A DNA stretch of 64,000 nucleotides. Origin: Candidatus Chromulinivorax destructor. Its GTDB lineage: Bacteria; Babelota; Babeliae; Babelales; Chromulinivoraceae. This document shows positions 1-64,000 of the stretch, piece by piece. The stretch lies in contig NZ_CP025544.1 of NCBI RefSeq assembly GCF_003366055.1, forward strand, positions 186,001-250,000. The letters run 5' to 3'. Made by a program: the position numbers and the translations under genes. Each line of letters opens with the position of its first letter. The stretch's first letter is position 1. The notes below the pieces were generated by a model. It searched no databases and had not been told where the DNA came from. It saw nothing but the letters and a program-made list of their open reading frames with translations.

Positions 1-55
1 TTATGTATAACAATATTTTTTATATCGTTGTTAGCACTATATAATTGCTACTTAA

Positions 56-97
56 AAAAAAGGGTTCACATACAATTGAGTGTGTGAACCCTTTTTT
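56..97. terminator. Bidirectional hairpin terminator
   Basis: An inverted repeat with arms of about 17 bases (one mismatch) lies between an A-run and a T-run, the form of an intrinsic terminator. The arm contains GGTTCACA/TGTGTGAACC, which resembles the ends of the dispersed elements in this window; it could be a remnant or coincidence. Confidence 0.6.
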
Positions 98-116
98 ATT
101 ATAAATAAAAAGAAAT

Positions 117-150
117 TGGCCATCAAGACGGGATTAAATCTTGATGGCCA
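117..150 (-). terminator. Terminator of the secreted-protein gene at 198-641
   Basis: Perfect 12-base arms (TGGCCATCAAGA and its complement) with a 10-base loop. Read on the minus strand the stem is followed by a T-rich run, so it fits as the 3' end of the upstream minus-strand gene. Confidence 0.6.
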
Positions 151-197
151 TTGCAACGATATGGATTATACATCCAATGAAAAACTTCTAAATTGAA

Positions 198-641
198 TTA
201 TTCTGCACGATTAATTGTTAATTTTGAGTAACTTGCAGATCCACTGCCTACCGTAATTTCATAATTAAACGAATCATTGGTTGGGAAAAATTTGCGTTCT
301 TCATTTAACTTTGGACTGACAATCGTAACAAATTGACCTGCTTGGTTTGCAAGCTCTCCAGATTCATCTTTACCAAGACGAATAGCTACGACTTTTGTAC
401 AAGGTTCTTCTAAAATTTCTTCAAGGCACTGTCCATTAAAACACTCTTCATGAATCATAACAGATTCTTTTATATTCTTATAAAATGATAGATGCTCAAC
501 TTGCGGCTCATCATTCATAACATCATCACAATCAACATGGGTACTAATTATAACAGGGTTGCCTGTTTTATTGGTATAGGTTGCTGCCGAAAAATAACTT
601 GGCACTGCTGCGATGAGTAACAAAATATATATATTTTTCAT
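198..641 (-). CDS. Small secreted protein, function unknown
   Basis: Not recognised as a named family. The 147-residue product starts with a signal peptide (hydrophobic residues 5-19, then a small-residue stretch), so it is probably exported. The mature part is beta-rich by composition and contains four cysteines in the middle (about residues 38-81) that could form disulfides. Just after the signal peptide is a motif of the type N-x-T-x-x-P-x-I, which also appears at the start of the mature secreted proteins at 33534-34223 and 53476-54366. This suggests a shared N-terminal fold, but the similarity is weak and only seen by eye. A hairpin terminator follows at 117-150. Confidence 0.6.
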   Translation of the reverse strand: MKNIYILLLIAAVPSYFSAATYTNKTGNPVIISTHVDCDDVMNDEPQVEHLSFYKNIKESVMIHEECFNGQCLEEILEEPCTKVVAIRLGKDESGELANQAGQFVTIVSPKLNEERKFFPTNDSFNYEITVGSGSASYSKLTINRAE

Positions 642-779
642 AACTTACATTCCTATTTTTTTGCTTTATGTTTGGTATTTGCTTACCCTCACAAAAACAT
701 TATTGCAAATAGCAATTAGAAAAATCAATAAAAAAAATATTAATTTCATGGGTTAAATTCAATAGCGTGATTATAAGCA

Positions 780-818
780 AAAAAAGAAGAAGCAACCCCC
801 CGCTACTTCTTCTTTTTT
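780..818. terminator. Hairpin terminator downstream of the FabD-like gene
   Basis: Arms of 13 bases (AAAAAAGAAGAAG / CTTCTTCTTTTTT) around a C-rich loop. It can work on either strand and most likely ends the minus-strand transcript from 990-2093. Together with the element fragment at 843-926 it accounts for the gene-free stretch 642-989. Confidence 0.6.
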
Positions 819-842
819 ATACACATATTAAAATTTAAATCA

Positions 843-926
843 TGAGTGGCCGCTGCCACAAAACACTTTTTAGTGCATCAAGCGCACCTGCCTGCAGTTC
901 ACCAGAGTTTTTATAAAAAACGTAGA
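843..926 (+). repeat. Dispersed element family A, truncated copy
   Basis: Decayed copy lacking the left end and both terminal repeats. It keeps the GTGGC-CGCT-GCCAC hairpin, the TAGTGCATCA...CCTGCCTGCA block and the TTTTTATAAAAAACGTAG block in the same order as full copies such as 37803-38008. The hairpin stem is intact although the loop differs from most copies. Confidence 0.7.
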
Positions 927-989
927 ACAAAACTTTCTCATGAAAATTGAGTTTGCAAAGCCTAAAATTTTTACCATGCTTGATAAAGC

Positions 990-2093
990 TTAGGCAAGCT
1001 CTTCGCCTTCTTCAATATCATAATCTCCAGGCAGCTCATTAATTAAATCAGCTCTGGTTAAATCAGTTGGCTCAACAACAGCATCATCGTCAATATGGCA
1101 AGTCCCCATCGAAATCTGGTCTGGTTTATCTGATTCTTCAAATTCTGCTTTATGCTCTTGTAAAAACGATTGCAATGCTTGCAGGTCATCTAAATTTTCA
1201 ATCGTATAAATTTCTTTTTCTGGATATTTTAATCGAGCCCATTCAGCAAGCTGCTTGCCAGGACCAACACTGATCAAAACATCACACCCAACAAAACCAT
1301 GCATAACTTCATCCCACTGCAATGGACTATTAACACGCCGCATAATCGCAGATTCAAGCGCATCAGCTGACGTAACATACACACCATCAACACTGGTAAT
1401 AACCGGTGTTTTTAATGATTTAAAATCAATTTTAAAAAAATAAGGCGCTAATTGTGCAACGACAGCATCTACGATTGGGCTGTGCAATCCGTAGGCTGCA
1501 GGTAACTCTTTAACTTTACGAATTTCTTGCTCTTTGCAATACTCTTTAATCTGAGCAATTAACTGCGCATCACCTGCTATAGCAAAGTTATCATCAGTAT
1601 TGTAAGCTGCAATAAAAACTTTTTTATCATCAGTTGAATATTTTGCGCACAACTCAGTTAAACTTTCTTTGGTAAATCCGCGCGAAAGAACTAACACCGA
1701 GTAATTTTTATGCTCACCAATAAATTCTTTAAATATACGAGCATATTTTGACAAGAGATACATACTATCAGCAAAACTTAACGAGCCACACGCAACAGCT
1801 GCAGCATATTCGCCTATGCCATACCCCGCAATAAAATCTGGGCGCAAACCAGATTCTGCTAACTGTGCATAAATTGCTGTTTCCAATAACAAAATTGCCA
1901 AGTACCCTTTGTCGATCTCAGACATCTCAGCATCTGATGCTGCAAAACATAATTGCACAAAATTAATATCAAAGCACATCGATGCTTGTTCAAAAAGATC
2001 CTGAACTAAACGCGATTCATCATATAATTTTTTCCCCATACCGACGAACTGCTCGCCATAACCAGGAAATAAAATACCAACTGTTTTCTTCAT
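990..2093 (-). CDS. FabD-like acyltransferase homologue lacking the catalytic serine
   Basis: The 367-residue protein has the acyltransferase fold of malonyl-CoA:ACP transacylase (FabD). Visible landmarks are PGYGEQFVGMG near the N-terminus (usual PGQGSQ), GYGIGEYAAAVACGSLSF (usual GHSLGEY), a LHSP motif with the second catalytic His, and VGPGKQL near residue 280. The nucleophile serine of GHSxG is glycine here (codon GGC), its neighbouring His is Tyr, and the Arg that binds malonate appears replaced. If active at all it cannot use the normal ping-pong mechanism, so a regulatory or structural role is possible. A C-terminal acidic tail of about 60 residues is extra. The start is the ATG at 2093, preceded by GGGGGAG; a longer frame would begin at a TTG inside that site. 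Confidence 0.75.
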   Translation of the reverse strand: MKKTVGILFPGYGEQFVGMGKKLYDESRLVQDLFEQASMCFDINFVQLCFAASDAEMSEIDKGYLAILLLETAIYAQLAESGLRPDFIAGYGIGEYAAAVACGSLSFADSMYLLSKYARIFKEFIGEHKNYSVLVLSRGFTKESLTELCAKYSTDDKKVFIAAYNTDDNFAIAGDAQLIAQIKEYCKEQEIRKVKELPAAYGLHSPIVDAVVAQLAPYFFKIDFKSLKTPVITSVDGVYVTSADALESAIMRRVNSPLQWDEVMHGFVGCDVLISVGPGKQLAEWARLKYPEKEIYTIENLDDLQALQSFLQEHKAEFEESDKPDQISMGTCHIDDDAVVEPTDLTRADLINELPGDYDIEEGEELA

Positions 2094-2246
2094 CACTCCC
2101 CCTATCAAAAAAACTATTGCATACCTGATAAGATATTCTCAATTGCAAAAGCCATTGGGCTTTTTCTTACAATTTTTACCAGTGTAAGAAATTTACCAGT
2201 GCAGGATCAACCAATTTGCTAAATATTATGATGACACAATAAACCT

Positions 2247-2451
2247 TAGGTTGTGTGAACCAAATTTTTATTATCAATTTTTGCCCTTTGCTTTTTATAA
2301 AAACTTCGTGAATCTGCTTGCAGGTGGGCCTCATGCACTCTTTTTCAAACTCAAAAATCGCATAGTGGGGCCCTATCACCAATGTTTCCGGAGATGAGCG
2401 CAACGATATCGCAGGTTTGTATCCACTTTTAAATTTAGTTCACACAGCCTA
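2247..2451 (-). repeat. Dispersed element family A, full-length short form
   Basis: About 205 bp with inverted termini: left TA-GGTTGTGTGAACCAAATTT, right AAATTTAGTTCACACAGCC-TA. Inside, in reverse orientation, are the TTTTTATAAAAAC, GCCTCATGCACTCTTTTT, TTTCCGGAGATGAGCG and CGATATCGCAGG blocks. The GC-rich hairpin has drifted (GTGGGGCCCTATCAC). It has no optional module. It occupies most of the gap between the FabD-like gene and the ankyrin gene. Confidence 0.85.
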
Positions 2452-2558
2452 GAAAACCAATTTTAAAATACATTCAAACAGAGATATTGATACAGACTTA
2501 AAAAATGTAGTATATTTCTAATATGCAACATTTTTCATGAAAATAAAGGTCATTGTCT

Positions 2559-3077
2559 ATGAAAAAAATAGTTAAAATAGTTGTGTACGCTTTTGCTATA
2601 AGCTTTATCAACAAACTTATACAAAGTCAGCCTGTTATAGACAAACAAGCAATAACTCCACGTACAAATCTTACCGATAATAAAAATTCAGCTTCATCTC
2701 AACTGAACCAACTACAACATCTCCATAATCGATGGAAAAGAAAACAACTACCAAATAGTTCCGAAGTTGCTCCTGAGATGGCTACAATTTATGATAATCA
2801 AGATGCTCCAGTACATTATGCAAGCAATGAATATCCACTTATAACAGCAGCTAAAAAAAATGATCTTGAAACAATTAAAAAGCTGCTTGAACAAAAAGTA
2901 GATGTCAATGTGCGAGATCTTACCAATAAAACTGCGTATGATTATGCGGTGGCAAACTCAAACAGTTGGATTCGATCAACAGAGCGAAAAAATCGAGCTT
3001 TGCAAATAAGTAAGCTCATAGAACCTGATATATATGATTATAAAAATCCTGATGGATCGATAAAAGAAATTGATTAA
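2559..3077 (+). CDS. Secreted ankyrin-repeat protein, short
   Basis: 172 residues with an N-terminal signal peptide or anchor (residues 5-20) and, at about residues 88-135, one clear ankyrin repeat plus the start of a second (NEYPLITAAKKNDLETIKKLL, then DVNVRDLTNKTAYDYA). Ankyrin repeats mediate protein binding; in host-associated bacteria such exported proteins are often effectors, but nothing here proves that. The region between signal and repeat is Asn/Gln-rich and probably disordered. The ATG at 2559 is used; the frame also opens at a TTG six bases earlier. Its upstream neighbour is the element at 2247-2451, and another element follows the stop. Confidence 0.7.
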   Translation: MKKIVKIVVYAFAISFINKLIQSQPVIDKQAITPRTNLTDNKNSASSQLNQLQHLHNRWKRKQLPNSSEVAPEMATIYDNQDAPVHYASNEYPLITAAKKNDLETIKKLLEQKVDVNVRDLTNKTAYDYAVANSNSWIRSTERKNRALQISKLIEPDIYDYKNPDGSIKEID

Positions 3078-3103
3078 AAAATTATACAATTTTAAAAAGG
3101 CTC

Positions 3104-3386
3104 TAGGTTGAGCAAACCAAATTTTTAGGAGAGAGTTTTGCAATACGTTTTCTAAAAAAACTTCGGGAATTTGCTTGCCGGTTGGCCTGATGCACTCTTT
3201 TTAAATCTTAGCCAGGTTTCATATCTTAAAGTTTGCTTCGTTTGTTGCATAGATTGACGTGTTTTTCATTAAATAAGCGTAACGTGGCCGCCGCTACCCA
3301 TATTTCCGGCTGTGTCCGGCATAGCTTTATGCGAAGCCTGGGAGATGAATGAAGCGATATCGCAAGTTTTTATCAATTTTTAAATT
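3104..3386 (-). repeat. Dispersed element family A, long form with extra insertion
   Basis: The left terminus TA-GGTTGAGCAAACCAAATTT is present; the right terminus is lost next to the palindrome at 3387. The copy carries the optional module at about 3202-3272 (AGTTTGCTTCGTTTGTTGCA...). The hairpin GTGGC-CGCC-GCTAC keeps pairing through one G-T wobble. About 30 extra bases, themselves a small inverted repeat (CCGGCATAGC...GCGAAGCCTGG), interrupt the TTTCCGGAGATGAGCG block. The short reading frame over it is not a gene. Confidence 0.8.
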
Positions 3387-3440
3387 TAAAGCAGACAAAG
3401 GCCTACAACATAATTATGCTGTAGGCCTTTGTCTGCTTTA
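3387..3440. repeat. Near-perfect 54-base palindrome
   Basis: Two 27-base arms with a single mismatch and almost no loop, centred on TAATTA; the outer 20 bases of each arm pair perfectly. It lies between convergent genes and abuts the broken right end of the element at 3104-3386. It could act as a terminator for the plus-strand ankyrin gene, but there is no strong T-run, so the role is uncertain. Confidence 0.7.
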
Positions 3441-3593
3441 TAAACCAACATGTAAAAGTAGTACAATATGCTGCACTATCGCTTTGCTTACTTATAAAAA
3501 AAATCTAGCGCCAGCAATTCTATACTTTTAAAATTTTAAAAAGAATGGAGCAGCCACACTTGCCTGCACACCCCTGAAGCTTGAATAAAAAAC

Positions 3594-3611
3594 GTGTGAA
3601 AAAACTCACAC
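3594..3611 (-). terminator. Terminator of the coiled-coil secreted protein
   Basis: GTGTGA/TCACAC stem; on the minus strand it is followed by CGTTTTTTATT. It lies 9 bases beyond the stop of the gene at 3620-4801. Confidence 0.6.
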
Positions 3612-3619
3612 TATACACC

Positions 3620-4801
3620 TTAACTGGTTTTAGTAATTTTTAATAAATTCTTGATTATGGTAAATTTTTTATTGTTATCATAATAAAAATCATAATCTAA
3701 TCCATCATCATCATTATCAAAAAGCTCTATTCCTTTTTTTATTTTTATATCAAGCATCTCTAAATATAAGCTGATACTAGAATTTATATGGCAATCAAAA
3801 TGTTTAAGCTGTTGCAATAAGCTATATAAATCATTGTACTGATCTAAAAAATTTTCATCGTCATACGCATTATAACCACCTTGTTCTATTTCAAGATCTT
3901 TAATCATAGTCCATAAAAGATTCTCAATTGATGCTTCTACATGTAACTGTGCTGATGATAAAGCAATCTTTTTATCTGTATGCAAAATATATTTATTTTT
4001 AGATTTATTTTGATGCATATATTTCTCATCAAAATCTTTTATTTTACACTCTAGAGCAACAATGCACGCTGTTTCTTTAAGAAATAATTCTTCAGCTTCT
4101 TGCTTTTCTTGCTCTGCAATTTTTGCAGCTTTTCTTCGTGCATTTTTTGCATCTTGTCGTAATTTTTCTTTAGCTTTTTTTGCTAATTTTTGAGCCTCTT
4201 GCTCTGCTTGTAATGCAAGTTGCTGATTTTTTTTACTATTTTTTTTACCGCTCACAACAGGAGTCTTAATACAATCTTGTATTTCATGAAGACCCATCCC
4301 GCACGATATGTTTTTGTTGCAAACTTCTTGCTGCTCTATAACATCATATTCTTGAATAAAAGTATCGGTTGATTGAGTAAAATCAGTTTCAGAAATATTT
4401 TCATCAGTAATTGAACTCATAGATTGCAAAGATACTGAAGACGGCTTACTCCCCAATGGTTCTAATTTTTTTTCAAGGCATCGCTGCGTCCAAGGTGTAT
4501 TTTGTATATCTTCAGGTAGTTGTTGATAAAAATCACGAAACAAATGTTCATCTTTATTATTTTTTAAAATTTCAGATTGTTTATAACCCCAACAGGTCAC
4601 AAACGATTGAAAAGCTTCATCTGAATATTCTACGATTTGTTCTTCAAGACTCAAAGTTTTTTCTTCGTGAAGGGTTGTATGCAAAGATCTACTATCTTGA
4701 AACTTACAATTATCTGATTGTAATGATGCGTTCATACAATAAGTCATCGTTATAAATACAAAAAAATATATGCATACGACAACGACTGATTTGTTTTTCA
4801 T
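3620..4801 (-). CDS. Secreted coiled-coil protein, function unknown
   Basis: 393 residues, not assignable to a named family. A signal peptide or anchor spans residues 5-23. About residues 185-250 form a Lys/Glu/Ala-rich heptad stretch (QALQAEQEAQKLAKKAKE...), a strong coiled-coil candidate. The rest is low-complexity and acidic, with Asp/Asn/Tyr-rich runs near the C-terminus. A similar architecture (signal peptide plus long charged helix) is found in the proteins at 11533-13077 and 16988-19147, so these may be a lineage-specific class of exported proteins. The ATG at 4801 is chosen because AAGGAAG lies about 10 bases upstream and the signal peptide starts there. Confidence 0.65.
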   Translation of the reverse strand: MKNKSVVVVCIYFFVFITMTYCMNASLQSDNCKFQDSRSLHTTLHEEKTLSLEEQIVEYSDEAFQSFVTCWGYKQSEILKNNKDEHLFRDFYQQLPEDIQNTPWTQRCLEKKLEPLGSKPSSVSLQSMSSITDENISETDFTQSTDTFIQEYDVIEQQEVCNKNISCGMGLHEIQDCIKTPVVSGKKNSKKNQQLALQAEQEAQKLAKKAKEKLRQDAKNARRKAAKIAEQEKQEAEELFLKETACIVALECKIKDFDEKYMHQNKSKNKYILHTDKKIALSSAQLHVEASIENLLWTMIKDLEIEQGGYNAYDDENFLDQYNDLYSLLQQLKHFDCHINSSISLYLEMLDIKIKKGIELFDNDDDGLDYDFYYDNNKKFTIIKNLLKITKTS

Positions 4802-5107
4802 AATTTTGTTCTTCCTTTTATACAACTTATTAAATTTAATTTAAAAACAAGCAACTTTTGTATATATTTTTTAATACAAAACCTGCAGAATATCTTACAA
4901 AAATAACAAAAATAATACAAATCGTCAAAGAACATGATTTCAAAGTGAAATTATCACAAATATTTCATAAGGTAAGTACCGCAATACTATAGGTTTTTAT
5001 GCAGTTTTCAATTTATTTTAAATAGCCAAGCATATTTTTATAGTCGCAATGTAAGACTTTATCATTATTAATATCATGCATATCAAGTAACTAATAAAAT
5101 GACCCTG

Positions 5108-5136
5108 TTGACAATTATCCAAACCAAAATTATTAT
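5108..5136 (+). promoter_or_regulatory. Sigma-70-type promoter of the gene at 5186
   Basis: TTGACA (5108-5113), 17-base spacer, TATTAT (5131-5136), about 50 bases before the ATG. It is one of the closest matches to consensus in the window. It lies in the 384-base divergent gap 4802-5185, which otherwise shows only AT-rich sequence. Confidence 0.65.
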
Positions 5137-5185
5137 TTCAAATAGAAACTATTAATAAGCTGTACATACTAAAACAAGGATAAAA

Positions 5186-5557
5186 ATGAAAAACAAATTC
5201 AAATCAGTAATAATAAGCTCACTATTATTTATTGGATTATCACCATCTGTTCATGCTGAAGTAGCATATAACAAAGTAACGCGTAAATTTTATTCAATTG
5301 GTGCTGATAAAAAAGTAGATCAAAATGAATATCACAATATTATCATATCATTATTTAAAATTATGAACTCAGATCAAACTGGAGATATAAATATTATACA
5401 CAAAAAAATGCTACAGTTATTAAAGTCAAAAAAAACAGCTGCGAGCAAAAGAGTTCTTTTTGAACTAGAACATTATCAAGCAAACTTATTATCTTCAATA
5501 GCTTTGTTCTTAACAGAAGAAGAAGCTTTCGATTTATACCAACAAATTATAGAGTAA
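5186..5557 (+). CDS. Small secreted protein, function unknown
   Basis: 123 residues with a textbook signal peptide: KNKFK, a hydrophobic core and a cleavage motif VHA about residue 25. The mature part of about 98 residues is mostly helical and charged, with no cysteines, and matches nothing I recognise. A well-formed promoter lies at 5108-5136 and GGATAAAA precedes the ATG. It is expressed as a single gene, followed by the structured stretch at 5556-5645 and the terminator at 5667-5700. Confidence 0.65.
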   Translation: MKNKFKSVIISSLLFIGLSPSVHAEVAYNKVTRKFYSIGADKKVDQNEYHNIIISLFKIMNSDQTGDINIIHKKMLQLLKSKKTAASKRVLFELEHYQANLLSSIALFLTEEEAFDLYQQIIE

Positions 5558-5645
5558 TGACCCCGGACTGAAGTCCAGGGCTTTGAAAAATGAAAACGGT
5601 CATTCATCCCAGGGCTTAAAAGACCAAGGGTTTTCTGACCGGTGT
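5556..5645. repeat. Structured intergenic stretch with nested inverted repeats
   Basis: AATGACC (5556-5562) pairs with GGTCATT (5598-5604). Inside lies GGACTGAAGTCC, and CCAGGGCTT occurs twice as a direct repeat. GGTCA/TGACC then brackets 5598-5640. It is more GC-rich than its surroundings, like the dispersed elements, but shares no obvious blocks with them. It may be a single copy here of another repeat family. Confidence 0.4.
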
Positions 5646-5666
5646 AATAAATACCTATAATATAAT

Positions 5667-5700
5667 AAAAATGGTTGGATATGAATGTCCAACCATTTTT
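5667..5700. terminator. Bidirectional terminator between 5186 gene and gltX
   Basis: Perfect 13-base arms AAAAATGGTTGGA / TCCAACCATTTTT with an 8-base loop, ending both the plus-strand gene at 5186 and gltX on the minus strand. Confidence 0.75.
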
Positions 5701-5710
5701 ATTATTGCAA

Positions 5711-7141
5711 CTATAAATTCTTCTTAAAAAACTCTTGTAATCGATGTAGCATTTCATCTTTACCAAGAATTTCGATCATATCAAATATTCCTGGGCCATG
5801 ACTACTACCGATTAACGCAATACGCATTGGTTGAGCAATCGCAGGAAATTTAAGATCATGGTCTTTTGCAAATGTTTTTACAATTTCTTGTAATTGAATT
5901 TTATCAATATGAGCATATTGCAACTCATCTGCAAGAATTCTTAATTTTTCTATGACTGCTGGTGTAATCCATTGAGCTGTACTTTCTGTATCATATACTT
6001 TTGGTGCATGATACAAGCTCAACACACCTTGTACAAGCTCGCGTAATGTTTGCGACCGGTCTTTATATAAAGTAATCGCAGCTTGCAGCTGAGACTGACT
6101 CCATGCAGATGTCTGACTTACTAAATTTATTTCTAAATTTTGATTAATCAGCGAACACAACTCTTGTGCTGACTTGGCTTTAATATACACGCTATTTAAC
6201 CAAAGCAGTTTATTATAATCAAAAATAGCACCTGACGTACTAACATCTTGAATCTTAAAGTGTTTGATCATTTCGTCAGTCGTAAAAACTTCTTGATCAC
6301 CATGCGACCAACCAAGGCGCACTAAATAATTACATAAAGCATCTGCTAGAAAACCTTTGTCTTTATAATCTTGTACACCGACAGCTGCATCTCGTTTGCT
6401 TAATTTTTGTCCATTAGAACCTAAAATTAATGATACGTGACCAAACTGAGGAACTGACCAACCAAAAGCTTTGTATAACAAAATTTGCTTACCGGTATTA
6501 ACAATGTGATCTTCACCGCGAATAACATGAGAAATTCTCATGAAATGGTCATCAACAACAACTGCAAAATTATAGGTCATACCGCCATCAGAACGCGTAA
6601 TAACAAAATCATCGATATGTTGCGTTGGCAAAGTAACTTTACCACGAATCAAATCGTCAAATGTTAAAATCTCATCATCAATTTCTACTTTAAAACGCAC
6701 AACATACGAATGATTTTTGATCTCTTCTTTAGTTGGTTTTTTATTGCGACAAGTTTTATCATAAATATACGTTTCTTTATCTTCTTGCGCTGACTCACGT
6801 TTTTGCTGAAGCTCATCTACTGAACAAAAACAGTAGTAAGCTTTACCTTTTGCAAGTAACTCATCAACTGCTTTTTGATGTTCTGATTGTCGTGCATGTT
6901 GATAGACAAACGGCTCATCAGCTTTAATTCCTGCCCATTGCAAAGAAGAGACAATCGCATACTCATATTCTTGAGAAAATCGATCACGATCAGTATCTTC
7001 AATTCGTACTAAAAAAAGCCCGTCTTCATGACGAGCAAACAACCAATTAAATAATGCTGTTCGTAATCCACCGATATGTAAAAACCCAGTTGGGGAAGGT
7101 GCGAATCGAACTCGCACCTTATTTTTATTTTTTATATTCAT
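5711..7141 (-). CDS. gltX: Glutamyl-tRNA synthetase
   Basis: Class I synthetase that charges tRNA-Glu (or both tRNA-Glu and tRNA-Gln when no GlnRS exists; not decidable here). 476 residues is the family's usual length. The signature PSPTGFLHIGG (HIGH box) is at residues 16-26 and KLSKRDA (KMSKS box) near residue 245; the helical anticodon-binding half follows. The gene lies 7 bases after the stop of the TPR membrane protein at 7149-7910, so the two are probably co-transcribed. Many bacteria carry GluRS unlinked, so the pairing says little about the partner's function. It ends at the bidirectional terminator 5667-5700. Confidence 0.95.
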   Translation of the reverse strand: MNIKNKNKVRVRFAPSPTGFLHIGGLRTALFNWLFARHEDGLFLVRIEDTDRDRFSQEYEYAIVSSLQWAGIKADEPFVYQHARQSEHQKAVDELLAKGKAYYCFCSVDELQQKRESAQEDKETYIYDKTCRNKKPTKEEIKNHSYVVRFKVEIDDEILTFDDLIRGKVTLPTQHIDDFVITRSDGGMTYNFAVVVDDHFMRISHVIRGEDHIVNTGKQILLYKAFGWSVPQFGHVSLILGSNGQKLSKRDAAVGVQDYKDKGFLADALCNYLVRLGWSHGDQEVFTTDEMIKHFKIQDVSTSGAIFDYNKLLWLNSVYIKAKSAQELCSLINQNLEINLVSQTSAWSQSQLQAAITLYKDRSQTLRELVQGVLSLYHAPKVYDTESTAQWITPAVIEKLRILADELQYAHIDKIQLQEIVKTFAKDHDLKFPAIAQPMRIALIGSSHGPGIFDMIEILGKDEMLHRLQEFFKKNL

Positions 7142-7148
7142 CTAAAAG

Positions 7149-7910
7149 TTAGTTACTTACGTTCATATCAATATGTAATGATTTTAATTTTTCTTGTGCT
7201 TGAGCTACAAATGGCGATGGAACTAAAGCTTTATCTGCCTGAGTTATTGCTAATTTTTTCCATGATACAATTGCAGCAGACATGTCACCTTGTGATGCTT
7301 GATAAAGAGCAAGTGTATGCAAAGCATCTTGGTAATAGTAATTTTCGTTATTATCAGCCATGAGTTTTAAATCTTGTACTGCTGATGCAGCAACTGCTTC
7401 ATCTTTACTATCAAGTGACATTTTAATTAGTTTAAGATTAAACATATCATAGTAAATAGATTTTTTTGGCAATTGAGCAAGCCCTTTTTTCATCAAAGTT
7501 ATTGCTTGAGCAAGATCACCTTCTTTTTGCAATACAAGATCTGCTTGATAAAATACAAAGAATGGTGACAATGATGAACCTGTATGCTGCTTTGCAATTG
7601 CTTCAAGCAACAACTCAGTATCTTCAAATGGATTTTCTACCTGTTCTGATTCTGGTAATTCTTGTTGCTTTCTTGCAGCTTCAAGTGACTTTTCATATGA
7701 TTTTGAAATTTCAACTAATCCAGCAAATGCCTGAACATTATTACTTTTTTGATACCACGTTACCAAAGCATACCCGCATGATACTAATGCAAATAAAATA
7801 ACTGCAGCTATAAGCTCACGTACATATTTTATTTGAGTATATTGCATAAAAGATTGAGAGTAACCAGCTGACATATTTTTAACTGTATCGTTATTATGTT
7901 TCATATTCAT
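7149..7910 (-). CDS. Single-pass membrane protein with TPR-like domain (YfgM-like)
   Basis: 253 residues: a cytoplasmic N-terminus of about 30 residues, one transmembrane helix (about 33-52, AAVILFALVSCGYALVTWY), then an exported helical domain with TPR-type pairs (QADLVLQKEGDLAQAITLMKKGL, ALYQASQGDMSAAIVSWKKLA). This is the layout of the YfgM/TPR_21 family, which associates with the Sec translocon and outer-membrane assembly in proteobacteria. Assignment is by architecture, not close identity. It sits directly upstream of gltX with a 7-base gap. Confidence 0.65.
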   Translation of the reverse strand: MNMKHNNDTVKNMSAGYSQSFMQYTQIKYVRELIAAVILFALVSCGYALVTWYQKSNNVQAFAGLVEISKSYEKSLEAARKQQELPESEQVENPFEDTELLLEAIAKQHTGSSLSPFFVFYQADLVLQKEGDLAQAITLMKKGLAQLPKKSIYYDMFNLKLIKMSLDSKDEAVAASAVQDLKLMADNNENYYYQDALHTLALYQASQGDMSAAIVSWKKLAITQADKALVPSPFVAQAQEKLKSLHIDMNVSN

Positions 7911-8189
7911 GAATTTTACCCTATTTTTATTGCGGAAAATGATTATAAAATTTTACTCAAAAGTAGCAGAAATGACCAAAAACTCAAGATCTATTAAAAA
8001 ATGTGTATATCTAAATTAGAAGCTGATTATGCTATCTTCTGTAAAACAAATTTTTAAAATATAAAAACCTTTGATATAGCTTTGATTATTAACGAAAACA
8101 ATGATGTTCAAGTTTTTATATACAAGGTAAGGCAAAACTTTCCCCGCTTACTTAATTACAGCACGCCTCTATAAAACATGCTATACAAA

Positions 8190-8350
8190 AACCTACGATA
8201 TCACTCCGCTCATCTCAAAAAACAGTTGTGGCGGCGGCCACTTTACGCTTTTTCATCTAAAAAAAGAGTGCATTAAGCCCATCGGCCTGCAGGTCCCCGG
8301 AATTTTTATAAAAATTGTAGGGCAAGACTCTATAATAAAAATTTATTTCA
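8190..8350 (+). repeat. Dispersed element family A, copy with decayed ends
   Basis: Contains CCTACGATATCACTCCGCTCATCT, the hairpin GTGGC-GGCG-GCCAC, TTTACGCTTTTT, GAGTGCATTAAGCCCATCGGCCTGCAG and CCCGGAATTTTTATAAAAATTGTAGGG in the usual order; no optional module. The terminal repeats are not recognisable. It fills the 540-base space 7911-8450 together with the rpmF terminator; the remaining part (7911-8189) is AT-rich with no visible gene. Confidence 0.8.
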
Positions 8351-8371
8351 GACACCATGAAAATTTTTTAA

Positions 8372-8411
8372 AAAGAAAGAGCGATATTATAAAAATACCG
8401 CTCTTTCTTTA
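8372..8411 (-). terminator. Terminator of rpmF
   Basis: AAAGAAAGAGCG / CGCTCTTTCTTT arms with a T-rich run on the minus strand, about 40 bases beyond the rpmF stop. Confidence 0.7.
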
Positions 8412-8450
8412 ATTTATTGCTACTGCAAAATCTTCTTTGTTAAAAAACTC

Positions 8451-8732
8451 TTACGCGTTTTTTACTGAAGCTTCTGATACAGTTTTACCTTCACGCGCAG
8501 CTGTTGCACGAGCTTCTTTTGTTTGTAGTGCTTGACCACGTTTAACAGCTCTTTCAGCTTTAGTTACTAAGACTTTAACGCCTTTGTAAAAACCGCATGA
8601 AGCGCATGCTTGGTGTGTTCTTAAAGGTCCGTTACAGTTTAAACAATGTGTAATTGATTTAACATGTTCAACTTTATGGGTACAGCGCCAACCTTTGCGC
8701 GCTTTGGAGGTCTTCCGTTTTGGTACTGCCAT
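8451..8732 (-). CDS. rpmF: Ribosomal protein L32, C-terminally extended
   Basis: Large-subunit protein bL32. The N-terminal MAVPKRKTSKARKGWR is the family hallmark, followed by the zinc-binding CLNC (residues 33-36) and CASC (residues 46-49) pairs. At 93 residues it is about 30 longer than usual; the extra part after residue 60 is Ala/Lys/Glu-rich with no recognisable motif. AGGAATTACCTCC precedes the ATG. rpmF is often paired with plsX/fab genes; here its neighbour is dprA, transcribed in the same direction with about 105 bases between. Confidence 0.92.
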   Translation of the reverse strand: MAVPKRKTSKARKGWRCTHKVEHVKSITHCLNCNGPLRTHQACASCGFYKGVKVLVTKAERAVKRGQALQTKEARATAAREGKTVSEASVKNA

Positions 8733-8838
8733 GGAGGTAATTCCTATATAAAATAATTAATTTACGTTTGCTAAAGTTTTATTATCAAAAAAATTTTTGG
8801 ATACTATTATGATATTAAATTATTCAACAAAAAGCAAC

Positions 8839-9951
8839 TCAGATACGCTTCCATAAACCCATCATATCTTGAGTTATTTTTCCCTGTAAATTTAAATCAA
8901 ATAGTTTTACCATTAAATCATCAAAAGAGATGTCTATCTTGCTGACAAGCGTCTCTGTTGAAGTTGCAATGAGCGTTATTTCTAAAATTGCTTTTTCATA
9001 AGGACACACATCAGATAATGGTAAAGATAACTGATTATCTTGCTGAAATTCTGTTACAGCTTGTACGCCAACAAGTTCAATAAGAATGTCATGAGCTGTG
9101 GTTACCAATTTTGCACCCTGCGCAATAAGATTATGGCAACCATCGTGCAAACCATGCTCAATAGAACCGGGTACTGCAAAGACCTCTCGTCCTTGTTCAA
9201 CGGCAAAGTCTGCTGTAATCAGCGCGCCACTTTTTGCTGCTGCTTGCACAACAACCGTTCCTTGAGACAACCCTGCTATAATCCTATTACGCGCTGGAAA
9301 ATTTGATGGAATCGGCTGCGTTTGTAAAGGAAAACAACTGACAATCATACCACCTGTTTGAATAATCTGATGAAACAACTGATGGTTCGATGCTGGATAC
9401 CAATGCAACAGTCCAGAACCTAAAACTGCGATAGTTTTGCCTTGCAGCTTTACGACTTTATCGTGCACAAAACTATCAGTCCCTAAAGCCCCCCCACTGA
9501 CAATAACCCATCCTGATTGAACAAGCGGAGGTACTAATTTATCAACCACAAGTCTTGCATATGCATCAGCCTTACGTGCACCAACAAAAGCGATTGCATT
9601 ATTTTGATTAAAAAGATTACGACCTTGATAATATACAATAGCAGGTGGCTGTTCAATCGATGCAAGCAATGATGAATAATCGGATGAACCAAATGCGCAC
9701 CATGAAATATGATGTTTTTCAATTAATGCTAATTCTTTATCAAGCAATGACCTATCTTTCAAACCAGCAACAATTTTTACCGCACGTTCAAAATATATTC
9801 CACATGCCTGAAAATCAGATGCGCTATAGGTATAAATTTGTGGTAAATTTTCACGAGCAATATGTTCAATAATTAATTTTATGGTCGCAGGACCAACGCC
9901 ATTAATTAAACTGAGATGTAAAATTGTCTGATCTGATAGTTGGAAATTCAT
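8839..9951 (-). CDS. dprA: DNA-processing protein DprA
   Basis: Binds single-stranded DNA and loads RecA during natural transformation. The 370 residues show an N-terminal helix-hairpin-helix (INGVGPATIKLII), the Rossmann-like core with FVGARKADAYA (about 122), SGGALGTDSFVHD (about 152), FPARNRIIAGLS (about 216) and KSGALITADFA (about 240), and a C-terminal winged-helix-like part. Length and motif spacing are normal. It begins 12 bases after the ankyrin gene at 9964-10500, so they may share a transcript. Presence suggests that DNA uptake or RecA loading is kept, although no com genes are in this window. Confidence 0.93.
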   Translation of the reverse strand: MNFQLSDQTILHLSLINGVGPATIKLIIEHIARENLPQIYTYSASDFQACGIYFERAVKIVAGLKDRSLLDKELALIEKHHISWCAFGSSDYSSLLASIEQPPAIVYYQGRNLFNQNNAIAFVGARKADAYARLVVDKLVPPLVQSGWVIVSGGALGTDSFVHDKVVKLQGKTIAVLGSGLLHWYPASNHQLFHQIIQTGGMIVSCFPLQTQPIPSNFPARNRIIAGLSQGTVVVQAAAKSGALITADFAVEQGREVFAVPGSIEHGLHDGCHNLIAQGAKLVTTAHDILIELVGVQAVTEFQQDNQLSLPLSDVCPYEKAILEITLIATSTETLVSKIDISFDDLMVKLFDLNLQGKITQDMMGLWKRI

Positions 9952-9963
9952 GATATTATTTTA

Positions 9964-10500
9964 TTATTTTTCTACGCCAACAGATGTTAAGTAAGCAACT
10001 ACTTCATGGAGATTATTTCTTTTAGCTCGCATTAAAACAGTTTCATCATGAATGTTTTTAATATTTGTATCTGCTCCAAGACTCAATAACAGATGAATAA
10101 TTTTAATAGATTCTTTTTCTGATCGTTTTGGAAGAGAGTTTGTATTACAACTAACTGCAAAATGCAATAAAGTACTTTTATAATCAGGTGATTGCTTATT
10201 GATATCTTTTAAAGACTCTCTTGTTAAAATTTTATTAAAATCTTTCAAACTTCCATGACGCGCAACAATCATCAATGTTGAAATACCACGACGATCAACT
10301 AAATTACAATCTTGAGAATTAATATCATCTGAACATTCAGATTCTATATATTCCATAATATGAGATGTACTATGATCATAAAATATATCTCCTGCAAAAG
10401 CTTTCTTGTATGCTTCTTTTAAAGCAAGGCAATCATTTTCTTGAGCAATCATCAAAAAATTAGATAGTAACAAACTCGTTAATAAAATTTTATTCGCCAT
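9964..10500 (-). CDS. Secreted ankyrin-repeat protein
   Basis: 178 residues with a signal peptide (residues 3-20) and two to three ankyrin repeats between about residues 65 and 175: RRGISTLMIVARHGSLKDF, YKSTLLHFAVSCN..., SIKIIHLLLSLGADTNIKN and HDETVLMRAKRNNLHEVV. Four cysteines lie before and within the repeats. Function unknown; exported ankyrin proteins commonly bind host or envelope proteins. It is immediately upstream of dprA, with no terminator visible between them. Confidence 0.75.
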   Translation of the reverse strand: MANKILLTSLLLSNFLMIAQENDCLALKEAYKKAFAGDIFYDHSTSHIMEYIESECSDDINSQDCNLVDRRGISTLMIVARHGSLKDFNKILTRESLKDINKQSPDYKSTLLHFAVSCNTNSLPKRSEKESIKIIHLLLSLGADTNIKNIHDETVLMRAKRNNLHEVVAYLTSVGVEK

Positions 10501-10611
10501 GATTTTTTCTTTCTATATAAATATTATTATGTAAACGCCAATATAATTTTAAAATACTCTCTTTAAAGATGAATATCGTACATCCAAAAATCAATTTTTT
10601 ATGTAATGTAG

Positions 10612-11139
10612 TTAACGATAAAAGATGCACCCAAAACAGGCTAATGATACTACGGTGCTAAAAACACAACAATTTAAACAATTTCTTGTATTTTCATTAC
10701 AATATTCTTGTTCAGAAACTGCCGGTATAGTAATTATTCTATTTCGATTGGGAGTAAATCGCTCTTCATAGATAACCCTTACATGACGGGAAGAGTTGAC
10801 TGCATAGAGAACGGGTATAAATGATTCAACTGCATCTGCATGTATAAAATTTTGTGATGATTGAGGAGCAATAGATTCATAACTAACATGCTCTACCTGT
10901 CCGATTGGAAAATTCTCACTTGCTTGTACCGCCGCTATAACAATATTTTGATCTTCAACATCATTATAATGAACAGTATTATTTAATGTTTGATGTAAGT
11001 ATCTTCCACCACAACGAAGTAAACTGAACTGAAAAAATTCTGTTGATGTCATGCTTTGGGGAATATATTGATGCATAGATTGTACTACGTTGCCATGTAA
11101 AAAAACAATACAGTACAAAAATATTAAAACAACGCGCAT
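10612..11139 (-). CDS. Secreted or membrane-anchored protein, function unknown
   Basis: 175 residues from the ATG at 11139. A signal peptide or anchor covers residues 2-20 (RVVLIFLYCIVFLHG). A Cys-rich C-terminus (CNENTRNCLNCC) precedes a final hydrophobic stretch (VFSTVVSLACFGCIFY) that looks like a C-terminal membrane anchor. The reading frame is open 56 codons further upstream, but that part crosses the terminator hairpin at 11223-11263 and would bury the signal peptide, so the shorter form is preferred. No family recognised. Confidence 0.55.
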   Translation of the reverse strand: MRVVLIFLYCIVFLHGNVVQSMHQYIPQSMTSTEFFQFSLLRCGGRYLHQTLNNTVHYNDVEDQNIVIAAVQASENFPIGQVEHVSYESIAPQSSQNFIHADAVESFIPVLYAVNSSRHVRVIYEERFTPNRNRIITIPAVSEQEYCNENTRNCLNCCVFSTVVSLACFGCIFYR

Positions 11140-11222
11140 AGAATATGAAAATCTTTTTAAAATTGTTTTCGGATTGAAATAATTATACCACATACCAATG
11201 ATTAGACAAGAATTGGTAATGA

Positions 11223-11263
11223 AAAGGGTAGATTGCACTCCAGCACAATCTACCCTTTTCATT
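11223..11263. terminator. Hairpin terminator
   Basis: Perfect 15-base arms GAAAAGGGTAGATTG / CAATCTACCCTTTTC with a short loop, ending in T-rich sequence on either strand. It probably terminates minus-strand transcription coming from the gene at 11533-13077 through the element at 11321-11535. Confidence 0.65.
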
Positions 11264-11320
11264 ATTTTTTGATTAACAAATATTCTTGCATGCCTTGTCA
11301 ATAGCAAGCTTTCAACAAAC

Positions 11321-11535
11321 TAGGTTCTGTTGAGTTTTGTAGTTAAGCTTTAAATTACTTACCATAAGCCTACGCTTGCGCTTTTGCGACCGTGGTGGCG
11401 GCAGCCACTATCCGCTTTTTTATAAAATTTTAGCGATTCACCCCCGCCGGGGTCTCGTTTTCCGGAGTTTTTGTAAAAAACGTAGGATGTTTTTGTTATT
11501 GTTTTTTATTTATTTTAAAAAATCAACGGAACCTA
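11321..11535 (+). repeat. Dispersed element family B, full length
   Basis: About 215 bp with ends TA-GGTTCTGTTGAG and (A)TCAACGGAACC-TA. The core shares the GTGGC-GGCA-GCCAC hairpin, ATCCGCTTTTTT and TTTTCCGGAGTTTTTGTAAAAAACGTAGG with family A, but the flanks differ (CGCTTGCGCTTTTGCGACC; TTAGCGATTCACCCCCGCCGG). It is almost identical to the copy at 57351-57565. The last TA plus the element's terminal G forms, on the minus strand, the TAG stop of the gene at 11533-13077. Confidence 0.85.
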
Positions 11536-13077
11536 ACTCTGATTAATTTTTTCTTTAACATTTTTAAATGCATATTTAGCATCTTGAGCCAACGATTTAA
11601 AAAGCTTTGATGGATTAGGCGTTTTTACTTTGAAAGCTTTTCCTAAATCAACATCCGCCATAAAAGTTGACGTTTGATATATGACATTCGTTGCTCTTGC
11701 CGCTTGACTTTTGATGCTTTCAAATGTTGTTGGGGCATAAACTTCTTGTGTCACCTGATTTTTATATATTTTATAGTCTTCATTATGTAACAAAGATTCC
11801 ATAACATCAGGATCTTTAACAAATTGCAATGTTATATCATCAAAAATAGAACCAAAATCTTTTTGCTCAACAGCGTCTGAAGATTTTTTAGCTCTTTCAA
11901 GCTTAGCTGCAACGTCCTTAACATTCTGATCAATAAAAATCTTAGAATTTTTAGCTCCTTGTAATTCATTGCTTATTTGGCTACGCTTGACAGGATCTTT
12001 TTCATTATCATACGCTTCTTGCAATGTCGTTATTTTATTATTAGTATCAATTGCAATTTGGCGAGCTTCATCTAAATTATTTTTTGCAATACTCACTTTT
12101 GTTGTTTTATCACTATATTTGATAACCGTATTTTCCATTCTTTTCATAACATCTGCAGGATCTTCTAGAGAAATTTCTTGTCGTAGAATATCTAAATTTT
12201 TTTCTGCTTGCTGATATGCATCTTGAACACTTAGATCAGTTTGCGCCATCAGCTCAAGATTATCTCGCGTTGCGATTGCTTTATTATATGCATCTTGTTG
12301 TTTTTTATATGCTTCAGCTTGTTTTTCAAGATTCTCAGGTCTTTTAAATTCTGCTAACTCTTGCTGAGCTTTTTGTAACAAAATCTGACGAGATGCTGTT
12401 AATTCATTTTTATAAGCGTCTATATCTAAGGTAGTTGACTCAATAACTCCATTTTCATCTTGTAAAGGCTGACCATGTGCATCAAATTCTAATATTTGTA
12501 TAGTCTTTACTTTAACACTCCCATCTTCTACCTTTTCTTTTACTTTTCCACTAACCATGTAATGTGAACCATCTTCTCGACGCCCCATCGTCATGACTTT
12601 TTGACCTTGAGGTAACGATTCCTGCATAACCTGAGCGATTGAGTCATCTGGTTTTTGCATCGTGCTTTTTGTACTTTGAGTAGATTTGGTTGATCCATCT
12701 GGAAATAAAGGTTCAGATACAGCTTGAACTGTTACATCTTGCGCAAAACTCGTTAAATCTACTCCTTCATCATAACCATGCGTATCAACATTGCTATTAA
12801 AATCAATCGCCGTAGCTTGTTTACTTGGCAAAGTCTGTTGTCCTTGATCATTTTTATTGTGATTATCTGCTGTATGTTGATTTTCTACAGCTCGCTCGCT
12901 TTCAATTGCTTTTTCAGCTTGTGAATGCTCTGTTCTGTGTGACTGTTGAATTGGCGCATTACCATCAGCTGCCTTACCTTCAGACTCGGTAAAACTTACA
13001 GGTACGATTGGTATGCAATGAGATAGGCACAGCAGGCACAAAGCTAAACTGTTCATTAATTTTGTATATACATTCAT
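11533..13077 (-). CDS. Secreted coiled-coil protein, function unknown
   Basis: 514 residues. Signal peptide at residues 5-23, then about 120 residues of polar, probably disordered sequence rich in His/Gln/Ser/Asp. About residues 225-405 are Lys/Glu/Gln/Ala-rich with heptad spacing (LLQKAQQELAEFKRPENLEKQAEAY..., LDEARQIAIDTNNKITTLQEAY), a long coiled-coil candidate. The C-terminal 90 residues are mixed. No family recognised; it resembles in layout the exported proteins at 3620-4801 and 16988-19147. Its TAG stop is formed by the terminus of the element at 11321-11535, so the original C-terminus may have been different. Confidence 0.65.
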   Translation of the reverse strand: MNVYTKLMNSLALCLLCLSHCIPIVPVSFTESEGKAADGNAPIQQSHRTEHSQAEKAIESERAVENQHTADNHNKNDQGQQTLPSKQATAIDFNSNVDTHGYDEGVDLTSFAQDVTVQAVSEPLFPDGSTKSTQSTKSTMQKPDDSIAQVMQESLPQGQKVMTMGRREDGSHYMVSGKVKEKVEDGSVKVKTIQILEFDAHGQPLQDENGVIESTTLDIDAYKNELTASRQILLQKAQQELAEFKRPENLEKQAEAYKKQQDAYNKAIATRDNLELMAQTDLSVQDAYQQAEKNLDILRQEISLEDPADVMKRMENTVIKYSDKTTKVSIAKNNLDEARQIAIDTNNKITTLQEAYDNEKDPVKRSQISNELQGAKNSKIFIDQNVKDVAAKLERAKKSSDAVEQKDFGSIFDDITLQFVKDPDVMESLLHNEDYKIYKNQVTQEVYAPTTFESIKSQAARATNVIYQTSTFMADVDLGKAFKVKTPNPSKLFKSLAQDAKYAFKNVKEKINQS

Positions 13078-13150
13078 AACGATCCTTTTTTATTTTTATA
13101 ATAAAAAGAATCATACGCAAGACCTTACTCTATAAGCAATGTTTTACAAA

Positions 13151-13189
13151 TAAAAGCAGGCAGTATATTTTGTATACTGCCTGCTTTTC
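13151..13189 (-). terminator. Terminator of gyrA
   Basis: Arms AAAAGCAGGCAGTATA / TATACTGCCTGCTTTT, 16 base pairs with a 5-base loop, about 35 bases beyond the gyrA stop; T-run on the minus strand. Confidence 0.75.
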
Positions 13190-13224
13190 ATATATCTTGT
13201 ATAAAACTGATGAATACCTAGATT

Positions 13225-15870
13225 CTATTCTTCAGTGTCTTCTTGCTCATCATCAAAATCACCAACAAGATTATCTAATTCTGTTTCATCTTGGATTTCA
13301 TCCATATCAACATCAGAATCTTCATCATCATTATCAGTAACTGGACAAGTTTTTGCCATCATTGCAATGGTTGCAGCCTGCTGCTCTTTTGCCAATGCTA
13401 ATTTTGCAAGAAGCTCTTCTTCTGTATCAAAATCCTGGAACGCTACAATTGATGATAACTCTTGTTTTTCATCGAGACGAATTAAGCGAACGCCTTGCGC
13501 TTGACGCCCCATGGTACGAACTTCTGTTGGAGAAATTCTAATAATTTTACCATCTTTATCGATTAATAAAATTTGAGTTTCTTCGTTCACACGAACAATC
13601 CCAACCACATCACCATTACGTTTACCTGTTGGAATCGTTCTTACCCCAACACCACCACGATGCGCGATACGGAAATCTTGAACACGAGTACGTTTACCAA
13701 ATCCACGACTTGTTGCAAACAACAAATCTTGATCTTCGGCAACAACTTCCATCCCAACAACTTCGTCAGCTTCTTTAAGACGAATACCACGTACACCAGC
13801 TGCTTGTCTACCCATACAACGAACTTCTTCTTCTTTAAATCTAATTCCTTGACCAGATTTTGTTGCAATAACAATGGTATCTTGACCAGTACTAATTGAA
13901 CAGAATACTAACTCATCGCCTTCACGCAATGCAGTTGCACGAATACCTGTACAACGAATTTTTACAAACGAAGCACCTTTTGTACGCTTAATTACACCAT
14001 TACGCGTTAACATCACAATAAATTTATCATGTAAATCAAATGAGTTGAGCAATTTCACCACAAACTCACCTTCAATTAAAGGAAGTAAGTTTACAATTGC
14101 GCGACCTTTTGCAATACGAGATCCTTCAGGTATTTCGTACGCTTTCATACAATATACACGACCAAAGTTAGTAAAGAACAGTAAGTCCCCATGTGTTGTT
14201 GTTACGAAAATATCTTGTACGATATCATCAGAATCACCCAGTGAAGCCATACCCATTTTACCTTTACCACCACGATGTTGTAATTCATAGGTGTGCAGCA
14301 ATACACGTTTAATGTAACCTTTTTTGGTTAAGGTAACGACAATGTCTTCTTCTGGAATTAAGTCTAAATCAGATAATGCATCAATTGGACCTTCAATACG
14401 AGTCCGACGAGCATCGCCATACGATTCTTTAATTTCTTCTAGTTCACGTTTAATTTCTTTATCTAAAACTAAAGGATCATGTAAAATCAATTGCAATGCT
14501 GCAATCGCATTTTTTAATTCTTTAATATCTTCACGAATTCTATCTTGCTCAAGACCAGTCAACCTTTGTAGACGCATTTCTAAAATAGCTTTTGACTGTT
14601 CTGCAGATAATAAGAATTTTGTATTTAAAGCATCCATTGCAACTTGTGCAGATGGAGATGATTTAATAATTGCAATGACTTCATCAATGTTATCAAGTGC
14701 AATGATAATCCCTGCTAAAATATGTTCACGAGCAAGCGCTTTTTTTAAATCATATTCAGTACGTTTATAAATAACTTGACGACGGTGTGTTAAAAACTCT
14801 TGTAGTTGTCGTTTAAGTGTGAAAACAATTGGCTTGTTATCAAGCAACGCAAGCATTAAAAACGAAACTGATGTTTGTAATTGTGTATATTTATACAGTT
14901 GATTTAACGTAACGCTTGGAATTTCTCCTCGTTTCAGTTCAATAACAAGACGCATACCACGTTTGTCTGACTCATCACGAATGTTAGAAATGCCTTCGAT
15001 CATCTTGTTTTTCACAAGATCAGCTATTTTAATAATTAATTCAGATTTATTAACCTGATACGGAAGCTCAGTAATAACTAAACTGGTTCCTTTTTTAGTT
15101 TCTTCTTCAGCTACAACAGCGCGTAAAATTAAATTACCACGGCCTGTTTCATACGCACGAATAATTCCAGCACGACCACAAATAATTCCTCCTGTAGGAA
15201 AATCTGGCGCTAAAATAATATCGAACAGTTCACGATCTGGTAAATTTGGATTTGCTAATAATGAAAGGCAACCTTGCACAACTTCAGTTAAATTATGAGG
15301 TGGAATCGATGTTGCCATCCCCACCGCAATACCAGATGTACCGTTAATTAACAGTTGTGGAAAACGAGCAGGTAATAAAGTTGGCTCAACGTTTGATTCG
15401 TCAAATGTTGGAACAAAGTCAACAGTTTCTTTGCCAAGATCTGCAAGCATTTCTTGTGTGATTTTTTGCATACGAACTTCGGTATAACGCATAGCCGCTG
15501 CGTTATCACCGTCAACAGAACCCCAGTTACCTTGTCCATCAAGTAATGGATAACGTTTAGCAAATTCTTGTACAAGACCTACCATGGTTCCGTACACAGC
15601 TTGATCGCCGTGTGGATGGAATTTACCAAGTACTTCCCCAACAACCCTTACAGATTTATGGTACGGTTTACTATGAATAAATCCAAGTGTATGCATCGTA
15701 TATAAAATTCTTCGATGAACTGGTTTTAAGCCATCACGAACATCAGGAATAGCACGACTGACAACAACCGACATTGCATAATCAAGAAACGACGACCTTA
15801 ATTCTTCTTCAATCAAAATAGGATTAACGCCTTTTTTGAGAATTATTTCAGGATTCTTTGGCGAATTCAT
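13225..15870 (-). CDS. gyrA: DNA gyrase subunit A
   Basis: Breaks and rejoins DNA for negative supercoiling, as an A2B2 complex with GyrB (gyrB is not in the window). 881 residues, normal length. The catalytic Tyr is Y129 in AAMRYTEVRM. The gyrase-specific box appears as QHRGGKG near residue 530 (usual QRRGGKG), supporting GyrA over ParC, and six beta-pinwheel repeats follow. The C-terminal tail is highly acidic. In the quinolone-contact region the usual Ser/Ala is Gln (Q90) and the usual Asp is Gly (G94), see findings. It is transcribed alone, from a probable promoter at 15911-15938 to the terminator at 13151-13189. Confidence 0.96.
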   Translation of the reverse strand: MNSPKNPEIILKKGVNPILIEEELRSSFLDYAMSVVVSRAIPDVRDGLKPVHRRILYTMHTLGFIHSKPYHKSVRVVGEVLGKFHPHGDQAVYGTMVGLVQEFAKRYPLLDGQGNWGSVDGDNAAAMRYTEVRMQKITQEMLADLGKETVDFVPTFDESNVEPTLLPARFPQLLINGTSGIAVGMATSIPPHNLTEVVQGCLSLLANPNLPDRELFDIILAPDFPTGGIICGRAGIIRAYETGRGNLILRAVVAEEETKKGTSLVITELPYQVNKSELIIKIADLVKNKMIEGISNIRDESDKRGMRLVIELKRGEIPSVTLNQLYKYTQLQTSVSFLMLALLDNKPIVFTLKRQLQEFLTHRRQVIYKRTEYDLKKALAREHILAGIIIALDNIDEVIAIIKSSPSAQVAMDALNTKFLLSAEQSKAILEMRLQRLTGLEQDRIREDIKELKNAIAALQLILHDPLVLDKEIKRELEEIKESYGDARRTRIEGPIDALSDLDLIPEEDIVVTLTKKGYIKRVLLHTYELQHRGGKGKMGMASLGDSDDIVQDIFVTTTHGDLLFFTNFGRVYCMKAYEIPEGSRIAKGRAIVNLLPLIEGEFVVKLLNSFDLHDKFIVMLTRNGVIKRTKGASFVKIRCTGIRATALREGDELVFCSISTGQDTIVIATKSGQGIRFKEEEVRCMGRQAAGVRGIRLKEADEVVGMEVVAEDQDLLFATSRGFGKRTRVQDFRIAHRGGVGVRTIPTGKRNGDVVGIVRVNEETQILLIDKDGKIIRISPTEVRTMGRQAQGVRLIRLDEKQELSSIVAFQDFDTEEELLAKLALAKEQQAATIAMMAKTCPVTDNDDEDSDVDMDEIQDETELDNLVGDFDDEQEDTEE

Positions 15871-15910
15871 AGATTGTTTTTCCTTTAGTTAGACAGCTCT
15901 TATTCACAGT

Positions 15911-15938
15911 TTTATACATAATAAAGTATACAATGCAA
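15911..15938 (-). promoter_or_regulatory. Probable gyrA promoter
   Basis: On the minus strand TTGCAT, a 16-base spacer and TATAAA, about 40 bases before the gyrA start. It is the only well-placed pair I see in the 405-base gap 15871-16275; the rest of that gap is AT-rich with the terminator at 16183-16215. Confidence 0.45.
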
Positions 15939-16182
15939 CAGCTAAAAGCTCAAGAAATAGTTGCTACACAAGTATAACACAATGCCTTTATTTTCAGCGC
16001 AACACGTCGGTTTTCACCTTAATTTTTTTTAATTATTTTATCGACATGATCAAGTTGCACCATGCATTATATTTGTTTTTTACCGCCTGAAAAATATGCC
16101 AAGACCATGTACTTGCATAACGACAAAATTTGCATAAAAAACAGGAAATAAATCTGTAATTTAATACACGACATATACAAAA

Positions 16183-16215
16183 AGAGCCTATCACATTTTT
16201 TATATGATAGGCTCT
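16183..16215 (-). terminator. Terminator of the small secreted protein at 16276
   Basis: AGAGCCTATCA / TGATAGGCTCT stem with an 11-base loop, followed on the minus strand by TTTTTG. Confidence 0.65.
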
Positions 16216-16275
16216 GGTACATAATACTCATGTATATCAATGCATTTTTGCATTACAAACCTCTTATCAGAGGTT

Positions 16276-16608
16276 TTATTTGCTAGCTTTTTTGCTTATC
16301 GCTTTGATTTTTAAAGCTTTTTTAGCTTTTAAGAAAGCTGGATTAGCATTTTTCTTAATATCTACTAATTTGTCTTGTACATCTTTTAATGCGCCTTGAG
16401 CAGATTTTAATTCTTCAACTGCATCTGCAACTTTAATTTTATCTGCAATTTTAGCTGCTTCTTTTTCCAAAATAAGTTGAGCTCTGCTTAAATGATGATC
16501 AAATGCTAATGCTGCATCTTTTATATGATCTGGAACATTTGATGCATGAACAGTCATCATTGATCCTGAAAGTATCATAGATAATGCTAACAATTGTAGC
16601 TTTTTCAT
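16276..16608 (-). CDS. Small secreted helical protein, function unknown
   Basis: 110 residues. Signal peptide ends at VHA-S near residue 23. The mature part is Lys/Ala-rich, without cysteines, and predicted helical (LILEKEAAKIADKIKVADAVEELKSAQGALK), basic at the C-terminus. It could be a periplasmic or cell-surface helical protein; no family recognised. Strong ribosome binding site AAGGAG 8 bases before the ATG at 16608; the GTG two codons upstream is too close to it to be the start. Confidence 0.65.
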   Translation of the reverse strand: MKKLQLLALSMILSGSMMTVHASNVPDHIKDAALAFDHHLSRAQLILEKEAAKIADKIKVADAVEELKSAQGALKDVQDKLVDIKKNANPAFLKAKKALKIKAISKKASK

Positions 16609-16747
16609 TTTCACTTCTCCTTAATTATTTTATAACGTACATTACTTATTTTACTCATGCGTAATTATAGTGATTATAAAAAATTTAATTCAATAGTTTT
16701 TAATGAGCAGCTGAGATATGACTTACATACTTAATTTTTATTATACT

Positions 16748-16985
16748 TAGGCTGTGCAAACCAAATTTACATGTGCACAAAAACCTACGATATCGCTTCG
16801 CTCATCTCCGGAAACAGTGGTGGCGGCGGCCACGTTACGCTTTTTTTATGAAGAACTACGTCAATCTATGCAAAAAACGAAGCAAACTTTGAGAAATTAA
16901 ACCTGGCTAAGATTTAAGAAGAGTGCATCAGGCCACTGGCCTGCCGATTCCCGGAGTTTTTGTAAAAAAACAGTGAACAAAAAAT
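16748..16985 (+). repeat. Dispersed element family A, long form
   Basis: Left terminus TA-GGCTGTGCAAACCAAATTT, then CCTACGATATCGCTTCGCTC, the hairpin GTGGC-GGCG-GCCAC, the optional module at about 16849-16918, the GCATCAGGCCACTGGCCTG hairpin and CCCGGAGTTTTTGTAAAAAA. The right terminus is eroded and stops 2 bases short of the stop codon of the gene at 16988-19147. It fills most of the gap 16609-16987. Confidence 0.87.
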
Positions 16986-16987
16986 TT

Positions 16988-19147
16988 TCACGCCTTTTTT
17001 AATGTTTTATAATCGATCAAGCATTGCAATAATATCTTTTGTATTTTTGCAACATCAGCAGAAATATTAATATCACAAGGCTGTTCATTAATTTTGTTAA
17101 TTTTACATACATGTTCAAAATAACTTTGCATGAGATTTTCTAAAGGAGCATCATGCAAGCGATCAAATTTTAAAGTATCATGAGCTAAATGCTTTGCAAA
17201 TTTATCATGATCGACACTATAAATAGATAATTTTTTTACGACTTTAGACAATGAGCGTTCAATGTCTTCTTGAGTTATAACATCTTCATACGAAAGCCAA
17301 TATTGCAATTCATCGTGTAAAATATTTTTTATCTCGTTGAGATCTTGCTCATGTAAGTAACCTATATCACTGATCATAGGCAAAGGCTTTTCAAATAAAG
17401 GAAACGGCCCTTGTTTATCTTGCAAAGATTGAATCTGTTTAATTATCATAAATTCTTGAAGTTTAGCTCGACAAGATTCTTCATCTTTATACATCGAAAT
17501 TACTTTTTCACTTAAATCATTAATTTTTTTTATAAATTCTCGTTGCAAACGATCTGGAACACCAACAGCCTGAGATCGAATTTTCAACTCTTGGATCTTA
17601 CATTGTATTTGCGTTCTTTCTTGACGTAACCTATCAAACCTGTCTTTTGGATTTGATGATAAAATTTTAGATCGCAGATCAAGAATTTCCTTTTCTTTTG
17701 CAAACAAAAGTGATGTTAATTTATTATTGTCAGCAACATACATATATAAATTCTTATTTTGACGCTGTAACTGATCTCTCATATTTTTAATATTTTTTAC
17801 AACACTTGGCCATAATGATACTGTATCTACAAATGGCAGTGAGAGTAATTTCATAAATAAAATCATAAAATCTGCAATACACTCTTCGTCAATGATATTA
17901 TCGCACTCATCAAACAGATCAATATGAGTAAAATCATAACGAAGCATTGCTATTTTTAAATTATTTTCATGTATAGATCCTGAACTTTTTAAACGAGCTT
18001 CATAATTCATTCGTTCCAATGCAGCTGCCTGAGCACAAGCTTGGGCTGTAGATTGAGCAAGCAATCTATCTTCTTCTAACTGCGCGTTCTTTTTTTTGAT
18101 TTCAGCTTCTTTTTTTGCAGCTTTTTTTAATTGAATCTTTGCTCGCTCTCTCGCTTTCTTTTCTAAATTCTGTTCATTTTTCAATTCAGAAACAGCTGTT
18201 GTTACGACATCATTTACAACTTGATTTGTCATCTTTGCAAGCTTTTTTTCGTAAGCCTTACGCGCTGCTTGCTTATCTACAACTTGTAAGCGTTCAACTT
18301 CTTGCTGCTTATTAGATGTTAATTGTTCATTGACAAGCTCATGCACCATTTCTTGAATTGTAGTATCAATAACAAGATTTGTAGCAAGAGCAGTCTGTTG
18401 ATGCAATTGCGACGTATGTAAAAAAATTTTTTTTGCTACTTCAAGATTATTTTTAAGAGATTCTGTTCTATGCTTATTGCGTAATCGAGCTATGATCGCA
18501 TGCCAATTTTTATCTACAACTTTTTCACGTTCTTTTTTCTTTTCAAATAAAAAATTTCGTTCATATTGCAATTCATGATAACGCTGCGCAGCTCTTTGTA
18601 ATTGAGAATAATTATCGTAATGATTTTGATTCATCAACGAAATTGCATCACGCTGAGCAATACTACCTGCTAGATAATGCACCCCGCCAGAAACCAACGA
18701 ATCTAACAATAATTTTTCGTAATAGGTAACTGAATCTTGCCATACCTTGCAATAAGGAGTTCGAGCTGACGCACCTCGAGCACGAATTAATTCAAATGCG
18801 ACTCTTTTTATTTCTATAGGAAGCTGAGATTTTTCTTTGTAACATTCAATTTCGGGCTTATCAATGCAGTTTTGTATAATTTGACCACGAGCATTTAATG
18901 CATCTTGACAAATTGCTTGAGATTGATGAGACAACGACAATAAATCATCTTGTAACGCGTAATAATAGTTATAGTAACTATCAACACCATTATAAAGATC
19001 TTGTAATTCTTTATTTATTTGCTGTAAACCTTGAGTCTTTTTTTCATTTTCTACGTTATAGACTTGCAATCTATTCTCATTTATTTCAGCAGACTGACCT
19101 ATGCATGACATGAGCATCAATACACAAGCCGTAATTCTTTTTTTCAT
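16988..19147 (-). CDS. Large secreted coiled-coil protein, function unknown
   Basis: 719 residues with a signal peptide (residues 4-19, cleavage near GQS-A). From about residue 25 to 370 the sequence is dominated by charged helices; residues 285-370 (KKLAKMTNQ... RERAKIQLKKAAKKEAEIKKKNAQLEED) are a classic coiled coil, and a second such region covers about 455-570. The C-terminal 150 residues look globular. No family recognised. It may be a structural envelope or exported protein. Its stop codon directly abuts the element at 16748-16985. Confidence 0.65.
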   Translation of the reverse strand: MKKRITACVLMLMSCIGQSAEINENRLQVYNVENEKKTQGLQQINKELQDLYNGVDSYYNYYYALQDDLLSLSHQSQAICQDALNARGQIIQNCIDKPEIECYKEKSQLPIEIKRVAFELIRARGASARTPYCKVWQDSVTYYEKLLLDSLVSGGVHYLAGSIAQRDAISLMNQNHYDNYSQLQRAAQRYHELQYERNFLFEKKKEREKVVDKNWHAIIARLRNKHRTESLKNNLEVAKKIFLHTSQLHQQTALATNLVIDTTIQEMVHELVNEQLTSNKQQEVERLQVVDKQAARKAYEKKLAKMTNQVVNDVVTTAVSELKNEQNLEKKARERAKIQLKKAAKKEAEIKKKNAQLEEDRLLAQSTAQACAQAAALERMNYEARLKSSGSIHENNLKIAMLRYDFTHIDLFDECDNIIDEECIADFMILFMKLLSLPFVDTVSLWPSVVKNIKNMRDQLQRQNKNLYMYVADNNKLTSLLFAKEKEILDLRSKILSSNPKDRFDRLRQERTQIQCKIQELKIRSQAVGVPDRLQREFIKKINDLSEKVISMYKDEESCRAKLQEFMIIKQIQSLQDKQGPFPLFEKPLPMISDIGYLHEQDLNEIKNILHDELQYWLSYEDVITQEDIERSLSKVVKKLSIYSVDHDKFAKHLAHDTLKFDRLHDAPLENLMQSYFEHVCKINKINEQPCDINISADVAKIQKILLQCLIDYKTLKKA

Positions 19148-19298
19148 AACAACCTTTAATTTTTAACTTACTATAGCTCAAGTTTACTTCAGATAGAATC
19201 GAATATCAATTAAGGTTAAAGCTTATAAACAAAAGTTAAAAAGGATGTACATGTCTCATTATCAATTGTAAATACACCTACATAATTGCAATCAGCTC

Positions 19299-19326
19299 TT
19301 GCCTAAGAGAAATGTTTTTGTATACT
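19299..19326 (+). promoter_or_regulatory. Promoter of the Cys-rich peptide gene
   Basis: TTGCCT, 16-base spacer, TATACT, about 50 bases before the ATG at 19375. Confidence 0.5.
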
Positions 19327-19374
19327 TTACTTATGAGGTGGCGCAAACAATTAATAAAAAAGAAAGAGACCATT

Positions 19375-19683
19375 ATGAAAAAAATAGCATTATTTGCATT
19401 ATTACTAATTACAGCACATCTTGCACAAGCAGCAAAAAGTGAATTCGTTCCTTATTACATGAAAAATGTAAATTCAGCAAACAGCAATGTTATAAAAACA
19501 AACCAAGCTAATTGTGGTGATGATAGCTGTGGTGATTGTAGCAACAGTAATGTTAATGCTCTAACAACAGTACAATACATTTCATTACAAGTTAAAGCTG
19601 ATAACTATGCAAAACAAAATAGTTGTGGCGGTTGTGGTAATGACAATTGTGGCGATGATAGCATTGATTTGCCAATTAAATAG
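19375..19683 (+). CDS. Small secreted Cys/Gly/Asp-rich protein
   Basis: 102 residues. Signal peptide MKKIALFALLLITAHLAQAA; mature chain about 83 residues. Two clusters carry all the cysteines: NCGDDSCGDCSNS (about residues 43-53) and SCGGCGNDNCGDDS (about 83-95). The spacing is C-x4-C-x2-C in the first and C-x2-C-x4-C in the second, a mirrored arrangement that could bind a metal or form disulfides after export. No family recognised. The longer frame starting at 19312 is rejected because the promoter and the signal peptide point to the ATG at 19375, with AAAGAG upstream. A terminator follows at 19694-19733. Confidence 0.65.
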   Translation: MKKIALFALLLITAHLAQAAKSEFVPYYMKNVNSANSNVIKTNQANCGDDSCGDCSNSNVNALTTVQYISLQVKADNYAKQNSCGGCGNDNCGDDSIDLPIK

Positions 19684-19693
19684 TAATTTTTAT

Positions 19694-19733
19694 AAAAAAG
19701 CGGCTATGAAGTAATTTTCATAGCCGCTTTTTT
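19694..19733 (+). terminator. Terminator of the Cys-rich peptide gene
   Basis: Perfect 17-base arms AAAAAAGCGGCTATGAA / TTCATAGCCGCTTTTTT with a 6-base loop. Confidence 0.8.
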
Positions 19734-19864
19734 GTCTTTCATACTAATACATGTTCATATACATTCATGCATTCATAAAATAAATAGCATTTTTTCCTTC
19801 TCAAGATAAACTCATATCGACGACACTTATATGTTTTTATCTTGTTTTTAAAGGAAAAAATAGT

Positions 19865-20239
19865 ATGGAAAAACTGGTACAAAAAGCTTGTGAAATGCGT
19901 CAATTTGCACATGCACCACACTCTCATTTTCAAGTTGGAGCAGCTCTTTTAACGCAAGATGGAACTATTATTGGTGGTTGCAATATTGAATCTGATTCAT
20001 ACGGCTTAACAATTTGCGCAGAAAGAAATGCTATTTTTACAGCCTATGCACAAGGACATCGCAAATTTCAAGCGCTTTCAATTGCAATGAACAGCAACTC
20101 AACTCCTTGTGGCGCTTGCCGCCAAATTATTGTTGAACTATGCGGTAACATTCCCGTTTATATTGCTGATCTGACCGGCAGTATTGTAACATTTCAATCA
20201 TATGACCTTTTGCCACACCATTTTACACTGACAACATAG
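19865..20239 (+). CDS. cdd: Cytidine deaminase
   Basis: Deaminates cytidine and deoxycytidine to uridines in pyrimidine salvage. 124 residues, the length of the small tetrameric class. The zinc ligands and catalytic Glu are visible in TICAERNA (about residue 52-58) and PCGACRQI (about 82-88); the substrate-binding GCNIES precedes them. This fits with a salvage lifestyle alongside the CNT nucleoside carrier at 47363-48628. The ATG at 19865 starts the conserved region almost at once, as usual for the family. Confidence 0.93.
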   Translation: MEKLVQKACEMRQFAHAPHSHFQVGAALLTQDGTIIGGCNIESDSYGLTICAERNAIFTAYAQGHRKFQALSIAMNSNSTPCGACRQIIVELCGNIPVYIADLTGSIVTFQSYDLLPHHFTLTT

Positions 20240-20306
20240 TAATTATACAAAATATTGCATGGTATACTCTATAGATAACAATGCAGCCAATTATAAAAAG
20301 GTAATT

Positions 20307-21833
20307 ATGAAGCATCAATCACTCAAAAAATCTCTTTTGATTTTATTATGTGCGCTTATTACTCAATCAAGAGTGCAAAGCTCTGATAGACACTCAGCTA
20401 CACAAACAGTCATCATGACGGCTATTGTTGGTGCTACTGCCTATACAGCCTATAGCTATGTACATGCACCCGTAACTCCAACAATCAAAATCAAAAATGT
20501 TGCTCAAGAAAAATTAAACTTTCCATCAGATTTTGCCTGGGGAGTTTCAACATCAAGCACTCAGTGCGAACAAACAAATCATAATAACTGTTGGTCTCGT
20601 TCCTATCTTGACACCATAGAAAGCAAAAAAAATACGATAGCTCCAAACCATGCATGTAATAGCTGGACTCATTGGAAAGATGATATTGACAAAGCAATTC
20701 ATCTTGGATGCACGAGCTACAGAATTTCTTTTGAATGGAGCCGCATACAACCAACTGAAGGAACTCTTGATCAAGACGCAATTAATCACTACGTTGAGAT
20801 TGCCAAATATTGCCAAAAAAATAATATCCAACTTATGTGTTGTTTACACCATTATTCAGATCCTATTTGGTTTATGCATAAAGGTGGATTTGCAAAAGCA
20901 GAAAACATTACACTCTTTACTGACTACTGCCAAAAAATGTATGAAGCATTACAAGCTTATGTTCATCAATGGATTGTTATCAGTCAACCAGTTGCGTATG
21001 CTTTAAAAGGTTATAAAGTTGGCATGCAACCACCATTTTTAAAAGATTCAGGGTTAGAAACTACCGTTATGCTCAATATGTTCAATGCTCACATAGCAGT
21101 CTATGACATACTACACAATGCATTTAAAAATAACTCTATTGGCAAAAAGCCAGAAGTTGGACTCTGCCACCAAATCGTTCAGATGAAAGCTGCAAGCTCT
21201 TTTAATCCCTTAGAACAGCTTGTTGCAACGTTTGCAGATAGATTGTCAAACCAAACGTTACTCAGAACTTTTACTGACGGCCATTTTCAATCATTAATGC
21301 CAATGGTTGATATTGCATACTTGCCAGATGCGCCAGATAAATTTGATTTTTTCGCTCTCAGCTACTATTCACCCCTTGCATTTACCGGTATTACTCCAAA
21401 CGGTCCTGCTTGCGATGAGCAATGTGCATCTCGTGATGCATTCAGAATTATTGACAAAGAAGGAATGTATGACGCAATTGTACAAGCATCAAAACTTGGT
21501 AAGCCAATCTATATCGTAGAAAATGGTATTAACCCAAAAAATGAAGAGCAACGCGAACTCTTGCTTAACTCATATCTATCTGCAATATCACAAGCAATTG
21601 CTGATGGGTACAATGTTCGTGGGTACATGCATTGGACGCTCATGAACAACTATGAGTGGTGTTATATTGACGAACAAGGAAATATTAATCAAAATAACCC
21701 TGATTTTGGATTATATCACAACAGAATTATCAATGATACGACAGGGCAACTGCACGCAGATCATGCAAATCACGATGCAATGTTAAAGCAAAGTGGCAAA
21801 TATTATAAAAATATTATAGCAATGCAAAAATAG
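20307..21833 (+). CDS. Membrane-anchored GH1 (beta-glucosidase-like) protein, acid/base Glu replaced by Gln
   Basis: 508 residues: signal peptide (1-27), a second hydrophobic stretch (about 34-52) likely anchoring it, then a full glycoside hydrolase family 1 barrel beginning FPSDFAWGVSTSSTQCE. Substrate-binding landmarks include CLHHYSDPIWF and the C-terminal GYMHWTLMNNYEW. The nucleophile Glu is present in IVENG (E405), but the acid/base position, normally NEP, reads SQP with Gln at residue 227. Plant myrosinases have Gln at the same place, so S-glycoside hydrolysis, or no hydrolysis, are both possible. It forms an apparent operon with the hydrolase 12 bases downstream. The start at 20307 has AAGG 6 bases upstream. 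Confidence 0.85.
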   Translation: MKHQSLKKSLLILLCALITQSRVQSSDRHSATQTVIMTAIVGATAYTAYSYVHAPVTPTIKIKNVAQEKLNFPSDFAWGVSTSSTQCEQTNHNNCWSRSYLDTIESKKNTIAPNHACNSWTHWKDDIDKAIHLGCTSYRISFEWSRIQPTEGTLDQDAINHYVEIAKYCQKNNIQLMCCLHHYSDPIWFMHKGGFAKAENITLFTDYCQKMYEALQAYVHQWIVISQPVAYALKGYKVGMQPPFLKDSGLETTVMLNMFNAHIAVYDILHNAFKNNSIGKKPEVGLCHQIVQMKAASSFNPLEQLVATFADRLSNQTLLRTFTDGHFQSLMPMVDIAYLPDAPDKFDFFALSYYSPLAFTGITPNGPACDEQCASRDAFRIIDKEGMYDAIVQASKLGKPIYIVENGINPKNEEQRELLLNSYLSAISQAIADGYNVRGYMHWTLMNNYEWCYIDEQGNINQNNPDFGLYHNRIINDTTGQLHADHANHDAMLKQSGKYYKNIIAMQK

Positions 21834-21845
21834 GAATTTAAAAAC

Positions 21846-22832
21846 ATGACACAACGTTCACTAAGAATGTTTATTATCTTTATCATGATAAGCAGTGCTG
21901 CATGTGCTCACCAACCAATAACTTTATTTTGTCATGGAATTGTCGATACCAGTAAACAAGCTGATCGATATACCAATGGTTTACAAGAACCAAAAAAATC
22001 TTTTGATTTTCCGGATGCAGCTATTCCAGAGGGATATAATCTTAATAATTTAATATTCACGGCGTGTAATTTTTTTGGTAAACCGGTTAATAGAAATGCA
22101 ATGTATATGGGGCATGACCAAGATATTGTTACCTTAGAACAACAGATAAAACCTGATATAAACTACATTCTTTACGGTGTTTCTCGTGGAGGCTTTGCTG
22201 CAATTACCTATCTTGCAGAAAAAAATCCTGAAAATATTCAGGCTTTAATTATCGATTCAGCACCAGCAAATATCATCAGTGCTGTCGATGAATTTCAACA
22301 TGCGATTGGATATAAATTTGCAGAAGATAAAAAAACTCAAGAATATGTTTTTAACTATCTCTTTCCTGCATATGTTATAAACAGCAAACCCTCGGTTGAA
22401 AATATTGCAAATATTACTAACAAAAATCTTCCAGTTTTTATTGTTCATGCAAAAACTGACACCCGTGTCCATATCAGGTCAGCGTGGCAATTGTATGTTG
22501 CATTTTTACAAGCTGGTTTTACCAGTGTGTACTTAATAGAGCTTGATCAAGGTAAGCATGCATATTATATGCAAGGACCTGATTCAGAAAAATACCTCCA
22601 GGCGCTTCATAGCTTTTATAAAAAGCACAACTTCAACTATGACTCTACCTTTGCAACAATTGATAATTTAGAAATTTTTCAGCCTGATATTGATGATATT
22701 TTAAAAAAAATAACTGCAGATAAACATGACATGCAAAAAAATTATGAACAGCAAAAAAGCTATAACGGTATCATACTTAGTTGTTTGACCATCGTTACTG
22801 CAGCAATCTTAATTGCTCAACGCAACCTATAA
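21846..22832 (+). CDS. Secreted alpha/beta hydrolase with C-terminal membrane anchor
   Basis: 328 residues. Signal peptide at residues 6-20; alpha/beta-hydrolase core with the oxyanion-side CHGIVD, nucleophile elbow GVSRGG (about residue 115), acid in HAKTDTRV (about 204) and catalytic His in GKHAYY (about 239). A final hydrophobic helix (residues about 307-323) suggests tethering to the membrane, like the GH1 protein just upstream. Substrate unknown (ester or peptide). The 12-base gap makes co-transcription with the GH1 gene likely, and both would face outside the cytoplasm. A terminator follows. Confidence 0.75.
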   Translation: MTQRSLRMFIIFIMISSAACAHQPITLFCHGIVDTSKQADRYTNGLQEPKKSFDFPDAAIPEGYNLNNLIFTACNFFGKPVNRNAMYMGHDQDIVTLEQQIKPDINYILYGVSRGGFAAITYLAEKNPENIQALIIDSAPANIISAVDEFQHAIGYKFAEDKKTQEYVFNYLFPAYVINSKPSVENIANITNKNLPVFIVHAKTDTRVHIRSAWQLYVAFLQAGFTSVYLIELDQGKHAYYMQGPDSEKYLQALHSFYKKHNFNYDSTFATIDNLEIFQPDIDDILKKITADKHDMQKNYEQQKSYNGIILSCLTIVTAAILIAQRNL

Positions 22833-22857
22833 TAGACACATATATACCAAATTGTTA

Positions 22858-22890
22858 TTAAAAAAGCACGGTGCATACCGTGCTTTTTTA
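22858..22890. terminator. Bidirectional terminator
   Basis: AAAAAAGCACGGT / ACCGTGCTTTTTT with a 4-base loop, between convergent genes ending at 22832 and 22914. Confidence 0.75.
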
Positions 22891-22913
22891 ACTTTTCTAT
22901 AAACTACATATTT

Positions 22914-24293
22914 TTATCTAAATAAAGCTTTTGTTTTAGAGGTTTTTGCAAAATCTTGTGCAATATGACCTTCTTGATCTTTTATAGTAGGATCTGCCCC
23001 TCCTGCTAACAATACTTTTGCTATTTTCCAATCATCGTTTTTAATAGCTTTATGCAAAAGAGTTTGTCCTTTTTTATTTTGAACATTTGGATTTGCTTGT
23101 GCATCGAGTAAAATTTTAATATTTTTTAAATTTCTAGATTTAATAGCACGATGTAATGGAGTAAATCCATACTGATCTGGCAAATTAACATCCGCTTCAA
23201 AATCAATTAGATTCTGTAGGATATCTTCGTTTTGATTTTCAATCGCTCTATGAATTGGCGATGCTCCATTTTTTTTATCTTGTATGTCTGGGTTAGCTCC
23301 TGCTTGCAATAAAAGATATGCAATATCTACATAATTTTTTTTAACAGCTTTATACAATGGTGTTAGATGAGAACGCGTTGTTAGATTAACATCTATATTT
23401 TCATTTGATAGCAATGCAATAACCATTGGTAAATTCATTTTTTTAACAGCTTTATACAAAGGAGTATACCCTTTATAATTTTGCATATTAATGTCAGCTC
23501 CAGCTTTAAGCAAAGCTAATGCTATATCAAAAGACCCATCTTCAACTGCAATGTACAATGCTGTTTCCTGTTTTTCTTTCGTTTGAATATTTAATGCAAT
23601 ATCTTTTTTTTCAAGCAAAATCTTGACTATCTCTAAATCTTGATTTTCGACTGCAGCAAGCAAAGCATTATGCCCATTACCATTTATGACATTAACATCA
23701 GCACCTTTTGTAATAAGCTCTTCAAATATTTTTAATAAGCCCTCATTAATTGCTAATAACAAAGGAGTGTCAATATCATCACTAAGTTCTGATGTATTTA
23801 TATCAATATCAGGATGACTTAATAATAACCTAACCATCTCTAAATTTTCATTTTCAACTGCAGCATACAAAGGTGTCTTTCTTTCATTGTCCCAAATATT
23901 AGGATCAGCGTGGTGATGTATAAGCTCTTGAACAATGTCTACATAATTTTTTTCAACAGCAATTTTTAATGGCGTTAAACCGTCATTATTTTCTAAATCT
24001 ACTGATGCATTATGATTAATTAATAACTTTACAACATCTAATTGGCCTTTTTCTGCAGCCATATACAATGGAGTATTGCTATCATCATCTGTTACATTGG
24101 CATCTGCACCTCTTTCAAGTAATGCTTGAATAAGTGATTTTTGATTTGTTGCAATAGCTCGTTGTAACGCATTGCGACCATCTTGGCCTACCTGATCTAT
24201 CTTAGGAATAGTAATTTCTTGTGCTGTATAGGCAACAAATGTTGCCAAATGCAATACCAAAGTAAAAAATTTTATTGTTTTTATATAATTCAT
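22914..24293 (-). CDS. Secreted ankyrin-repeat protein, 12-13 repeats
   Basis: 459 residues. Signal peptide at residues 5-24, then at least 12 consecutive ankyrin repeats of about 33 residues from residue 38 to the C-terminus (for example DSNTPLYMAAEKGQLDVVKL, YGFTPLHRAIKSRNLKNIKI) and a last degenerate one. Nothing but repeats is visible, so it is a binding protein rather than an enzyme. Several neighbouring repeats share the phrase TPLYKAVKK, a sign of recent internal duplication. Export plus ankyrin repeats fits a host-interaction role, but that is inference. Confidence 0.85.
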   Translation of the reverse strand: MNYIKTIKFFTLVLHLATFVAYTAQEITIPKIDQVGQDGRNALQRAIATNQKSLIQALLERGADANVTDDDSNTPLYMAAEKGQLDVVKLLINHNASVDLENNDGLTPLKIAVEKNYVDIVQELIHHHADPNIWDNERKTPLYAAVENENLEMVRLLLSHPDIDINTSELSDDIDTPLLLAINEGLLKIFEELITKGADVNVINGNGHNALLAAVENQDLEIVKILLEKKDIALNIQTKEKQETALYIAVEDGSFDIALALLKAGADINMQNYKGYTPLYKAVKKMNLPMVIALLSNENIDVNLTTRSHLTPLYKAVKKNYVDIAYLLLQAGANPDIQDKKNGASPIHRAIENQNEDILQNLIDFEADVNLPDQYGFTPLHRAIKSRNLKNIKILLDAQANPNVQNKKGQTLLHKAIKNDDWKIAKVLLAGGADPTIKDQEGHIAQDFAKTSKTKALFR

Positions 24294-24621
24294 ATAATTC
24301 TTTTTTTAATAATTTTTATAACATTTCATAATATCATTGTAGTAAAAAACTCAATATGAAATCAATATATAAAAATTAAACACAACACATACAACGTTTT
24401 TTTATCACCATTCACTCATAAAAACAAAATAATGAGCAGATCACGAAACTTATTGAAAAATATAGATTGACCCAAAGTATCAAGTTACTGTAATGCTTGT
24501 CCAGATGGATATATTTATTTGTATAGAACAGCAGTAACACAGAGTTAAAAACAAGTAAGACATTCATCTATCAAGAACTAATTTCGTAATAAATCAACAA
24601 TATACATTCCAACAGAGATGC
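24294..24621. other. AT-rich gap without a gene
   Basis: Divergent intergenic region between the ankyrin gene and the SDF symporter. No reading frame, element copy or RNA gene is recognisable. TTGACC (24467-24472), 16 bases, TGTAAT is a weak promoter candidate for the plus strand. Confidence 0.4.
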
Positions 24622-24661
24622 GTTAGACTTTTATCCTTATATTATAAAATAAAAGTCTAAC
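24622..24661. promoter_or_regulatory. Hairpin just upstream of the SDF symporter
   Basis: Perfect arms GTTAGACTTTTA / TAAAAGTCTAAC of at least 12 bases, ending 21 bases before the ATG at 24683. There is no T-run, so a role in leader regulation or as a protein-binding site is as likely as termination. Confidence 0.45.
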
Positions 24662-24682
24662 AAACTCTTGATTGGATTGATT

Positions 24683-25849
24683 ATGCTACAAAAAACGTCA
24701 TTGCCCTTTAAACTATTGCTCATCCTTCTTTTTGTTGGCTTATTTGGCAACTTATTAAATGAAACTACCATTAACTTTTTTTATAGCATCAGTGTCATAT
24801 TTAAAGAATGTTTAAGTTTTTTGCTTCCATTTATTGTATTCTCATTTATTACAACCGGTATTTTATCATTTAAAAAAAATGCCCCGCTTGTTCTTGGAAT
24901 ATTACTCAGCTGTGTTTTAGTTTCAAATGCTGTTGTAGCATTTTTCTCATACTTTGCGGGAATAACATTATTGCCGCTTCTTACCGTAAAAATTGATGCA
25001 ACGCAGATGATTACAACAGAAAGCATGCAACCTATTTTTGCTATAACCCTTCCAAAATTATTATCATCTTTTCAAGCTATGCTTGCAGCTATTATTTGTG
25101 GAATGGGCCTTTCATTTTATCCTGTTCCAAACATTGAATCTGGAATTAAAAACCTCAAATCAATTATAGAGCTCATCATCAACTCACTTTTTATTCCAAT
25201 TTTGCCATTGTATGTTTTAGGATTTTTGCTCGAAATTAACCACCAAGGTGTTTTTATGCAACTGTTTCAAACGTATGGAAAAACTTTTGCGCTGATTATT
25301 CTTTTACAATTCATCGTAATCTTTTGCATCTATCTGATTGCAGCTCAATTCAATCTAAAAAAAGCAGTGCATTATATTCAAGTTGCAATGCCTTCCTACT
25401 TAACAGCTTTTGGCACTATGTCCAGTACCGCAACAATTCCAGTTACGGTACAATGCGCAGAAAAAAATACTGGCAATTCAGCTTTATCTGCAATGGCAAC
25501 ACCAATTCTTGCAAACATTCACTTGCTTGGGGATGCAATTAGCACGCCGATGCTTGCACTGGTAACATTGTTTGTTTTTACTGGTGTTATGCCAGACGCT
25601 ACAACATATTCAGTTTTTGTTTTGTTTTTCTGTGTCAACATGCTTGCCGCAGCAGGTGTTCCTGGCGGTGGCATTTTTGTTATGCATCCAATTCTTATCA
25701 GTATTCTTGGATTTAACGATGTGATGATTAGCATTATTACCACTCTGTATATTTTACAAGATGGACTTGGAACTGCAGGTAACGTCATGGGTGATGGCGC
25801 ATTAATGATTATTATTAATAAAATTCTTAAACGCTTAAAGATCAGTTAA
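24683..25849 (+). CDS. Sodium:dicarboxylate/amino-acid symporter (SDF family)
   Basis: 388 residues with about eight membrane spans plus re-entrant loops. The serine-rich hairpin motif of the family is seen as TMSSTATIPVTVQCAEKN (about residue 246) and the second, ligand-binding part as VPGGGIFVMHP (about 330). Members carry C4-dicarboxylates, glutamate, aspartate or serine with sodium or protons; the substrate cannot be told. It heads a co-directional run into rodA (5-base gap), the DUF1016 nuclease, ruvB, yebC and yicC. The start at 24683 is preferred to the TTG codons upstream; its binding site is weak. Confidence 0.85.
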   Translation: MLQKTSLPFKLLLILLFVGLFGNLLNETTINFFYSISVIFKECLSFLLPFIVFSFITTGILSFKKNAPLVLGILLSCVLVSNAVVAFFSYFAGITLLPLLTVKIDATQMITTESMQPIFAITLPKLLSSFQAMLAAIICGMGLSFYPVPNIESGIKNLKSIIELIINSLFIPILPLYVLGFLLEINHQGVFMQLFQTYGKTFALIILLQFIVIFCIYLIAAQFNLKKAVHYIQVAMPSYLTAFGTMSSTATIPVTVQCAEKNTGNSALSAMATPILANIHLLGDAISTPMLALVTLFVFTGVMPDATTYSVFVLFFCVNMLAAAGVPGGGIFVMHPILISILGFNDVMISIITTLYILQDGLGTAGNVMGDGALMIIINKILKRLKIS

Positions 25850-25854
25850 CTATC

Positions 25855-26961
25855 ATGCTATTTATTAGCAAACGATTTATTCGATATTTTGATTGGGTAA
25901 GCTTTTTACTTGTGCTTGCAATTTCAATCATGGGAATATTATTTGTATACAGCGCAACGTATCGACATTGCGCTGATATTTCTATCTTTTTTAAAAAACA
26001 ATTTTTTGGACTGATCACTGGAATTCTCATCTATTTTTTCTGCAGTCTTCTTGACTATCGCACGGTCTGCAGAGTTGGATTTTTTCTCTACTATTTTTCC
26101 ATTGGCATCCTGATTTTAACCATGATCAAAGGATCCATTGGCATGGGTGCTCAACGATGGATCGACGTCGGGCTGTTCAAATTCCAACCATCAGAACTGA
26201 GTAAGTTATTCTTTCCTATGTTTATAACCTACTATTTTTTAAACGATGACAAAATAACACAACCTCCACAAAAAGCTTTTATCATCCCATTTTTAATTAT
26301 GCTCGTCAGTGCTGTTTTAATTTTAAAACAACCAGACCTTGGAACATGTTTAATCATTCTATTTTCTGGCTTAGTCATGTTCTGGTTTATTGGGTTATCA
26401 CGAAAATTCTTTATAACGGTTGGTATTGTCATGGTCATATCAACACCAATATTATGGGAATGCTTAAAACCGTATCAAAAAAAACGAGTATTAGTTTTTC
26501 TAGGTTATGGTCAAATGCAAAAAGAACGTTATCAAATTGAACAATCTAAAATTGCAGTCGGATCTGGTGGCTTTTTAGGCAAAGGTTATTTGCAAGGAAC
26601 CCAAAACAAATTGTCATTTTTACCTGAAAGTCGTACAGATTTTATTTTTTCGGTCATCTGTGAAGAAATTGGTCTTGCCGGAGCACTGTTTTTAATTTTA
26701 TTATACTTAGCGCTCTTCTTGAGACTTTTTCTCATGATAAACAGTATATCCACCTTCTATCCGCAACTTCTCTGCCTTGGGCTGATCATGCATATCATAT
26801 TTTCTACTATTATTAATATGGGAATGGTGCTTGATCTTTTGCCCGTCGTTGGAATTCCTTTGCCCTTTGTCAGCTATGGCATTACTCATTTATGGATTGG
26901 ATTTGCAAGCTTAGGATGCATTAATAGCATTACCTCACAACGATATGTACATGATCTATAA
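25855..26961 (+). CDS. rodA: SEDS family peptidoglycan polymerase (RodA/FtsW)
   Basis: 368 residues with about ten membrane spans. Family landmarks are GAQRWIDVGLFKFQPSELSK (about residue 97), LKQPDLGTCLI (about 162), FLPESRTDFIFSVICEE (about 255) and LLPVVGIPLPFVSYG (about 330). SEDS proteins polymerise lipid II glycan strands with a class B PBP. The size and sequence favour RodA (elongation) slightly over FtsW, but no mre or pbp genes are adjacent, so the choice is tentative. It implies a peptidoglycan-containing wall. It starts 5 bases after the SDF symporter stop. Confidence 0.88.
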   Translation: MLFISKRFIRYFDWVSFLLVLAISIMGILFVYSATYRHCADISIFFKKQFFGLITGILIYFFCSLLDYRTVCRVGFFLYYFSIGILILTMIKGSIGMGAQRWIDVGLFKFQPSELSKLFFPMFITYYFLNDDKITQPPQKAFIIPFLIMLVSAVLILKQPDLGTCLIILFSGLVMFWFIGLSRKFFITVGIVMVISTPILWECLKPYQKKRVLVFLGYGQMQKERYQIEQSKIAVGSGGFLGKGYLQGTQNKLSFLPESRTDFIFSVICEEIGLAGALFLILLYLALFLRLFLMINSISTFYPQLLCLGLIMHIIFSTIINMGMVLDLLPVVGIPLPFVSYGITHLWIGFASLGCINSITSQRYVHDL

Positions 26962-26994
26962 AATCATTCTATACTTAGCTGGTCATATTGATAT

Positions 26995-28104
26995 ATGTTT
27001 TATACCGAAAGCAACTCTATGAAAAAAATTGTTAATGACATATCAAAGGTAGATCCTCAAGAGTACATTGTCACCTTACAAGATATTAAACATCATATTC
27101 AACAATCACAAATTGAAGCATTTACAGCAATAAATGTTGCATTAAATATGCGAAATTGGATGCTTGGTAAAATCATAACAGAAAAACAGCGTCAATATGC
27201 ATGGGGTTCAAATTTTATAGATTTATTAGCAAAAGATCTTCAAAATATGTTTCCAGGTAATCAAGGATTTTCTAAAACAAATCTTTTTAGAATGAAAGCA
27301 TTTTATGCAATGTACAATAGTTCCACAGCTGTGGAACTATTAGAAAAATCACCGATACTCACCATCCCATGGGGACATAATGCTATTATTTTAATAAAAA
27401 TAAAAAATGAGAATGAAGCTTTATGGTATGCTCAACAATCAAAAGAGCATGGATGGAGTCGTAGCGCACTTGAGGACCACATCAAAAAAGATCTTTATAA
27501 TCGCCAAGGCAAAGCTATAAATAACTTCAATCAAACACTTACACAATCTCATGCTCTTATAACACAACAAGCTTTTAAAGATCCGTATATTTTTGATTTT
27601 TTAACACTTGAAGATAATCATATTGAACAAGATCTTGAACGTGGCTTAATTGGCCACGTAGAAAAACTTTTACTTGAACTTGGTAAAGGGTTTGCTTTAG
27701 TTGCACGACAATACCATTTAGAAGTCGATGGCGATGATTATTATATCGACCTTCTTTTTTATCATACAAAATTAAAATGCTACATCGTTGTCGAGCTGAA
27801 AGCGCGAGCTTTTAATCCACGTGATGTTGGACAACTTAATTTTTATCTTTCTGCTGTCGATGCTTTAGTCCGCGATAAAGATGATAATCCAACCATTGGT
27901 CTGCTGCTATGCAAATCAAAAAAGAATTTCACGGCTGAATATGCACTTTCCGGTATTAATAAACCTATTGGCGTTGCAGAATATGCAACAGAAATTATGA
28001 AAAAACTTGAACAAGAATTTGAAAACAAACTTCCTACTATTGCCCAGATAGAAGCTGAATTAGAAAAAATAGAAGCTTTAGATATATTAAAAAATAAAAA
28101 TTGA
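26995..28104 (+). CDS. DUF1016/YhcG-type PD-(D/E)XK nuclease
   Basis: 369 residues with the two-domain layout of the YhcG family: an N-terminal helical DUF1016_N part (residues 20-180) and a C-terminal PD-(D/E)XK nuclease core, DDYYIDLLFYH...YIVVELKARAF (about residues 243-270), where the D and E-x-K residues are visible. Such proteins are suspected to process recombination intermediates or act in defence and are often mobile. Here it sits inside a housekeeping run directly before ruvB (8-base gap). The start may be the ATG at 26995 or the one at 27019. Confidence 0.85.
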   Translation: MFYTESNSMKKIVNDISKVDPQEYIVTLQDIKHHIQQSQIEAFTAINVALNMRNWMLGKIITEKQRQYAWGSNFIDLLAKDLQNMFPGNQGFSKTNLFRMKAFYAMYNSSTAVELLEKSPILTIPWGHNAIILIKIKNENEALWYAQQSKEHGWSRSALEDHIKKDLYNRQGKAINNFNQTLTQSHALITQQAFKDPYIFDFLTLEDNHIEQDLERGLIGHVEKLLLELGKGFALVARQYHLEVDGDDYYIDLLFYHTKLKCYIVVELKARAFNPRDVGQLNFYLSAVDALVRDKDDNPTIGLLLCKSKKNFTAEYALSGINKPIGVAEYATEIMKKLEQEFENKLPTIAQIEAELEKIEALDILKNKN

Positions 28105-28112
28105 GCACACAC

Positions 28113-29159
28113 ATGGATAATAAATTTCCTCACAACTCGACAACCCCAATTAATTTGGTCATGCAAGATTCAAGCGATGAAAAACAGTATGAATTTATAC
28201 CTTCCTCATTTGATGACTACATCGGCCAAGATAAACTCAAAGAAAAGCTGAAAGTCTACACCACTGCATGTAAAATGCGAAATGATCCCTTAGATCATAT
28301 GTTGCTTTTTGGACCTCCTGGACTTGGTAAAACAACTTTATGCCAGATCATGGCGCAAGTTATGCAAGTAGATATTAAAATTTGCAGTGGTCCCATGCTT
28401 GAACGTACTGGTGACTTAGTTGCAATTTTGTCTAACCTTGATCCCCATGACATTTTGTTTATTGACGAAATTCATAGAACGCCAAGCAACATTGAAGAAG
28501 TTTTGTACTCAGCAATGGAACAGTTTAAAATTGATGTAATTATTGGCCAAGGAGCTGGTGCAAAAACCGTTACCCTGCCCTTGCAGCCATTTACTTTAAT
28601 TGGCGCAACCACCAAAGTTGGGTCTATTTCTGCACCACTACGCAGCCGATTTGGTATTATTGAACATATTGATTTTTATTCCATGGAAGAACTCACGCAA
28701 CTTATTTTACAAAATGCACAGTTCTTGCAAGTGACGATCGATCTTGCAGCTGCACAACTTATTGCAAAATGTTCACGAGGCACTCCTCGTGTTGCAAAAA
28801 AACTACTTCGCAGAATCAGAGACTTTGCCCAAGTAACCAATGATAATAAAGCTTCTATTGATCTTGTAGAAAAAGCAATGCAAGCACTTGGTATTGACAG
28901 TGATGGGCTGACAGCAATGGATAACTTGCTTTTAAGTAAAATTATTATGCATCACAATGGTACCGTTGGACTTGATACCCTAGCATCATTACTTGGTGAA
29001 GATAAAGAAACGATAGAAACCGTGTATGAACCGTATTTAATTCGACAAGGCTTCTTAGAAAAAACGCCAAAGGGTCGACAAATTCCGTACAAAAAGATAC
29101 CCTATTTAAAGAAGAAGTATATAGGTCAAGAGGATCTTTTTTCCATGCAGGAGCAATAA
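28113..29159 (+). CDS. ruvB: Holliday junction branch-migration ATPase RuvB
   Basis: 348 residues. AAA+ motor that drives Holliday junctions through RuvA. Walker A GPPGLGKTTL (about residue 67), Walker B LFIDEIHR (about 117), sensor 1 GATTKVGSISAPLRSRFG (about 170) and the C-terminal winged helix (PYLIRQGFLEKTPKGRQIP) are all present. The sequence FIGQ-type opening reads YIGQDKLKEKL. ruvA and ruvC are not in the window. It follows the nuclease with 8 bases between and precedes yebC by 2 bases. The ATG at 28113 is preferred over a TTG that overlaps the previous stop. Confidence 0.95.
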   Translation: MDNKFPHNSTTPINLVMQDSSDEKQYEFIPSSFDDYIGQDKLKEKLKVYTTACKMRNDPLDHMLLFGPPGLGKTTLCQIMAQVMQVDIKICSGPMLERTGDLVAILSNLDPHDILFIDEIHRTPSNIEEVLYSAMEQFKIDVIIGQGAGAKTVTLPLQPFTLIGATTKVGSISAPLRSRFGIIEHIDFYSMEELTQLILQNAQFLQVTIDLAAAQLIAKCSRGTPRVAKKLLRRIRDFAQVTNDNKASIDLVEKAMQALGIDSDGLTAMDNLLLSKIIMHHNGTVGLDTLASLLGEDKETIETVYEPYLIRQGFLEKTPKGRQIPYKKIPYLKKKYIGQEDLFSMQEQ

Positions 29160-29161
29160 CA

Positions 29162-29875
29162 ATGGCTGGTCATTCAAAATGGGCAAATATTAAACATAAA
29201 AAAGCTAAAGAAGATGCTAAACGTGGCCAAACGTTTACCAAAATTATTAAAGAAATCACCGTATGTGCTAAAGCTGGTGGCATTCCTGAAAACAACCCGC
29301 AATTGCGTCAATTAATAGAAAAAGCTAAAGAAGCAAACATGCCTGCGGAAAACATTATCCGTGCTGTTAAAAAAGGAACAGGCGAACTTCCGGGCGTCAA
29401 CTATGAAGCTATCACCTACGAAGGTTATGGACCTGGTGGAACAGCATTAATTATCGAAGCTTTAACTGATAATAAAAATCGTACAGTTGCTGACTTACGC
29501 CATATTTTTGGACGTCATAACGGGAACTTGGCAGAAACTGGTTCAGTTAACTGGATGTTTGAAAAATTAGGAGTTATTCGCGGGAATGCTCAAGGCAAAA
29601 AAGAAGATGAAATCTTTGAAGCATTACTTGATTTTGATGTACAAGATCTTCAAATTGAAGATAATTTTGTTACGATTACAACATCAATGCAATCGATTCA
29701 GCAAGTAACTGAAGCCGTAAAAAATCTTGGCATTAAAGTTGAACATTCTGAACTTGAATGGGTTGCTAAAAATAACTTAGAAGTAACTGAAGAAATTGAA
29801 GAAAAAGCGTTTGCTCTTTTTGAAGCGTTAGAAGATAACGACGACGTTCAAAACGTTTACTCAAATTTAAATTAA
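29162..29875 (+). CDS. yebC: YebC/PmpR family translation or transcription regulator
   Basis: 237 residues, the family standard. Starts MAGHSKWANIKHKKAKEDAKRG and contains YEGYGPGGTALIIEALTDN and the RHIFGRHNGNLAETGSVNWMF region, all hallmarks. YebC proteins have been reported both as DNA-binding regulators and as factors that help ribosomes through difficult motifs. Linkage to ruv genes is common in bacteria and is seen here (2-base gap after ruvB). Confidence 0.93.
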   Translation: MAGHSKWANIKHKKAKEDAKRGQTFTKIIKEITVCAKAGGIPENNPQLRQLIEKAKEANMPAENIIRAVKKGTGELPGVNYEAITYEGYGPGGTALIIEALTDNKNRTVADLRHIFGRHNGNLAETGSVNWMFEKLGVIRGNAQGKKEDEIFEALLDFDVQDLQIEDNFVTITTSMQSIQQVTEAVKNLGIKVEHSELEWVAKNNLEVTEEIEEKAFALFEALEDNDDVQNVYSNLN

Positions 29876-30058
29876 TAAAAAATAAAAAATACAGCCTACA
29901 GAGTAGCTATCACTTGATCTGCAAAAATGTTGAAGTACAAGCAACAACATAGTAAAAAGCGAATAAAAAATCGCACATGCACAAGTGATGCTCAATTCCA
30001 ATTTTATTTTTGGATACAACGTAAGGCTTATTACAATGTTATGACAAGGAAAAAATAT

Positions 30059-30979
30059 ATGGTTTTAAGCATGACCGGTTTTGCAACATCAACGGCAGAA
30101 ATAGCGCTAGCAAACAATAGCAAAATGATCCTGTCGCTGAGTATTAAATCATTAAACTCTCGTTTTTTTGAAATGACCTGTAAATTGCCTTCTATTTTAT
30201 CTAATCTAGAAATACCAATTCAAAGAGTTTTACAAAAACAGTTACACCGTGGTCATATTTTTCTTCATATAAAAATAACAAACCAAGAAGCTTTGCAAGA
30301 ATCAGTAACTCCATCAATTCATACTATTCAAAATTATTTAGATGCAATCGAAATAATTCAGAAAAAGTTTGATCTTCATGATAAAGTTACGTTATCTCAA
30401 ATTTTGCAATTACCAAATGCATTGCAAAATGAAGAGGTTGAGCTCAATGAAGAAGTTGAAGCTGCAATTGTCAAGGCTGCGTACGATCTTTCAGTTCAGT
30501 TAATTCAAGCTCAACAAAAAGAAGGCGCTCTTCTTGCTCATGATATTAAGCAACAATTAACGAGCATGCAAAGTAAGATTGAAAAAATTCAAACACTTTC
30601 TATGCAGTTTATTAAAGAAAAAAAAGAAGCGCTTACTCATGTTATGAGCTTACTCTTAGCATTTCCTGCAGAACAGGAACAAAAAAGCCAAGAGCAATGT
30701 TTGCTTGAAGCAAAAAAGTCGACGCTGTTATATGAAATTGAAAAAATAGATATTAATGAAGAAACGGTCCGATTTAATTCTCATTTGATCAATCTTGCAT
30801 CACAATTTGAAACAACTGAAACAGCAAAAGGTAAAAAAATCGATTTTATTATTCAAGAATTAAATCGAGAAATTAATACCATTGCTGCAAAATGCTCCCA
30901 AATCACCATCAGTAGTCTTGCAATCGACATTAAATCTGAATTAGAAAAAGCGCGTGAACAAGGACAAAATATAATTTAA
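30059..30979 (+). CDS. yicC: YicC family endoribonuclease
   Basis: 306 residues. The N-terminal MTGFA...IKSLNSRFFEMTCKLP and the C-terminal KKIDFIIQELNREINTIAAKCSQ...LEKAREQGQNII are the two conserved blocks of YicC, a family linked to RNA cleavage and stationary-phase survival. The reading frame extends 44 codons upstream, but AAGGA at 8 bases before the ATG at 30059 and the position of the MTGF motif fix this start. It closes the co-directional run that begins at 24683 and ends at a strong terminator. Confidence 0.9.
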   Translation: MVLSMTGFATSTAEIALANNSKMILSLSIKSLNSRFFEMTCKLPSILSNLEIPIQRVLQKQLHRGHIFLHIKITNQEALQESVTPSIHTIQNYLDAIEIIQKKFDLHDKVTLSQILQLPNALQNEEVELNEEVEAAIVKAAYDLSVQLIQAQQKEGALLAHDIKQQLTSMQSKIEKIQTLSMQFIKEKKEALTHVMSLLLAFPAEQEQKSQEQCLLEAKKSTLLYEIEKIDINEETVRFNSHLINLASQFETTETAKGKKIDFIIQELNREINTIAAKCSQITISSLAIDIKSELEKAREQGQNII

Positions 30980-31000
30980 ATTTTGTTAATATAAACAATA

Positions 31001-31036
31001 AAAAAGACTTTCTTGTTATGAGAAAGTCTTTTTTTT
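31001..31036 (+). terminator. Terminator of the ruvB-yebC-yicC run
   Basis: AAAAAGACTTTCT / AGAAAGTCTTTTT arms with a 7-base loop and a T-run, 21 bases after the yicC stop. A second, smaller palindrome around TGTCCGGACA (31050-31069) follows, upstream of the beta-helix gene. Confidence 0.8.
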
Positions 31037-31202
31037 GCTTAAAAAAAGTAGTACTGTCCGGACAATACTGTGTAAACCACTTTTTAAAATTTGATATTAC
31101 ACACAACCTTTAATTCAGGTTGTTTTTATACTGTTGCAAAATAACAAGCTTTTTTATAGAGTAATGACATTGTCTATTTCATCACTAAAAAAAGAGTGCG
31201 TT

Positions 31203-33443
31203 ATGAAAAAAATTTTAACTTTATTACTACTTATAAGCTTGCCTGTCTATGCACGAGAAGAGCATGAAAATTCTTTAGATTTTTTAGATGAAACTAACTC
31301 AGATCTTTCAAATGAATATCGTGTTACTCAAGTTGCATCAACAAAACAAATTCCTTTGGTTAATTTTTCTAAACCATTAGTATTTAATCCAAATAACACA
31401 CCAAGTCCGGCGCAACCAGCTCAAATTACTGATATCAAAAATTTACTTGTATACATTACAGGAACACATGAAAATGGTCCTTTTGGTTCAAGTAAAAATG
31501 CAATAACTCAGATTAATGCAATTAATAATAATAATATTGGTTTTGTTAACGTTATGAATTTAATTAATTTGCAAAATCTTATTGCAAATCAAATTAACAA
31601 TAACCAAGGTAATGGCCCAAACACTATTAATCAAAACGCAGTTATTCAAAATAGCTTAGTACAAGGTGCTGCTCAACAAAGTGCTTCAACGCAAAGTGCT
31701 TCAGCTCAAGGAGGTGTTACAGGAACTAGCGCAATACAATTATCAATTAATCCAATTAATAGACCAAGTAATAATCAAATTACGAATCAAAATAACAATC
31801 AAAATAATGGTCAAAATAATTCGACAAACATAGCTCAAGTAACAAATCAAATTGGTAACAATTTTGCAAATTTAGCACCAAACCAAATTATTCATCAGAT
31901 GGCAAGTCAATCTGCAAATTTTAACCAAATAGTAAGCCCAACACCGCAACAACTAGCGGCACAATTAATAAGCCAAACAAATGCTATAAGTGCTGCTGGA
32001 ATTGCATCAAGCGCTTTGAATGGAAATAATTTTGGTGGTTTAATGAATACAAATTCATTAAACCAAATTTCATCACCACAAGCATCGATGGCAAGTAGTA
32101 CTCAAGCACTGACTCAATCTGGAAATAATTCTACTCAAACGCCAGCTCAATCTGTAACTCATTTTACACAAACTTCCTCTGTAACTAATCCAAATCCATT
32201 TATTACTCTTAACAATCCAGTTTTAACACCAAAATCAGTTGTATGGAATAGCCCATTAATTATCAATGAATCAAATCATTTTTTTGATACCCAAAGCGTG
32301 GTAAAATTTGAAGAAAATGTTGTTTTCAACCCAGGTTCTACCTATACTTTTCCAGCTGATTACGTTAATTACCCTGCAGCTATTATTATTGGAAAAAGTA
32401 ATATTACCATCGACCTGAATGGTTTCAATCTATCTCTTGACCCTAAGTCAGCATCAAACTTTGCAGTAAATCGACCTATTCATGGCATTTCGATTATGCC
32501 TGGAGTTCAAAACATAAAAATTATATCTTCAACAGAAAAAGGCCAAACCGGTACCATCAGCAATTTTTCTGGGTATGGAATCTATGGCAATGGTTTTAGT
32601 ACACAATTTAATGCTGCCACTGCACAAACAACCTATAATATTCATGAAAGTCTTATACAAAACATATTTATAGAAAATATTTTAATCTACGGTAATCTTG
32701 GTGGTATATCACTAACAAACGTATTACAAATTATTATCAATTTCGTTGCAGTCAGCTACAGCTTTGGTAATCAAGATGTTTACGGCATTGTATTTAATAA
32801 AGTTTTTAATGGAGCTATTACCAATTCTAAAATTAACCAAAATTATTCTAACAAAGATGTTTTTGGTATTGCATTTATTGATACAATTAGTACGAGCATT
32901 ACCAACTCTCTAATTGATAACAATCGATCCGTCCTTCAAAATGTAACTGGAGTTTTAATAAGATCATCTACTTTATCTTTATCTCGTAATAATAAAGTAG
33001 ATAGTTGTAATATAGTTGGTAATACTTGTGCGAATGTTACAGGTATGCAAGTTATAGGAATTAATATTATAGGGACTGTTAATAACACTATCGGAAACTG
33101 CACCGTTGCGACAAATTTTTATGGTCCATCATTAAATCCACCTGCAACATCTGCAGAAACATATGGTATTAAACTTGATGGGACATTTCAAAATTCTATT
33201 GCTGATAATACCGTTGCATACCATGGGACCTGTGGAATTATTGACACGGCAACATTATCAAGCTCACTATTCATTCGAAATGTTGCTATTATGAATGAAA
33301 TAAATTATTCTGCACAAGTTCAAGATGGAGTTACCGTTGGAGGGATTCCTCTTCCAACAACAATTGTCTATCCTGGTAATTTAACTGCTTACACTGGTAG
33401 TGGACCTCTGTGGCAAAATATTGATGTTCGCTTAACTCCTTAA
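31203..33443 (+). CDS. Secreted Asn/Gln-rich protein with right-handed beta-helix domain
   Basis: 746 residues. Signal peptide MKKILTLLLLISLPVYA; a low-complexity stretch from about residue 90 to 330 dominated by Asn, Gln, Ser and Ala (for example NQITNQNNNQNNGQNNS). About residues 385-700 resemble a right-handed parallel beta-helix: recurring N-x-I-x-x-N and IxNSxI ladders such as ITNSKINQNYSNKDVFGIAF and CNIVGNTCANVTGMQVIGI, starting with IDLNGFNLSL, typical of pectate-lyase-like folds. Such domains bind or cut polysaccharides or form surface adhesins; no catalytic set is evident. The start has AAAGAGTG upstream and gives the signal peptide; the longer frame is rejected. Confidence 0.75.
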   Translation: MKKILTLLLLISLPVYAREEHENSLDFLDETNSDLSNEYRVTQVASTKQIPLVNFSKPLVFNPNNTPSPAQPAQITDIKNLLVYITGTHENGPFGSSKNAITQINAINNNNIGFVNVMNLINLQNLIANQINNNQGNGPNTINQNAVIQNSLVQGAAQQSASTQSASAQGGVTGTSAIQLSINPINRPSNNQITNQNNNQNNGQNNSTNIAQVTNQIGNNFANLAPNQIIHQMASQSANFNQIVSPTPQQLAAQLISQTNAISAAGIASSALNGNNFGGLMNTNSLNQISSPQASMASSTQALTQSGNNSTQTPAQSVTHFTQTSSVTNPNPFITLNNPVLTPKSVVWNSPLIINESNHFFDTQSVVKFEENVVFNPGSTYTFPADYVNYPAAIIIGKSNITIDLNGFNLSLDPKSASNFAVNRPIHGISIMPGVQNIKIISSTEKGQTGTISNFSGYGIYGNGFSTQFNAATAQTTYNIHESLIQNIFIENILIYGNLGGISLTNVLQIIINFVAVSYSFGNQDVYGIVFNKVFNGAITNSKINQNYSNKDVFGIAFIDTISTSITNSLIDNNRSVLQNVTGVLIRSSTLSLSRNNKVDSCNIVGNTCANVTGMQVIGINIIGTVNNTIGNCTVATNFYGPSLNPPATSAETYGIKLDGTFQNSIADNTVAYHGTCGIIDTATLSSSLFIRNVAIMNEINYSAQVQDGVTVGGIPLPTTIVYPGNLTAYTGSGPLWQNIDVRLTP

Positions 33444-33483
33444 TCAATTAATTGCAATTAAAATAACTATTTTGCTACCATAA

Positions 33484-33514
33484 TAAGCAGATACGTAAAG
33501 GTACGTATCTGCTT
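33484..33514 (+). terminator. Terminator after the beta-helix gene
   Basis: TAAGCAGATACGTA / TACGTATCTGCTTA with a 4-base loop, followed by TTTATT, 40 bases after the stop and 20 bases before the next ATG. Confidence 0.65.
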
Positions 33515-33533
33515 ATTTATTGAAAGATATATC

Positions 33534-34223
33534 ATGCACAAAAAAATTTTCTATTTGTTTTGTATCCTGACCTGTTTATCTTACACCTTCGTGTATTCAA
33601 CAACACAAGTCACTTCAAATTTTACAAACAGCACCAATATTCCTGTTATATTTTTAAGCTATAGCGATACTCATGAGCAAGCAACCGAAAGAAAGATAGT
33701 AGAACCAAATCAAACAATAACAACTCATGTAACAGCTACATCAACCGTGCGATATGAAATTCAACCAGCTATACGACCACAAAAAATCAGTATGGGTACG
33801 GGTTCAAAAAATATTGTTTATAATCAAAAAACAGCTCAATTTGGACTACAAGCAGCAAGCCTCTCTCGTAAAAATAAAATTGATCCTTATCTTGCTGATA
33901 CCTCAGTCATGCAACTTACGAACACAACTCCTTTTCCTATTACGATTTCTGTCGTTATCAAAGATGCTGGTCAAGTCACACCAACACTGGTTCCTGATGC
34001 TATTAAAAAAACTATGCTGACGCCTGATGCAATACCAGCACAAGCTTTGAATCAAACTCGCCTACCAGTTGGCGCATCCTACTCAACTGATGATCCAATA
34101 ACTGGGGTTTTAGTATCGTGCGGTCTAAAAAAATATGTATCACAAGATATTCCATTAGCTCGTGTAAAAAATAAATATACTATTGTTCATGAATCTGGAA
34201 AATTAAAAACTGTTGCTGGATAA
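33534..34223 (+). CDS. Secreted protein, function unknown
   Basis: 229 residues with a signal peptide (residues 4-21). The mature part is Thr/Ser/Val-rich, probably all beta, with two short regions of the same style: NFTNSTNIPVIFLSY near the start and LTNTTPFPITISVVI near residue 130, possibly two copies of one beta domain. The N-x-T-x-x-P-x-I motif is shared with the exported proteins at 198-641 and 53476-54366. Only one cysteine pair at most could form. No family recognised. Confidence 0.6.
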   Translation: MHKKIFYLFCILTCLSYTFVYSTTQVTSNFTNSTNIPVIFLSYSDTHEQATERKIVEPNQTITTHVTATSTVRYEIQPAIRPQKISMGTGSKNIVYNQKTAQFGLQAASLSRKNKIDPYLADTSVMQLTNTTPFPITISVVIKDAGQVTPTLVPDAIKKTMLTPDAIPAQALNQTRLPVGASYSTDDPITGVLVSCGLKKYVSQDIPLARVKNKYTIVHESGKLKTVAG

Positions 34224-34320
34224 CCATCACTTACATAAGCTTGCATGACAGATCTTACTTTTTCTTTAATTTGGCGTAAACTTATACTATATCTACAAAT
34301 TCCTTACTTTTGCTAAATCC

Positions 34321-37300
34321 ATGACCAAACATTTTACACATCTTCACGTCCATACGGAATACTCATTGCTTGATGGTGCAATTAATTTAGAAGAATTAGT
34401 TAACCATGCCAAACAGCAAAATTTAAAAGCTCTTGCTATTACCGATCATGGTAATATTTTTGGTGCGGTAAAATTCTTCCAGTTGTGTAAAAAAGCTGGT
34501 ATTAAACCTATTTTGGGTATGGAAGCATACATCACCGAAAATGTAGAATCAAAAACAGTTGATAATAAATATTATCATACCATCTTGCTTGTCCAAAACG
34601 AGACTGGTTACAAAAATTTATGTAAATTAATTTCGTTTTCATACCAACAAGGTTTTTATTTTAAACCTCGTATCGACTACGAACAACTCGAAAAATATTC
34701 TGAAGGTCTTATCGTCACCTCAGCTTGCCTTGGGGGAAACCTTAACCGATTGCTCCAGTCTGATCAAAAAGATAAAGCAATTGAGCTGATTGAGTGGCAT
34801 TTAAGAATCTTTGGTAAAGATCGCTACTACTTAGAAATTCAGCCAGAAGATCAAGATGAACAAAGAATTTATAACGAACAGTTGTATGAACTTTCGGCAA
34901 TCACCGGAGCTCCGCTTGTTGCTGCAACAGATTGTCACTACTTAACACTTGATGATCATGAAGCGCACGAGATTATGCTTGCCCTACAAACAGGTAAAAA
35001 ATGGGATGACCCGACACGTTTTACGTTTGGCGACTGCCGAGCATATATGCGTTCAGAAGCAGAAATGCTTGAAATATTTAAAGGTCGAGAACAGGCTGTT
35101 TACAACACCGGCGTTATTGCTGATATGTGCAACTTTGAATTTGTGACCGATAAACTGTTTTTCCCCGCATTTAAAATTCCTGATAACAAAACTGACGTAC
35201 AATATTTCCAAGAATTGTGCTTACAAGGTCTTGAAAAACTCATTGCCAACAAGCGAATCAACGCTGAAAAAAAAGAGATGTATCTTGAGCGATTACACTT
35301 AGAAATGAAACTCATTATCAACATGGGTTTTGTTGGGTACTTCTTAATTGTAAGTGACTTTATTATGTGGACGCGTGCACAAGATATTCCTGTGGGGCCT
35401 GGTCGGGGTTCTGCTGCAGGTGCGTTAGTTGCGTGGTGTTTAGAAATTACCAACATTGATCCGCTAGAATACAATCTGCTTTTTGAGCGATTTTTAAATC
35501 CTGAGCGAGTCTCGATGCCCGATATCGATATCGATTTCTGTATAGAAGGTCGTGAAACGGTTATTAATCATATTAAAGATCAGTACGGTCATGACAAAGT
35601 ATGCCAAATTATCACTTTTGGTACCATGATGGCAAAAGGTGTTATTAAGGACGTTGCACGCGTACTTGGCATGTCGTTTGAAGATTCTAATATGATCACC
35701 TCGTTAATTCCTGAACAACTCAAGATTACGCTCCATGAAGCTTTAGAATTAGAACCTCGCTTGCAAGAGTTGGTTAACTCTAACCCTGCTATTAAACATC
35801 TTTTTGACGTTGCGTTTCGGCTTGAAGGCATCACTCGTCACGCATCAAAACATGCTGCAGGTATTGTGATCACACCGTTACCGGTCGAAGAGATGCTTCC
35901 TGTCTACATTCCACCAAAAACCAATGAACTTGTAGCGCAGTATGCAATGACCGAGCTAGAATCGATTGGCTTTTTAAAGATCGATCTTTTAGGACTTAAA
36001 AACTTAACTTTGATTAAAAAAGCGGTAAATTTAATCAAAAAAAATCATGGTGTGCACCTTAATATTGATTTACTACCCCTTGATGATAAAAAAACTTATG
36101 AACTGGTCCAAGCCGGTAAGACATCGGGGGTATTTCAACTTGAATCAAGCGGATTAAAAGATGTTTTACGAAAATTAAAGCCATCGAATTTTGAAGATAT
36201 TATTGCGGTAACAGCGTTGTACCGACCAGGACCATTGGGTTCGGGCATGGTCGACGATTTTATTTTGCGAAAACATGGTAAGCAAAAGATCGAATATCTA
36301 TTTCCTGAACTAGAACCTGTCCTTGCAGAGACCTACGGGGTTATTGTCTACCAAGAACAGGTTATGAAAATTGCTTCGACGATTGCAGGTTACTCTCTTG
36401 GAGAGTCAGATATTTTACGTCGTGCAATGGGTAAGAAAAAAGCTGATGTGATGGCTGAACAAAAAATATTGTTTGTTCAAAAAGCAAAAGAACGTTCATT
36501 TAAAGTTGATCGCGCAGAAAAACTTTTTGACCTTATGGCATACTTTGCTGGCTATGGTTTTAACAAATCTCACTCTGCTGCCTATGCAATGATCGCTTTT
36601 CAGACTGCATACTTAAAAGCAAACTACCCTGCTGAATTTGCAGCATCATTAATTTCACTTGAATCGACCAATGCTGAAAAAATGTCGTTTTATCTAAAAG
36701 AAGCTCACGACATGGGGCTTGCTATATTGCCACCAAATGTGAACGAATCAATCATCGATTTTAACGTCGTCAACGGGCAAATATTATTCGGTTTACAAGG
36801 TATTAAAAACATTGGGCATGTTTCACTTGATAATATTATTGCACAACGTGAAAAAGACGGTCCATTTAAAGACCTATTAGATTTTTGCATGAGAATTGAT
36901 TTACGAACTTCCAACAAACGGGTTCTTGAGAATTTAATTTGCGCTGGAGCTTTTGATACCCTACCAGGAACGCGAACTCAAAAATTTAATGAGCTCTCCC
37001 AAGTTATTGATCATGCAATTGAACGTAAAAAGAGAAAAGAAACAGGACAGATGTCGATGTTTAGCATGGACACTGATAACGATCTGCATGAATTTTACCA
37101 GTATCAGCCGACCAAAGAATGGACAGAAAAAGAAAAATTAGAAAAAGAAAAAGAAGTTTTAGGTTTTTATATCAGCTCGCATCCGTTAAGTAACTATAGC
37201 AATCCTATTGCCTGGTTAAATACACAAGAAATTCTTGATATTCAACAAAAGTATCAAAATAGTCCTCCTGGACAAACTGAGCCAATTGTTATGATCTGTG

Positions 37301-37770
37301 GTTTACTTACCAGCAAGAAGATCATCACCACAAAAAAAGGTGATCGCATGGCATTTTTACAAGTTGATGATTTACAGTCAAGCGCTGAAATTATTGTATT
37401 TCCACGTTTGTTTGCAAAAATTGAACCTTTTTTGAATGATCATTCAATTTTTATTATTAAAGGTGCGCTTGATACCATGAGCACGGCAACGTGTAAAATA
37501 TTAGCAAATGAAGTATGCCCAATTGATCTGTTTTTTGAAAAATGGCCGAATGTTGAAAATGTTACCTTAATTTTACCTGCAGACTTTGACATAGCAACGG
37601 TAAAATCTATTAAAGAAAAATTAACACAGGGCAAAACACCAATTCAGATCATCTTTAAAGAGCATGATAAAGTTATGATTCTGAAAAGTAGTAAAAAGTT
37701 TGCTTTATCATTAGATCTACTCAATGAATTTGCAATCGATCATGGCATTAAAGTTAAAATCAGCTGTTAA
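34321..37770 (+). CDS. dnaE: DNA polymerase III alpha subunit
   Basis: Replicative polymerase of the C family, 1149 residues (normal for DnaE). N-terminal PHP domain opens HLHVHTEYSLLDGA with the metal-binding His residues kept. The polymerase active site PDIDIDF has D401 and D403, and the third acidic residue is in FLKIDLLGLKNL (about 555). A helix-hairpin-helix part follows (about 830-900), and an OB fold is at about 990-1080. No 3'-5' exonuclease is fused, as expected for DnaE. It is transcribed alone. The stop is followed 32 bases later by the element at 37803-38008. Confidence 0.97.
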   Translation: MTKHFTHLHVHTEYSLLDGAINLEELVNHAKQQNLKALAITDHGNIFGAVKFFQLCKKAGIKPILGMEAYITENVESKTVDNKYYHTILLVQNETGYKNLCKLISFSYQQGFYFKPRIDYEQLEKYSEGLIVTSACLGGNLNRLLQSDQKDKAIELIEWHLRIFGKDRYYLEIQPEDQDEQRIYNEQLYELSAITGAPLVAATDCHYLTLDDHEAHEIMLALQTGKKWDDPTRFTFGDCRAYMRSEAEMLEIFKGREQAVYNTGVIADMCNFEFVTDKLFFPAFKIPDNKTDVQYFQELCLQGLEKLIANKRINAEKKEMYLERLHLEMKLIINMGFVGYFLIVSDFIMWTRAQDIPVGPGRGSAAGALVAWCLEITNIDPLEYNLLFERFLNPERVSMPDIDIDFCIEGRETVINHIKDQYGHDKVCQIITFGTMMAKGVIKDVARVLGMSFEDSNMITSLIPEQLKITLHEALELEPRLQELVNSNPAIKHLFDVAFRLEGITRHASKHAAGIVITPLPVEEMLPVYIPPKTNELVAQYAMTELESIGFLKIDLLGLKNLTLIKKAVNLIKKNHGVHLNIDLLPLDDKKTYELVQAGKTSGVFQLESSGLKDVLRKLKPSNFEDIIAVTALYRPGPLGSGMVDDFILRKHGKQKIEYLFPELEPVLAETYGVIVYQEQVMKIASTIAGYSLGESDILRRAMGKKKADVMAEQKILFVQKAKERSFKVDRAEKLFDLMAYFAGYGFNKSHSAAYAMIAFQTAYLKANYPAEFAASLISLESTNAEKMSFYLKEAHDMGLAILPPNVNESIIDFNVVNGQILFGLQGIKNIGHVSLDNIIAQREKDGPFKDLLDFCMRIDLRTSNKRVLENLICAGAFDTLPGTRTQKFNELSQVIDHAIERKKRKETGQMSMFSMDTDNDLHEFYQYQPTKEWTEKEKLEKEKEVLGFYISSHPLSNYSNPIAWLNTQEILDIQQKYQNSPPGQTEPIVMICGLLTSKKIITTKKGDRMAFLQVDDLQSSAEIIVFPRLFAKIEPFLNDHSIFIIKGALDTMSTATCKILANEVCPIDLFFEKWPNVENVTLILPADFDIATVKSIKEKLTQGKTPIQIIFKEHDKVMILKSSKKFALSLDLLNEFAIDHGIKVKISC

Positions 37771-37802
37771 AAACTGGAGTTATATCAAGTAGAGTTATAG
37801 CC

Positions 37803-38008
37803 TTGGCTGTGTGAACCAAATTTAAAAGTTGCGTACAATCCTACGATATCGCTTCGCTCATCTCCGGAAACAGTGGTGGCAGCGGCCACGTTACGCTTTT
37901 TTAGTTTAAAAGATAGTGCATCAGGCCCACTGGCCTGCAAATTCCCGGAGTTTTCATAAAAAACGTAGGGTAAATTCTTTAAAGTAAAAATTTGGTTCAC
38001 TCAACCTA
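37803..38008 (+). repeat. Dispersed element family A, full-length short form (best reference copy)
   Basis: 206 bp. Left GGCTGTGTGAACCAAATTT, right AAATTTGGTTCACTCAACC-TA. In order inside: CCTACGATATCGCTTCGCTC, ATCTCCGGAAAC, hairpin GTGGC-AGCG-GCCAC, GTTACGCTTTTTT, CAGG-CCCACTGG-CCTG hairpin, CCCGGAGTTTTCAT, AAAAAACGTAGGG. CCTACG pairs with CGTAGG and CTCCGG with CCGGAG, so the whole unit can fold as a multi-branched structure. On the minus strand its last TA plus G makes the TAG stop of the ASCH gene. Confidence 0.9.
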
Positions 38009-38353
38009 GAGATTCTTTTGAATTGTAATAGCTAAAGCTCCCACTTTTTTAACGCCCTCACGATAGCCTTCAAAGTTTTCATACAGATTAACACCCTCAT
38101 CTAAAGAGGTTACCCCAGGTAACATATTTTCAAGACCTTCATGAATCAACATCTCTTTAAAGTTTGCATACACATGAATTGAGGCAACCGTACAGATAAT
38201 TGTTTCATGGGTATCAATAGAACTAAAATTTATCTGCATGCCTGGTCTTAGATCTTTAAACTTATGACTGTTTAATCGCCCTTCAACCGTTTTAAGTCCT
38301 GATTTTATTGCATCAAAATAACATTGTCTTAACGATAGCTTGAGCATAGGCAT
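38006..38353 (-). CDS. ASCH-domain protein
   Basis: 115 residues. The fold is that of ASCH domains (PUA-like RNA-binding proteins): KSGLKTVEGRLNSHKFKDLRPGMQINF, then a beta-rich core and LPGVTSLDEGVNLYENF...GVKKVGALAITIQ, with the EGR motif typical of the group. Some ASCH proteins are RNases or base-modifying enzymes; the role here is unknown. GGAG lies 3 bases before the ATG at 38353 and 9 bases before the ATG at 38347, so the true start may be two codons later. The TAG stop is formed by the end of the neighbouring dispersed element. Confidence 0.8.
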   Translation of the reverse strand: MPMLKLSLRQCYFDAIKSGLKTVEGRLNSHKFKDLRPGMQINFSSIDTHETIICTVASIHVYANFKEMLIHEGLENMLPGVTSLDEGVNLYENFEGYREGVKKVGALAITIQKNL

Positions 38354-38471
38354 AAACTCCGTCACTGTTTAAATTTAAAGCTATTAAAATTTAAAAATAG
38401 ATTTTTAATTTTTTATAAAATTTTTGATATATAAACACATTCAGCTATTTTGCTCATATTTTTTTGTATTG

Positions 38472-38535
38472 AAAAAAGCGATATACGGCCGCTGCCGTCA
38501 AGTTTCTCGAGATTTTGTGATAACAAAATCGTAGG
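38472..38535 (-). repeat. Dispersed element family A, diverged fragment with covarying hairpin
   Basis: AAAAAAGCGATAT, hairpin ACGGC-CGCT-GCCGT, AAGTTTCTCGAGATT and ATCGTAGG align to the AAAAAAGCG...GTAGG half of the family. The hairpin stem differs from the usual GTGGC/GCCAC at two base pairs, and both partners have changed, so pairing is kept. A second new stem GATTTTGT/ACAAAATC replaces the GATGAGCG...ATC part. Confidence 0.6.
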
Positions 38536-38581
38536 CAGCTTTTTAATTGTATAAACTTTCAACAACTATGGCATAGACTCT

Positions 38582-39232
38582 TTATGCTTCAAGCAAAAAA
38601 TTTTGCGCTTTTGCATACAATATTTCATGAGAGACTTTAAGTTTTGCCATAAACTTACTGAGCTGACAATGTTTTTCGTGCTGAATATACAACTGCAAAG
38701 CTTTAAAAAGATACTGTTCAATAGCTTGATTATATTGATCGTGAAATAACAGAGCAAAGAATGTATAGCCATAAAGCTCTGCCATAAAAAGATCATGATG
38801 AGTTTGTTGGTACAGAGCAAGACGATCAACCACAAGCTCAAAATGATTGGTAGCAATTGCTAAAAGTGCATACCGATAAAATGTATACAAAATTTTTGTT
38901 TGATCAGCTATAAGCGTATACAGATCAAGCAACATTGTTAACTGACTGATATCTTCTTTAATAGTTGTACTTTGCTCACAAACTGCAATTGCTTTATAAT
39001 AATCACCACGTTGTTTATACATATGTGCAGCAAGCATGTATCGATCGATTGCTTTATAATCATGAAAAGATATCAGTATATCTGCTTCCAATTGATGAGC
39101 AAATGCTTCATCTTGAATTGAATGCATTAATAATTTATACATCATTAATGCACGCTCTTTTTCACCTCTAGATACGAAGTCTGCCAATTTAAACCAAGCA
39201 ATATTATATGATCCTGATGACAACAGCTTCAT
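38582..39232 (-). CDS. TPR-like helical protein, function unknown
   Basis: 216 residues without signal peptide, made of helix pairs of TPR type (IAWFKLADFVSRGEKERALMMY, AAHMYKQRGDYYKAIAVCE, YALLAIATNHFELVVDRLAL, LFHDQYNQAIEQYLFKALQLY). A scaffold or adaptor in the cytoplasm is likely. The ATG at 39232 is used because AAAAGGATAG sits 8 bases upstream; two ATGs further up are not served by a binding site. Single gene next to tRNA-Phe. Confidence 0.6.
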   Translation of the reverse strand: MKLLSSGSYNIAWFKLADFVSRGEKERALMMYKLLMHSIQDEAFAHQLEADILISFHDYKAIDRYMLAAHMYKQRGDYYKAIAVCEQSTTIKEDISQLTMLLDLYTLIADQTKILYTFYRYALLAIATNHFELVVDRLALYQQTHHDLFMAELYGYTFFALLFHDQYNQAIEQYLFKALQLYIQHEKHCQLSKFMAKLKVSHEILYAKAQNFLLEA

Positions 39233-39427
39233 TGGCTCTATCCTTTTCATGCAATACACAACGTTCTAGATACATTAACGGTATATTAAAATATTGCTTA
39301 TTTTAATCAAAAATAAATGTAATGAAAAGAACTAAATTAATATAGGGAAGAAAAGAAAAAAAGCATCACTTACAAAATGTATTTGACGCTTACATAAATC
39401 TAAAATAGAAGATTGATTTGAAGAAAA

Positions 39428-39502
39428 TGGTGCCCAGAGATGGAATCGAACCACCGACACTCTGCTCTTCAGGCAGATGCTCTACCACTGAGCTACCTGG
39501 GC
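39428..39502 (-). tRNA. tRNA-Phe (GAA)
   Basis: Full cloverleaf on the minus strand: acceptor GCCCAGG / TCTGGGC with one G-T pair, D-arm GCTC/GAGC, anticodon stem TCTGC/GCAGA with loop CTGAAGA (anticodon GAA), 5-base variable loop, T-arm with TTCGATT. The 3' CCA is encoded (39428-39430). It is a lone tRNA; pheS lies 2.6 kb away. Confidence 0.96.
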
Positions 39503-39635
39503 TACTTTTTTTGAAAGAACTGATCAGAACTGATCAAGTACATGATATAGAATACCAGGTCATACAATATTGTCAACAATCATATAAAAAATAATATTTT
39601 TAAAAGTAGAACTTCTTCAAAATCTAAACTAATTA

Positions 39636-39874
39636 CATACACCTACGATTTCGCTATCGCTCCATCTCACGAAACAGTGGTGGCGGCGGCCACGTTACGC
39701 TTTTTTAATGAAAAACTATGTCAATCTATGCAAAAAACGAAGCAAACTTTGAGAAATTAAACTTGGCTAAGATTTAAAACGAGTGCATCAGGCTCACTGG
39801 CCTGCAAATTTCAGGAGTTTTCATAGAAAACCTAGGGTAAATCTTCATCGTAAAAATTTGGTTTACTCAACCTA
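39636..39874 (+). repeat. Dispersed element family A, long form
   Basis: Left terminus eroded; from CCTACGATTTCGCTATCGCTC onward all blocks are present: hairpin GTGGC-GGCG-GCCAC, GTTACGCTTTTTT, optional module at about 39708-39778, GTGCATCAGGCTCACTGGCCTG, CAGGAGTTTTCATAGAAAACCTAGGG and the right terminus AAATTTGGTTTACTCAACC-TA. It fills the gene-free stretch 39503-39946; the remainder is AT-rich and featureless. Confidence 0.87.
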
Positions 39875-39946
39875 GGACTTTCAAAGAAGTCTCGTATGAA
39901 CTGTGCTTGGCATATAAAAATAATTGAGCACAGCCCACAGAGTGTA

Positions 39947-40825
39947 TTAAACTTTAAAATTTTCTAGCTCAGCTATCATAACTTTATCAAAAGATTCTAT
40001 GTGTTCATTAATATTTGGGTAATAAAATTCACCTTTTTCTTCTATTTGAGCAGCAGCCCAGTTGGTATGATTATTATAATTTTCATGAATTGGCTGGAAC
40101 TGATCATGCACTCTTGCAACCATAGCTTCATGCTTTTTTATAAATTCAGGAGTTATGACTTTATCATCAAAAGATGTACAATCTTTTATAGCTCTCTCTA
40201 CTTTTTGTGATCGTAATTTTTGCTGAACAAGAGCTGCTGTCGCTAGCAAATAATTTAACGACATCCCAGTCGCAAACATTTCCAGATTATAATATTGATA
40301 CATAAACATAGCACAAACAGGCACTCCAACACACGGTGCTGCGCCTATATCAAAACCACCTTCTATAGCTTTTAGGTTTTTATAATCAGTATTCCATCTG
40401 TGTAAAGACCAGTGAGCACGTACAAGATTATTCATAGCTTTTTTATTTTCTGGCTGCCACGTAACGGTTTTTAAATCCTTAAGTGTATTTTGCTGTAATT
40501 CATGACCAAAACGAACTACTCTATCTGCATCACATGAGCTTTCATGAAATGCTTGCAATCCTGCATACATAGGAGCTGCTAGCAATGCAGGAATCACACT
40601 ACATGCCGTCGTTGAAACAACTACATCAGTTGTACAATCTAATAAAGTTTGATCACTACCTATAACAGATACGGTACTGCCAAGACACCCAATAAATCCG
40701 CCTGCTGAAGCTATCGATATAGTTTTATCAATCGCTTTACTTTTTAGGATTGAACGCACCATGCCATGCATGTTATTACACGATATCACCATAAACAAGC
40801 AGATCACAATTAATTTTTTATTCAT
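39947..40825 (-). CDS. Exported or membrane protein, function unknown
   Basis: 292 residues. N-terminal signal peptide or anchor (residues 4-20), a Gly/Ala/Cys-rich hydrophobic region at about 38-95 (two possible spans) and a third at about 160-195 (GAAPCVGVPVCAMFMYQYYN). The C-terminal 90 residues are charged and probably outside the membrane. No family recognised. It begins 15 bases after the stop of the secreted protein gene at 40841-41287, forming a three-gene minus-strand cluster with it and 41274-41888. Confidence 0.55.
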   Translation of the reverse strand: MNKKLIVICLFMVISCNNMHGMVRSILKSKAIDKTISIASAGGFIGCLGSTVSVIGSDQTLLDCTTDVVVSTTACSVIPALLAAPMYAGLQAFHESSCDADRVVRFGHELQQNTLKDLKTVTWQPENKKAMNNLVRAHWSLHRWNTDYKNLKAIEGGFDIGAAPCVGVPVCAMFMYQYYNLEMFATGMSLNYLLATAALVQQKLRSQKVERAIKDCTSFDDKVITPEFIKKHEAMVARVHDQFQPIHENYNNHTNWAAAQIEEKGEFYYPNINEHIESFDKVMIAELENFKV

Positions 40826-40840
40826 ACAAGCTTTCGTAGA

Positions 40841-41287
40841 TTAATTATTTTTTTTATAAGGACATGCAACATAATCCCCATTCGTAGTTTTATCCCATAT
40901 CAATTTTTTAACAAACTCATCTGCTCTATGATTTCCATGTATCATTTCTTCAATGATAATTTTTTTAGACATTTGACATGAATAGGTGGAAGATAATTTT
41001 TCAAATCGAGATCTCTGCCACATTATATACGCAATATTTTGGCTATTATATTTACTAGGATTATCTTTATGAATAGCTGTATAAGTTTTTAAATCATGCT
41101 GTAATGTATTCATGTAATCATGAGCTAATGATGGATCTTCAAAAAACTTAATGACGCTATCGGTCATCTTCTCACAACATGATAATTCATGCATACTTTG
41201 TAACGATTTTGTTGCTAAAAACACAACGACGACTAAAGATATTTTTTTAATTTTTTTTATCACATTCATACTATTATTTTTTGTCAT
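40841..41287 (-). CDS. Secreted protein, paralogue of the gene at 41274
   Basis: 148 residues with a hydrophobic N-terminal region (about residues 12-30). The mature part DPSLAHDYMNTLQHDLKTY...SQNIAYIMWQRSRFEKL aligns with DPSFAAAHIEDLHDKLDNAY...EECAYILWEMTRFQEL in the adjacent upstream gene, so the two are tandem paralogues. AGGAAAG lies about 8 bases before the ATG at 41287; the start overlaps the end of the upstream gene by 14 bases, implying coupled translation. An alternative ATG is at 41269. Function unknown. Confidence 0.6.
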   Translation of the reverse strand: MTKNNSMNVIKKIKKISLVVVVFLATKSLQSMHELSCCEKMTDSVIKFFEDPSLAHDYMNTLQHDLKTYTAIHKDNPSKYNSQNIAYIMWQRSRFEKLSSTYSCQMSKKIIIEEMIHGNHRADEFVKKLIWDKTTNGDYVACPYKKNN

Positions 41288-41888
41288 TATAATCTTTCCT
41301 ACTATTTTTTTCATCTACACAATTAACCACTTCTTGACTAATATCGCGCCAAAGACGTTTGTCTTTATCTGTCATCTTATTTAAATAATGTTGTCTATAC
41401 AAAGCATGTTGAATCTGTCTTTCTGCCGACGTGGTATCATACATCCATTTTCTACGCAGATAACGAGCCAAAACATAGTCCTTCTTACTATATTCATCCA
41501 TAACTGTGGGTGTATGTAAAATCCAGTATTGAACAGCTGTATCCTTAACATGCTTATCTTGCTTGATTTCATCTGCTATTATTTCTTTTACCGTCTGATA
41601 ATCATGATGTTCATATAACTCTTGAAATCGTGTCATCTCCCATAAAATATACGCACACTCTTCAGCACGATATCTACTGGTACGCTTTTCATAATAGCGA
41701 TAAGCATTGTCCAATTTGTCATGTAAATCTTCAATATGTGCAGCTGCAAATGATGGATCTTGCTGATTGTGCTGTACGGTATTTTCTTGCTGACAAAGAC
41801 ATGATGGTTTCATAGCATCATGTTGCCAGGTAGCTACCAATATACCTATAAATAGAGAAATATAACTCCATTTCTTTCTAAAAATCAT
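41274..41888 (-). CDS. Secreted protein, paralogue of the gene at 40841
   Basis: 204 residues; N-terminal hydrophobic anchor or signal (residues 8-22) and a helical, charged mature domain. The paralogous core covers about residues 45-110; the remaining 95 residues have no counterpart in the shorter neighbour (which instead ends in a Cys- and Lys-containing tail). No family recognised. The frame could open at a TTG two codons earlier; the ATG at 41888 is used. First gene of the cluster 41888-39947. Confidence 0.6.
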   Translation of the reverse strand: MIFRKKWSYISLFIGILVATWQHDAMKPSCLCQQENTVQHNQQDPSFAAAHIEDLHDKLDNAYRYYEKRTSRYRAEECAYILWEMTRFQELYEHHDYQTVKEIIADEIKQDKHVKDTAVQYWILHTPTVMDEYSKKDYVLARYLRRKWMYDTTSAERQIQHALYRQHYLNKMTDKDKRLWRDISQEVVNCVDEKNSRKDYNDKK

Positions 41889-42076
41889 ATCCAAAAATCT
41901 TTCAATATCAGCTTTGTTGTATGCATACCCACCTAACTTATCTTCAATACTATTGTAACGAGATTTATAATTTACACCACCAAATACAGATCAAAATTGC
42001 CAAGGCCAAGCCAGTCTGATACCCTAGTAATAGATAAAGCTCTTAAAGGCAATTCTGAAACTATATGGAATAATAA

Positions 42077-43099
42077 ATGCATAACAAAATTGAAGCTATT
42101 CAAACCAAATTTCGCAATGATATCAACAGTGTAGTCACACAACAAGACCTTGAATCAGTCAGAATTACCTACCTTGGAAGACAAGGTATTTTAACTGATT
42201 TAATGACAGAATTAAAAAGCATGTCAGCTGATGATAAAAGAGTCTTTGGACCTATCTGCAACCAACTCAAAGTTGAATTCCAAGATCTTTATCTTGCTAC
42301 GCAAACAGTTCTGTACGAAAAAGAAGCTGCTTTGCTTGCAAAAAAATCTGCTCTTTTCGACGTTTCAATTAGTAAACCAGGACAACTCTCTGGTAGCTTA
42401 CATCCGTACACCTATATCACCCAAGAAATACAAGATATTTTTATTTCGATGGGTTTTTCTATTGCTGATGGACCAGAGCTTGAAACTGATTTTCATAACT
42501 TTGGAGCTTTAAACATTCCTTCAGATCACCCTGCTCGCTCAGAATCTGATACATTTTGGCTTCCTGACTTACAAAGACTTTTACGAACTCATACGTCAAC
42601 GGTACAAGTTCGTACGATGAAAAATAATACTCCACCAATCGCAATTGTATGTCCAGGCAGAGCATTACGAAACGAAGCAACTGATGCTTCACATGATTTC
42701 ATGTTCATGCAAATCGAAGGTTTGTTTATCGATAAAGATGTTTCTGTTGCAAATTTACTCGCGGTAATTAAAGAATTTTTAGATAAATTATTTGGCAAAT
42801 CACTCAAACTTCGCGTACGCCCAGGATTCTTCCCGTTTGTAGAACCAGGATTAGAAGTTGATGCTGAATGCCCATTTTGTACAACTGGTTGTTCAACTTG
42901 TAAAGGCACTCGTTGGATAGAACTTATGGGCGCAGGTCTTGTGCATCCAAACGTTTTACAAGAATGCGGCATTGACCCTACCATCTATTCTGGATTTGCA
43001 TTTGGATCTGGTTTAACACGCCTTGCAATGTTAAAGTATCACATTACTGACATCCGACTATTGCATAGTGGTAAAATTGAATTTTTAGAACAGTTTTAA
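42077..43099 (+). CDS. pheS: Phenylalanyl-tRNA synthetase alpha subunit
   Basis: 340 residues, class II synthetase catalytic subunit of the (alpha-beta)2 enzyme. N-terminal coiled coil, motif-2 region GRALRNEATDASHDFMFMQIEG (about residue 195) and motif 3 FGSGLTRLAMLKYHITDIR (about 302) are clear. A Cys cluster CPFCTTGCSTCKG (about 259-271) may bind zinc, as in several bacterial PheS. The beta subunit gene pheT, which normally follows, is not here: the next gene is galU. The closing residues LHSGKIEFLEQF are the normal C-terminus, so the gene is complete. Confidence 0.95.
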   Translation: MHNKIEAIQTKFRNDINSVVTQQDLESVRITYLGRQGILTDLMTELKSMSADDKRVFGPICNQLKVEFQDLYLATQTVLYEKEAALLAKKSALFDVSISKPGQLSGSLHPYTYITQEIQDIFISMGFSIADGPELETDFHNFGALNIPSDHPARSESDTFWLPDLQRLLRTHTSTVQVRTMKNNTPPIAIVCPGRALRNEATDASHDFMFMQIEGLFIDKDVSVANLLAVIKEFLDKLFGKSLKLRVRPGFFPFVEPGLEVDAECPFCTTGCSTCKGTRWIELMGAGLVHPNVLQECGIDPTIYSGFAFGSGLTRLAMLKYHITDIRLLHSGKIEFLEQF

Positions 43100-43145
43100 T
43101 AGACACATTAAAATTATTCATCTAAGAAAATTAGATAGCGATAGC

Positions 43146-43175
43146 CTCATTGACTTTTATCAAGTACGTGAGGCT
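43146..43175 (+). terminator. Possible terminator after pheS
   Basis: AGCCTCA / TGAGGCT stem with a large loop and only a weak T-rich tail, in the 127-base gap before galU. Confidence 0.3.
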
Positions 43176-43226
43176 AACCTACTTTAAACAAGCTGTTTTT
43201 CTATAAAAATTTTTGAAAGAAATTCC

Positions 43227-44048
43227 ATGAAAATAACAAAACTTATTATTCCTGCAGCAGGTATTGGAAGTAGATTTTTACCAATTACCAAATCAATTCC
43301 AAAAGAGATGCTACCACTTTCTAACAAACCTGCAATTGAATACATTGTTCAAGAAGCATACGATGCTGATATTGTAAAAGTCGGTATTATTCTTTCTCCA
43401 GAAAAAAATGTCATCAAAGAATATTTTGAGCCAAACACCCACCTTGATAACATTTTAGCAGAAAAAAATCAGTCATACCGTGTTGCAGGATTAAACAGCT
43501 TGATTGAGCATATTAATTTTTCATACTTTTACCAATATAATCCAGCAGGACTTGCTGATGCTTTAATGCAAGCAAAAACTTTTATTAAAGATGATGAACT
43601 TTTTGCAGTAGCATTACCAGATGATATTATTTTTGGCACAACTCCTGAAATTTTATACCTCATGCAAATAGCAGAAAAAATGCAGGGAATGGTAATTGCT
43701 GTCCAAGAAGTTCCTTTAGAAAACATATCATCATATGGCGTTATTCAAATTGATAAGAAAATTGATGAAAACTGTTACCAGATAGCATCATTAGTAGAAA
43801 AACCAAAAATGGAAGATGCCCCATCTAATCTTGCTATTGTTGGTCGCTATGTTTTTCATGCTGATCTTTTTTCTTTTATCCCAAAAACACCCTTAACAAC
43901 AAGCTCAGAAATATTATTACCCGATACTATTAACCTTATGATTAAGTCAGGATATCCAGTATTTGCTTACAAAGTACAAGGTGAACGATTTGATACAGGC
44001 ACACCGCAAGGTTGGTTAAAATTTATCATGCAAAATAATAACTTTTAA
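43227..44048 (+). CDS. galU: UTP-glucose-1-phosphate uridylyltransferase
   Basis: Makes UDP-glucose for envelope polysaccharides. 273 residues; the nucleotide-binding start KLIIPAAGIGSRFLPITKSIPKEMLPL (residues 4-30), ALPDDIIFG (about 130), SLVEKPK (about 191) and GERFDTGTPQGWLKF (about 252) are the family signatures. Length is slightly shorter than the enterobacterial enzyme at the C-terminus. Flanked by pheS and a small secreted protein in the same direction, without obvious functional link. Confidence 0.93.
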   Translation: MKITKLIIPAAGIGSRFLPITKSIPKEMLPLSNKPAIEYIVQEAYDADIVKVGIILSPEKNVIKEYFEPNTHLDNILAEKNQSYRVAGLNSLIEHINFSYFYQYNPAGLADALMQAKTFIKDDELFAVALPDDIIFGTTPEILYLMQIAEKMQGMVIAVQEVPLENISSYGVIQIDKKIDENCYQIASLVEKPKMEDAPSNLAIVGRYVFHADLFSFIPKTPLTTSSEILLPDTINLMIKSGYPVFAYKVQGERFDTGTPQGWLKFIMQNNNF

Positions 44049-44168
44049 CATCAGACAATCAAAGTGATTTGTTTTTTGTGTTAATATTGCAATTTGAAAT
44101 CGTTTTCTCCTACACTGATACTACAAGATACGTAGAAAATTATCAGGACTAACAAGGGGGAAATAGTC

Positions 44169-44477
44169 ATGAAAAAAATTATATTTTTACTGCTCCTAGC
44201 ACAAACAATATCATTTATTACTGCTGATAGCGGCTGCATGAAAGAATCATGGGGGTTTGGTGAAAAAATGCCTGAACACACGCAATGTTTTTGCAATTGT
44301 GAACGATATGTTCAAGTTTTAACCAATCGTCGTAAATGCAATGAATGTGGGCACATGAGAGTTCCTAAAAAAATGGAATTTGGCAAAAAGAAAAAAGAAT
44401 ATGAACCAACACCACACGCACATTTAGAAGCTGAAGTAATTACGACTCAAGAAGAAGATACTTATTTTGTAGGTTAA
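44169..44477 (+). CDS. Small secreted Cys-rich (zinc-ribbon-like) protein
   Basis: 102 residues. Signal peptide MKKIIFLLLLAQTISFITA; mature chain with CFCNCERY and, 12 residues on, CNECGHMRVP, a pair of Cys knuckles that together look like a rubredoxin or zinc-ribbon site, plus one earlier Cys. The C-terminus is acidic with His residues. No family recognised. AAGGGGG about 9 bases before the ATG is a strong binding site. A terminator follows at 44511-44540. Confidence 0.65.
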   Translation: MKKIIFLLLLAQTISFITADSGCMKESWGFGEKMPEHTQCFCNCERYVQVLTNRRKCNECGHMRVPKKMEFGKKKKEYEPTPHAHLEAEVITTQEEDTYFVG

Positions 44478-44510
44478 AAAATCATACCATACCACATTGT
44501 ATGTTCGTGT

Positions 44511-44540
44511 AAGGGAAGCTACCTAACAGCTTCCCTTTTT
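44511..44540 (+). terminator. Terminator of the zinc-ribbon-like gene
   Basis: AAGGGAAGCT / AGCTTCCCTT with loop of about 8 bases, then TTT. Confidence 0.75.
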
Positions 44541-44663
44541 CACAGTTATATGCAAATAAGCATGATGTATAAGCATTTTTATTTTTTTAAACTTGCAAAA
44601 AATTTCTAATAACGTATCTTCAGAAGTTGGAAATAGATAGTCTTACAAACTAAAAGGATACTC

Positions 44664-44819
44664 ATGATACAGCGTCAGACAATGGACCGCTATAACATCT
44701 TGCCCAACACACCAAGTCATTTTTTTACGCACACCGCGTCTATTTTATCCAGTATTATGGCCATTTGCGCCGTCTCTTGCGTCTGTTTAGCCGCATCATT
44801 ATATTTATTATCGTTATAA
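44664..44819 (+). CDS. Small membrane protein (51 residues) upstream of brnQ
   Basis: A short frame with an excellent binding site (AAAAGGA, 5 bases before ATG) and a closed stop. The N-terminal 24 residues are polar; residues 25-51 (ASILSSIMAICAVSCVCLAAS...) form one transmembrane helix. It uses more GC-rich codons (CGC, GCC, GTC) than its neighbours. It lies 72 bases before brnQ with no terminator between, so it may be co-expressed as a small partner; it is not rich in Leu/Ile/Val codons before the hydrophobic part, so a classical attenuator peptide is less likely. Confidence 0.5.
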   Translation: MIQRQTMDRYNILPNTPSHFFTHTASILSSIMAICAVSCVCLAASLYLLSL

Positions 44820-44891
44820 ATTGTACAAACAATTTAAGATAGTAGTTTTCTCTCGTTTTTTATTTTTTATCGTTTTTTATAAGGTTTTATC

Positions 44892-46076
44892 ATGAAAGAT
44901 TCTAACCAATCTGGAATATTGACAATTGGTCTTGCTATTTTTTCTATGCTTTTTGGAGCTGGAAATATTATTTATCCTATCAAATGTGGCGTTTTAGCTG
45001 GTAATCAAAATATTTTTGCTATTACTGGATTCATTTTAACCGGTGTGATTTTACCTATTATTGGCTTAGTTGCCATGATTTTATTTAATGGTAATTACAA
45101 ATTATTCTTTAACCGGCTTGGTAAAATTCCTGGATCAATGGCAATTTTATATTGTATGTTAATTCTTGGGCCGTTGCTTGCAATGCCTCGATGCATCACA
45201 CTTCCATACGAAATGTTAAAACCATTTATTCCATTTGTTAGCTTACCAATGTTTACGATTGCATTTTGTGTTGTAACATTTTTAGTAACGTATAAAGAAT
45301 CAAAAATATTATCGATTCTTGGTAATATTATGAGTCCTTTATTACTCGGCTCACTTGGTATTATTGCAATCAAAGGTTTATGGCAAGCAGACGTTATGGT
45401 TCCACAAACAGTACAAGCTTCAACAATCTTTTTTGATCAATTAAACCAAGGCTTCCAGACACTTGATTTAATTGGTGCACTATTCTTTGCCTATATCGTG
45501 TTGCGCATTTTAAAAGGTAATAAAGATGCAGCACAAATTAAATCAAAAGATCTTGCTCTGATAAGCTTACAAGGTGGTTTGATTGCAGGAACATTATTAA
45601 TGTTAGTGTATGTTTCATTCAGTTATCTTGGTGCTTACTACGGCTACTTAGTTTCAGCTGACATGAATGGTGCACAAGACTTTAGAGTTATCTCAATGCA
45701 TATTTTAAATAGTTCAAGCGCGTTTGTAATTATGATGGCTGTTTTAATGGCATGTTTATCAACCGTAACTGCGTTAGCTGCAGTATTTTCTGAGTACATA
45801 CATTTAGAAGTTTTCAACAAAAAAGTGTCGTACATTACAAGCTTGGCAATGACGATGATCGTAACTGCGATTATTTCAAACTACGGTTTAGATAATATTA
45901 TGGCGTATAGCTCGCTGCCTATTAACATTGGTTACCCAATTATTACAACCATTGTATTTTGTAATTTAGCATACAGTTTGTTTGGTTTTAGGTATATTAA
46001 ACTACCTGCTGCACTAACTGCTCTGGCGGTAACAGGTTTTTATATGCAACCATTATTCTGTAGTCTTATTGGATAA
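44892..46076 (+). CDS. brnQ: Branched-chain amino acid:cation symporter
   Basis: 394 residues, LIVCS family, about 12 membrane spans. Hallmarks: LAIFSMLFGAGNIIYPIKCG (residues 14-33), ILGPLLAMPRCITLPYEM (about 96) and GLIAGTLLMLVYVSFSYLGA. Imports leucine, isoleucine and valine with sodium or protons. AAGGT sits 8 bases before the ATG. With the SDF symporter, the ABC importer at 58-60 kb and the CNT carrier it forms a marked uptake capacity. A terminator follows at 46101-46131. Confidence 0.92.
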   Translation: MKDSNQSGILTIGLAIFSMLFGAGNIIYPIKCGVLAGNQNIFAITGFILTGVILPIIGLVAMILFNGNYKLFFNRLGKIPGSMAILYCMLILGPLLAMPRCITLPYEMLKPFIPFVSLPMFTIAFCVVTFLVTYKESKILSILGNIMSPLLLGSLGIIAIKGLWQADVMVPQTVQASTIFFDQLNQGFQTLDLIGALFFAYIVLRILKGNKDAAQIKSKDLALISLQGGLIAGTLLMLVYVSFSYLGAYYGYLVSADMNGAQDFRVISMHILNSSSAFVIMMAVLMACLSTVTALAAVFSEYIHLEVFNKKVSYITSLAMTMIVTAIISNYGLDNIMAYSSLPINIGYPIITTIVFCNLAYSLFGFRYIKLPAALTALAVTGFYMQPLFCSLIG

Positions 46077-46100
46077 TATATATACTATGGTACAATAAAG

Positions 46101-46131
46101 AAAAAGCTGTGTCGTATGATGCAGCTTTTTT
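46101..46131 (+). terminator. Terminator of brnQ
   Basis: AAAAAGCTG / CAGCTTTTT with a 12-base loop and T-run, 25 bases after the stop. Confidence 0.65.
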
Positions 46132-46185
46132 TGTACTACCACCATACAGTTTTCATACAAAATTTATAAAGAAAGTATACATAGT

Positions 46186-46851
46186 ATGATCAATCAACTT
46201 ATATTCGTACTCCATTCATCAATTATTAGTGGCCTTGTTATTTTTTTTGGCCGCATGGGCAGTGCAGCTTTAACAAGTTACATTTCACTGCTGTTCGTAC
46301 TGACCAATATATTTGTGATCAAACAGATGGATTTATGTGGCTACCACGTCACGTGTGCCGATGCCTACATTATTGGAATTAGTTTTGGAATTAATGTTTT
46401 ACAAGAAATCTGGGGACAAAAAGCTGCGCGCCAAGCAATTAGCATCAGTTTTTTATGCTCATTATTTTATGTGATTATGGGTTTATTTCACCTCTGGTAT
46501 ATACCAGCAGGCCATGATACCAGTCATGCACATTTTGTGTACTTGTTGGATAATTCAGTGCGTATTATTGTTGCATCATTTATATCGTATCTGGTTGTAC
46601 AATACGCTGATACGATTTTATACGCATTCATGAAAAAGCGTTTAGATGGGCGCCATTTTATTTTACGCAACTATCTTTCGATGTTTTCATCACAATTTTT
46701 TGATACAATTCTATTTAGTTTTTTAGGTCTGTACGGCATTGTGCACAATATGACACATATTGTGATAGTCAGCTATGGCATTAAAGTGGTTGCAATTTTA
46801 TTAAGCACTCCATTTTTGTATTATGCAAAAAAATATATTAAAAAATCATAG
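46186..46851 (+). CDS. yhhQ: Queuosine precursor transporter (YhhQ/QueT-type, VUT family)
   Basis: 221 residues with about six membrane spans. The family signatures ISFGINVLQEIWGQKAARQAI (about residue 62) and SQFFDTILFSFLGLYG (about 165) are present. YhhQ proteins import queuine or its precursors for tRNA wobble modification; in intracellular bacteria they take queuine from the host. No tgt or que genes are in the window, so the substrate is inferred from the family. Single gene between brnQ and a Cys-rich membrane protein. Confidence 0.88.
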   Translation: MINQLIFVLHSSIISGLVIFFGRMGSAALTSYISLLFVLTNIFVIKQMDLCGYHVTCADAYIIGISFGINVLQEIWGQKAARQAISISFLCSLFYVIMGLFHLWYIPAGHDTSHAHFVYLLDNSVRIIVASFISYLVVQYADTILYAFMKKRLDGRHFILRNYLSMFSSQFFDTILFSFLGLYGIVHNMTHIVIVSYGIKVVAILLSTPFLYYAKKYIKKS

Positions 46852-46975
46852 GAATTAAGCTTCCTACAATAATTATAAAGCTTTAACTACATTGTTTCTT
46901 GTTTTTTATGATAGAAAAATAATACCCTTATACGCAAGTAGATAAACTTATTCATCACTGTATTAAAGGAACTTT

Positions 46976-47248
46976 ATGAAAAAAATGAAAGAAATCTGTT
47001 GGTTACTTGCAATAGTATTGCTTGGATTAGCTAGTTACTACCTATACCAATGCAAAGTAGAACATATATCTCAAACTGGTAACGTAAAAATTCAAGGTAA
47101 ATCTAAAAAAATGTGTACAAATTGCTCAGATGCTTGCAACTATTGTGCGCTTGATTGCGCTTATTTTGGGGAGATAGGAAAGATAGATAAGTGCATAAAA
47201 AACAATTGCTCAAATGATTGCTCGCCAGATACAATTTTTAATTATTAA
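46976..47248 (+). CDS. Small membrane-anchored Cys-rich protein
   Basis: 90 residues: N-terminal transmembrane helix (residues 7-24), a short linker, then CTNCSDACNYCALDCAYF and CIKNNCSNDC, eight to nine cysteines in 40 residues with C-x2-C, C-x3-C spacings. This could coordinate metal or an iron-sulfur cluster, or form disulfides, on the outer side of the membrane. No family recognised. AAAGGAAC 5 bases before the ATG. A bidirectional terminator follows. Confidence 0.6.
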   Translation: MKKMKEICWLLAIVLLGLASYYLYQCKVEHISQTGNVKIQGKSKKMCTNCSDACNYCALDCAYFGEIGKIDKCIKNNCSNDCSPDTIFNY

Positions 47249-47292
47249 AAATTGTATAATTTTGTAAATACACATGAGACTAGATCGACATA

Positions 47293-47344
47293 AATTTAAA
47301 AGACCATTTCTAAGCATATTTGTTTAAAAATGGTCTTTTAAATT
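47293..47344. terminator. Bidirectional terminator between convergent genes
   Basis: Perfect 17-base arms AATTTAAAAGACCATTT / AAATGGTCTTTTAAATT with an 18-base loop. Confidence 0.75.
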
Positions 47345-47362
47345 AACTAGCTTTATATCAAA

Positions 47363-48628
47363 TTAAATCAATAACCCTGCTATTAATGCAGACATTAAAT
47401 TTGCAAGTGTTGCTGCAAGTAATGCGCGTAATCCAAGCTCACTTAACCAGATTCTTTTGTCGGGAACTAATACCCCAATGCCACCGATTTGAATACCGAT
47501 GCATGAAAAGTTAGCAAAACTACATAACGCGTAGGTTAAAATAGCTTGAGTTCTCAATGATAATTGCATGCTTAACATACTGTTAAAAGCAACGAATTCA
47601 TTAACCGTAACTTTAATACCAAGTAAATTACCAACATGTAATGCTTCTTGACCAACAAAACCCATGAGGTATGAAACTGGTGCAAATAAATATGAGAATA
47701 TAAAATTCAAATTAATTGCTGGTAAAAGATAGGTGCAACCAACATACGGCAACAGATAATTACCAAACGTTGAAACAAGTCCAAGGACTGAATTAGTTAA
47801 AGCAATTAAACCAAGGAACGAAATTAACATAGCGCCAACGTTTAATGCTAAATACAACCCATCAGTTGTTCCCATAGAAATCGCATCTAAAACATTTGCT
47901 GCGTTACTAACCACAACTGGCTCTGCTGCATGCTCAAGTTTAGATTTTTCTGTCTCTGGGTATAAAATTTTTGCCATCACAATACTACCAGGAATTGCCA
48001 TAACGCTTGCTGCAAGCATGTGTAACGATGGCACACCCATTGATGCATACACTGCTAGCAATGAACCACTGACCGTTGCAAATCCACTTGCCATCACCAC
48101 CATCATTTCTGATCGTGTTACATTTTTTAAATAATGCTTAATTAATAAAGGAGCTTCTGTTTGACCCAAGAAACTATTTGCTACTGCACACAACGTCTCT
48201 GCGCCTGATGTGCCTAAAATTGGTTGAATAACATACGTTAAACCCCATACGATTTTTTGTACAACACCAAGATAGAAAAGTAATGAAGTAAAAGCACCAA
48301 AGAAAATAATAATTGGTAATACTCGAACAGCAAACACAACACCCCATGGCCCTGATGGATCTGCTAGGCTACCAAATACAAAGTTAATACCAACTTCAGC
48401 AAAGCCGTATAGATTACTCATTCCTAAAGAAATAGTATTAAATAGCGTAAAACCTATATCTGTTTTTAAAACAAATATCGCTAATGCTGCTTGAAAAAGA
48501 AGACCATTAATCACCAGCTTACGATTAACAGCAGAACGATTATTTGAAAATAGATACGCTACTGCAACAAGTACAGCCATACCAATTAGATTCATATAAC
48601 GATTATACTCAATGAAATAAGACACCAT
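47363..48628 (-). CDS. nupC: Concentrative nucleoside transporter (CNT/NupC family)
   Basis: 421 residues with about ten spans. Family signatures: GQTEAPLLIKHYLKNVTRSEMMVVMASGFATVSGS (about residue 155), IPGSIVMAKILYPETEKS (about 217), NEFVAFNSM (about 346) and CSFANFSCIGIQIGGIG (about 380). Imports nucleosides with sodium or protons, fitting with cdd for salvage. The frame is open 70 codons further upstream, but AAGG 8 bases before the ATG at 48628 and the usual CNT N-terminus support this start. It lies 246 bases downstream of prfA on the same strand. Confidence 0.92.
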   Translation of the reverse strand: MVSYFIEYNRYMNLIGMAVLVAVAYLFSNNRSAVNRKLVINGLLFQAALAIFVLKTDIGFTLFNTISLGMSNLYGFAEVGINFVFGSLADPSGPWGVVFAVRVLPIIIFFGAFTSLLFYLGVVQKIVWGLTYVIQPILGTSGAETLCAVANSFLGQTEAPLLIKHYLKNVTRSEMMVVMASGFATVSGSLLAVYASMGVPSLHMLAASVMAIPGSIVMAKILYPETEKSKLEHAAEPVVVSNAANVLDAISMGTTDGLYLALNVGAMLISFLGLIALTNSVLGLVSTFGNYLLPYVGCTYLLPAINLNFIFSYLFAPVSYLMGFVGQEALHVGNLLGIKVTVNEFVAFNSMLSMQLSLRTQAILTYALCSFANFSCIGIQIGGIGVLVPDKRIWLSELGLRALLAATLANLMSALIAGLLI

Positions 48629-48874
48629 GAAATATACCTTAATGAGAATAAAAATAGAATATATAATAATTCGTAGACTTACATTTTTTAGTAAAAAAAA
48701 TATTAAAAACATGCCATTTGAATGTAACTTCATCGTAATTATTTTATTTTCTAACGAAACAAGACTTGCTGTAAAAAAATTACTTGCATGGTAAAAACAA
48801 GTAGATGTAAGCTCTTTAATTTTTATACATGCAAGCAAATTATTTGTTAATTACAAAATAAAAAATTTATAATT

Positions 48875-49951
48875 TTATACAGGCTCAAGCAATGATGATT
48901 CTGATTGACGATTTTGACGTGCTAACATTTGTAATGCATCAATAATTTCATCAAGCTCACCAAGCATAACCATATCAAGTTTTTTCAACGTAATATCAGC
49001 CTGATGATCGGTCACTCGGTTTTGAGGATAATTGTACGTTCTAATTTTTTCAGAACGATCGCCTGAACCAATCAATAACTTACGATCTCGACTCTGCTCT
49101 TTCAGCAATTTTTCTTGATTTGCAGCAAGAATACGAGAACTTAACACCTTCATTGCAGTTGCTTTATTTTTATGTTGAGAGCGCTCATCCTGACACGATA
49201 CTACCGTACCTGTAGGAATATGCGTAATACGAACAGCAGAATCTGTTGTATTAACGTGCTGTCCACCAGCACCACTTGAACGGAAATAGTCTACGCGTAA
49301 ATCACTTGGATTAATCGTAACGTCAATTTCTTGTGCTTCTGGTAAAACAACGACCGTTGCGGTTGAAGTATGTACTCGACCTTGCGTTTCTGTTTCTGGT
49401 ACACGTTGAACACGATGTACACCAGACTCATGACGTAAGGCACCAAATACTTTTTTACCCGTGATATTAACAATAACCTCTTTAAATCCACCAAGATCGG
49501 TGTAACTTTCAGAAACCATTTCAAATCTCCAGCCGCGCTTAGCTGCATAATAAATATACATTTTTAACAAATCTGCAGCAAATAATGCTGCTTCTTTGCC
49601 GCCAGCGCCTGCTCGAATCTCTAAAAAGATCGCGCGATCTGCAAATTCTTCAGCTGGATATAATAGATCATCCAACTCATTTTGCAAAACAACAAGACCT
49701 TTTTCTAGACTTTCGCTTTCTTCTGCAAACATAGCAGACAGTTCAGGATCTGTCGTCTGCTTTGCTTGATCTTTTGTATCAACGATCATGGCTTGCATTT
49801 GATCAATTTCAGCTTTCTTTTCGAGAACTGAAGAGATTAAAGCTGCTTTTTTTTGAACTTTCACACGACGAGACCCTTCAAGATCTTGTGATACAAGCTC
49901 TTGATTTAATGTATCGTATAATTGTTGTAACTCATCCCATTGATCAAACAT
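48875..49951 (-). CDS. prfA: Peptide chain release factor 1
   Basis: Terminates translation at UAA and UAG. 358 residues. The stop-codon reading tripeptide region is [14 protein letters not shown] (PxT form, which defines RF1 rather than RF2; here PET), and the catalytic GGQ is in [17 protein letters not shown] (about residue 230). It follows rpmE by 39 bases, a linkage common to many bacteria, and a prmC gene is not adjacent. Confidence 0.95.
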
Positions 49952-49990
49952 TCATATTCCTTAATGCAAAAGATCATTATGTCGCAAAAT

Positions 49991-50194
49991 TTATTTTTGT
50001 TGGCCGTATTTTTTGTTGAATTTGTCAATTCTTCCTGCAGCATCAACATATTTTTGTTGGCCTGTAAAGAATGGATGACATTGTGAACAAAGTGTACTGC
50101 TGATACCTGGCATAGTAGATTTCATTGCAAAGCTAGCGCCACAAGTACATTTAACATCTACCGCATGAACTACTGGGTGAATACCTGATTTCAT
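49991..50194 (-). CDS. rpmE: Ribosomal protein L31, zinc-binding type
   Basis: 67 residues, bL31. MKSGIHP opening, then the zinc ligands CTCG (residues 16-18) and CSQCHPFFTG (36-39), so it is the C+ type. First gene of an rpmE-prfA pair on the minus strand. The bulk of the 138-base gap upstream is AT-rich and probably holds the promoter. Confidence 0.94.
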   Translation of the reverse strand: MKSGIHPVVHAVDVKCTCGASFAMKSTMPGISSTLCSQCHPFFTGQQKYVDAAGRIDKFNKKYGQQK

Positions 50195-50332
50195 GAAAAA
50201 CCTTTTATTTAACAGTGATAATTATATCTATTACTATACATCTAAGTATCCAGTAAAATCTTATTTTTGTCAAAGTGAAAAGATTTTGTACTGGGATAAA
50301 AAGCTTATGCCCTCATCATATTGCAAATATTT

Positions 50333-51349
50333 TTATAAAACATTTGTAACAAGTACAATTTCCGCTTCATTATTTTTTATAATTTGAGCAATTTGTATGC
50401 AAACATCTTGCTGTACTTGATAAAAAACTGATGTCTTAACGGTTTTTGTAAATGCACTGACATGAATTCGTAACGATTGTGCTCCAAATTCAACTAAATG
50501 AGCAGATGCAGCTAACTTTGTATCAATACCATCATGAGATTTGAGCATAGCTTGAATCTGCGTCGTAATTGCATCAACTTTATCAATATTTTTGTATGAC
50601 AAATTAATATTTTGTACCAAGTGACGATTGCGCATTTTGCTTGCATTGACAATAATAATCTGATTAAACATTGAATTTGGAATCGAAAGCGGCCGACGAT
50701 CTAAATTCATGATTCTTGTGCGATCCCAACGAATCTCTTCAACATATCCTTCGATTTTTTTATCTGGCGAACTGATTAAATCACCAATTTCAAATGGCTT
50801 ATAAAGCAAAATCATAATGCCGCCAAATCCGTTGCCCAATACATTTTGTGCCGATACGCCTAATGCTATGGTCACAGCGCCTTGCAACATCATTAATGAT
50901 TGAAATGGAATTCCGACAATATATAAAGCGATTGCTACAACACAAAAAATAATTGTTACTTTGATAATCTGAGAAAATAACGTAACAAGTGCTGGGTCAA
51001 ATTTTGTAAAGAGATACTCTTTCTCTTCATCAAGAACATGTTCAATATTTTGTTTAAATCGTAATAAAAACGAACTCATCACCATCAACATACTTACCTG
51101 ATACCCATGATCAATATTATTCATAATAAATTGATACTCAAATAGATGTGCAATTCGATAGATCCCAAAAATTAAAATACAAAATTGTAAAGGCATATAA
51201 GCTGCATCTAAAATTAATAAAAACCAGGTGTTACCTGTCGATGTAACTTTGCTTTTAACTCTACTTATCCCATCAAATATAAGTTTATTAACAAATAACA
51301 ATGCACTCATAGCACAAAGAATTTTAAAAATAGCGTCTAATATCATCAT
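50333..51349 (-). CDS. MscS-family mechanosensitive channel
   Basis: 338 residues. Four to five N-terminal spans up to about residue 180, with the pore-lining helix and the beta-domain junction LGVSAQNVLGNGFGGIMILLYKPFEIGDLI (about 162-192) characteristic of MscS. The following sequence (EGYVEEIRWDRTRIMNLDRRPLSIPNSMFNQ) is the conserved beta domain. It relieves osmotic pressure or conducts small solutes. Transcribed alone; the element at 51369-51558 lies just upstream of the start. Confidence 0.88.
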   Translation of the reverse strand: MMILDAIFKILCAMSALLFVNKLIFDGISRVKSKVTSTGNTWFLLILDAAYMPLQFCILIFGIYRIAHLFEYQFIMNNIDHGYQVSMLMVMSSFLLRFKQNIEHVLDEEKEYLFTKFDPALVTLFSQIIKVTIIFCVVAIALYIVGIPFQSLMMLQGAVTIALGVSAQNVLGNGFGGIMILLYKPFEIGDLISSPDKKIEGYVEEIRWDRTRIMNLDRRPLSIPNSMFNQIIIVNASKMRNRHLVQNINLSYKNIDKVDAITTQIQAMLKSHDGIDTKLAASAHLVEFGAQSLRIHVSAFTKTVKTSVFYQVQQDVCIQIAQIIKNNEAEIVLVTNVL

Positions 51350-51368
51350 AAACTCCTCATAACATACC

Positions 51369-51558
51369 TAGGTTGTGTGAACCAAATTTAAAAACCTGCG
51401 ATATCGCTTCGCTCATCTTCGGAAATAGTGGTGGCGGCGGCCACTATCCGCTTTTTAAATTTAAAAAAGAATTTATCAGGTACATCGTCCTGCAAAGCCT
51501 CTAAGTTTTCCTAAAAAATCTAGGGCAAAACTCTTGTAATAATTTGGTCACTCAACCT
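51369..51558 (+). repeat. Dispersed element family A, short form
   Basis: Left TA-GGTTGTGTGAACCAAATTT, right AATTTGGTCACTCAACC (TA decayed to TCA). Core: CTGCGATATCGCTTCGCTC, ATCTTCGGAAATA, hairpin GTGGC-GGCG-GCCAC, ATCCGCTTTTTAAA, drifted CAGGTACATCGTCCTG hairpin, CTAAAAAATCTAGGG. The ATCCGC variant after the hairpin is otherwise typical of family B. Confidence 0.88.
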
Positions 51559-51568
51559 CATCTAAAAA

Positions 51569-52123
51569 TTAGTCTAAATAATAGCTTGCAAGTCTTTTCC
51601 ATTTATCAAATATACGAACAACCGACCGTTCACGTGTTGGTAAAAGCTCTTTATCTAATCCTACCCAACGCAACTCTTTTGATTCACTATTTTGAATATA
51701 TTGTTCATCGCTGACCACCTGCAAAATAAAGCGAACATCAAAGTGTTCATGTTCAGCTTCTTTTGAATTTGCAGGTATCGTATGAATATCAATATCAAAA
51801 ATTTCATGACTCATCGGCTCAATACTTAAAATTCCAGATTCTTCTTGAGCTTCTTTGATTGCAACTGCAAGCGCATCAGTTTGACCATCACAATGACCGC
51901 CAAGCTGTACCCACATGTCTAACTTGGCATGATGCATGAGTAATGCTTGTGTTCCATCATTACTTACCAACCAAGCAGATGCGGTAATATGCCCTTTTGC
52001 TAAAGATCTTTCAAACGCATCTTCATGATTTTGCAAAAATTCTATCATGCGATTTTTGAAAACTTCTTCTTCTGGTGTTGGATCATAATTTGCTAATAAT
52101 TCTAATAATTGATTTCTATGCAT
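51569..52123 (-). CDS. Nudix hydrolase
   Basis: 184 residues. Nudix box reads GGHCDGQTDALAVAIKEAQEESGI (about residues 73-96): the EAxEESG metal-binding half is intact, while the first Glu of G-x5-E is not obvious and the usual Arg is Lys. Nudix enzymes cut nucleoside diphosphate-linked compounds; the substrate is unknown. Around the box, HHAKLDMWVQLGGH is a common entry. Its stop lies 10 bases from the element at 51369-51558. A terminator (52141-52161) separates it from the upstream gene. Confidence 0.85.
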   Translation of the reverse strand: MHRNQLLELLANYDPTPEEEVFKNRMIEFLQNHEDAFERSLAKGHITASAWLVSNDGTQALLMHHAKLDMWVQLGGHCDGQTDALAVAIKEAQEESGILSIEPMSHEIFDIDIHTIPANSKEAEHEHFDVRFILQVVSDEQYIQNSESKELRWVGLDKELLPTRERSVVRIFDKWKRLASYYLD

Positions 52124-52140
52124 GGTAAAACTCCTTAAAA

Positions 52141-52161
52141 AAAGCCTGCATACGCAGGCCT
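52141..52161 (-). terminator. Terminator of the GyrI-like gene
   Basis: AGGCCTGC/GCAGGCTT-type stem with ATAC/GTAT loop, followed by T7 on the minus strand, 30 bases after the stop at 52191. Confidence 0.7.
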
Positions 52162-52190
52162 TATATTATATCTTTTATGCAATCACAAGA

Positions 52191-52733
52191 CTATTCTTGA
52201 TCATCTTCAAAATCAAAATCATCTTCGTCGCCATCTTCTTCATCTTCAAATACGTCATCAGGATCAACTGATTCAATCGGTAAAGATAAATAGATTGAAA
52301 AATAATAATCATTTTCTTCAGTAAAATACTGATTATACACTTCAAAATCTGTTGTGTATGCACGGTCAATATCTAAATCCCAAATATCTTCCCATGCTGC
52401 AAGTAACGACTCTGGATACGATCCAAAAACTTCGATTTTAGCATAAATACCTTCTGCAAGTTCTTTACATGCCATGCCAGCTGGAACATAATCACAACTG
52501 CTAACAACGCAACCAATAATGTAGGTATACGGCTTTGTATGATCTTCATCATATTCCATGTACGCACATACAATGTTATCGTTCACACAATTTTTGATTT
52601 TTTCTTGCCAACCATCCTGAAATTTTTCACAAATTGTTGGGATGTCTTTCATTGCCTTTTCATTGTCAGTACGCACAACCAAGCCAATAATATATTGCTT
52701 TGGTTTACGAACTATCTCGTAATCTAATTCCAT
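52191..52733 (-). CDS. GyrI-like effector-binding domain protein with acidic tail
   Basis: 180 residues, no DNA-binding domain. The layout (YEIVRKPKQYIIGLVVRTDNEKAMKDIPTICEKF..., then YTYIIGCVVSSCDYVPAGM..., then YAKIEVFGSYPESLLAAWEDIW, ending YLSLPI) matches the stand-alone GyrI/AraC effector-binding (SHS2) domain, which binds small hydrophobic molecules. The last 25 residues are almost all Asp/Glu. AAGGACG lies 6 bases before the ATG at 52733; the 59 upstream codons of the open frame are untranslated by this reading. Confidence 0.7.
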   Translation of the reverse strand: MELDYEIVRKPKQYIIGLVVRTDNEKAMKDIPTICEKFQDGWQEKIKNCVNDNIVCAYMEYDEDHTKPYTYIIGCVVSSCDYVPAGMACKELAEGIYAKIEVFGSYPESLLAAWEDIWDLDIDRAYTTDFEVYNQYFTEENDYYFSIYLSLPIESVDPDDVFEDEEDGDEDDFDFEDDQE

Positions 52734-52912
52734 AAAACGTCCTTTATAAATACTTATATTTTTAAGTATATCAGATTGCAAGCAAAGCAGAAATATCAAT
52801 TTAGTTTCGTATGAAAAATTATAGATAAAATGCATAAAAATTTGCTCAAAAACATAATGCATAGTAATTTTACAGTATAAAATGACTGAGTAAAATATAC
52901 CGTAAGGCATCT

Positions 52913-53446
52913 ATGAAAACTATACAAACATCTCTTTTTATTTTAGTAGCTTGCATGCATATTTTAACTCATGCCATGCAATTACCTGCGCAAAAAAACG
53001 AACCAAAGTTCAATATTGTTACGGTGCAAAGCAAAGATCCTGGAATTGAATACGAAATATGGGAACTACCAAATAATGAATTTGACCAAGATACAATTAC
53101 ATTTATACAAAAAAAAATTGCTGAGCATCTTGTAACAACGGCTGTTGAAATTTACACAACCAATAATCAAATATACACATACAAAAACAAAATATCAGAA
53201 ATAGAATTTGTACTTGATAATCCACATGAGGCTTTAGCAGCAAATCGAGAATTTTTTGAACTTGATATTGAAGAACCTTGCCATGTTTACCGTGATGAAG
53301 CGTATCGAAATCGAAAAAATTACCACTCAACACCACAGCTTGCAAGCAATATAATAAGTGATCATCGAAAAATTATACCTTCTTGCAAACCTGCAAATCA
53401 ATCATGGGCATACTACCTGTTAAACGCTATGCTCAATTCTGATTAA
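52913..53446 (+). CDS. Secreted protein, function unknown
   Basis: 177 residues with a signal peptide (residues 6-20, then THAMQ). The mature chain is Asn/Glu/Tyr-rich, with a mixed alpha/beta appearance and one or two cysteines. No motif or family recognised. It is divergent from the GyrI-like gene (gap about 180 bases) and convergent with the gene at 53476, from which it is 29 bases away, with no clear terminator between. Confidence 0.55.
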   Translation: MKTIQTSLFILVACMHILTHAMQLPAQKNEPKFNIVTVQSKDPGIEYEIWELPNNEFDQDTITFIQKKIAEHLVTTAVEIYTTNNQIYTYKNKISEIEFVLDNPHEALAANREFFELDIEEPCHVYRDEAYRNRKNYHSTPQLASNIISDHRKIIPSCKPANQSWAYYLLNAMLNSD

Positions 53447-53475
53447 AAAAAGCCAATTTTCATAATCAAAATCTA

Positions 53476-54366
53476 TCAATTTTTTTTATACATTCTTTTA
53501 ATAATAATATCAAACGTATTTGGCTCTACGGACAATGGAGTTACTTGTGAACCACCATCAAGATACATCATTGATAAATCATATAACTCATGGACATGCT
53601 CAGGTTTTGATTGTGAGTAATCAACAGGCTTAAGTTGGTTGACTTCTACCGCATAAAATTGATGGGCATCATCTTGATTTTTTTCATCTTTACGTGCAAT
53701 AGCACGCACACCTTGCCCAAAAACATGCTCTAAATTATAACGATTTTTCTCAATATCACCTTTTTGACGAAAAGCGACAAGAGGCAATGGTTTATGAACC
53801 ATGGTATAATTGAGTGGATAATTTTGCGCTGGAATATGAAATCCAATTGCTTGCATCGTCAAAGGATTATAATTATTTGGCCGTAATTTAAAATTTTCAG
53901 GAAGATTTTCCTTCATACTTACTTTTGGAATTCGTAAATTTTCAACACGACTCTTGGTGTGTGCCGGAATTATTAATGAATTTCTATAGACTTCTTGATC
54001 TTTTGCACACCCATACTCTTGCATACATTCTGTTTGATCTTTTAATGATGCATTCTTATCTTCTGATACATATGATTTCATAGATTTTATAGTATCTTGT
54101 TTTCCCCTGCACCCGTCCATACATTCTGTTTGACTTGTTTTTAAACAATACTTTGCAATCGACGCTGCTTGATCTTTTACTGGGGCAACTGCAATATACT
54201 CAGTTGCAAAAAATGGTGATGAAATAATCAATGGCATATCAGTGTTGTTGGCTATTTCTACAATATATGAGGCTGGCTCTTCTGCAAAACTAACTTGGCA
54301 CAACAAAAATGACTGTTGCAGCATGATCGATAGTAAACAACCAAATACCATACTTATTTTTTTCAT
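53476..54366 (-). CDS. Secreted Cys-containing protein, function unknown
   Basis: 296 residues. Signal peptide at residues 5-28. The mature N-terminus YIVEIANNTDMPLIISS carries the N-x-T-x-x-P-x-I motif seen in the proteins at 198-641 and 33534-34223. A Cys-rich middle part has two similar phrases, SQTECMDGCRGKQDTIKSM and DQTECMQEYGCAKDQE (about residues 80-125), a likely internal duplication. The rest is Pro/Asn/His-rich. No family recognised. Same strand as 54472-55926, about 105 bases downstream of it. Confidence 0.6.
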   Translation of the reverse strand: MKKISMVFGCLLSIMLQQSFLLCQVSFAEEPASYIVEIANNTDMPLIISSPFFATEYIAVAPVKDQAASIAKYCLKTSQTECMDGCRGKQDTIKSMKSYVSEDKNASLKDQTECMQEYGCAKDQEVYRNSLIIPAHTKSRVENLRIPKVSMKENLPENFKLRPNNYNPLTMQAIGFHIPAQNYPLNYTMVHKPLPLVAFRQKGDIEKNRYNLEHVFGQGVRAIARKDEKNQDDAHQFYAVEVNQLKPVDYSQSKPEHVHELYDLSMMYLDGGSQVTPLSVEPNTFDIIIKRMYKKN

Positions 54367-54471
54367 AACAAACCTTTAATATTCTATAAATACAAACTAC
54401 TATTCAATCTGAATATAATTATAACAAGTAGCTCATCAAATAGGCAATAAATTACAGAGAATAATTACGCG

Positions 54472-55926
54472 TTAATTGTGATGATCAAAAATATTATTTA
54501 CAAATAATGATAATAATTTTTCTAGGTCAAACTTTTGCATATCTTGTAAATTAAGCTCTATCTTGTTATTTTTATGATATTTTTTAAAACGCTGCACACT
54601 CATTTTTTTAAGATATTTAAAAAGATCAGGAAGCATTTTTGTTTGACCTGTTTTTTTGCAATACAGCGCAATTTGTTCTAAACAGGCAACCACCTGTTTT
54701 TTCTTTTGGGCAATCATATCTGCAACTGATTGGACCCGAGCATCTATTACATTGTCGTTACCTGATCGAATTTGACGAGGTTTACAATTTTCAAAAAATT
54801 GTGCGCTACAAGCAACCATTGCATCTAAATCTTCAAGTAATGCTTCATATTCCGATGCATGGGTACATAACTTTGTCATACTTTTTTTATCAAGCCCTGC
54901 AAGACACACATCAAGATCATCTGCATAGCTTGTACCGCTATCTGATTCATCTTGCACACAAACACCTGTCACCATGAGACCAAGCATAATAACAAGCTTA
55001 TAATCGATTTTAAATTTTTTAACATCCTGAACAAGATCGTTGACATCATCAATTATTTTATGAGCAAAAGAATCTAAAAGCCTATACATCTGAGCTATTT
55101 GAAGTTTAATACTTGCAATCACAGAAGCTCGACAATTTGCTAATTCAAAAGTTAATCGTTTATCTAATTGCAACTCTTCATCTTCTGAAATATAAACAGG
55201 ATCAACAACAAACGTAAAATCTAACAACTTTTTATAAAGATCATCCGGCCAAGGTAACTCCTGTAAAGCTTGTTGTTGAATCATGAAATTTTCTACAACT
55301 GTTAACCAATTGGACATTTCTTTTTCATAAACAGCACGCTCTAGCAAAGCACCTTGATGTGTCAGGACTGATGGAAATTTTCTTTCAAGATTTTTTGGGT
55401 TTCTCCAATTTTTATAATAGTCATCACCTTCATAGACAACAACTCCAAAAATTTTTTCTCTCATCTGCTCAAGTGTCCATGCAGGACTGAGTATCTTCAT
55501 TTTTGCTAATCGATCAATAACCAGTATAGTCACAACAGTTGTAACAACGGCTACAACACCGACAGGATTTGCGATTGTCATGACTACAGTCGAGCCAGGA
55601 ACATGCGGTATATTCTCAACTGTTACGTCTTTATATTCTTTATCATCAGATTCTTTCTGGAGGTATTCAGGAGTTTTGCATTGATGAGATACCTCAGTTG
55701 AACTTTGTATTTCATCAAACGATTCTTGTGCTTGCAACATACATTCGTTTGGGTAAACATCGTTATGACCCAAACCTAATTCATTATGAAGTGAACTTTC
55801 TGTTAGATTGATATTTTTTATAGCATCGAATAATGATTCTAAATCATGATCATTATGACTCACCACGGTTGTTTGGAAAAAAATACAGATTATAACAGCA
55901 GAGAAATATAAATAATTTTTTTGCAC
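54472..55926 (-). CDS. Exported membrane protein, function unknown
   Basis: 484 residues. Signal peptide or anchor (residues 6-20); a strong transmembrane helix at about 118-140 (VVMTIANPVGVVAVVTTVVTILVI); a long helical C-terminal domain with scattered cysteines (about ten in residues 280-440). It could present a large helical domain on one side of the membrane. No family recognised. Starts from the ATG at 55926. Confidence 0.55.
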   Translation of the reverse strand: MQKNYLYFSAVIICIFFQTTVVSHNDHDLESLFDAIKNINLTESSLHNELGLGHNDVYPNECMLQAQESFDEIQSSTEVSHQCKTPEYLQKESDDKEYKDVTVENIPHVPGSTVVMTIANPVGVVAVVTTVVTILVIDRLAKMKILSPAWTLEQMREKIFGVVVYEGDDYYKNWRNPKNLERKFPSVLTHQGALLERAVYEKEMSNWLTVVENFMIQQQALQELPWPDDLYKKLLDFTFVVDPVYISEDEELQLDKRLTFELANCRASVIASIKLQIAQMYRLLDSFAHKIIDDVNDLVQDVKKFKIDYKLVIMLGLMVTGVCVQDESDSGTSYADDLDVCLAGLDKKSMTKLCTHASEYEALLEDLDAMVACSAQFFENCKPRQIRSGNDNVIDARVQSVADMIAQKKKQVVACLEQIALYCKKTGQTKMLPDLFKYLKKMSVQRFKKYHKNNKIELNLQDMQKFDLEKLLSLFVNNIFDHHN

Positions 55927-55982
55927 ACAGCGCCCTATCTTACGATCAATTAAAAATTACGAGTTTATCTTTGCTTGATGTA

Positions 55983-56020
55983 CAAAAACGTAGGTCTGCA
56001 TAACAAACCTACGTTTTTTT
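55983..56020 (-). terminator. Terminator of the alpha/beta hydrolase gene
   Basis: AAAAACGTAGGT / ACCTACGTTTTTT arms with an 11-base loop, 14 bases after the stop at 56035. The arm resembles the AAAAACGTAGG / CCTACG pair of the dispersed elements. Confidence 0.7.
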
Positions 56021-56034
56021 ACCATACTATCTAT

Positions 56035-57198
56035 TTATGAAATTCTATGCGCAATCCAATTACCAATAAGATCTAAAAATGCTGGCGCAATGACGACATC
56101 AGTTTTGCCATATTCATCTAATGAACCTTTTGAACATGGCTGCAACCAATGATTGACAGAAGGCATTTCGATGAGTGAAACGTCCTGATTACCACCCTGT
56201 AAAAGTGATAATGCAAAAATAGGCAATGCAACTTGCGCTGCAACAATAAAGTCTAATGAGCCATTAACAGCCAAAAATGGTTGTTTAATTTTTTTAAACA
56301 TTGCAACAGAATCGTATGCGATTAAAAAGCGAACCCACGAAGAGTTATATATATGCATCATAAATTCACTATTTAATCTACTGATACAATACACAGGAGC
56401 TTGAGGTGTCCCACCTTCATGACCACTCTCAAAAGCTAAAGCTTCTGCTTGCAGGTTCTGCTCAGGAGTCAAATGAGCAAAATGCTCATCAACCGCTTGT
56501 CGAATTTTTTTCGCTGCAACTTGTGTATCTTTTTCTTGATCGACAATCGTCAAAATTTTTGTTCGTATTAAGGCATCAAGATCTACTATCTCTTGCGATC
56601 CACCATCTGCACGTACTTGCAATGCTGCTTGACCAACAATATCCTCAATTTTTGTTGAAGCAGCACCTGCCATAGAAATAACATACGCTACTTGTGGGCA
56701 TTGTGATGCTATCATGCTGACAATTAAGCCACCTTCACTATGTCCAAGCAGTCCAATCTTGCTTGAATCAATATCGCTACGTGATTGTAAATAGGCGAAA
56801 GCTGCTTGTGCATCAGATGCAAAATCAGCTGTTGTAAGCGTTGTATCAAAAACACCTTGAGATTGACCAACTCCACGTTTATCATAACGAAGTACTGCAA
56901 TCCCTTGATGACTTAAATAATCTGAAATAGCATAAAATAGTTTATGCCCGTTTGACGTGCAATCACGATCGTGCTTACCTGTTCCTGCAACTAATATCAG
57001 CGCTGGTGTCGGTCGATGACAGTTTGGTAATGTTAACGTTCCTGACAATGTTAAACCAGTTGCTGGATTAGTATAAGAAACATCATGCGATTGATAGGTA
57101 AAATAGTTACATGACAACTTTTCATCATGGCTAAAATGCCACAAAGATCCTAATCCAAAGAGCATTGCCACAAACATAATAGAAAAAATAATCTTCAT
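56035..57198 (-). CDS. Exported alpha/beta hydrolase
   Basis: 387 residues. N-terminal membrane anchor or signal (residues 2-19), then an alpha/beta-hydrolase domain: oxyanion region ILVAGTGKHDRD (about 70), VLRYDKRGVGQSQG (about 110), nucleophile elbow GHSEGG (about 155), acid candidate in NGSLDFIV (about 320) and His in VNHWLQP (about 350). This arrangement matches the large dienelactone-hydrolase/peptidase-S9-like group often exported by bacteria. Substrate unknown. AAGGGA 8 bases before the ATG at 57198 fixes the start; the frame is open 25 codons further up. Confidence 0.8.
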   Translation of the reverse strand: MKIIFSIMFVAMLFGLGSLWHFSHDEKLSCNYFTYQSHDVSYTNPATGLTLSGTLTLPNCHRPTPALILVAGTGKHDRDCTSNGHKLFYAISDYLSHQGIAVLRYDKRGVGQSQGVFDTTLTTADFASDAQAAFAYLQSRSDIDSSKIGLLGHSEGGLIVSMIASQCPQVAYVISMAGAASTKIEDIVGQAALQVRADGGSQEIVDLDALIRTKILTIVDQEKDTQVAAKKIRQAVDEHFAHLTPEQNLQAEALAFESGHEGGTPQAPVYCISRLNSEFMMHIYNSSWVRFLIAYDSVAMFKKIKQPFLAVNGSLDFIVAAQVALPIFALSLLQGGNQDVSLIEMPSVNHWLQPCSKGSLDEYGKTDVVIAPAFLDLIGNWIAHRIS

Positions 57199-57350
57199 TT
57201 TTGTATCCCTTTTTACATTAACCCCTCTAATTTTTATAGATTGATAATAAAAATGATTTGAAATGAAGATCAACAGTTTGTGATAGAAAGTAAATTAATC
57301 ATGCTCAAGAATATACCTATAATTTGCTACTCAAAAATATCAGATTTTAT

Positions 57351-57565
57351 TAGGTTCTGTTGAGCTTTGTAATTAACCTTTAAATTACTTACCATAAGCC
57401 TACGCTTGCGCTTTTGCGACCGTGGTGGCGGCGGCCACTATCCGCTTTTTTATAAAACTTTAGCGATTCACCCCCGCCGAGGTCTCGTTTTCCAGAGTTT
57501 TTGTAAAAAACGTAGGATGTTTTTGTTATTGTTTTTTATTTATTTTAAAAACTCAACGGAACCTA
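57351..57565 (+). repeat. Dispersed element family B, full length
   Basis: 215 bp, termini TA-GGTTCTGTTGAG and CTCAACGGAACC-TA, nearly identical to the copy at 11321-11535 over its whole length. Hairpin GTGGC-GGCG-GCCAC. Its right TA is also the left TA of the family A copy that follows, so two different elements lie head to tail. Confidence 0.88.
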
Positions 57566-57705
57566 GGCTGTGTGAACCAAATTTACATCTGCACAAAAAC
57601 CTACGATATCGCTTCGCTCATCTCCGGAAACAGTCGCAGCGGCGACCACGTTACGCTTTTTTTATGTAAAGAAATATTGCATGAGGCCCACCGGCCAGTA
57701 AATTT
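57564..57705 (+). repeat. Dispersed element family A, right end missing
   Basis: TA-GGCTGTGTGAACCAAATTT, CCTACGATATCGCTTCGCTC, ATCTCCGGAAACA, a changed hairpin region (GTCGC-AGCG-GCGAC, pairing in a shifted register) and GCATGAGGCCCACCGGCC. Homology stops at about AAATT, 15 bases before the ATG of the gene at 57719, so the gene's upstream region is element sequence. Confidence 0.87.
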
Positions 57706-57718
57706 AAGGATTAGAAGT

Positions 57719-58180
57719 ATGAAAGAGCTTATTATAATGAATAAACTTAAAGAATATAGTATGTATCAATTTTTAAGAGTACATGATTATGTCTTTGCAC
57801 CCTTTAGGCATATATTAAGCAATGATTTTAGATCAAATGAATTAATTAATTGGTTTTTTAATGAAAAAAGAACAATTACAGGGAATGAATATGTAGATAT
57901 CCACAAAGAAAATAATAAAATAGTTTTTTATGATATTTCAGATTCAATGTGTGAAGAATATAGTGAACCCGATTTAAACCCTGATTTGCGCTTTGAAATG
58001 AGCCGCGAAAATTTTATAGACCTGCTGTATCATTGGGAAGAGCTACGAGTCAGCCTGCCTGATACTATTTTAATTGTTATTCATGAAGATAATTATGTAA
58101 CGCTTGAAACTGATCCCGTTATTATCAAGCAATACCAAGATGCTGGTTATGCTTTTGATATTGACACGAAAGTGCAATAA
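57719..58180 (+). CDS. Cytoplasmic protein, function unknown
   Basis: 153 residues, no signal peptide or membrane span, acidic. Tyr/Phe/Asp/Asn-rich, with SDSMCEEYSEPDLNPDLRFEMSRENFIDLLYHWEELR in the middle; the style is that of small immunity or anti-toxin proteins, but I cannot name a family. The open frame continues upstream through the dispersed element, but AAGGA about 8 bases before the ATG at 57719 marks a real start; a second ATG is at 57737. It is the only gene whose leader is formed by an element. Confidence 0.55.
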   Translation: MKELIIMNKLKEYSMYQFLRVHDYVFAPFRHILSNDFRSNELINWFFNEKRTITGNEYVDIHKENNKIVFYDISDSMCEEYSEPDLNPDLRFEMSRENFIDLLYHWEELRVSLPDTILIVIHEDNYVTLETDPVIIKQYQDAGYAFDIDTKVQ

Positions 58181-58186
58181 GAAAAA

Positions 58187-58224
58187 AGCGTAGGTCCTTT
58201 ATATTTATAATTAAGGACCTATTT
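58187..58224. terminator. Bidirectional terminator between convergent genes
   Basis: AGGTCCTT / AAGGACCT stem flanked by A- and T-runs, between genes ending at 58180 and 58227. Confidence 0.7.
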
Positions 58225-58226
58225 TT

Positions 58227-58928
58227 TTACATTTTTATAAATTGAGAAATCAAAGGACAGCTATCGATAAGACTTATTCCATTGCAATGCTCAATAATTT
58301 GCCCATTTTTCATGTAATAGACACGATCAAATACTTTGCCAATAAAGCTCATATCCTGGCTTGATAGACCAATCGTCAAGCCTTGAGCTGCTAATTTTTT
58401 GAGTATGTTTACCAAAATATCAGTGTTAACCGGATCAAGTGAGGCAGTCGGTTCATCAAGTAGCAACACACGTGGTTGCAAACACAATGCTCGCGCAATG
58501 GCAATTCGCTGTTTTTGTCCGCCAGAAAGTTGCGATGGATACTGATTAACACTCGCTATCATCTCTAAATCGGTTAAAACTTTTTTTACTCGAGCTGCAG
58601 CTTGTTCGTACGCAACACCATGCACGAGCAATGGGTCAATACAATTTTGAAAAACAGAGAGATGTTGGAATAGATTAAAATCTTGAAATACATAACCAAT
58701 TTCTTCTGAGCGTTGTACCGGCGATAAACTTGCCAACTGATGTTTATTGACAATAATTGAACCTTGTGTAACTGGAATAAGACCAATTAAAGATTTTAAT
58801 AATGTTGTTTTTCCTGCGCCGCTTTGCCCAATAAAAGCAGTAATATGACCTGCTAATAAAAGACACGAAACTGAATCTAATATAACTTTATCATGAATTG
58901 TAATGGTCAATGTATTAATAGTTACCAC
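58227..58928 (-). CDS. Amino-acid ABC transporter ATP-binding protein
   Basis: 233 residues. Walker A GQSGAGKTTL (about 33), Q-loop YVFQDFNLFQ, signature LSGGQKQRIAIARAL (about 134) and Walker B VLLLDEPTASLD (about 157) put it in the polar-amino-acid (GlnQ/HisP-like) class. It starts at a GTG (58926-58928) with AAAGGA just upstream; this overlaps the end of the permease gene by 14 bases, so translation is coupled. Last gene of the importer operon. Confidence 0.93.
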   Translation of the reverse strand: MVTINTLTITIHDKVILDSVSCLLLAGHITAFIGQSGAGKTTLLKSLIGLIPVTQGSIIVNKHQLASLSPVQRSEEIGYVFQDFNLFQHLSVFQNCIDPLLVHGVAYEQAAARVKKVLTDLEMIASVNQYPSQLSGGQKQRIAIARALCLQPRVLLLDEPTASLDPVNTDILVNILKKLAAQGLTIGLSSQDMSFIGKVFDRVYYMKNGQIIEHCNGISLIDSCPLISQFIKM

Positions 58929-59568
58929 GTTGTCCTTTCGCTTCTGTCATAATAATAATCGATTGTAGTACCGCTGAAAACACCAGGTAAATGCATGCAA
59001 TCATTAAATAGACTGGAATTGGATTTAATTCACGAGAGATAATATTCATTCCTGTTCGTGTAAGCTCAGTAATACCAATTGAAGCAAGCAATGATGTACT
59101 TTTTAATAACTGTTCAAACTCTCCAAGTAGCGTTGGTAAAATATTTTTAAAAGTCTGAGGCAAAATAATGCGAAACAATGTTGCTTTCATGGGATAGCCC
59201 AAAACAAAACAGGCATCCCACTGACCACGAGGAATACTATTAATTCCTGAGCGAACAATTTCAGTCACGTACCCACTGGAACAAAAAGCTAATGCGCCTA
59301 CTGCTGCTATAAAACCTGGAATATTAATTCCAAAAGCTGCAGGAAACACAAAATATGCGATTAATATTTGCACATACGCAGGAATTCCTTTTGCTATAAA
59401 CGTATAAACTCGAACAGCTGTGCTAAATGAATCTGATGCAAGATGGCGACAACTCAAAATGCCAAGCGTTGTGCCAATGACAAAACTACATAGTCCTGCA
59501 ACAAGCCATGCTGCAAGTGTCATCAAAGTTCCTTGCACGATAAGTGGTGCGTATGATAGTAAGTTCAT
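58915..59568 (-). CDS. Amino-acid ABC transporter permease
   Basis: 217 residues, five or so spans. The HisM/GlnP-type motif is seen at SGINSIPRGQWDACFVLGYPMKATLFRIILPQTFKNILP (about 112-150), the ATPase-contact EAA loop. Its ATG overlaps the TGA of the substrate-binding protein gene (ATGA at 59565-59568), a sign of tight coupling. Only one permease gene, so a homodimer is expected. Confidence 0.92.
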   Translation of the reverse strand: MNLLSYAPLIVQGTLMTLAAWLVAGLCSFVIGTTLGILSCRHLASDSFSTAVRVYTFIAKGIPAYVQILIAYFVFPAAFGINIPGFIAAVGALAFCSSGYVTEIVRSGINSIPRGQWDACFVLGYPMKATLFRIILPQTFKNILPTLLGEFEQLLKSTSLLASIGITELTRTGMNIISRELNPIPVYLMIACIYLVFSAVLQSIIIMTEAKGQRGNY

Positions 59569-60341
59569 GATGGTACATCCCATTTTTTTTCAAGTTGTTC
59601 AATGATTCCTGCTGTTTGTAATGCAGTTACTGCATCTTGAATTTCTTGAATGCATGATGTATTATTCTTTTTGACCACAAGACCAATCCCTTGCGGCTTG
59701 TCTTCTTCCCGTAAAGGAACGTTTAAAATTTGAATTTCTGCATATTTATTTTTAAATTTTTTTGCAATTGCTGGTTCAACCAATGCTGCTGCTGCTTTAT
59801 TGTATTGAATGTTGAGCAGGGCATCATCAACTTTTTCAGTTGATAGCTTGGTAATAGTTGGGTAATTATCCAAAATTGCATCTTGTGCTGATGTTGGCTC
59901 GACACAAATTGTTTTGCCACTCATATCATCAAGCGTTGTAATACCTGCTGGAATTTCTTTCCAAAATATTAAAGGATAAGCATCAGTCACTGCTCCTTGG
60001 TAATGAATCATTGCTACTTTTTCAAGTCGTTCATGTGTAATAGACAACCCCCATGCAATAATATCAATTTTGCCTTGCTCAAGCGCCATAAACAGTGAGG
60101 TCATGCTACCAAGATCTTTGAGTACAAGTTTTTTGCCAAGCTGATCTGCAAGAGCATGAGCAACGTCGATATCAAAACCTTCATACTGCCCTGCTTGATT
60201 AACACTGACAAAAGGAGCATACCCGCAAGCTATCCCAACAATAAGATCGTCGTTATTGAATGATCTTTGCTGTGGTACATTAATATACAAAGCATAAGCT
60301 AGTATACAGGCTATCATGACAACTATATTTTTAATTTTCAT
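59565..60341 (-). CDS. Amino-acid ABC transporter substrate-binding protein
   Basis: 258 residues, solute-binding family 3. N-terminal hydrophobic signal or anchor (residues 5-18), then the typical opening LIVGIACGYAPFVSVN...YEGFDIDVAHALADQLGKK and DIIAWGLSITHERLEKV, later GKTICVEPTSAQDAIL. The family binds polar, basic or aromatic amino acids; specificity cannot be read. No lipobox, so it may be periplasmic or anchored by its signal helix. The start at 60341 follows the TrpR-like gene by 28 bases; the longer frame would overlap that gene. Confidence 0.92.
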   Translation of the reverse strand: MKIKNIVVMIACILAYALYINVPQQRSFNNDDLIVGIACGYAPFVSVNQAGQYEGFDIDVAHALADQLGKKLVLKDLGSMTSLFMALEQGKIDIIAWGLSITHERLEKVAMIHYQGAVTDAYPLIFWKEIPAGITTLDDMSGKTICVEPTSAQDAILDNYPTITKLSTEKVDDALLNIQYNKAAAALVEPAIAKKFKNKYAEIQILNVPLREEDKPQGIGLVVKKNNTSCIQEIQDAVTALQTAGIIEQLEKKWDVPS

Positions 60342-60369
60342 ACGATATATTTTCTTTATATTTTGCAGA

Positions 60370-60693
60370 CTATAATTTTTCTGATTGAGCACGCATACGC
60401 TCTAAAACTAACTCATACCCACCGTACGGCTCATTATGTAAGAATCGCGCAACTCTTCCAATTGTTGCAAGACTTGCTCCAATTTTACTGTTAATATCAC
60501 GATACGAAAGTTCTGTTGTGCTTAACAATTTACAAACACGCCACCGCTCAGAAAGTGCTTTAATCTCTTGCGGAGTGCACAAATCTTTTAAAAATCGATG
60601 CATCTCTTCTCTATTTTGTAACAATAAAAGTGCATCACACAAATCTGCTATTGCATGATCTTTTTGCAATTCATGAACGACATCAATCTTCAT
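60370..60693 (-). CDS. TrpR-like transcription regulator (YerC/YecD family)
   Basis: 107 residues, the YerC/YecD-type TrpR homologue: FLKDLCTPQEIKALSERWRVCKLL (residues 35-58) then the helix-turn-helix LSYRDINSKIGASLATIGRVARFL (about 62-85) and EPYGGYELVL. TrpR itself is a tryptophan-responsive repressor; whether YerC proteins bind tryptophan is not established to my knowledge. Here the promoter contains a trp-operator-like site, and an amino-acid ABC importer follows in the same operon, so control of amino-acid uptake, with autoregulation, is the likely job. AGGTAGCT precedes the ATG. Confidence 0.88.
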   Translation of the reverse strand: MKIDVVHELQKDHAIADLCDALLLLQNREEMHRFLKDLCTPQEIKALSERWRVCKLLSTTELSYRDINSKIGASLATIGRVARFLHNEPYGGYELVLERMRAQSEKL

Positions 60694-60702
60694 AGCTACC
60701 TA

Positions 60703-60774
60703 AAAATTATTGACGGTTAAAGATTTACTGTACTACCATGATAGCACAGCAGTTCTTTAACCGTCAATAATTTT
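60703..60774 (-). terminator. Long hairpin: terminator of 60780 gene and frame of the regulator promoter
   Basis: Perfect 20-base arms (60703-60722 and 60755-60774) enclosing 32 bases. On the minus strand the second arm ends in a T-run, 6 bases after the stop of the gene at 60780, so it can terminate that gene. The same sequence contains the promoter and operator of the TrpR-like gene. Confidence 0.7.
60728..60767 (-). promoter_or_regulatory. Promoter with overlapping trp-operator-like site
   Basis: On the minus strand: -35 TTGACG (60762-60767), 18-base spacer, -10 TATCAT (60738-60743). The -10 lies inside CTGTGCTA-N6-TAGTACAG (60728-60749), an inverted repeat with one mismatched pair. The half-sites and 6-base spacing match the E. 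coli trp operator pattern GTACTA-N6-TAGTAC at 11 of 12 half-site positions. A repressor bound here would block transcription of the regulator and importer genes. Confidence 0.65.
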
Positions 60775-60779
60775 AATAT

Positions 60780-61427
60780 TTATAAACTCTCAACCGTTTT
60801 ATATAAAAAATATCTGTAGAATATAAAAATTCCTACAGATAGATAAATTGCAGAATATATACAGTCAATTTTAATCAAATACACCACCAATGAAAATAAA
60901 AACACTTCTAATATTATTTTCGATAGATAACTTATAAAATATTCTCCTTTAAAAGACATATCAAATATATTCATCAGATCTTGTTCTAATTCATCTAATT
61001 TTTTCAATAAACGACTAATATTTTTTTCAATTTCAATTCGCAGTACCTGTGATTCTTTTATTTTTTCATCTTCATTTTTAATTGATAAATAAACAAATTG
61101 CTCTTTTAATATACTTTCACAATAACTTTTAATACTGTTATATTTATCTGCTATATTTAATTGTTTAATATCAATAAACATTTTTCTATAGGTCTCAACA
61201 ATTTCTTCTTCATGCTCCATCAAATTATATGATTGTTTATTCAAAATAGAATTAAAAGCAATGCGTAAAGTAATCAACCTATCTAAAGCACCGTCAGCAA
61301 CACTTACAGCATTTTGCAATACTACTTGATCTATGAAATTGAAAAAACCCCAAATCGTAACCACTTCAGACATAATTTCAATAAATGGTGGGATGTGTTT
61401 ACTCAGTTCAAAAAATTTCAAAATCAT
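60780..61427 (-). CDS. Membrane protein with helical domain, function unknown
   Basis: 215 residues. No N-terminal signal peptide; residues 1-160 are helical with Glu/Lys/Ile-rich stretches (EEEIVETYRKMF..., RIEIEKNISRLLKKLDELEQDL), possibly coiled coil, and two adjacent membrane helices lie at about 168-205 (IILEVFLFSLVVYLIKI, IYSAIYLSVGIFIFYRYF). This is a tail-anchored hairpin topology. No family recognised; AT-richer than its neighbours. It ends at the long hairpin 60703-60774. Confidence 0.55.
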   Translation of the reverse strand: MILKFFELSKHIPPFIEIMSEVVTIWGFFNFIDQVVLQNAVSVADGALDRLITLRIAFNSILNKQSYNLMEHEEEIVETYRKMFIDIKQLNIADKYNSIKSYCESILKEQFVYLSIKNEDEKIKESQVLRIEIEKNISRLLKKLDELEQDLMNIFDMSFKGEYFISYLSKIILEVFLFSLVVYLIKIDCIYSAIYLSVGIFIFYRYFLYKTVESL

Positions 61428-61589
61428 ATAGCCACCTTTTACAATAATTTTTTATGATATGTACGTTTCACTTTTATTAAATATTTTTTTAAATTTTAAT
61501 ACTGATTTTATGCAAACGTATTTGTAGAGTGACTATACTAAGTTTTACAACAAAGCTTCAATGTTTTAGAAAAATTAAATGAATAAAAC

Positions 61590-61796
61590 CCTCAGTTGAG
61601 TGAACCAAGTTTTTACGAGAAAATTTTTTGCCTTAGGTTTTCTATGAAAACTCAAGAAATTTACAGGTCAGTGAGCCTAATACACCCTTTTTTAAATGAA
61701 AAACATAAAGTGTCTGGCCGCAGCTCATGTTTGCGCAGATAAGCGAAGCGATATCGTAATTTTTTATGCACATGTAAATTTGGTTGACACAGCTTA
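61590..61796 (-). repeat. Dispersed element family A, diverged short form
   Basis: Left GTTGAGTGAACCAAGTTTTT, right AAATTTGGTTGACACAGC. Reverse orientation; blocks TTTTCTATGAAAAC, TTTACAGGTCAGTGAGCCTAATACACCC, CAGATAAGCGAAGCGATATCG are recognisable. The hairpin region (TGGCCGCAGCTCA) has lost pairing. No optional module. It lies 19 bases from the next copy. Confidence 0.78.
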
Positions 61797-61815
61797 ACTT
61801 AAATTTTAACAATCT

Positions 61816-62079
61816 AGGTTCTGTGAACCAAATTTTTACTATAGAGTTTTGCCCTGCGTTTTCTATGAAAACTTCGGGGGTCGGGAGGCCGGTGGGCCTG
61901 ATGCACTCTTTTTAAATCTTAGCCAGGTTTAATTTCTCAAAGTTTGCTTCGTTTTTTGCATAGATTGACGTAGTTTTTCATTAAAAAAGCGTAACGTGGC
62001 CGCCGCCACTGCTTCCGGAGATGAGCGAAGCGATATCGTAGGATTGTACACAAGTTTTAAATTTGGTTCACACAGCCTA
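61816..62079 (-). repeat. Dispersed element family A, full-length long form
   Basis: 264 bp, TA at both ends: TA-GGTTCTGTGAACCAAATTT and AAATTTGGTTCACACAGCC-TA. Includes GGCCGGTGGGCCTGATGCACTC, the optional module (about 61913-61984), AAAAAAGCGTAACGTGG, hairpin GTGGC-CGCC-GCCAC, TTCCGGAGATGAGCGAAGCGATATCGTAGG. The most complete long copy. With the copy at 61590-61796 it fills the gene-free stretch 61428-62117. Confidence 0.9.
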
Positions 62080-62117
62080 GATTAAGGCAATAGATAGATC
62101 GATAAAGTTCATAAACC

Positions 62118-63092
62118 TTATATTTTTTTTGATTGCAAAAAACAAATCAGTTTTTGATAGAGTGCATACGCATATTTTTTATATGCTTGTGCATCAAATT
62201 TTTGAGCATCAAACGAACCAAAGACATCTTCATCAATAATCGATAAGCTACTTAAACGCTCACAAGCATCTTGAATATCTTCATCTAATGATGATTGCAA
62301 CATCTGCACATACGCTATAATAGCAGCGTACCCATTATTTTTTTCGCCAGAATAAGCCCCAGCACGTACTAATGCTTTAACAATTTCAATATTTTGATTA
62401 AGTAACCCTAATTCTGATGAAATATCAAAAATAGCACTATCTTGGCAATACTGAATATCTAATGCAAGCATTGCATGATCAAGTGGTTTTTGATCCGATA
62501 CAAAATCTCCTACATAATTAACATGAGCACCTGCCTGCAGACATAAAAGCACAAATTCCAGACTGTTATAATGAATCGCTTTAACTAAAGCTGTTTGCCC
62601 CCAAGCATCTTGTGCGTCGATAGCAACACCTATTTTTCCAGCATAATGAAAAATATTAAGAACTTTTTTGCGATACAATTGTAAAGCAGTTAATACTTTA
62701 CGCGTATCATCATCCATGTTTTCAACATGTTTTTTAATAGCTGCAGAAAGATTATCTATTCTATTAAGATCCTGTAATAGAAATATAAACGGATGATACA
62801 CATACGATTTCATGAGTGATGGTAAAGCTAAATCTGATCGTAATTGATAATCCCAATGCTGAATTTTATTTTCTAAGCAATCTGCCAATACTTTTTCTTG
62901 AAAGTCACCTAAATTCTCTGCAATCATATTTCCAATTGCATCTCGGTGTTGACCTAATTGCAACCATGCTTCAAGCACTTTGATATCTTTTGGGCTTACT
63001 CCGTGCTCAAAAAAATAACTATAATTGATATCGCTAGCTTGCATCATACAGCTAGTTAAACTTAACAAGCATGCTAATAATAATTTTTTCAC
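62118..63092 (-). CDS. Exported (possibly lipo-) protein with ankyrin repeats
   Basis: 324 residues starting at a GTG (63090-63092): AAGGA 8 bases upstream and the signal peptide VKKLLLACLLSLTSC fix it, rather than the ATG 13 codons earlier. LTSC fits a lipobox, so it may be a lipoprotein. Two ankyrin-like repeats are visible at about residues 154-190 (DAQDAWGQTALVKAIHYNSLEFVLLCLQAGAHVNY) and 220-250 (NQNIEIVKALVRAGAYSGEKN). The N-terminal 140 residues are helical without motif. It is followed on the same strand, 9 bases upstream, by the gene at 63140, so both probably share a transcript. Confidence 0.65.
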   Translation of the reverse strand: MKKLLLACLLSLTSCMMQASDINYSYFFEHGVSPKDIKVLEAWLQLGQHRDAIGNMIAENLGDFQEKVLADCLENKIQHWDYQLRSDLALPSLMKSYVYHPFIFLLQDLNRIDNLSAAIKKHVENMDDDTRKVLTALQLYRKKVLNIFHYAGKIGVAIDAQDAWGQTALVKAIHYNSLEFVLLCLQAGAHVNYVGDFVSDQKPLDHAMLALDIQYCQDSAIFDISSELGLLNQNIEIVKALVRAGAYSGEKNNGYAAIIAYVQMLQSSLDEDIQDACERLSSLSIIDEDVFGSFDAQKFDAQAYKKYAYALYQKLICFLQSKKI

Positions 63093-63139
63093 AGATAATT
63101 CCTTATAAAAATAGAAGTTTTGCATGCACACACTATCTA

Positions 63140-63661
63140 TTATTTGTTATACAACTGATAAGCAACACAACCAAAAAGACCTGCTGCAGCCGTAGAGAGT
63201 ATACACTTTTTACCATATATGTATAAAAATGCATCATATCGAAATGGTGCTCCATGAGAACGAAGTAATGTATACATCTCGGGAGTTTTACAATAGTTTA
63301 ACGCCGAATAACCTTTATGATCAGTTGCTTGCAGCTGTAATTGACCAGGCGTATACAATTGAACTAATCCTTGAACATTTCCTAATAATTGAGCAGACTG
63401 TTCTTGATTATTATTATTATAAAACGTACGTGCTTGTTGCATATTTTTTCTTGTTTTAACAGAAAAAAGTCTTGAGAATCCTGAAAAAAACATATCTGAA
63501 ATATACGAATTTTTACCTGCTTTAATTTCTGCACGTTGCTCTTCATTTTTTATAATGGCGTGCATTAAGTATGTTTTCCCCTGTCCATCACGAGTAACAT
63601 CTGCCTGCGCAACTGATCCTATGAAAAGTAATAAACATGCAAAAACTGTTTGATATTTCAT
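63140..63661 (-). CDS. Secreted protein with degenerate ankyrin repeats
   Basis: 173 residues. Signal peptide ends near VAQA-D (residue 20). DGQGKTYLMHAIIKNEEQR near the start and DHKGYSALNYCKTPEMYTLLRSHGAPF near residue 118 are remnants of ankyrin repeats; the intervening 70 residues do not fit the repeat. A C-terminal hydrophobic stretch (CILSTAAAGLFGCVAYQLY) may anchor it. First gene of a probable two-gene unit with the ankyrin lipoprotein gene downstream (47 bases). Confidence 0.6.
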   Translation of the reverse strand: MKYQTVFACLLLFIGSVAQADVTRDGQGKTYLMHAIIKNEEQRAEIKAGKNSYISDMFFSGFSRLFSVKTRKNMQQARTFYNNNNQEQSAQLLGNVQGLVQLYTPGQLQLQATDHKGYSALNYCKTPEMYTLLRSHGAPFRYDAFLYIYGKKCILSTAAAGLFGCVAYQLYNK

Positions 63662-63757
63662 TGTGTTAGCCTTTTTATAATAGTCAGAAATTCATACAAA
63701 CAGAATATCAGATCGCAGGTTTATCACAAATGCTGACAATATTTTTATCTATAAAAA

Positions 63758-63795
63758 AGTGAAGGTCAGTAATAAATTATTACTGACCTTCACTT
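63758..63795 (-). terminator. Terminator of the gene running off the window end
   Basis: Perfect arms AAGTGAAGGTCAGTAATA / TATTACTGACCTTCACTT with a minimal loop; T-run on the minus strand (TTTTTTATAG), 33 bases after the stop at 63828. Confidence 0.75.
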
Positions 63796-63827
63796 AAAAA
63801 AACTAAGAAAAAAATAAAAGCTATAAC

Positions 63828-63998
63828 TTAACTGTGTTTTACAACTAAATTACTTTTGCTTCCATTGTCATCTTTAACTTGTACATTCATTTTAATATCA
63901 TGATGTTGTAAATAATACACAACACCAGCAATAACTAAAATAATACCGATAATCATTAATGTATTATCTCTTAATTTTGTCGTACAACATTTACCATC
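63828..63998 (-). CDS. Partial membrane protein gene, 3' end only
   Basis: The last 56 codons of a minus-strand frame that is open to the window edge. It shows a basic Cys-pair segment (KCCTTKLR), one transmembrane helix (TLMIIGIILVIAGVVYYL) and a polar tail of about 26 residues ending VKHS. The frame is closed by TAA and followed by a good terminator, which supports it as a real gene. Function unknown. Confidence 0.5.
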   Translation of the reverse strand, partial: DGKCCTTKLRDNTLMIIGIILVIAGVVYYLQHHDIKMNVQVKDDNGSKSNLVVKHS

Positions 63999-64000
63999 TT

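Follow-up and report, generated by a model that had tools for sequence, protein, structure and literature searches.

The yerC-importer operon and its operator

The minus strand of the window (the whole 64-kb stretch of DNA analyzed here) carries an operon of four genes, in a Babeliales (Dependentiae) genome assembled as a single contig of 1.17 Mb. The first gene, yerC/hisR (60370..60693), encodes a TrpR-family regulator of 107 aa (TIGR02531 yecD_yerC, Pfam PF01371). After a gap of 28 nt, it is followed by the gene for a substrate-binding protein (SBP) of the SBP_bac_3 type (59565..60341; PF00497, alignment A1, AlphaFold model with a pLDDT of 85), which starts with the ATG at 60341, a GTG at 60392 being also in frame. 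The permease, of the polar amino acid type (HEQRo_perm_3TM; 58915..59568), matches PF00528 and TIGR01726 (65.5 bits, cut-off 42.2), and its ATG at 59568 lies in an ATGA overlap with the SBP gene. The ABC ATPase (58227..58928; PF00005) has a GTG start at 58928 and overlaps the permease gene by 14 nt. One operon holds the PAAT-type importer set (SBP_bac_3, HEQRo permease, and ATPase), and all the elements of this anatomy described in an earlier, sequence-only reading of the locus (YerC-type gene first, 28-base gap, ATGA overlap, and 14-base overlap) were confirmed.

Upstream of yerC, inspection of the promoter revealed a -35 hexamer, TTGACG (60762..60767, minus strand), placed 18 nt from a -10 hexamer, TATCAT (60738..60743, minus strand), which is extended by a TG one base upstream. 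The -10 hexamer is contained in the palindrome CTGTGCTATCATGGTAGTACAG (60728-60749, minus strand; TGTGCTA-N6-TAGTACA), and the 20-bp core of this palindrome, TGTGCTATCATGGTAGTACA (60729..60748, minus strand), was taken as the operator on the basis of its matrix score, a genome scan, and its recurrence upstream of other yerC genes. Its half-sites agree with GTACTA-N6-TAGTAC at 11 of 12 bases. The TrpR-like palindrome over the -10 and the TTGACG-18-TATCAT promoter previously reported both stand. The TrpR pattern by itself is not significant, since 1.54 chance matches are expected in the window (with up to two mismatches), and the significance of the site comes from its placement and conservation rather than from the bare motif. 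When scored with a matrix built without it, the window site reached 27.5 bits, versus 10.7 bits for the best unrelated place in the 64 kb.

The sequences upstream of yerC homologues, drawn both from the window's order and from other phyla, were searched for the site. The same operator core (score of at least 11/14) was present before yerC in 25 of the 33 other loci, spread over several phyla, which is the conservation in relatives that the sequence-only reading had proposed to look for. These sites commonly lie over a TATNAT-like -10, about 18 nt from a TTGACA. The search pattern was fixed after the window site was known, and the weight rests on Markov shuffles of the same regions rather than on the pattern: most of the 25 sites had a P value of <0.01 and all had a P value of ≤0.06. 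The yerC site is the sole strong copy in the whole 1.17-Mb genome, where hits with three mismatches were about as few as those of a reversed-pattern control. This single strong copy suggests that the regulon is most likely limited to the yerC-importer operon.

A long palindrome around the operator

The operator lies at the center of an inverted repeat of 72 nt (60703..60774), a feature absent from the sequence-only reading, with 36-nt arms that are 86% complementary and a strong predicted RNA fold (z = -11.4). One outer arm holds the -35 hexamer and the other its mirror image, and the repeat includes a mirrored weak promoter on the plus strand (TTGACG-18-TACCAT). Conservation is confined to the 20-bp core and excludes the outer arms: in a relative of the same genus (G001, L031), the core has diverged and such arms are missing. 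The arms could possibly extend the operator, combine a terminator of the upstream gene with the promoter, or have arisen by repeated template-switch repair of quasi-palindromes. Elsewhere, a distant relative (L038, 1397-1466) has its operator inside a more perfect palindrome with 31-bp arms of unrelated sequence, and a Rickettsiaceae site (L042) is likewise extended. The window contains other long inverted repeats, most of them intergenic (3387-3440, 63757-63795, 11217-11264, and 47293-47344).

The palindrome might chiefly serve the upstream gene (60780-61427) as an RNA terminator or insulator, its likeness to an operator being secondary. It starts 6 nt past the stop of that gene, folds into a strong hairpin with a short U run after it, and has intergenic counterparts in the window. 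However, the 20-bp core and its position over the -10 are kept at loci without a long palindrome, the terminator scan did not flag the 72-nt repeat, and the comparable L038 palindrome sits about 230 nt away from its upstream gene, which makes a primarily terminating role unlikely. Terminator and operator roles could both apply.

Identity of the regulator

The window protein passed the cut-off of the yecD_yerC family (TIGR02531; 76.5 bits versus 42.2) and missed that of the TrpR equivalog (TIGR01321; 37.4 bits versus 67.25). Among the positions that we take to be the tryptophan contacts of TrpR, in its presumed numbering, Gly85, Asn87, and Ser88 are changed to Val, Arg, and Phe (positions 85, 87, and 88), while those contact positions that are also present in HisR structures are retained. 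V81 and R83 are nearly invariant in the YerC alignment. The YerC branch, which the sequence-only reading considered little known, does have a role in the literature: from comparative genomics, Ashniev et al. (2022) proposed a histidine-repressor function (HisR) for the YerC orthologues, and the HisR of R. gnavus required L-histidine for DNA binding in vitro (PMC9413887). The proteobacterial HisR motif, TGTAnTArnnnnyTnTTACA, resembles TrpR sites, and paralogues of the HisR type (HisR2) have other targets, namely, tyrosine genes (PMC9413887).

The neighborhoods of the homologues point in the same direction. A related yerC heads hisG-hisD in seven loci (L023, L024, L028, L032, L035, L044, and L046; checked with Pfam in three of them and by sequence and synteny in the remainder), and in alphaproteobacteria the homologues lie ahead of hisG and hisD. 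The genes behind yerC in Rickettsiales, Paracaedibacter, Francisellaceae, and others are ABC_sub_bind/BPD_transp_2/ATPase genes in the HisXYZ* layout (Pfam on a sample, the others read from sequence and synteny). Most of the yerC loci with his genes or HisXYZ*-like neighbors carry the same kind of operator site. The YerC sequence is too short for its tree to place the Dependentiae branch or to settle transfer between phyla.

The window operon shares with the published HisR regulons the regulator family, a 20-bp TrpR-like palindrome, and a site before hisR itself (PMC9413887). Operons joining hisR to a transporter are known from Wohlfahrtiimonas (hisR-hisXYZ*) and Acholeplasma, but the published transporters are HisXYZ* or YuiF, whereas here the importer is of the SBP_bac_3/HEQRo-permease type, and Dependentiae lie outside the phyla covered in that survey (PMC9413887). 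The gammaproteobacterial TrpR regulon (trp, mtr, and trpR) has in common with the locus the fold, the GTACTA half-site, and autoregulation over the -10; unlike it, the window operon has a regulator that misses the family cut-off and has lost the tryptophan pocket, with histidine genes next to its homologues. The absence of trp genes was dropped as evidence for tryptophan: trpA was indeed not found in the window's order, but this does not discriminate, because hisD was not found there either.

Histidine leader peptides and the importer clade

Within the window's order, 11 yerC genes were found, and behind each of them lies an SBP/importer of this type. Two of these operons, in both of which yerC is open, are decaying, assembly error being possible: in G093 (L038, 1799-2243), an internal deletion fuses the beginning of the SBP gene with the end of the ATPase gene, and in G007 (L041, 5352-6041), the SBP frame has two stops. 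A profile search for the SBP family in 104 genomes also found close orthologues that lack yerC (G091, G051, G044, and G058, with G058 truncated at the edge of its contig), plus more distant members. A second SBP_bac_3 of the window genome (G000:C1:719085-719846; L084) belongs to a separate clade and has neither a histidine leader nor a HisR site.

Short open reading frames (ORFs) ending in runs of histidine codons just before the stop were found upstream of 10 of the 18 readable yerC-less importers, all from the broader clade of the window importer; two of the three readable close orthologues are among the 10. Their products end in, e.g., ...LGHHHSHHISH*, ...YHHHLHHYSH*, ...NAHHHHHHHSN*, and ...SGHHPHHHCH*, and they have Shine-Dalgarno-like matches of 4 to 6 of 6, good in most. 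The same scan, for ORFs of up to 90 codons in all classes, found no such leader in the 10 yerC-headed operons (Fisher test; P = 0.004) nor in 47 other importers (11 paralogous SBPs and 36 further importer upstream regions; P = 2e-7), whose SBPs are more divergent than those of the yerC-less group; shuffled sequences gave 0.01 leaders on average. The region before the window's yerC has no histidine leader. None of the leader carriers has a TrpR-family gene above the cut-off. Behind the leader, a hairpin with a T run is evident in two loci (G069 and G085) and, judged by eye, in G044; it is less distinct in the other seven of the ten. Control of the importer by attenuation is likely in the relatives with such leaders. 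The leaders resemble known His-leader attenuators (Rfam RF00514 and the Firmicutes types) in the short ORF ending in histidine codons; unlike these, they precede an importer rather than biosynthetic genes, gave no match in the Rfam His_leader search, and are lacking at the window locus. In G091, a hairpin of about 25 pairs lies directly before the SBP start, 3' of the leader (L061, ~1400-1490). In the remaining 8 of the 18, both a histidine leader and HisR are lacking; some of these importers are more distant and may have other substrates.

Since the neighbors of the yerC family and the leaders of the yerC-less orthologues both point to histidine, we consider it very probable that the locus is a one-operon HisR regulon for histidine scavenging, in which we infer the DNA binding, the effector, and the transported ligand. 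YerC (HisR) would be a dimeric helix-turn-helix repressor, active with L-histidine bound, and would then bind the 20-bp palindrome, covering the extended -10 and the start of the only evident promoter of the operon and repressing its own gene and the SBP, permease, and ATPase genes behind it. When host-derived histidine is low, the repressor would be released and the importer made. The self-controlled scavenging operon of a host-dependent bacterium envisaged in the sequence-only reading is thus kept as regards amino acid scavenging and the conserved operator and given up as regards tryptophan or aromatic amino acids.

The ligand could not be read from fold or sequence, because the nearest solved binding protein is chlamydial ArtJ (arginine; ~28% identity), ahead of HisJ (23%), both at low identity; Foldseek with the AlphaFold model found ArtJ, LAO, and HisJ alike and picked out no single ligand. 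The importer shares the transporter family and fold of the HisJ/LAO/ArtJ polar amino acid systems and differs from them in identity (~23 to 28%), in its side-chain pocket, and in having one permease gene in the operon. Most likely it carries histidine, as its regulation, rather than its pocket, indicates. Alternatively, YerC might sense histidine while the importer takes up a broader range or another cationic or polar amino acid, e.g., arginine, histidine being one of several substrates. The closest structures do bind arginine, and two more distant relatives (G059 and G066b) have, by eye, arginine-rich leader ORFs. Yet the residue that we take to be D11 of LAO/HisJ, an acidic residue holding cationic side chains, is Ala in the window SBP, and the Arg-leader proteins fall outside the clade that unites the His-leader and HisR proteins, so that this wider specificity appears quite improbable. 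Least probable of all is the proposal of the sequence-only reading, in which the regulator is a TrpR homologue responding to tryptophan and the importer takes up tryptophan or another aromatic amino acid. It draws support from the TrpR-like operator (11/12) and from the absence of trpA from the order. Against it stand the same motif type published for proteobacterial HisR, the missed TIGR01321 cut-off, the substituted pocket, the his genes next to the homologues, and leaders before the importer's relatives that code for histidine, not tryptophan.

In the SBP tree, all the proteins controlled by HisR or by histidine leaders form one clade (support of 100/98), in which the two are intermixed: G091 (leader) is nested in the HisR group, and G066 (HisR) falls within the leader group, adjoining G069, with weak support. 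This interspersion suggests that HisR and histidine leaders probably replaced each other more than once or that one of them was lost repeatedly. Under either history, histidine is the common signal.

HisR, the way it acts, and operons that join it to a transporter are already known. Set against the literature searched, what looks new is that Dependentiae use HisR, that the regulator is coupled with an SBP_bac_3 importer, and that histidine-coded leaders apparently take its place; the main texts of the Babela and Chromulinavorax papers do not mention histidine. A phylum without histidine biosynthesis (hisD being absent from the order) has apparently kept classical histidine sensing for scavenging. 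These results correct a plausible but wrong tryptophan annotation and make histidine the likely substrate of an importer family in which sequence on its own would point to arginine. The range of HisR now takes in Dependentiae and a transporter type unlisted for it. The results also present repressor and likely attenuator as interchangeable controls within one importer clade, and leader peptides as a route to transporter substrate specificity in uncultured auxotrophic bacteria. There is about an even chance that the pattern is wider, i.e., that in this auxotrophic, host-dependent phylum the importers, not biosynthetic operons, are under classical amino acid sensing, with one clade repeatedly switching between HisR and a histidine leader and with arginine and tyrosine leaders hinting at a general substrate code.

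By eye, arginine-rich short ORFs (SSSRRRARRI* in L077 of G059 and SIRRRA* in L079 of G066) precede distant members of the SBP family, which suggests arginine leaders. Tyrosine-rich short ORFs were found before ABC_sub_bind genes of Dependentiae in L104 (FYHFFFYFYYRYYHYYG) and L114 and also in L109, L112, L113, and L100, suggesting that they are candidate tyrosine leader peptides.
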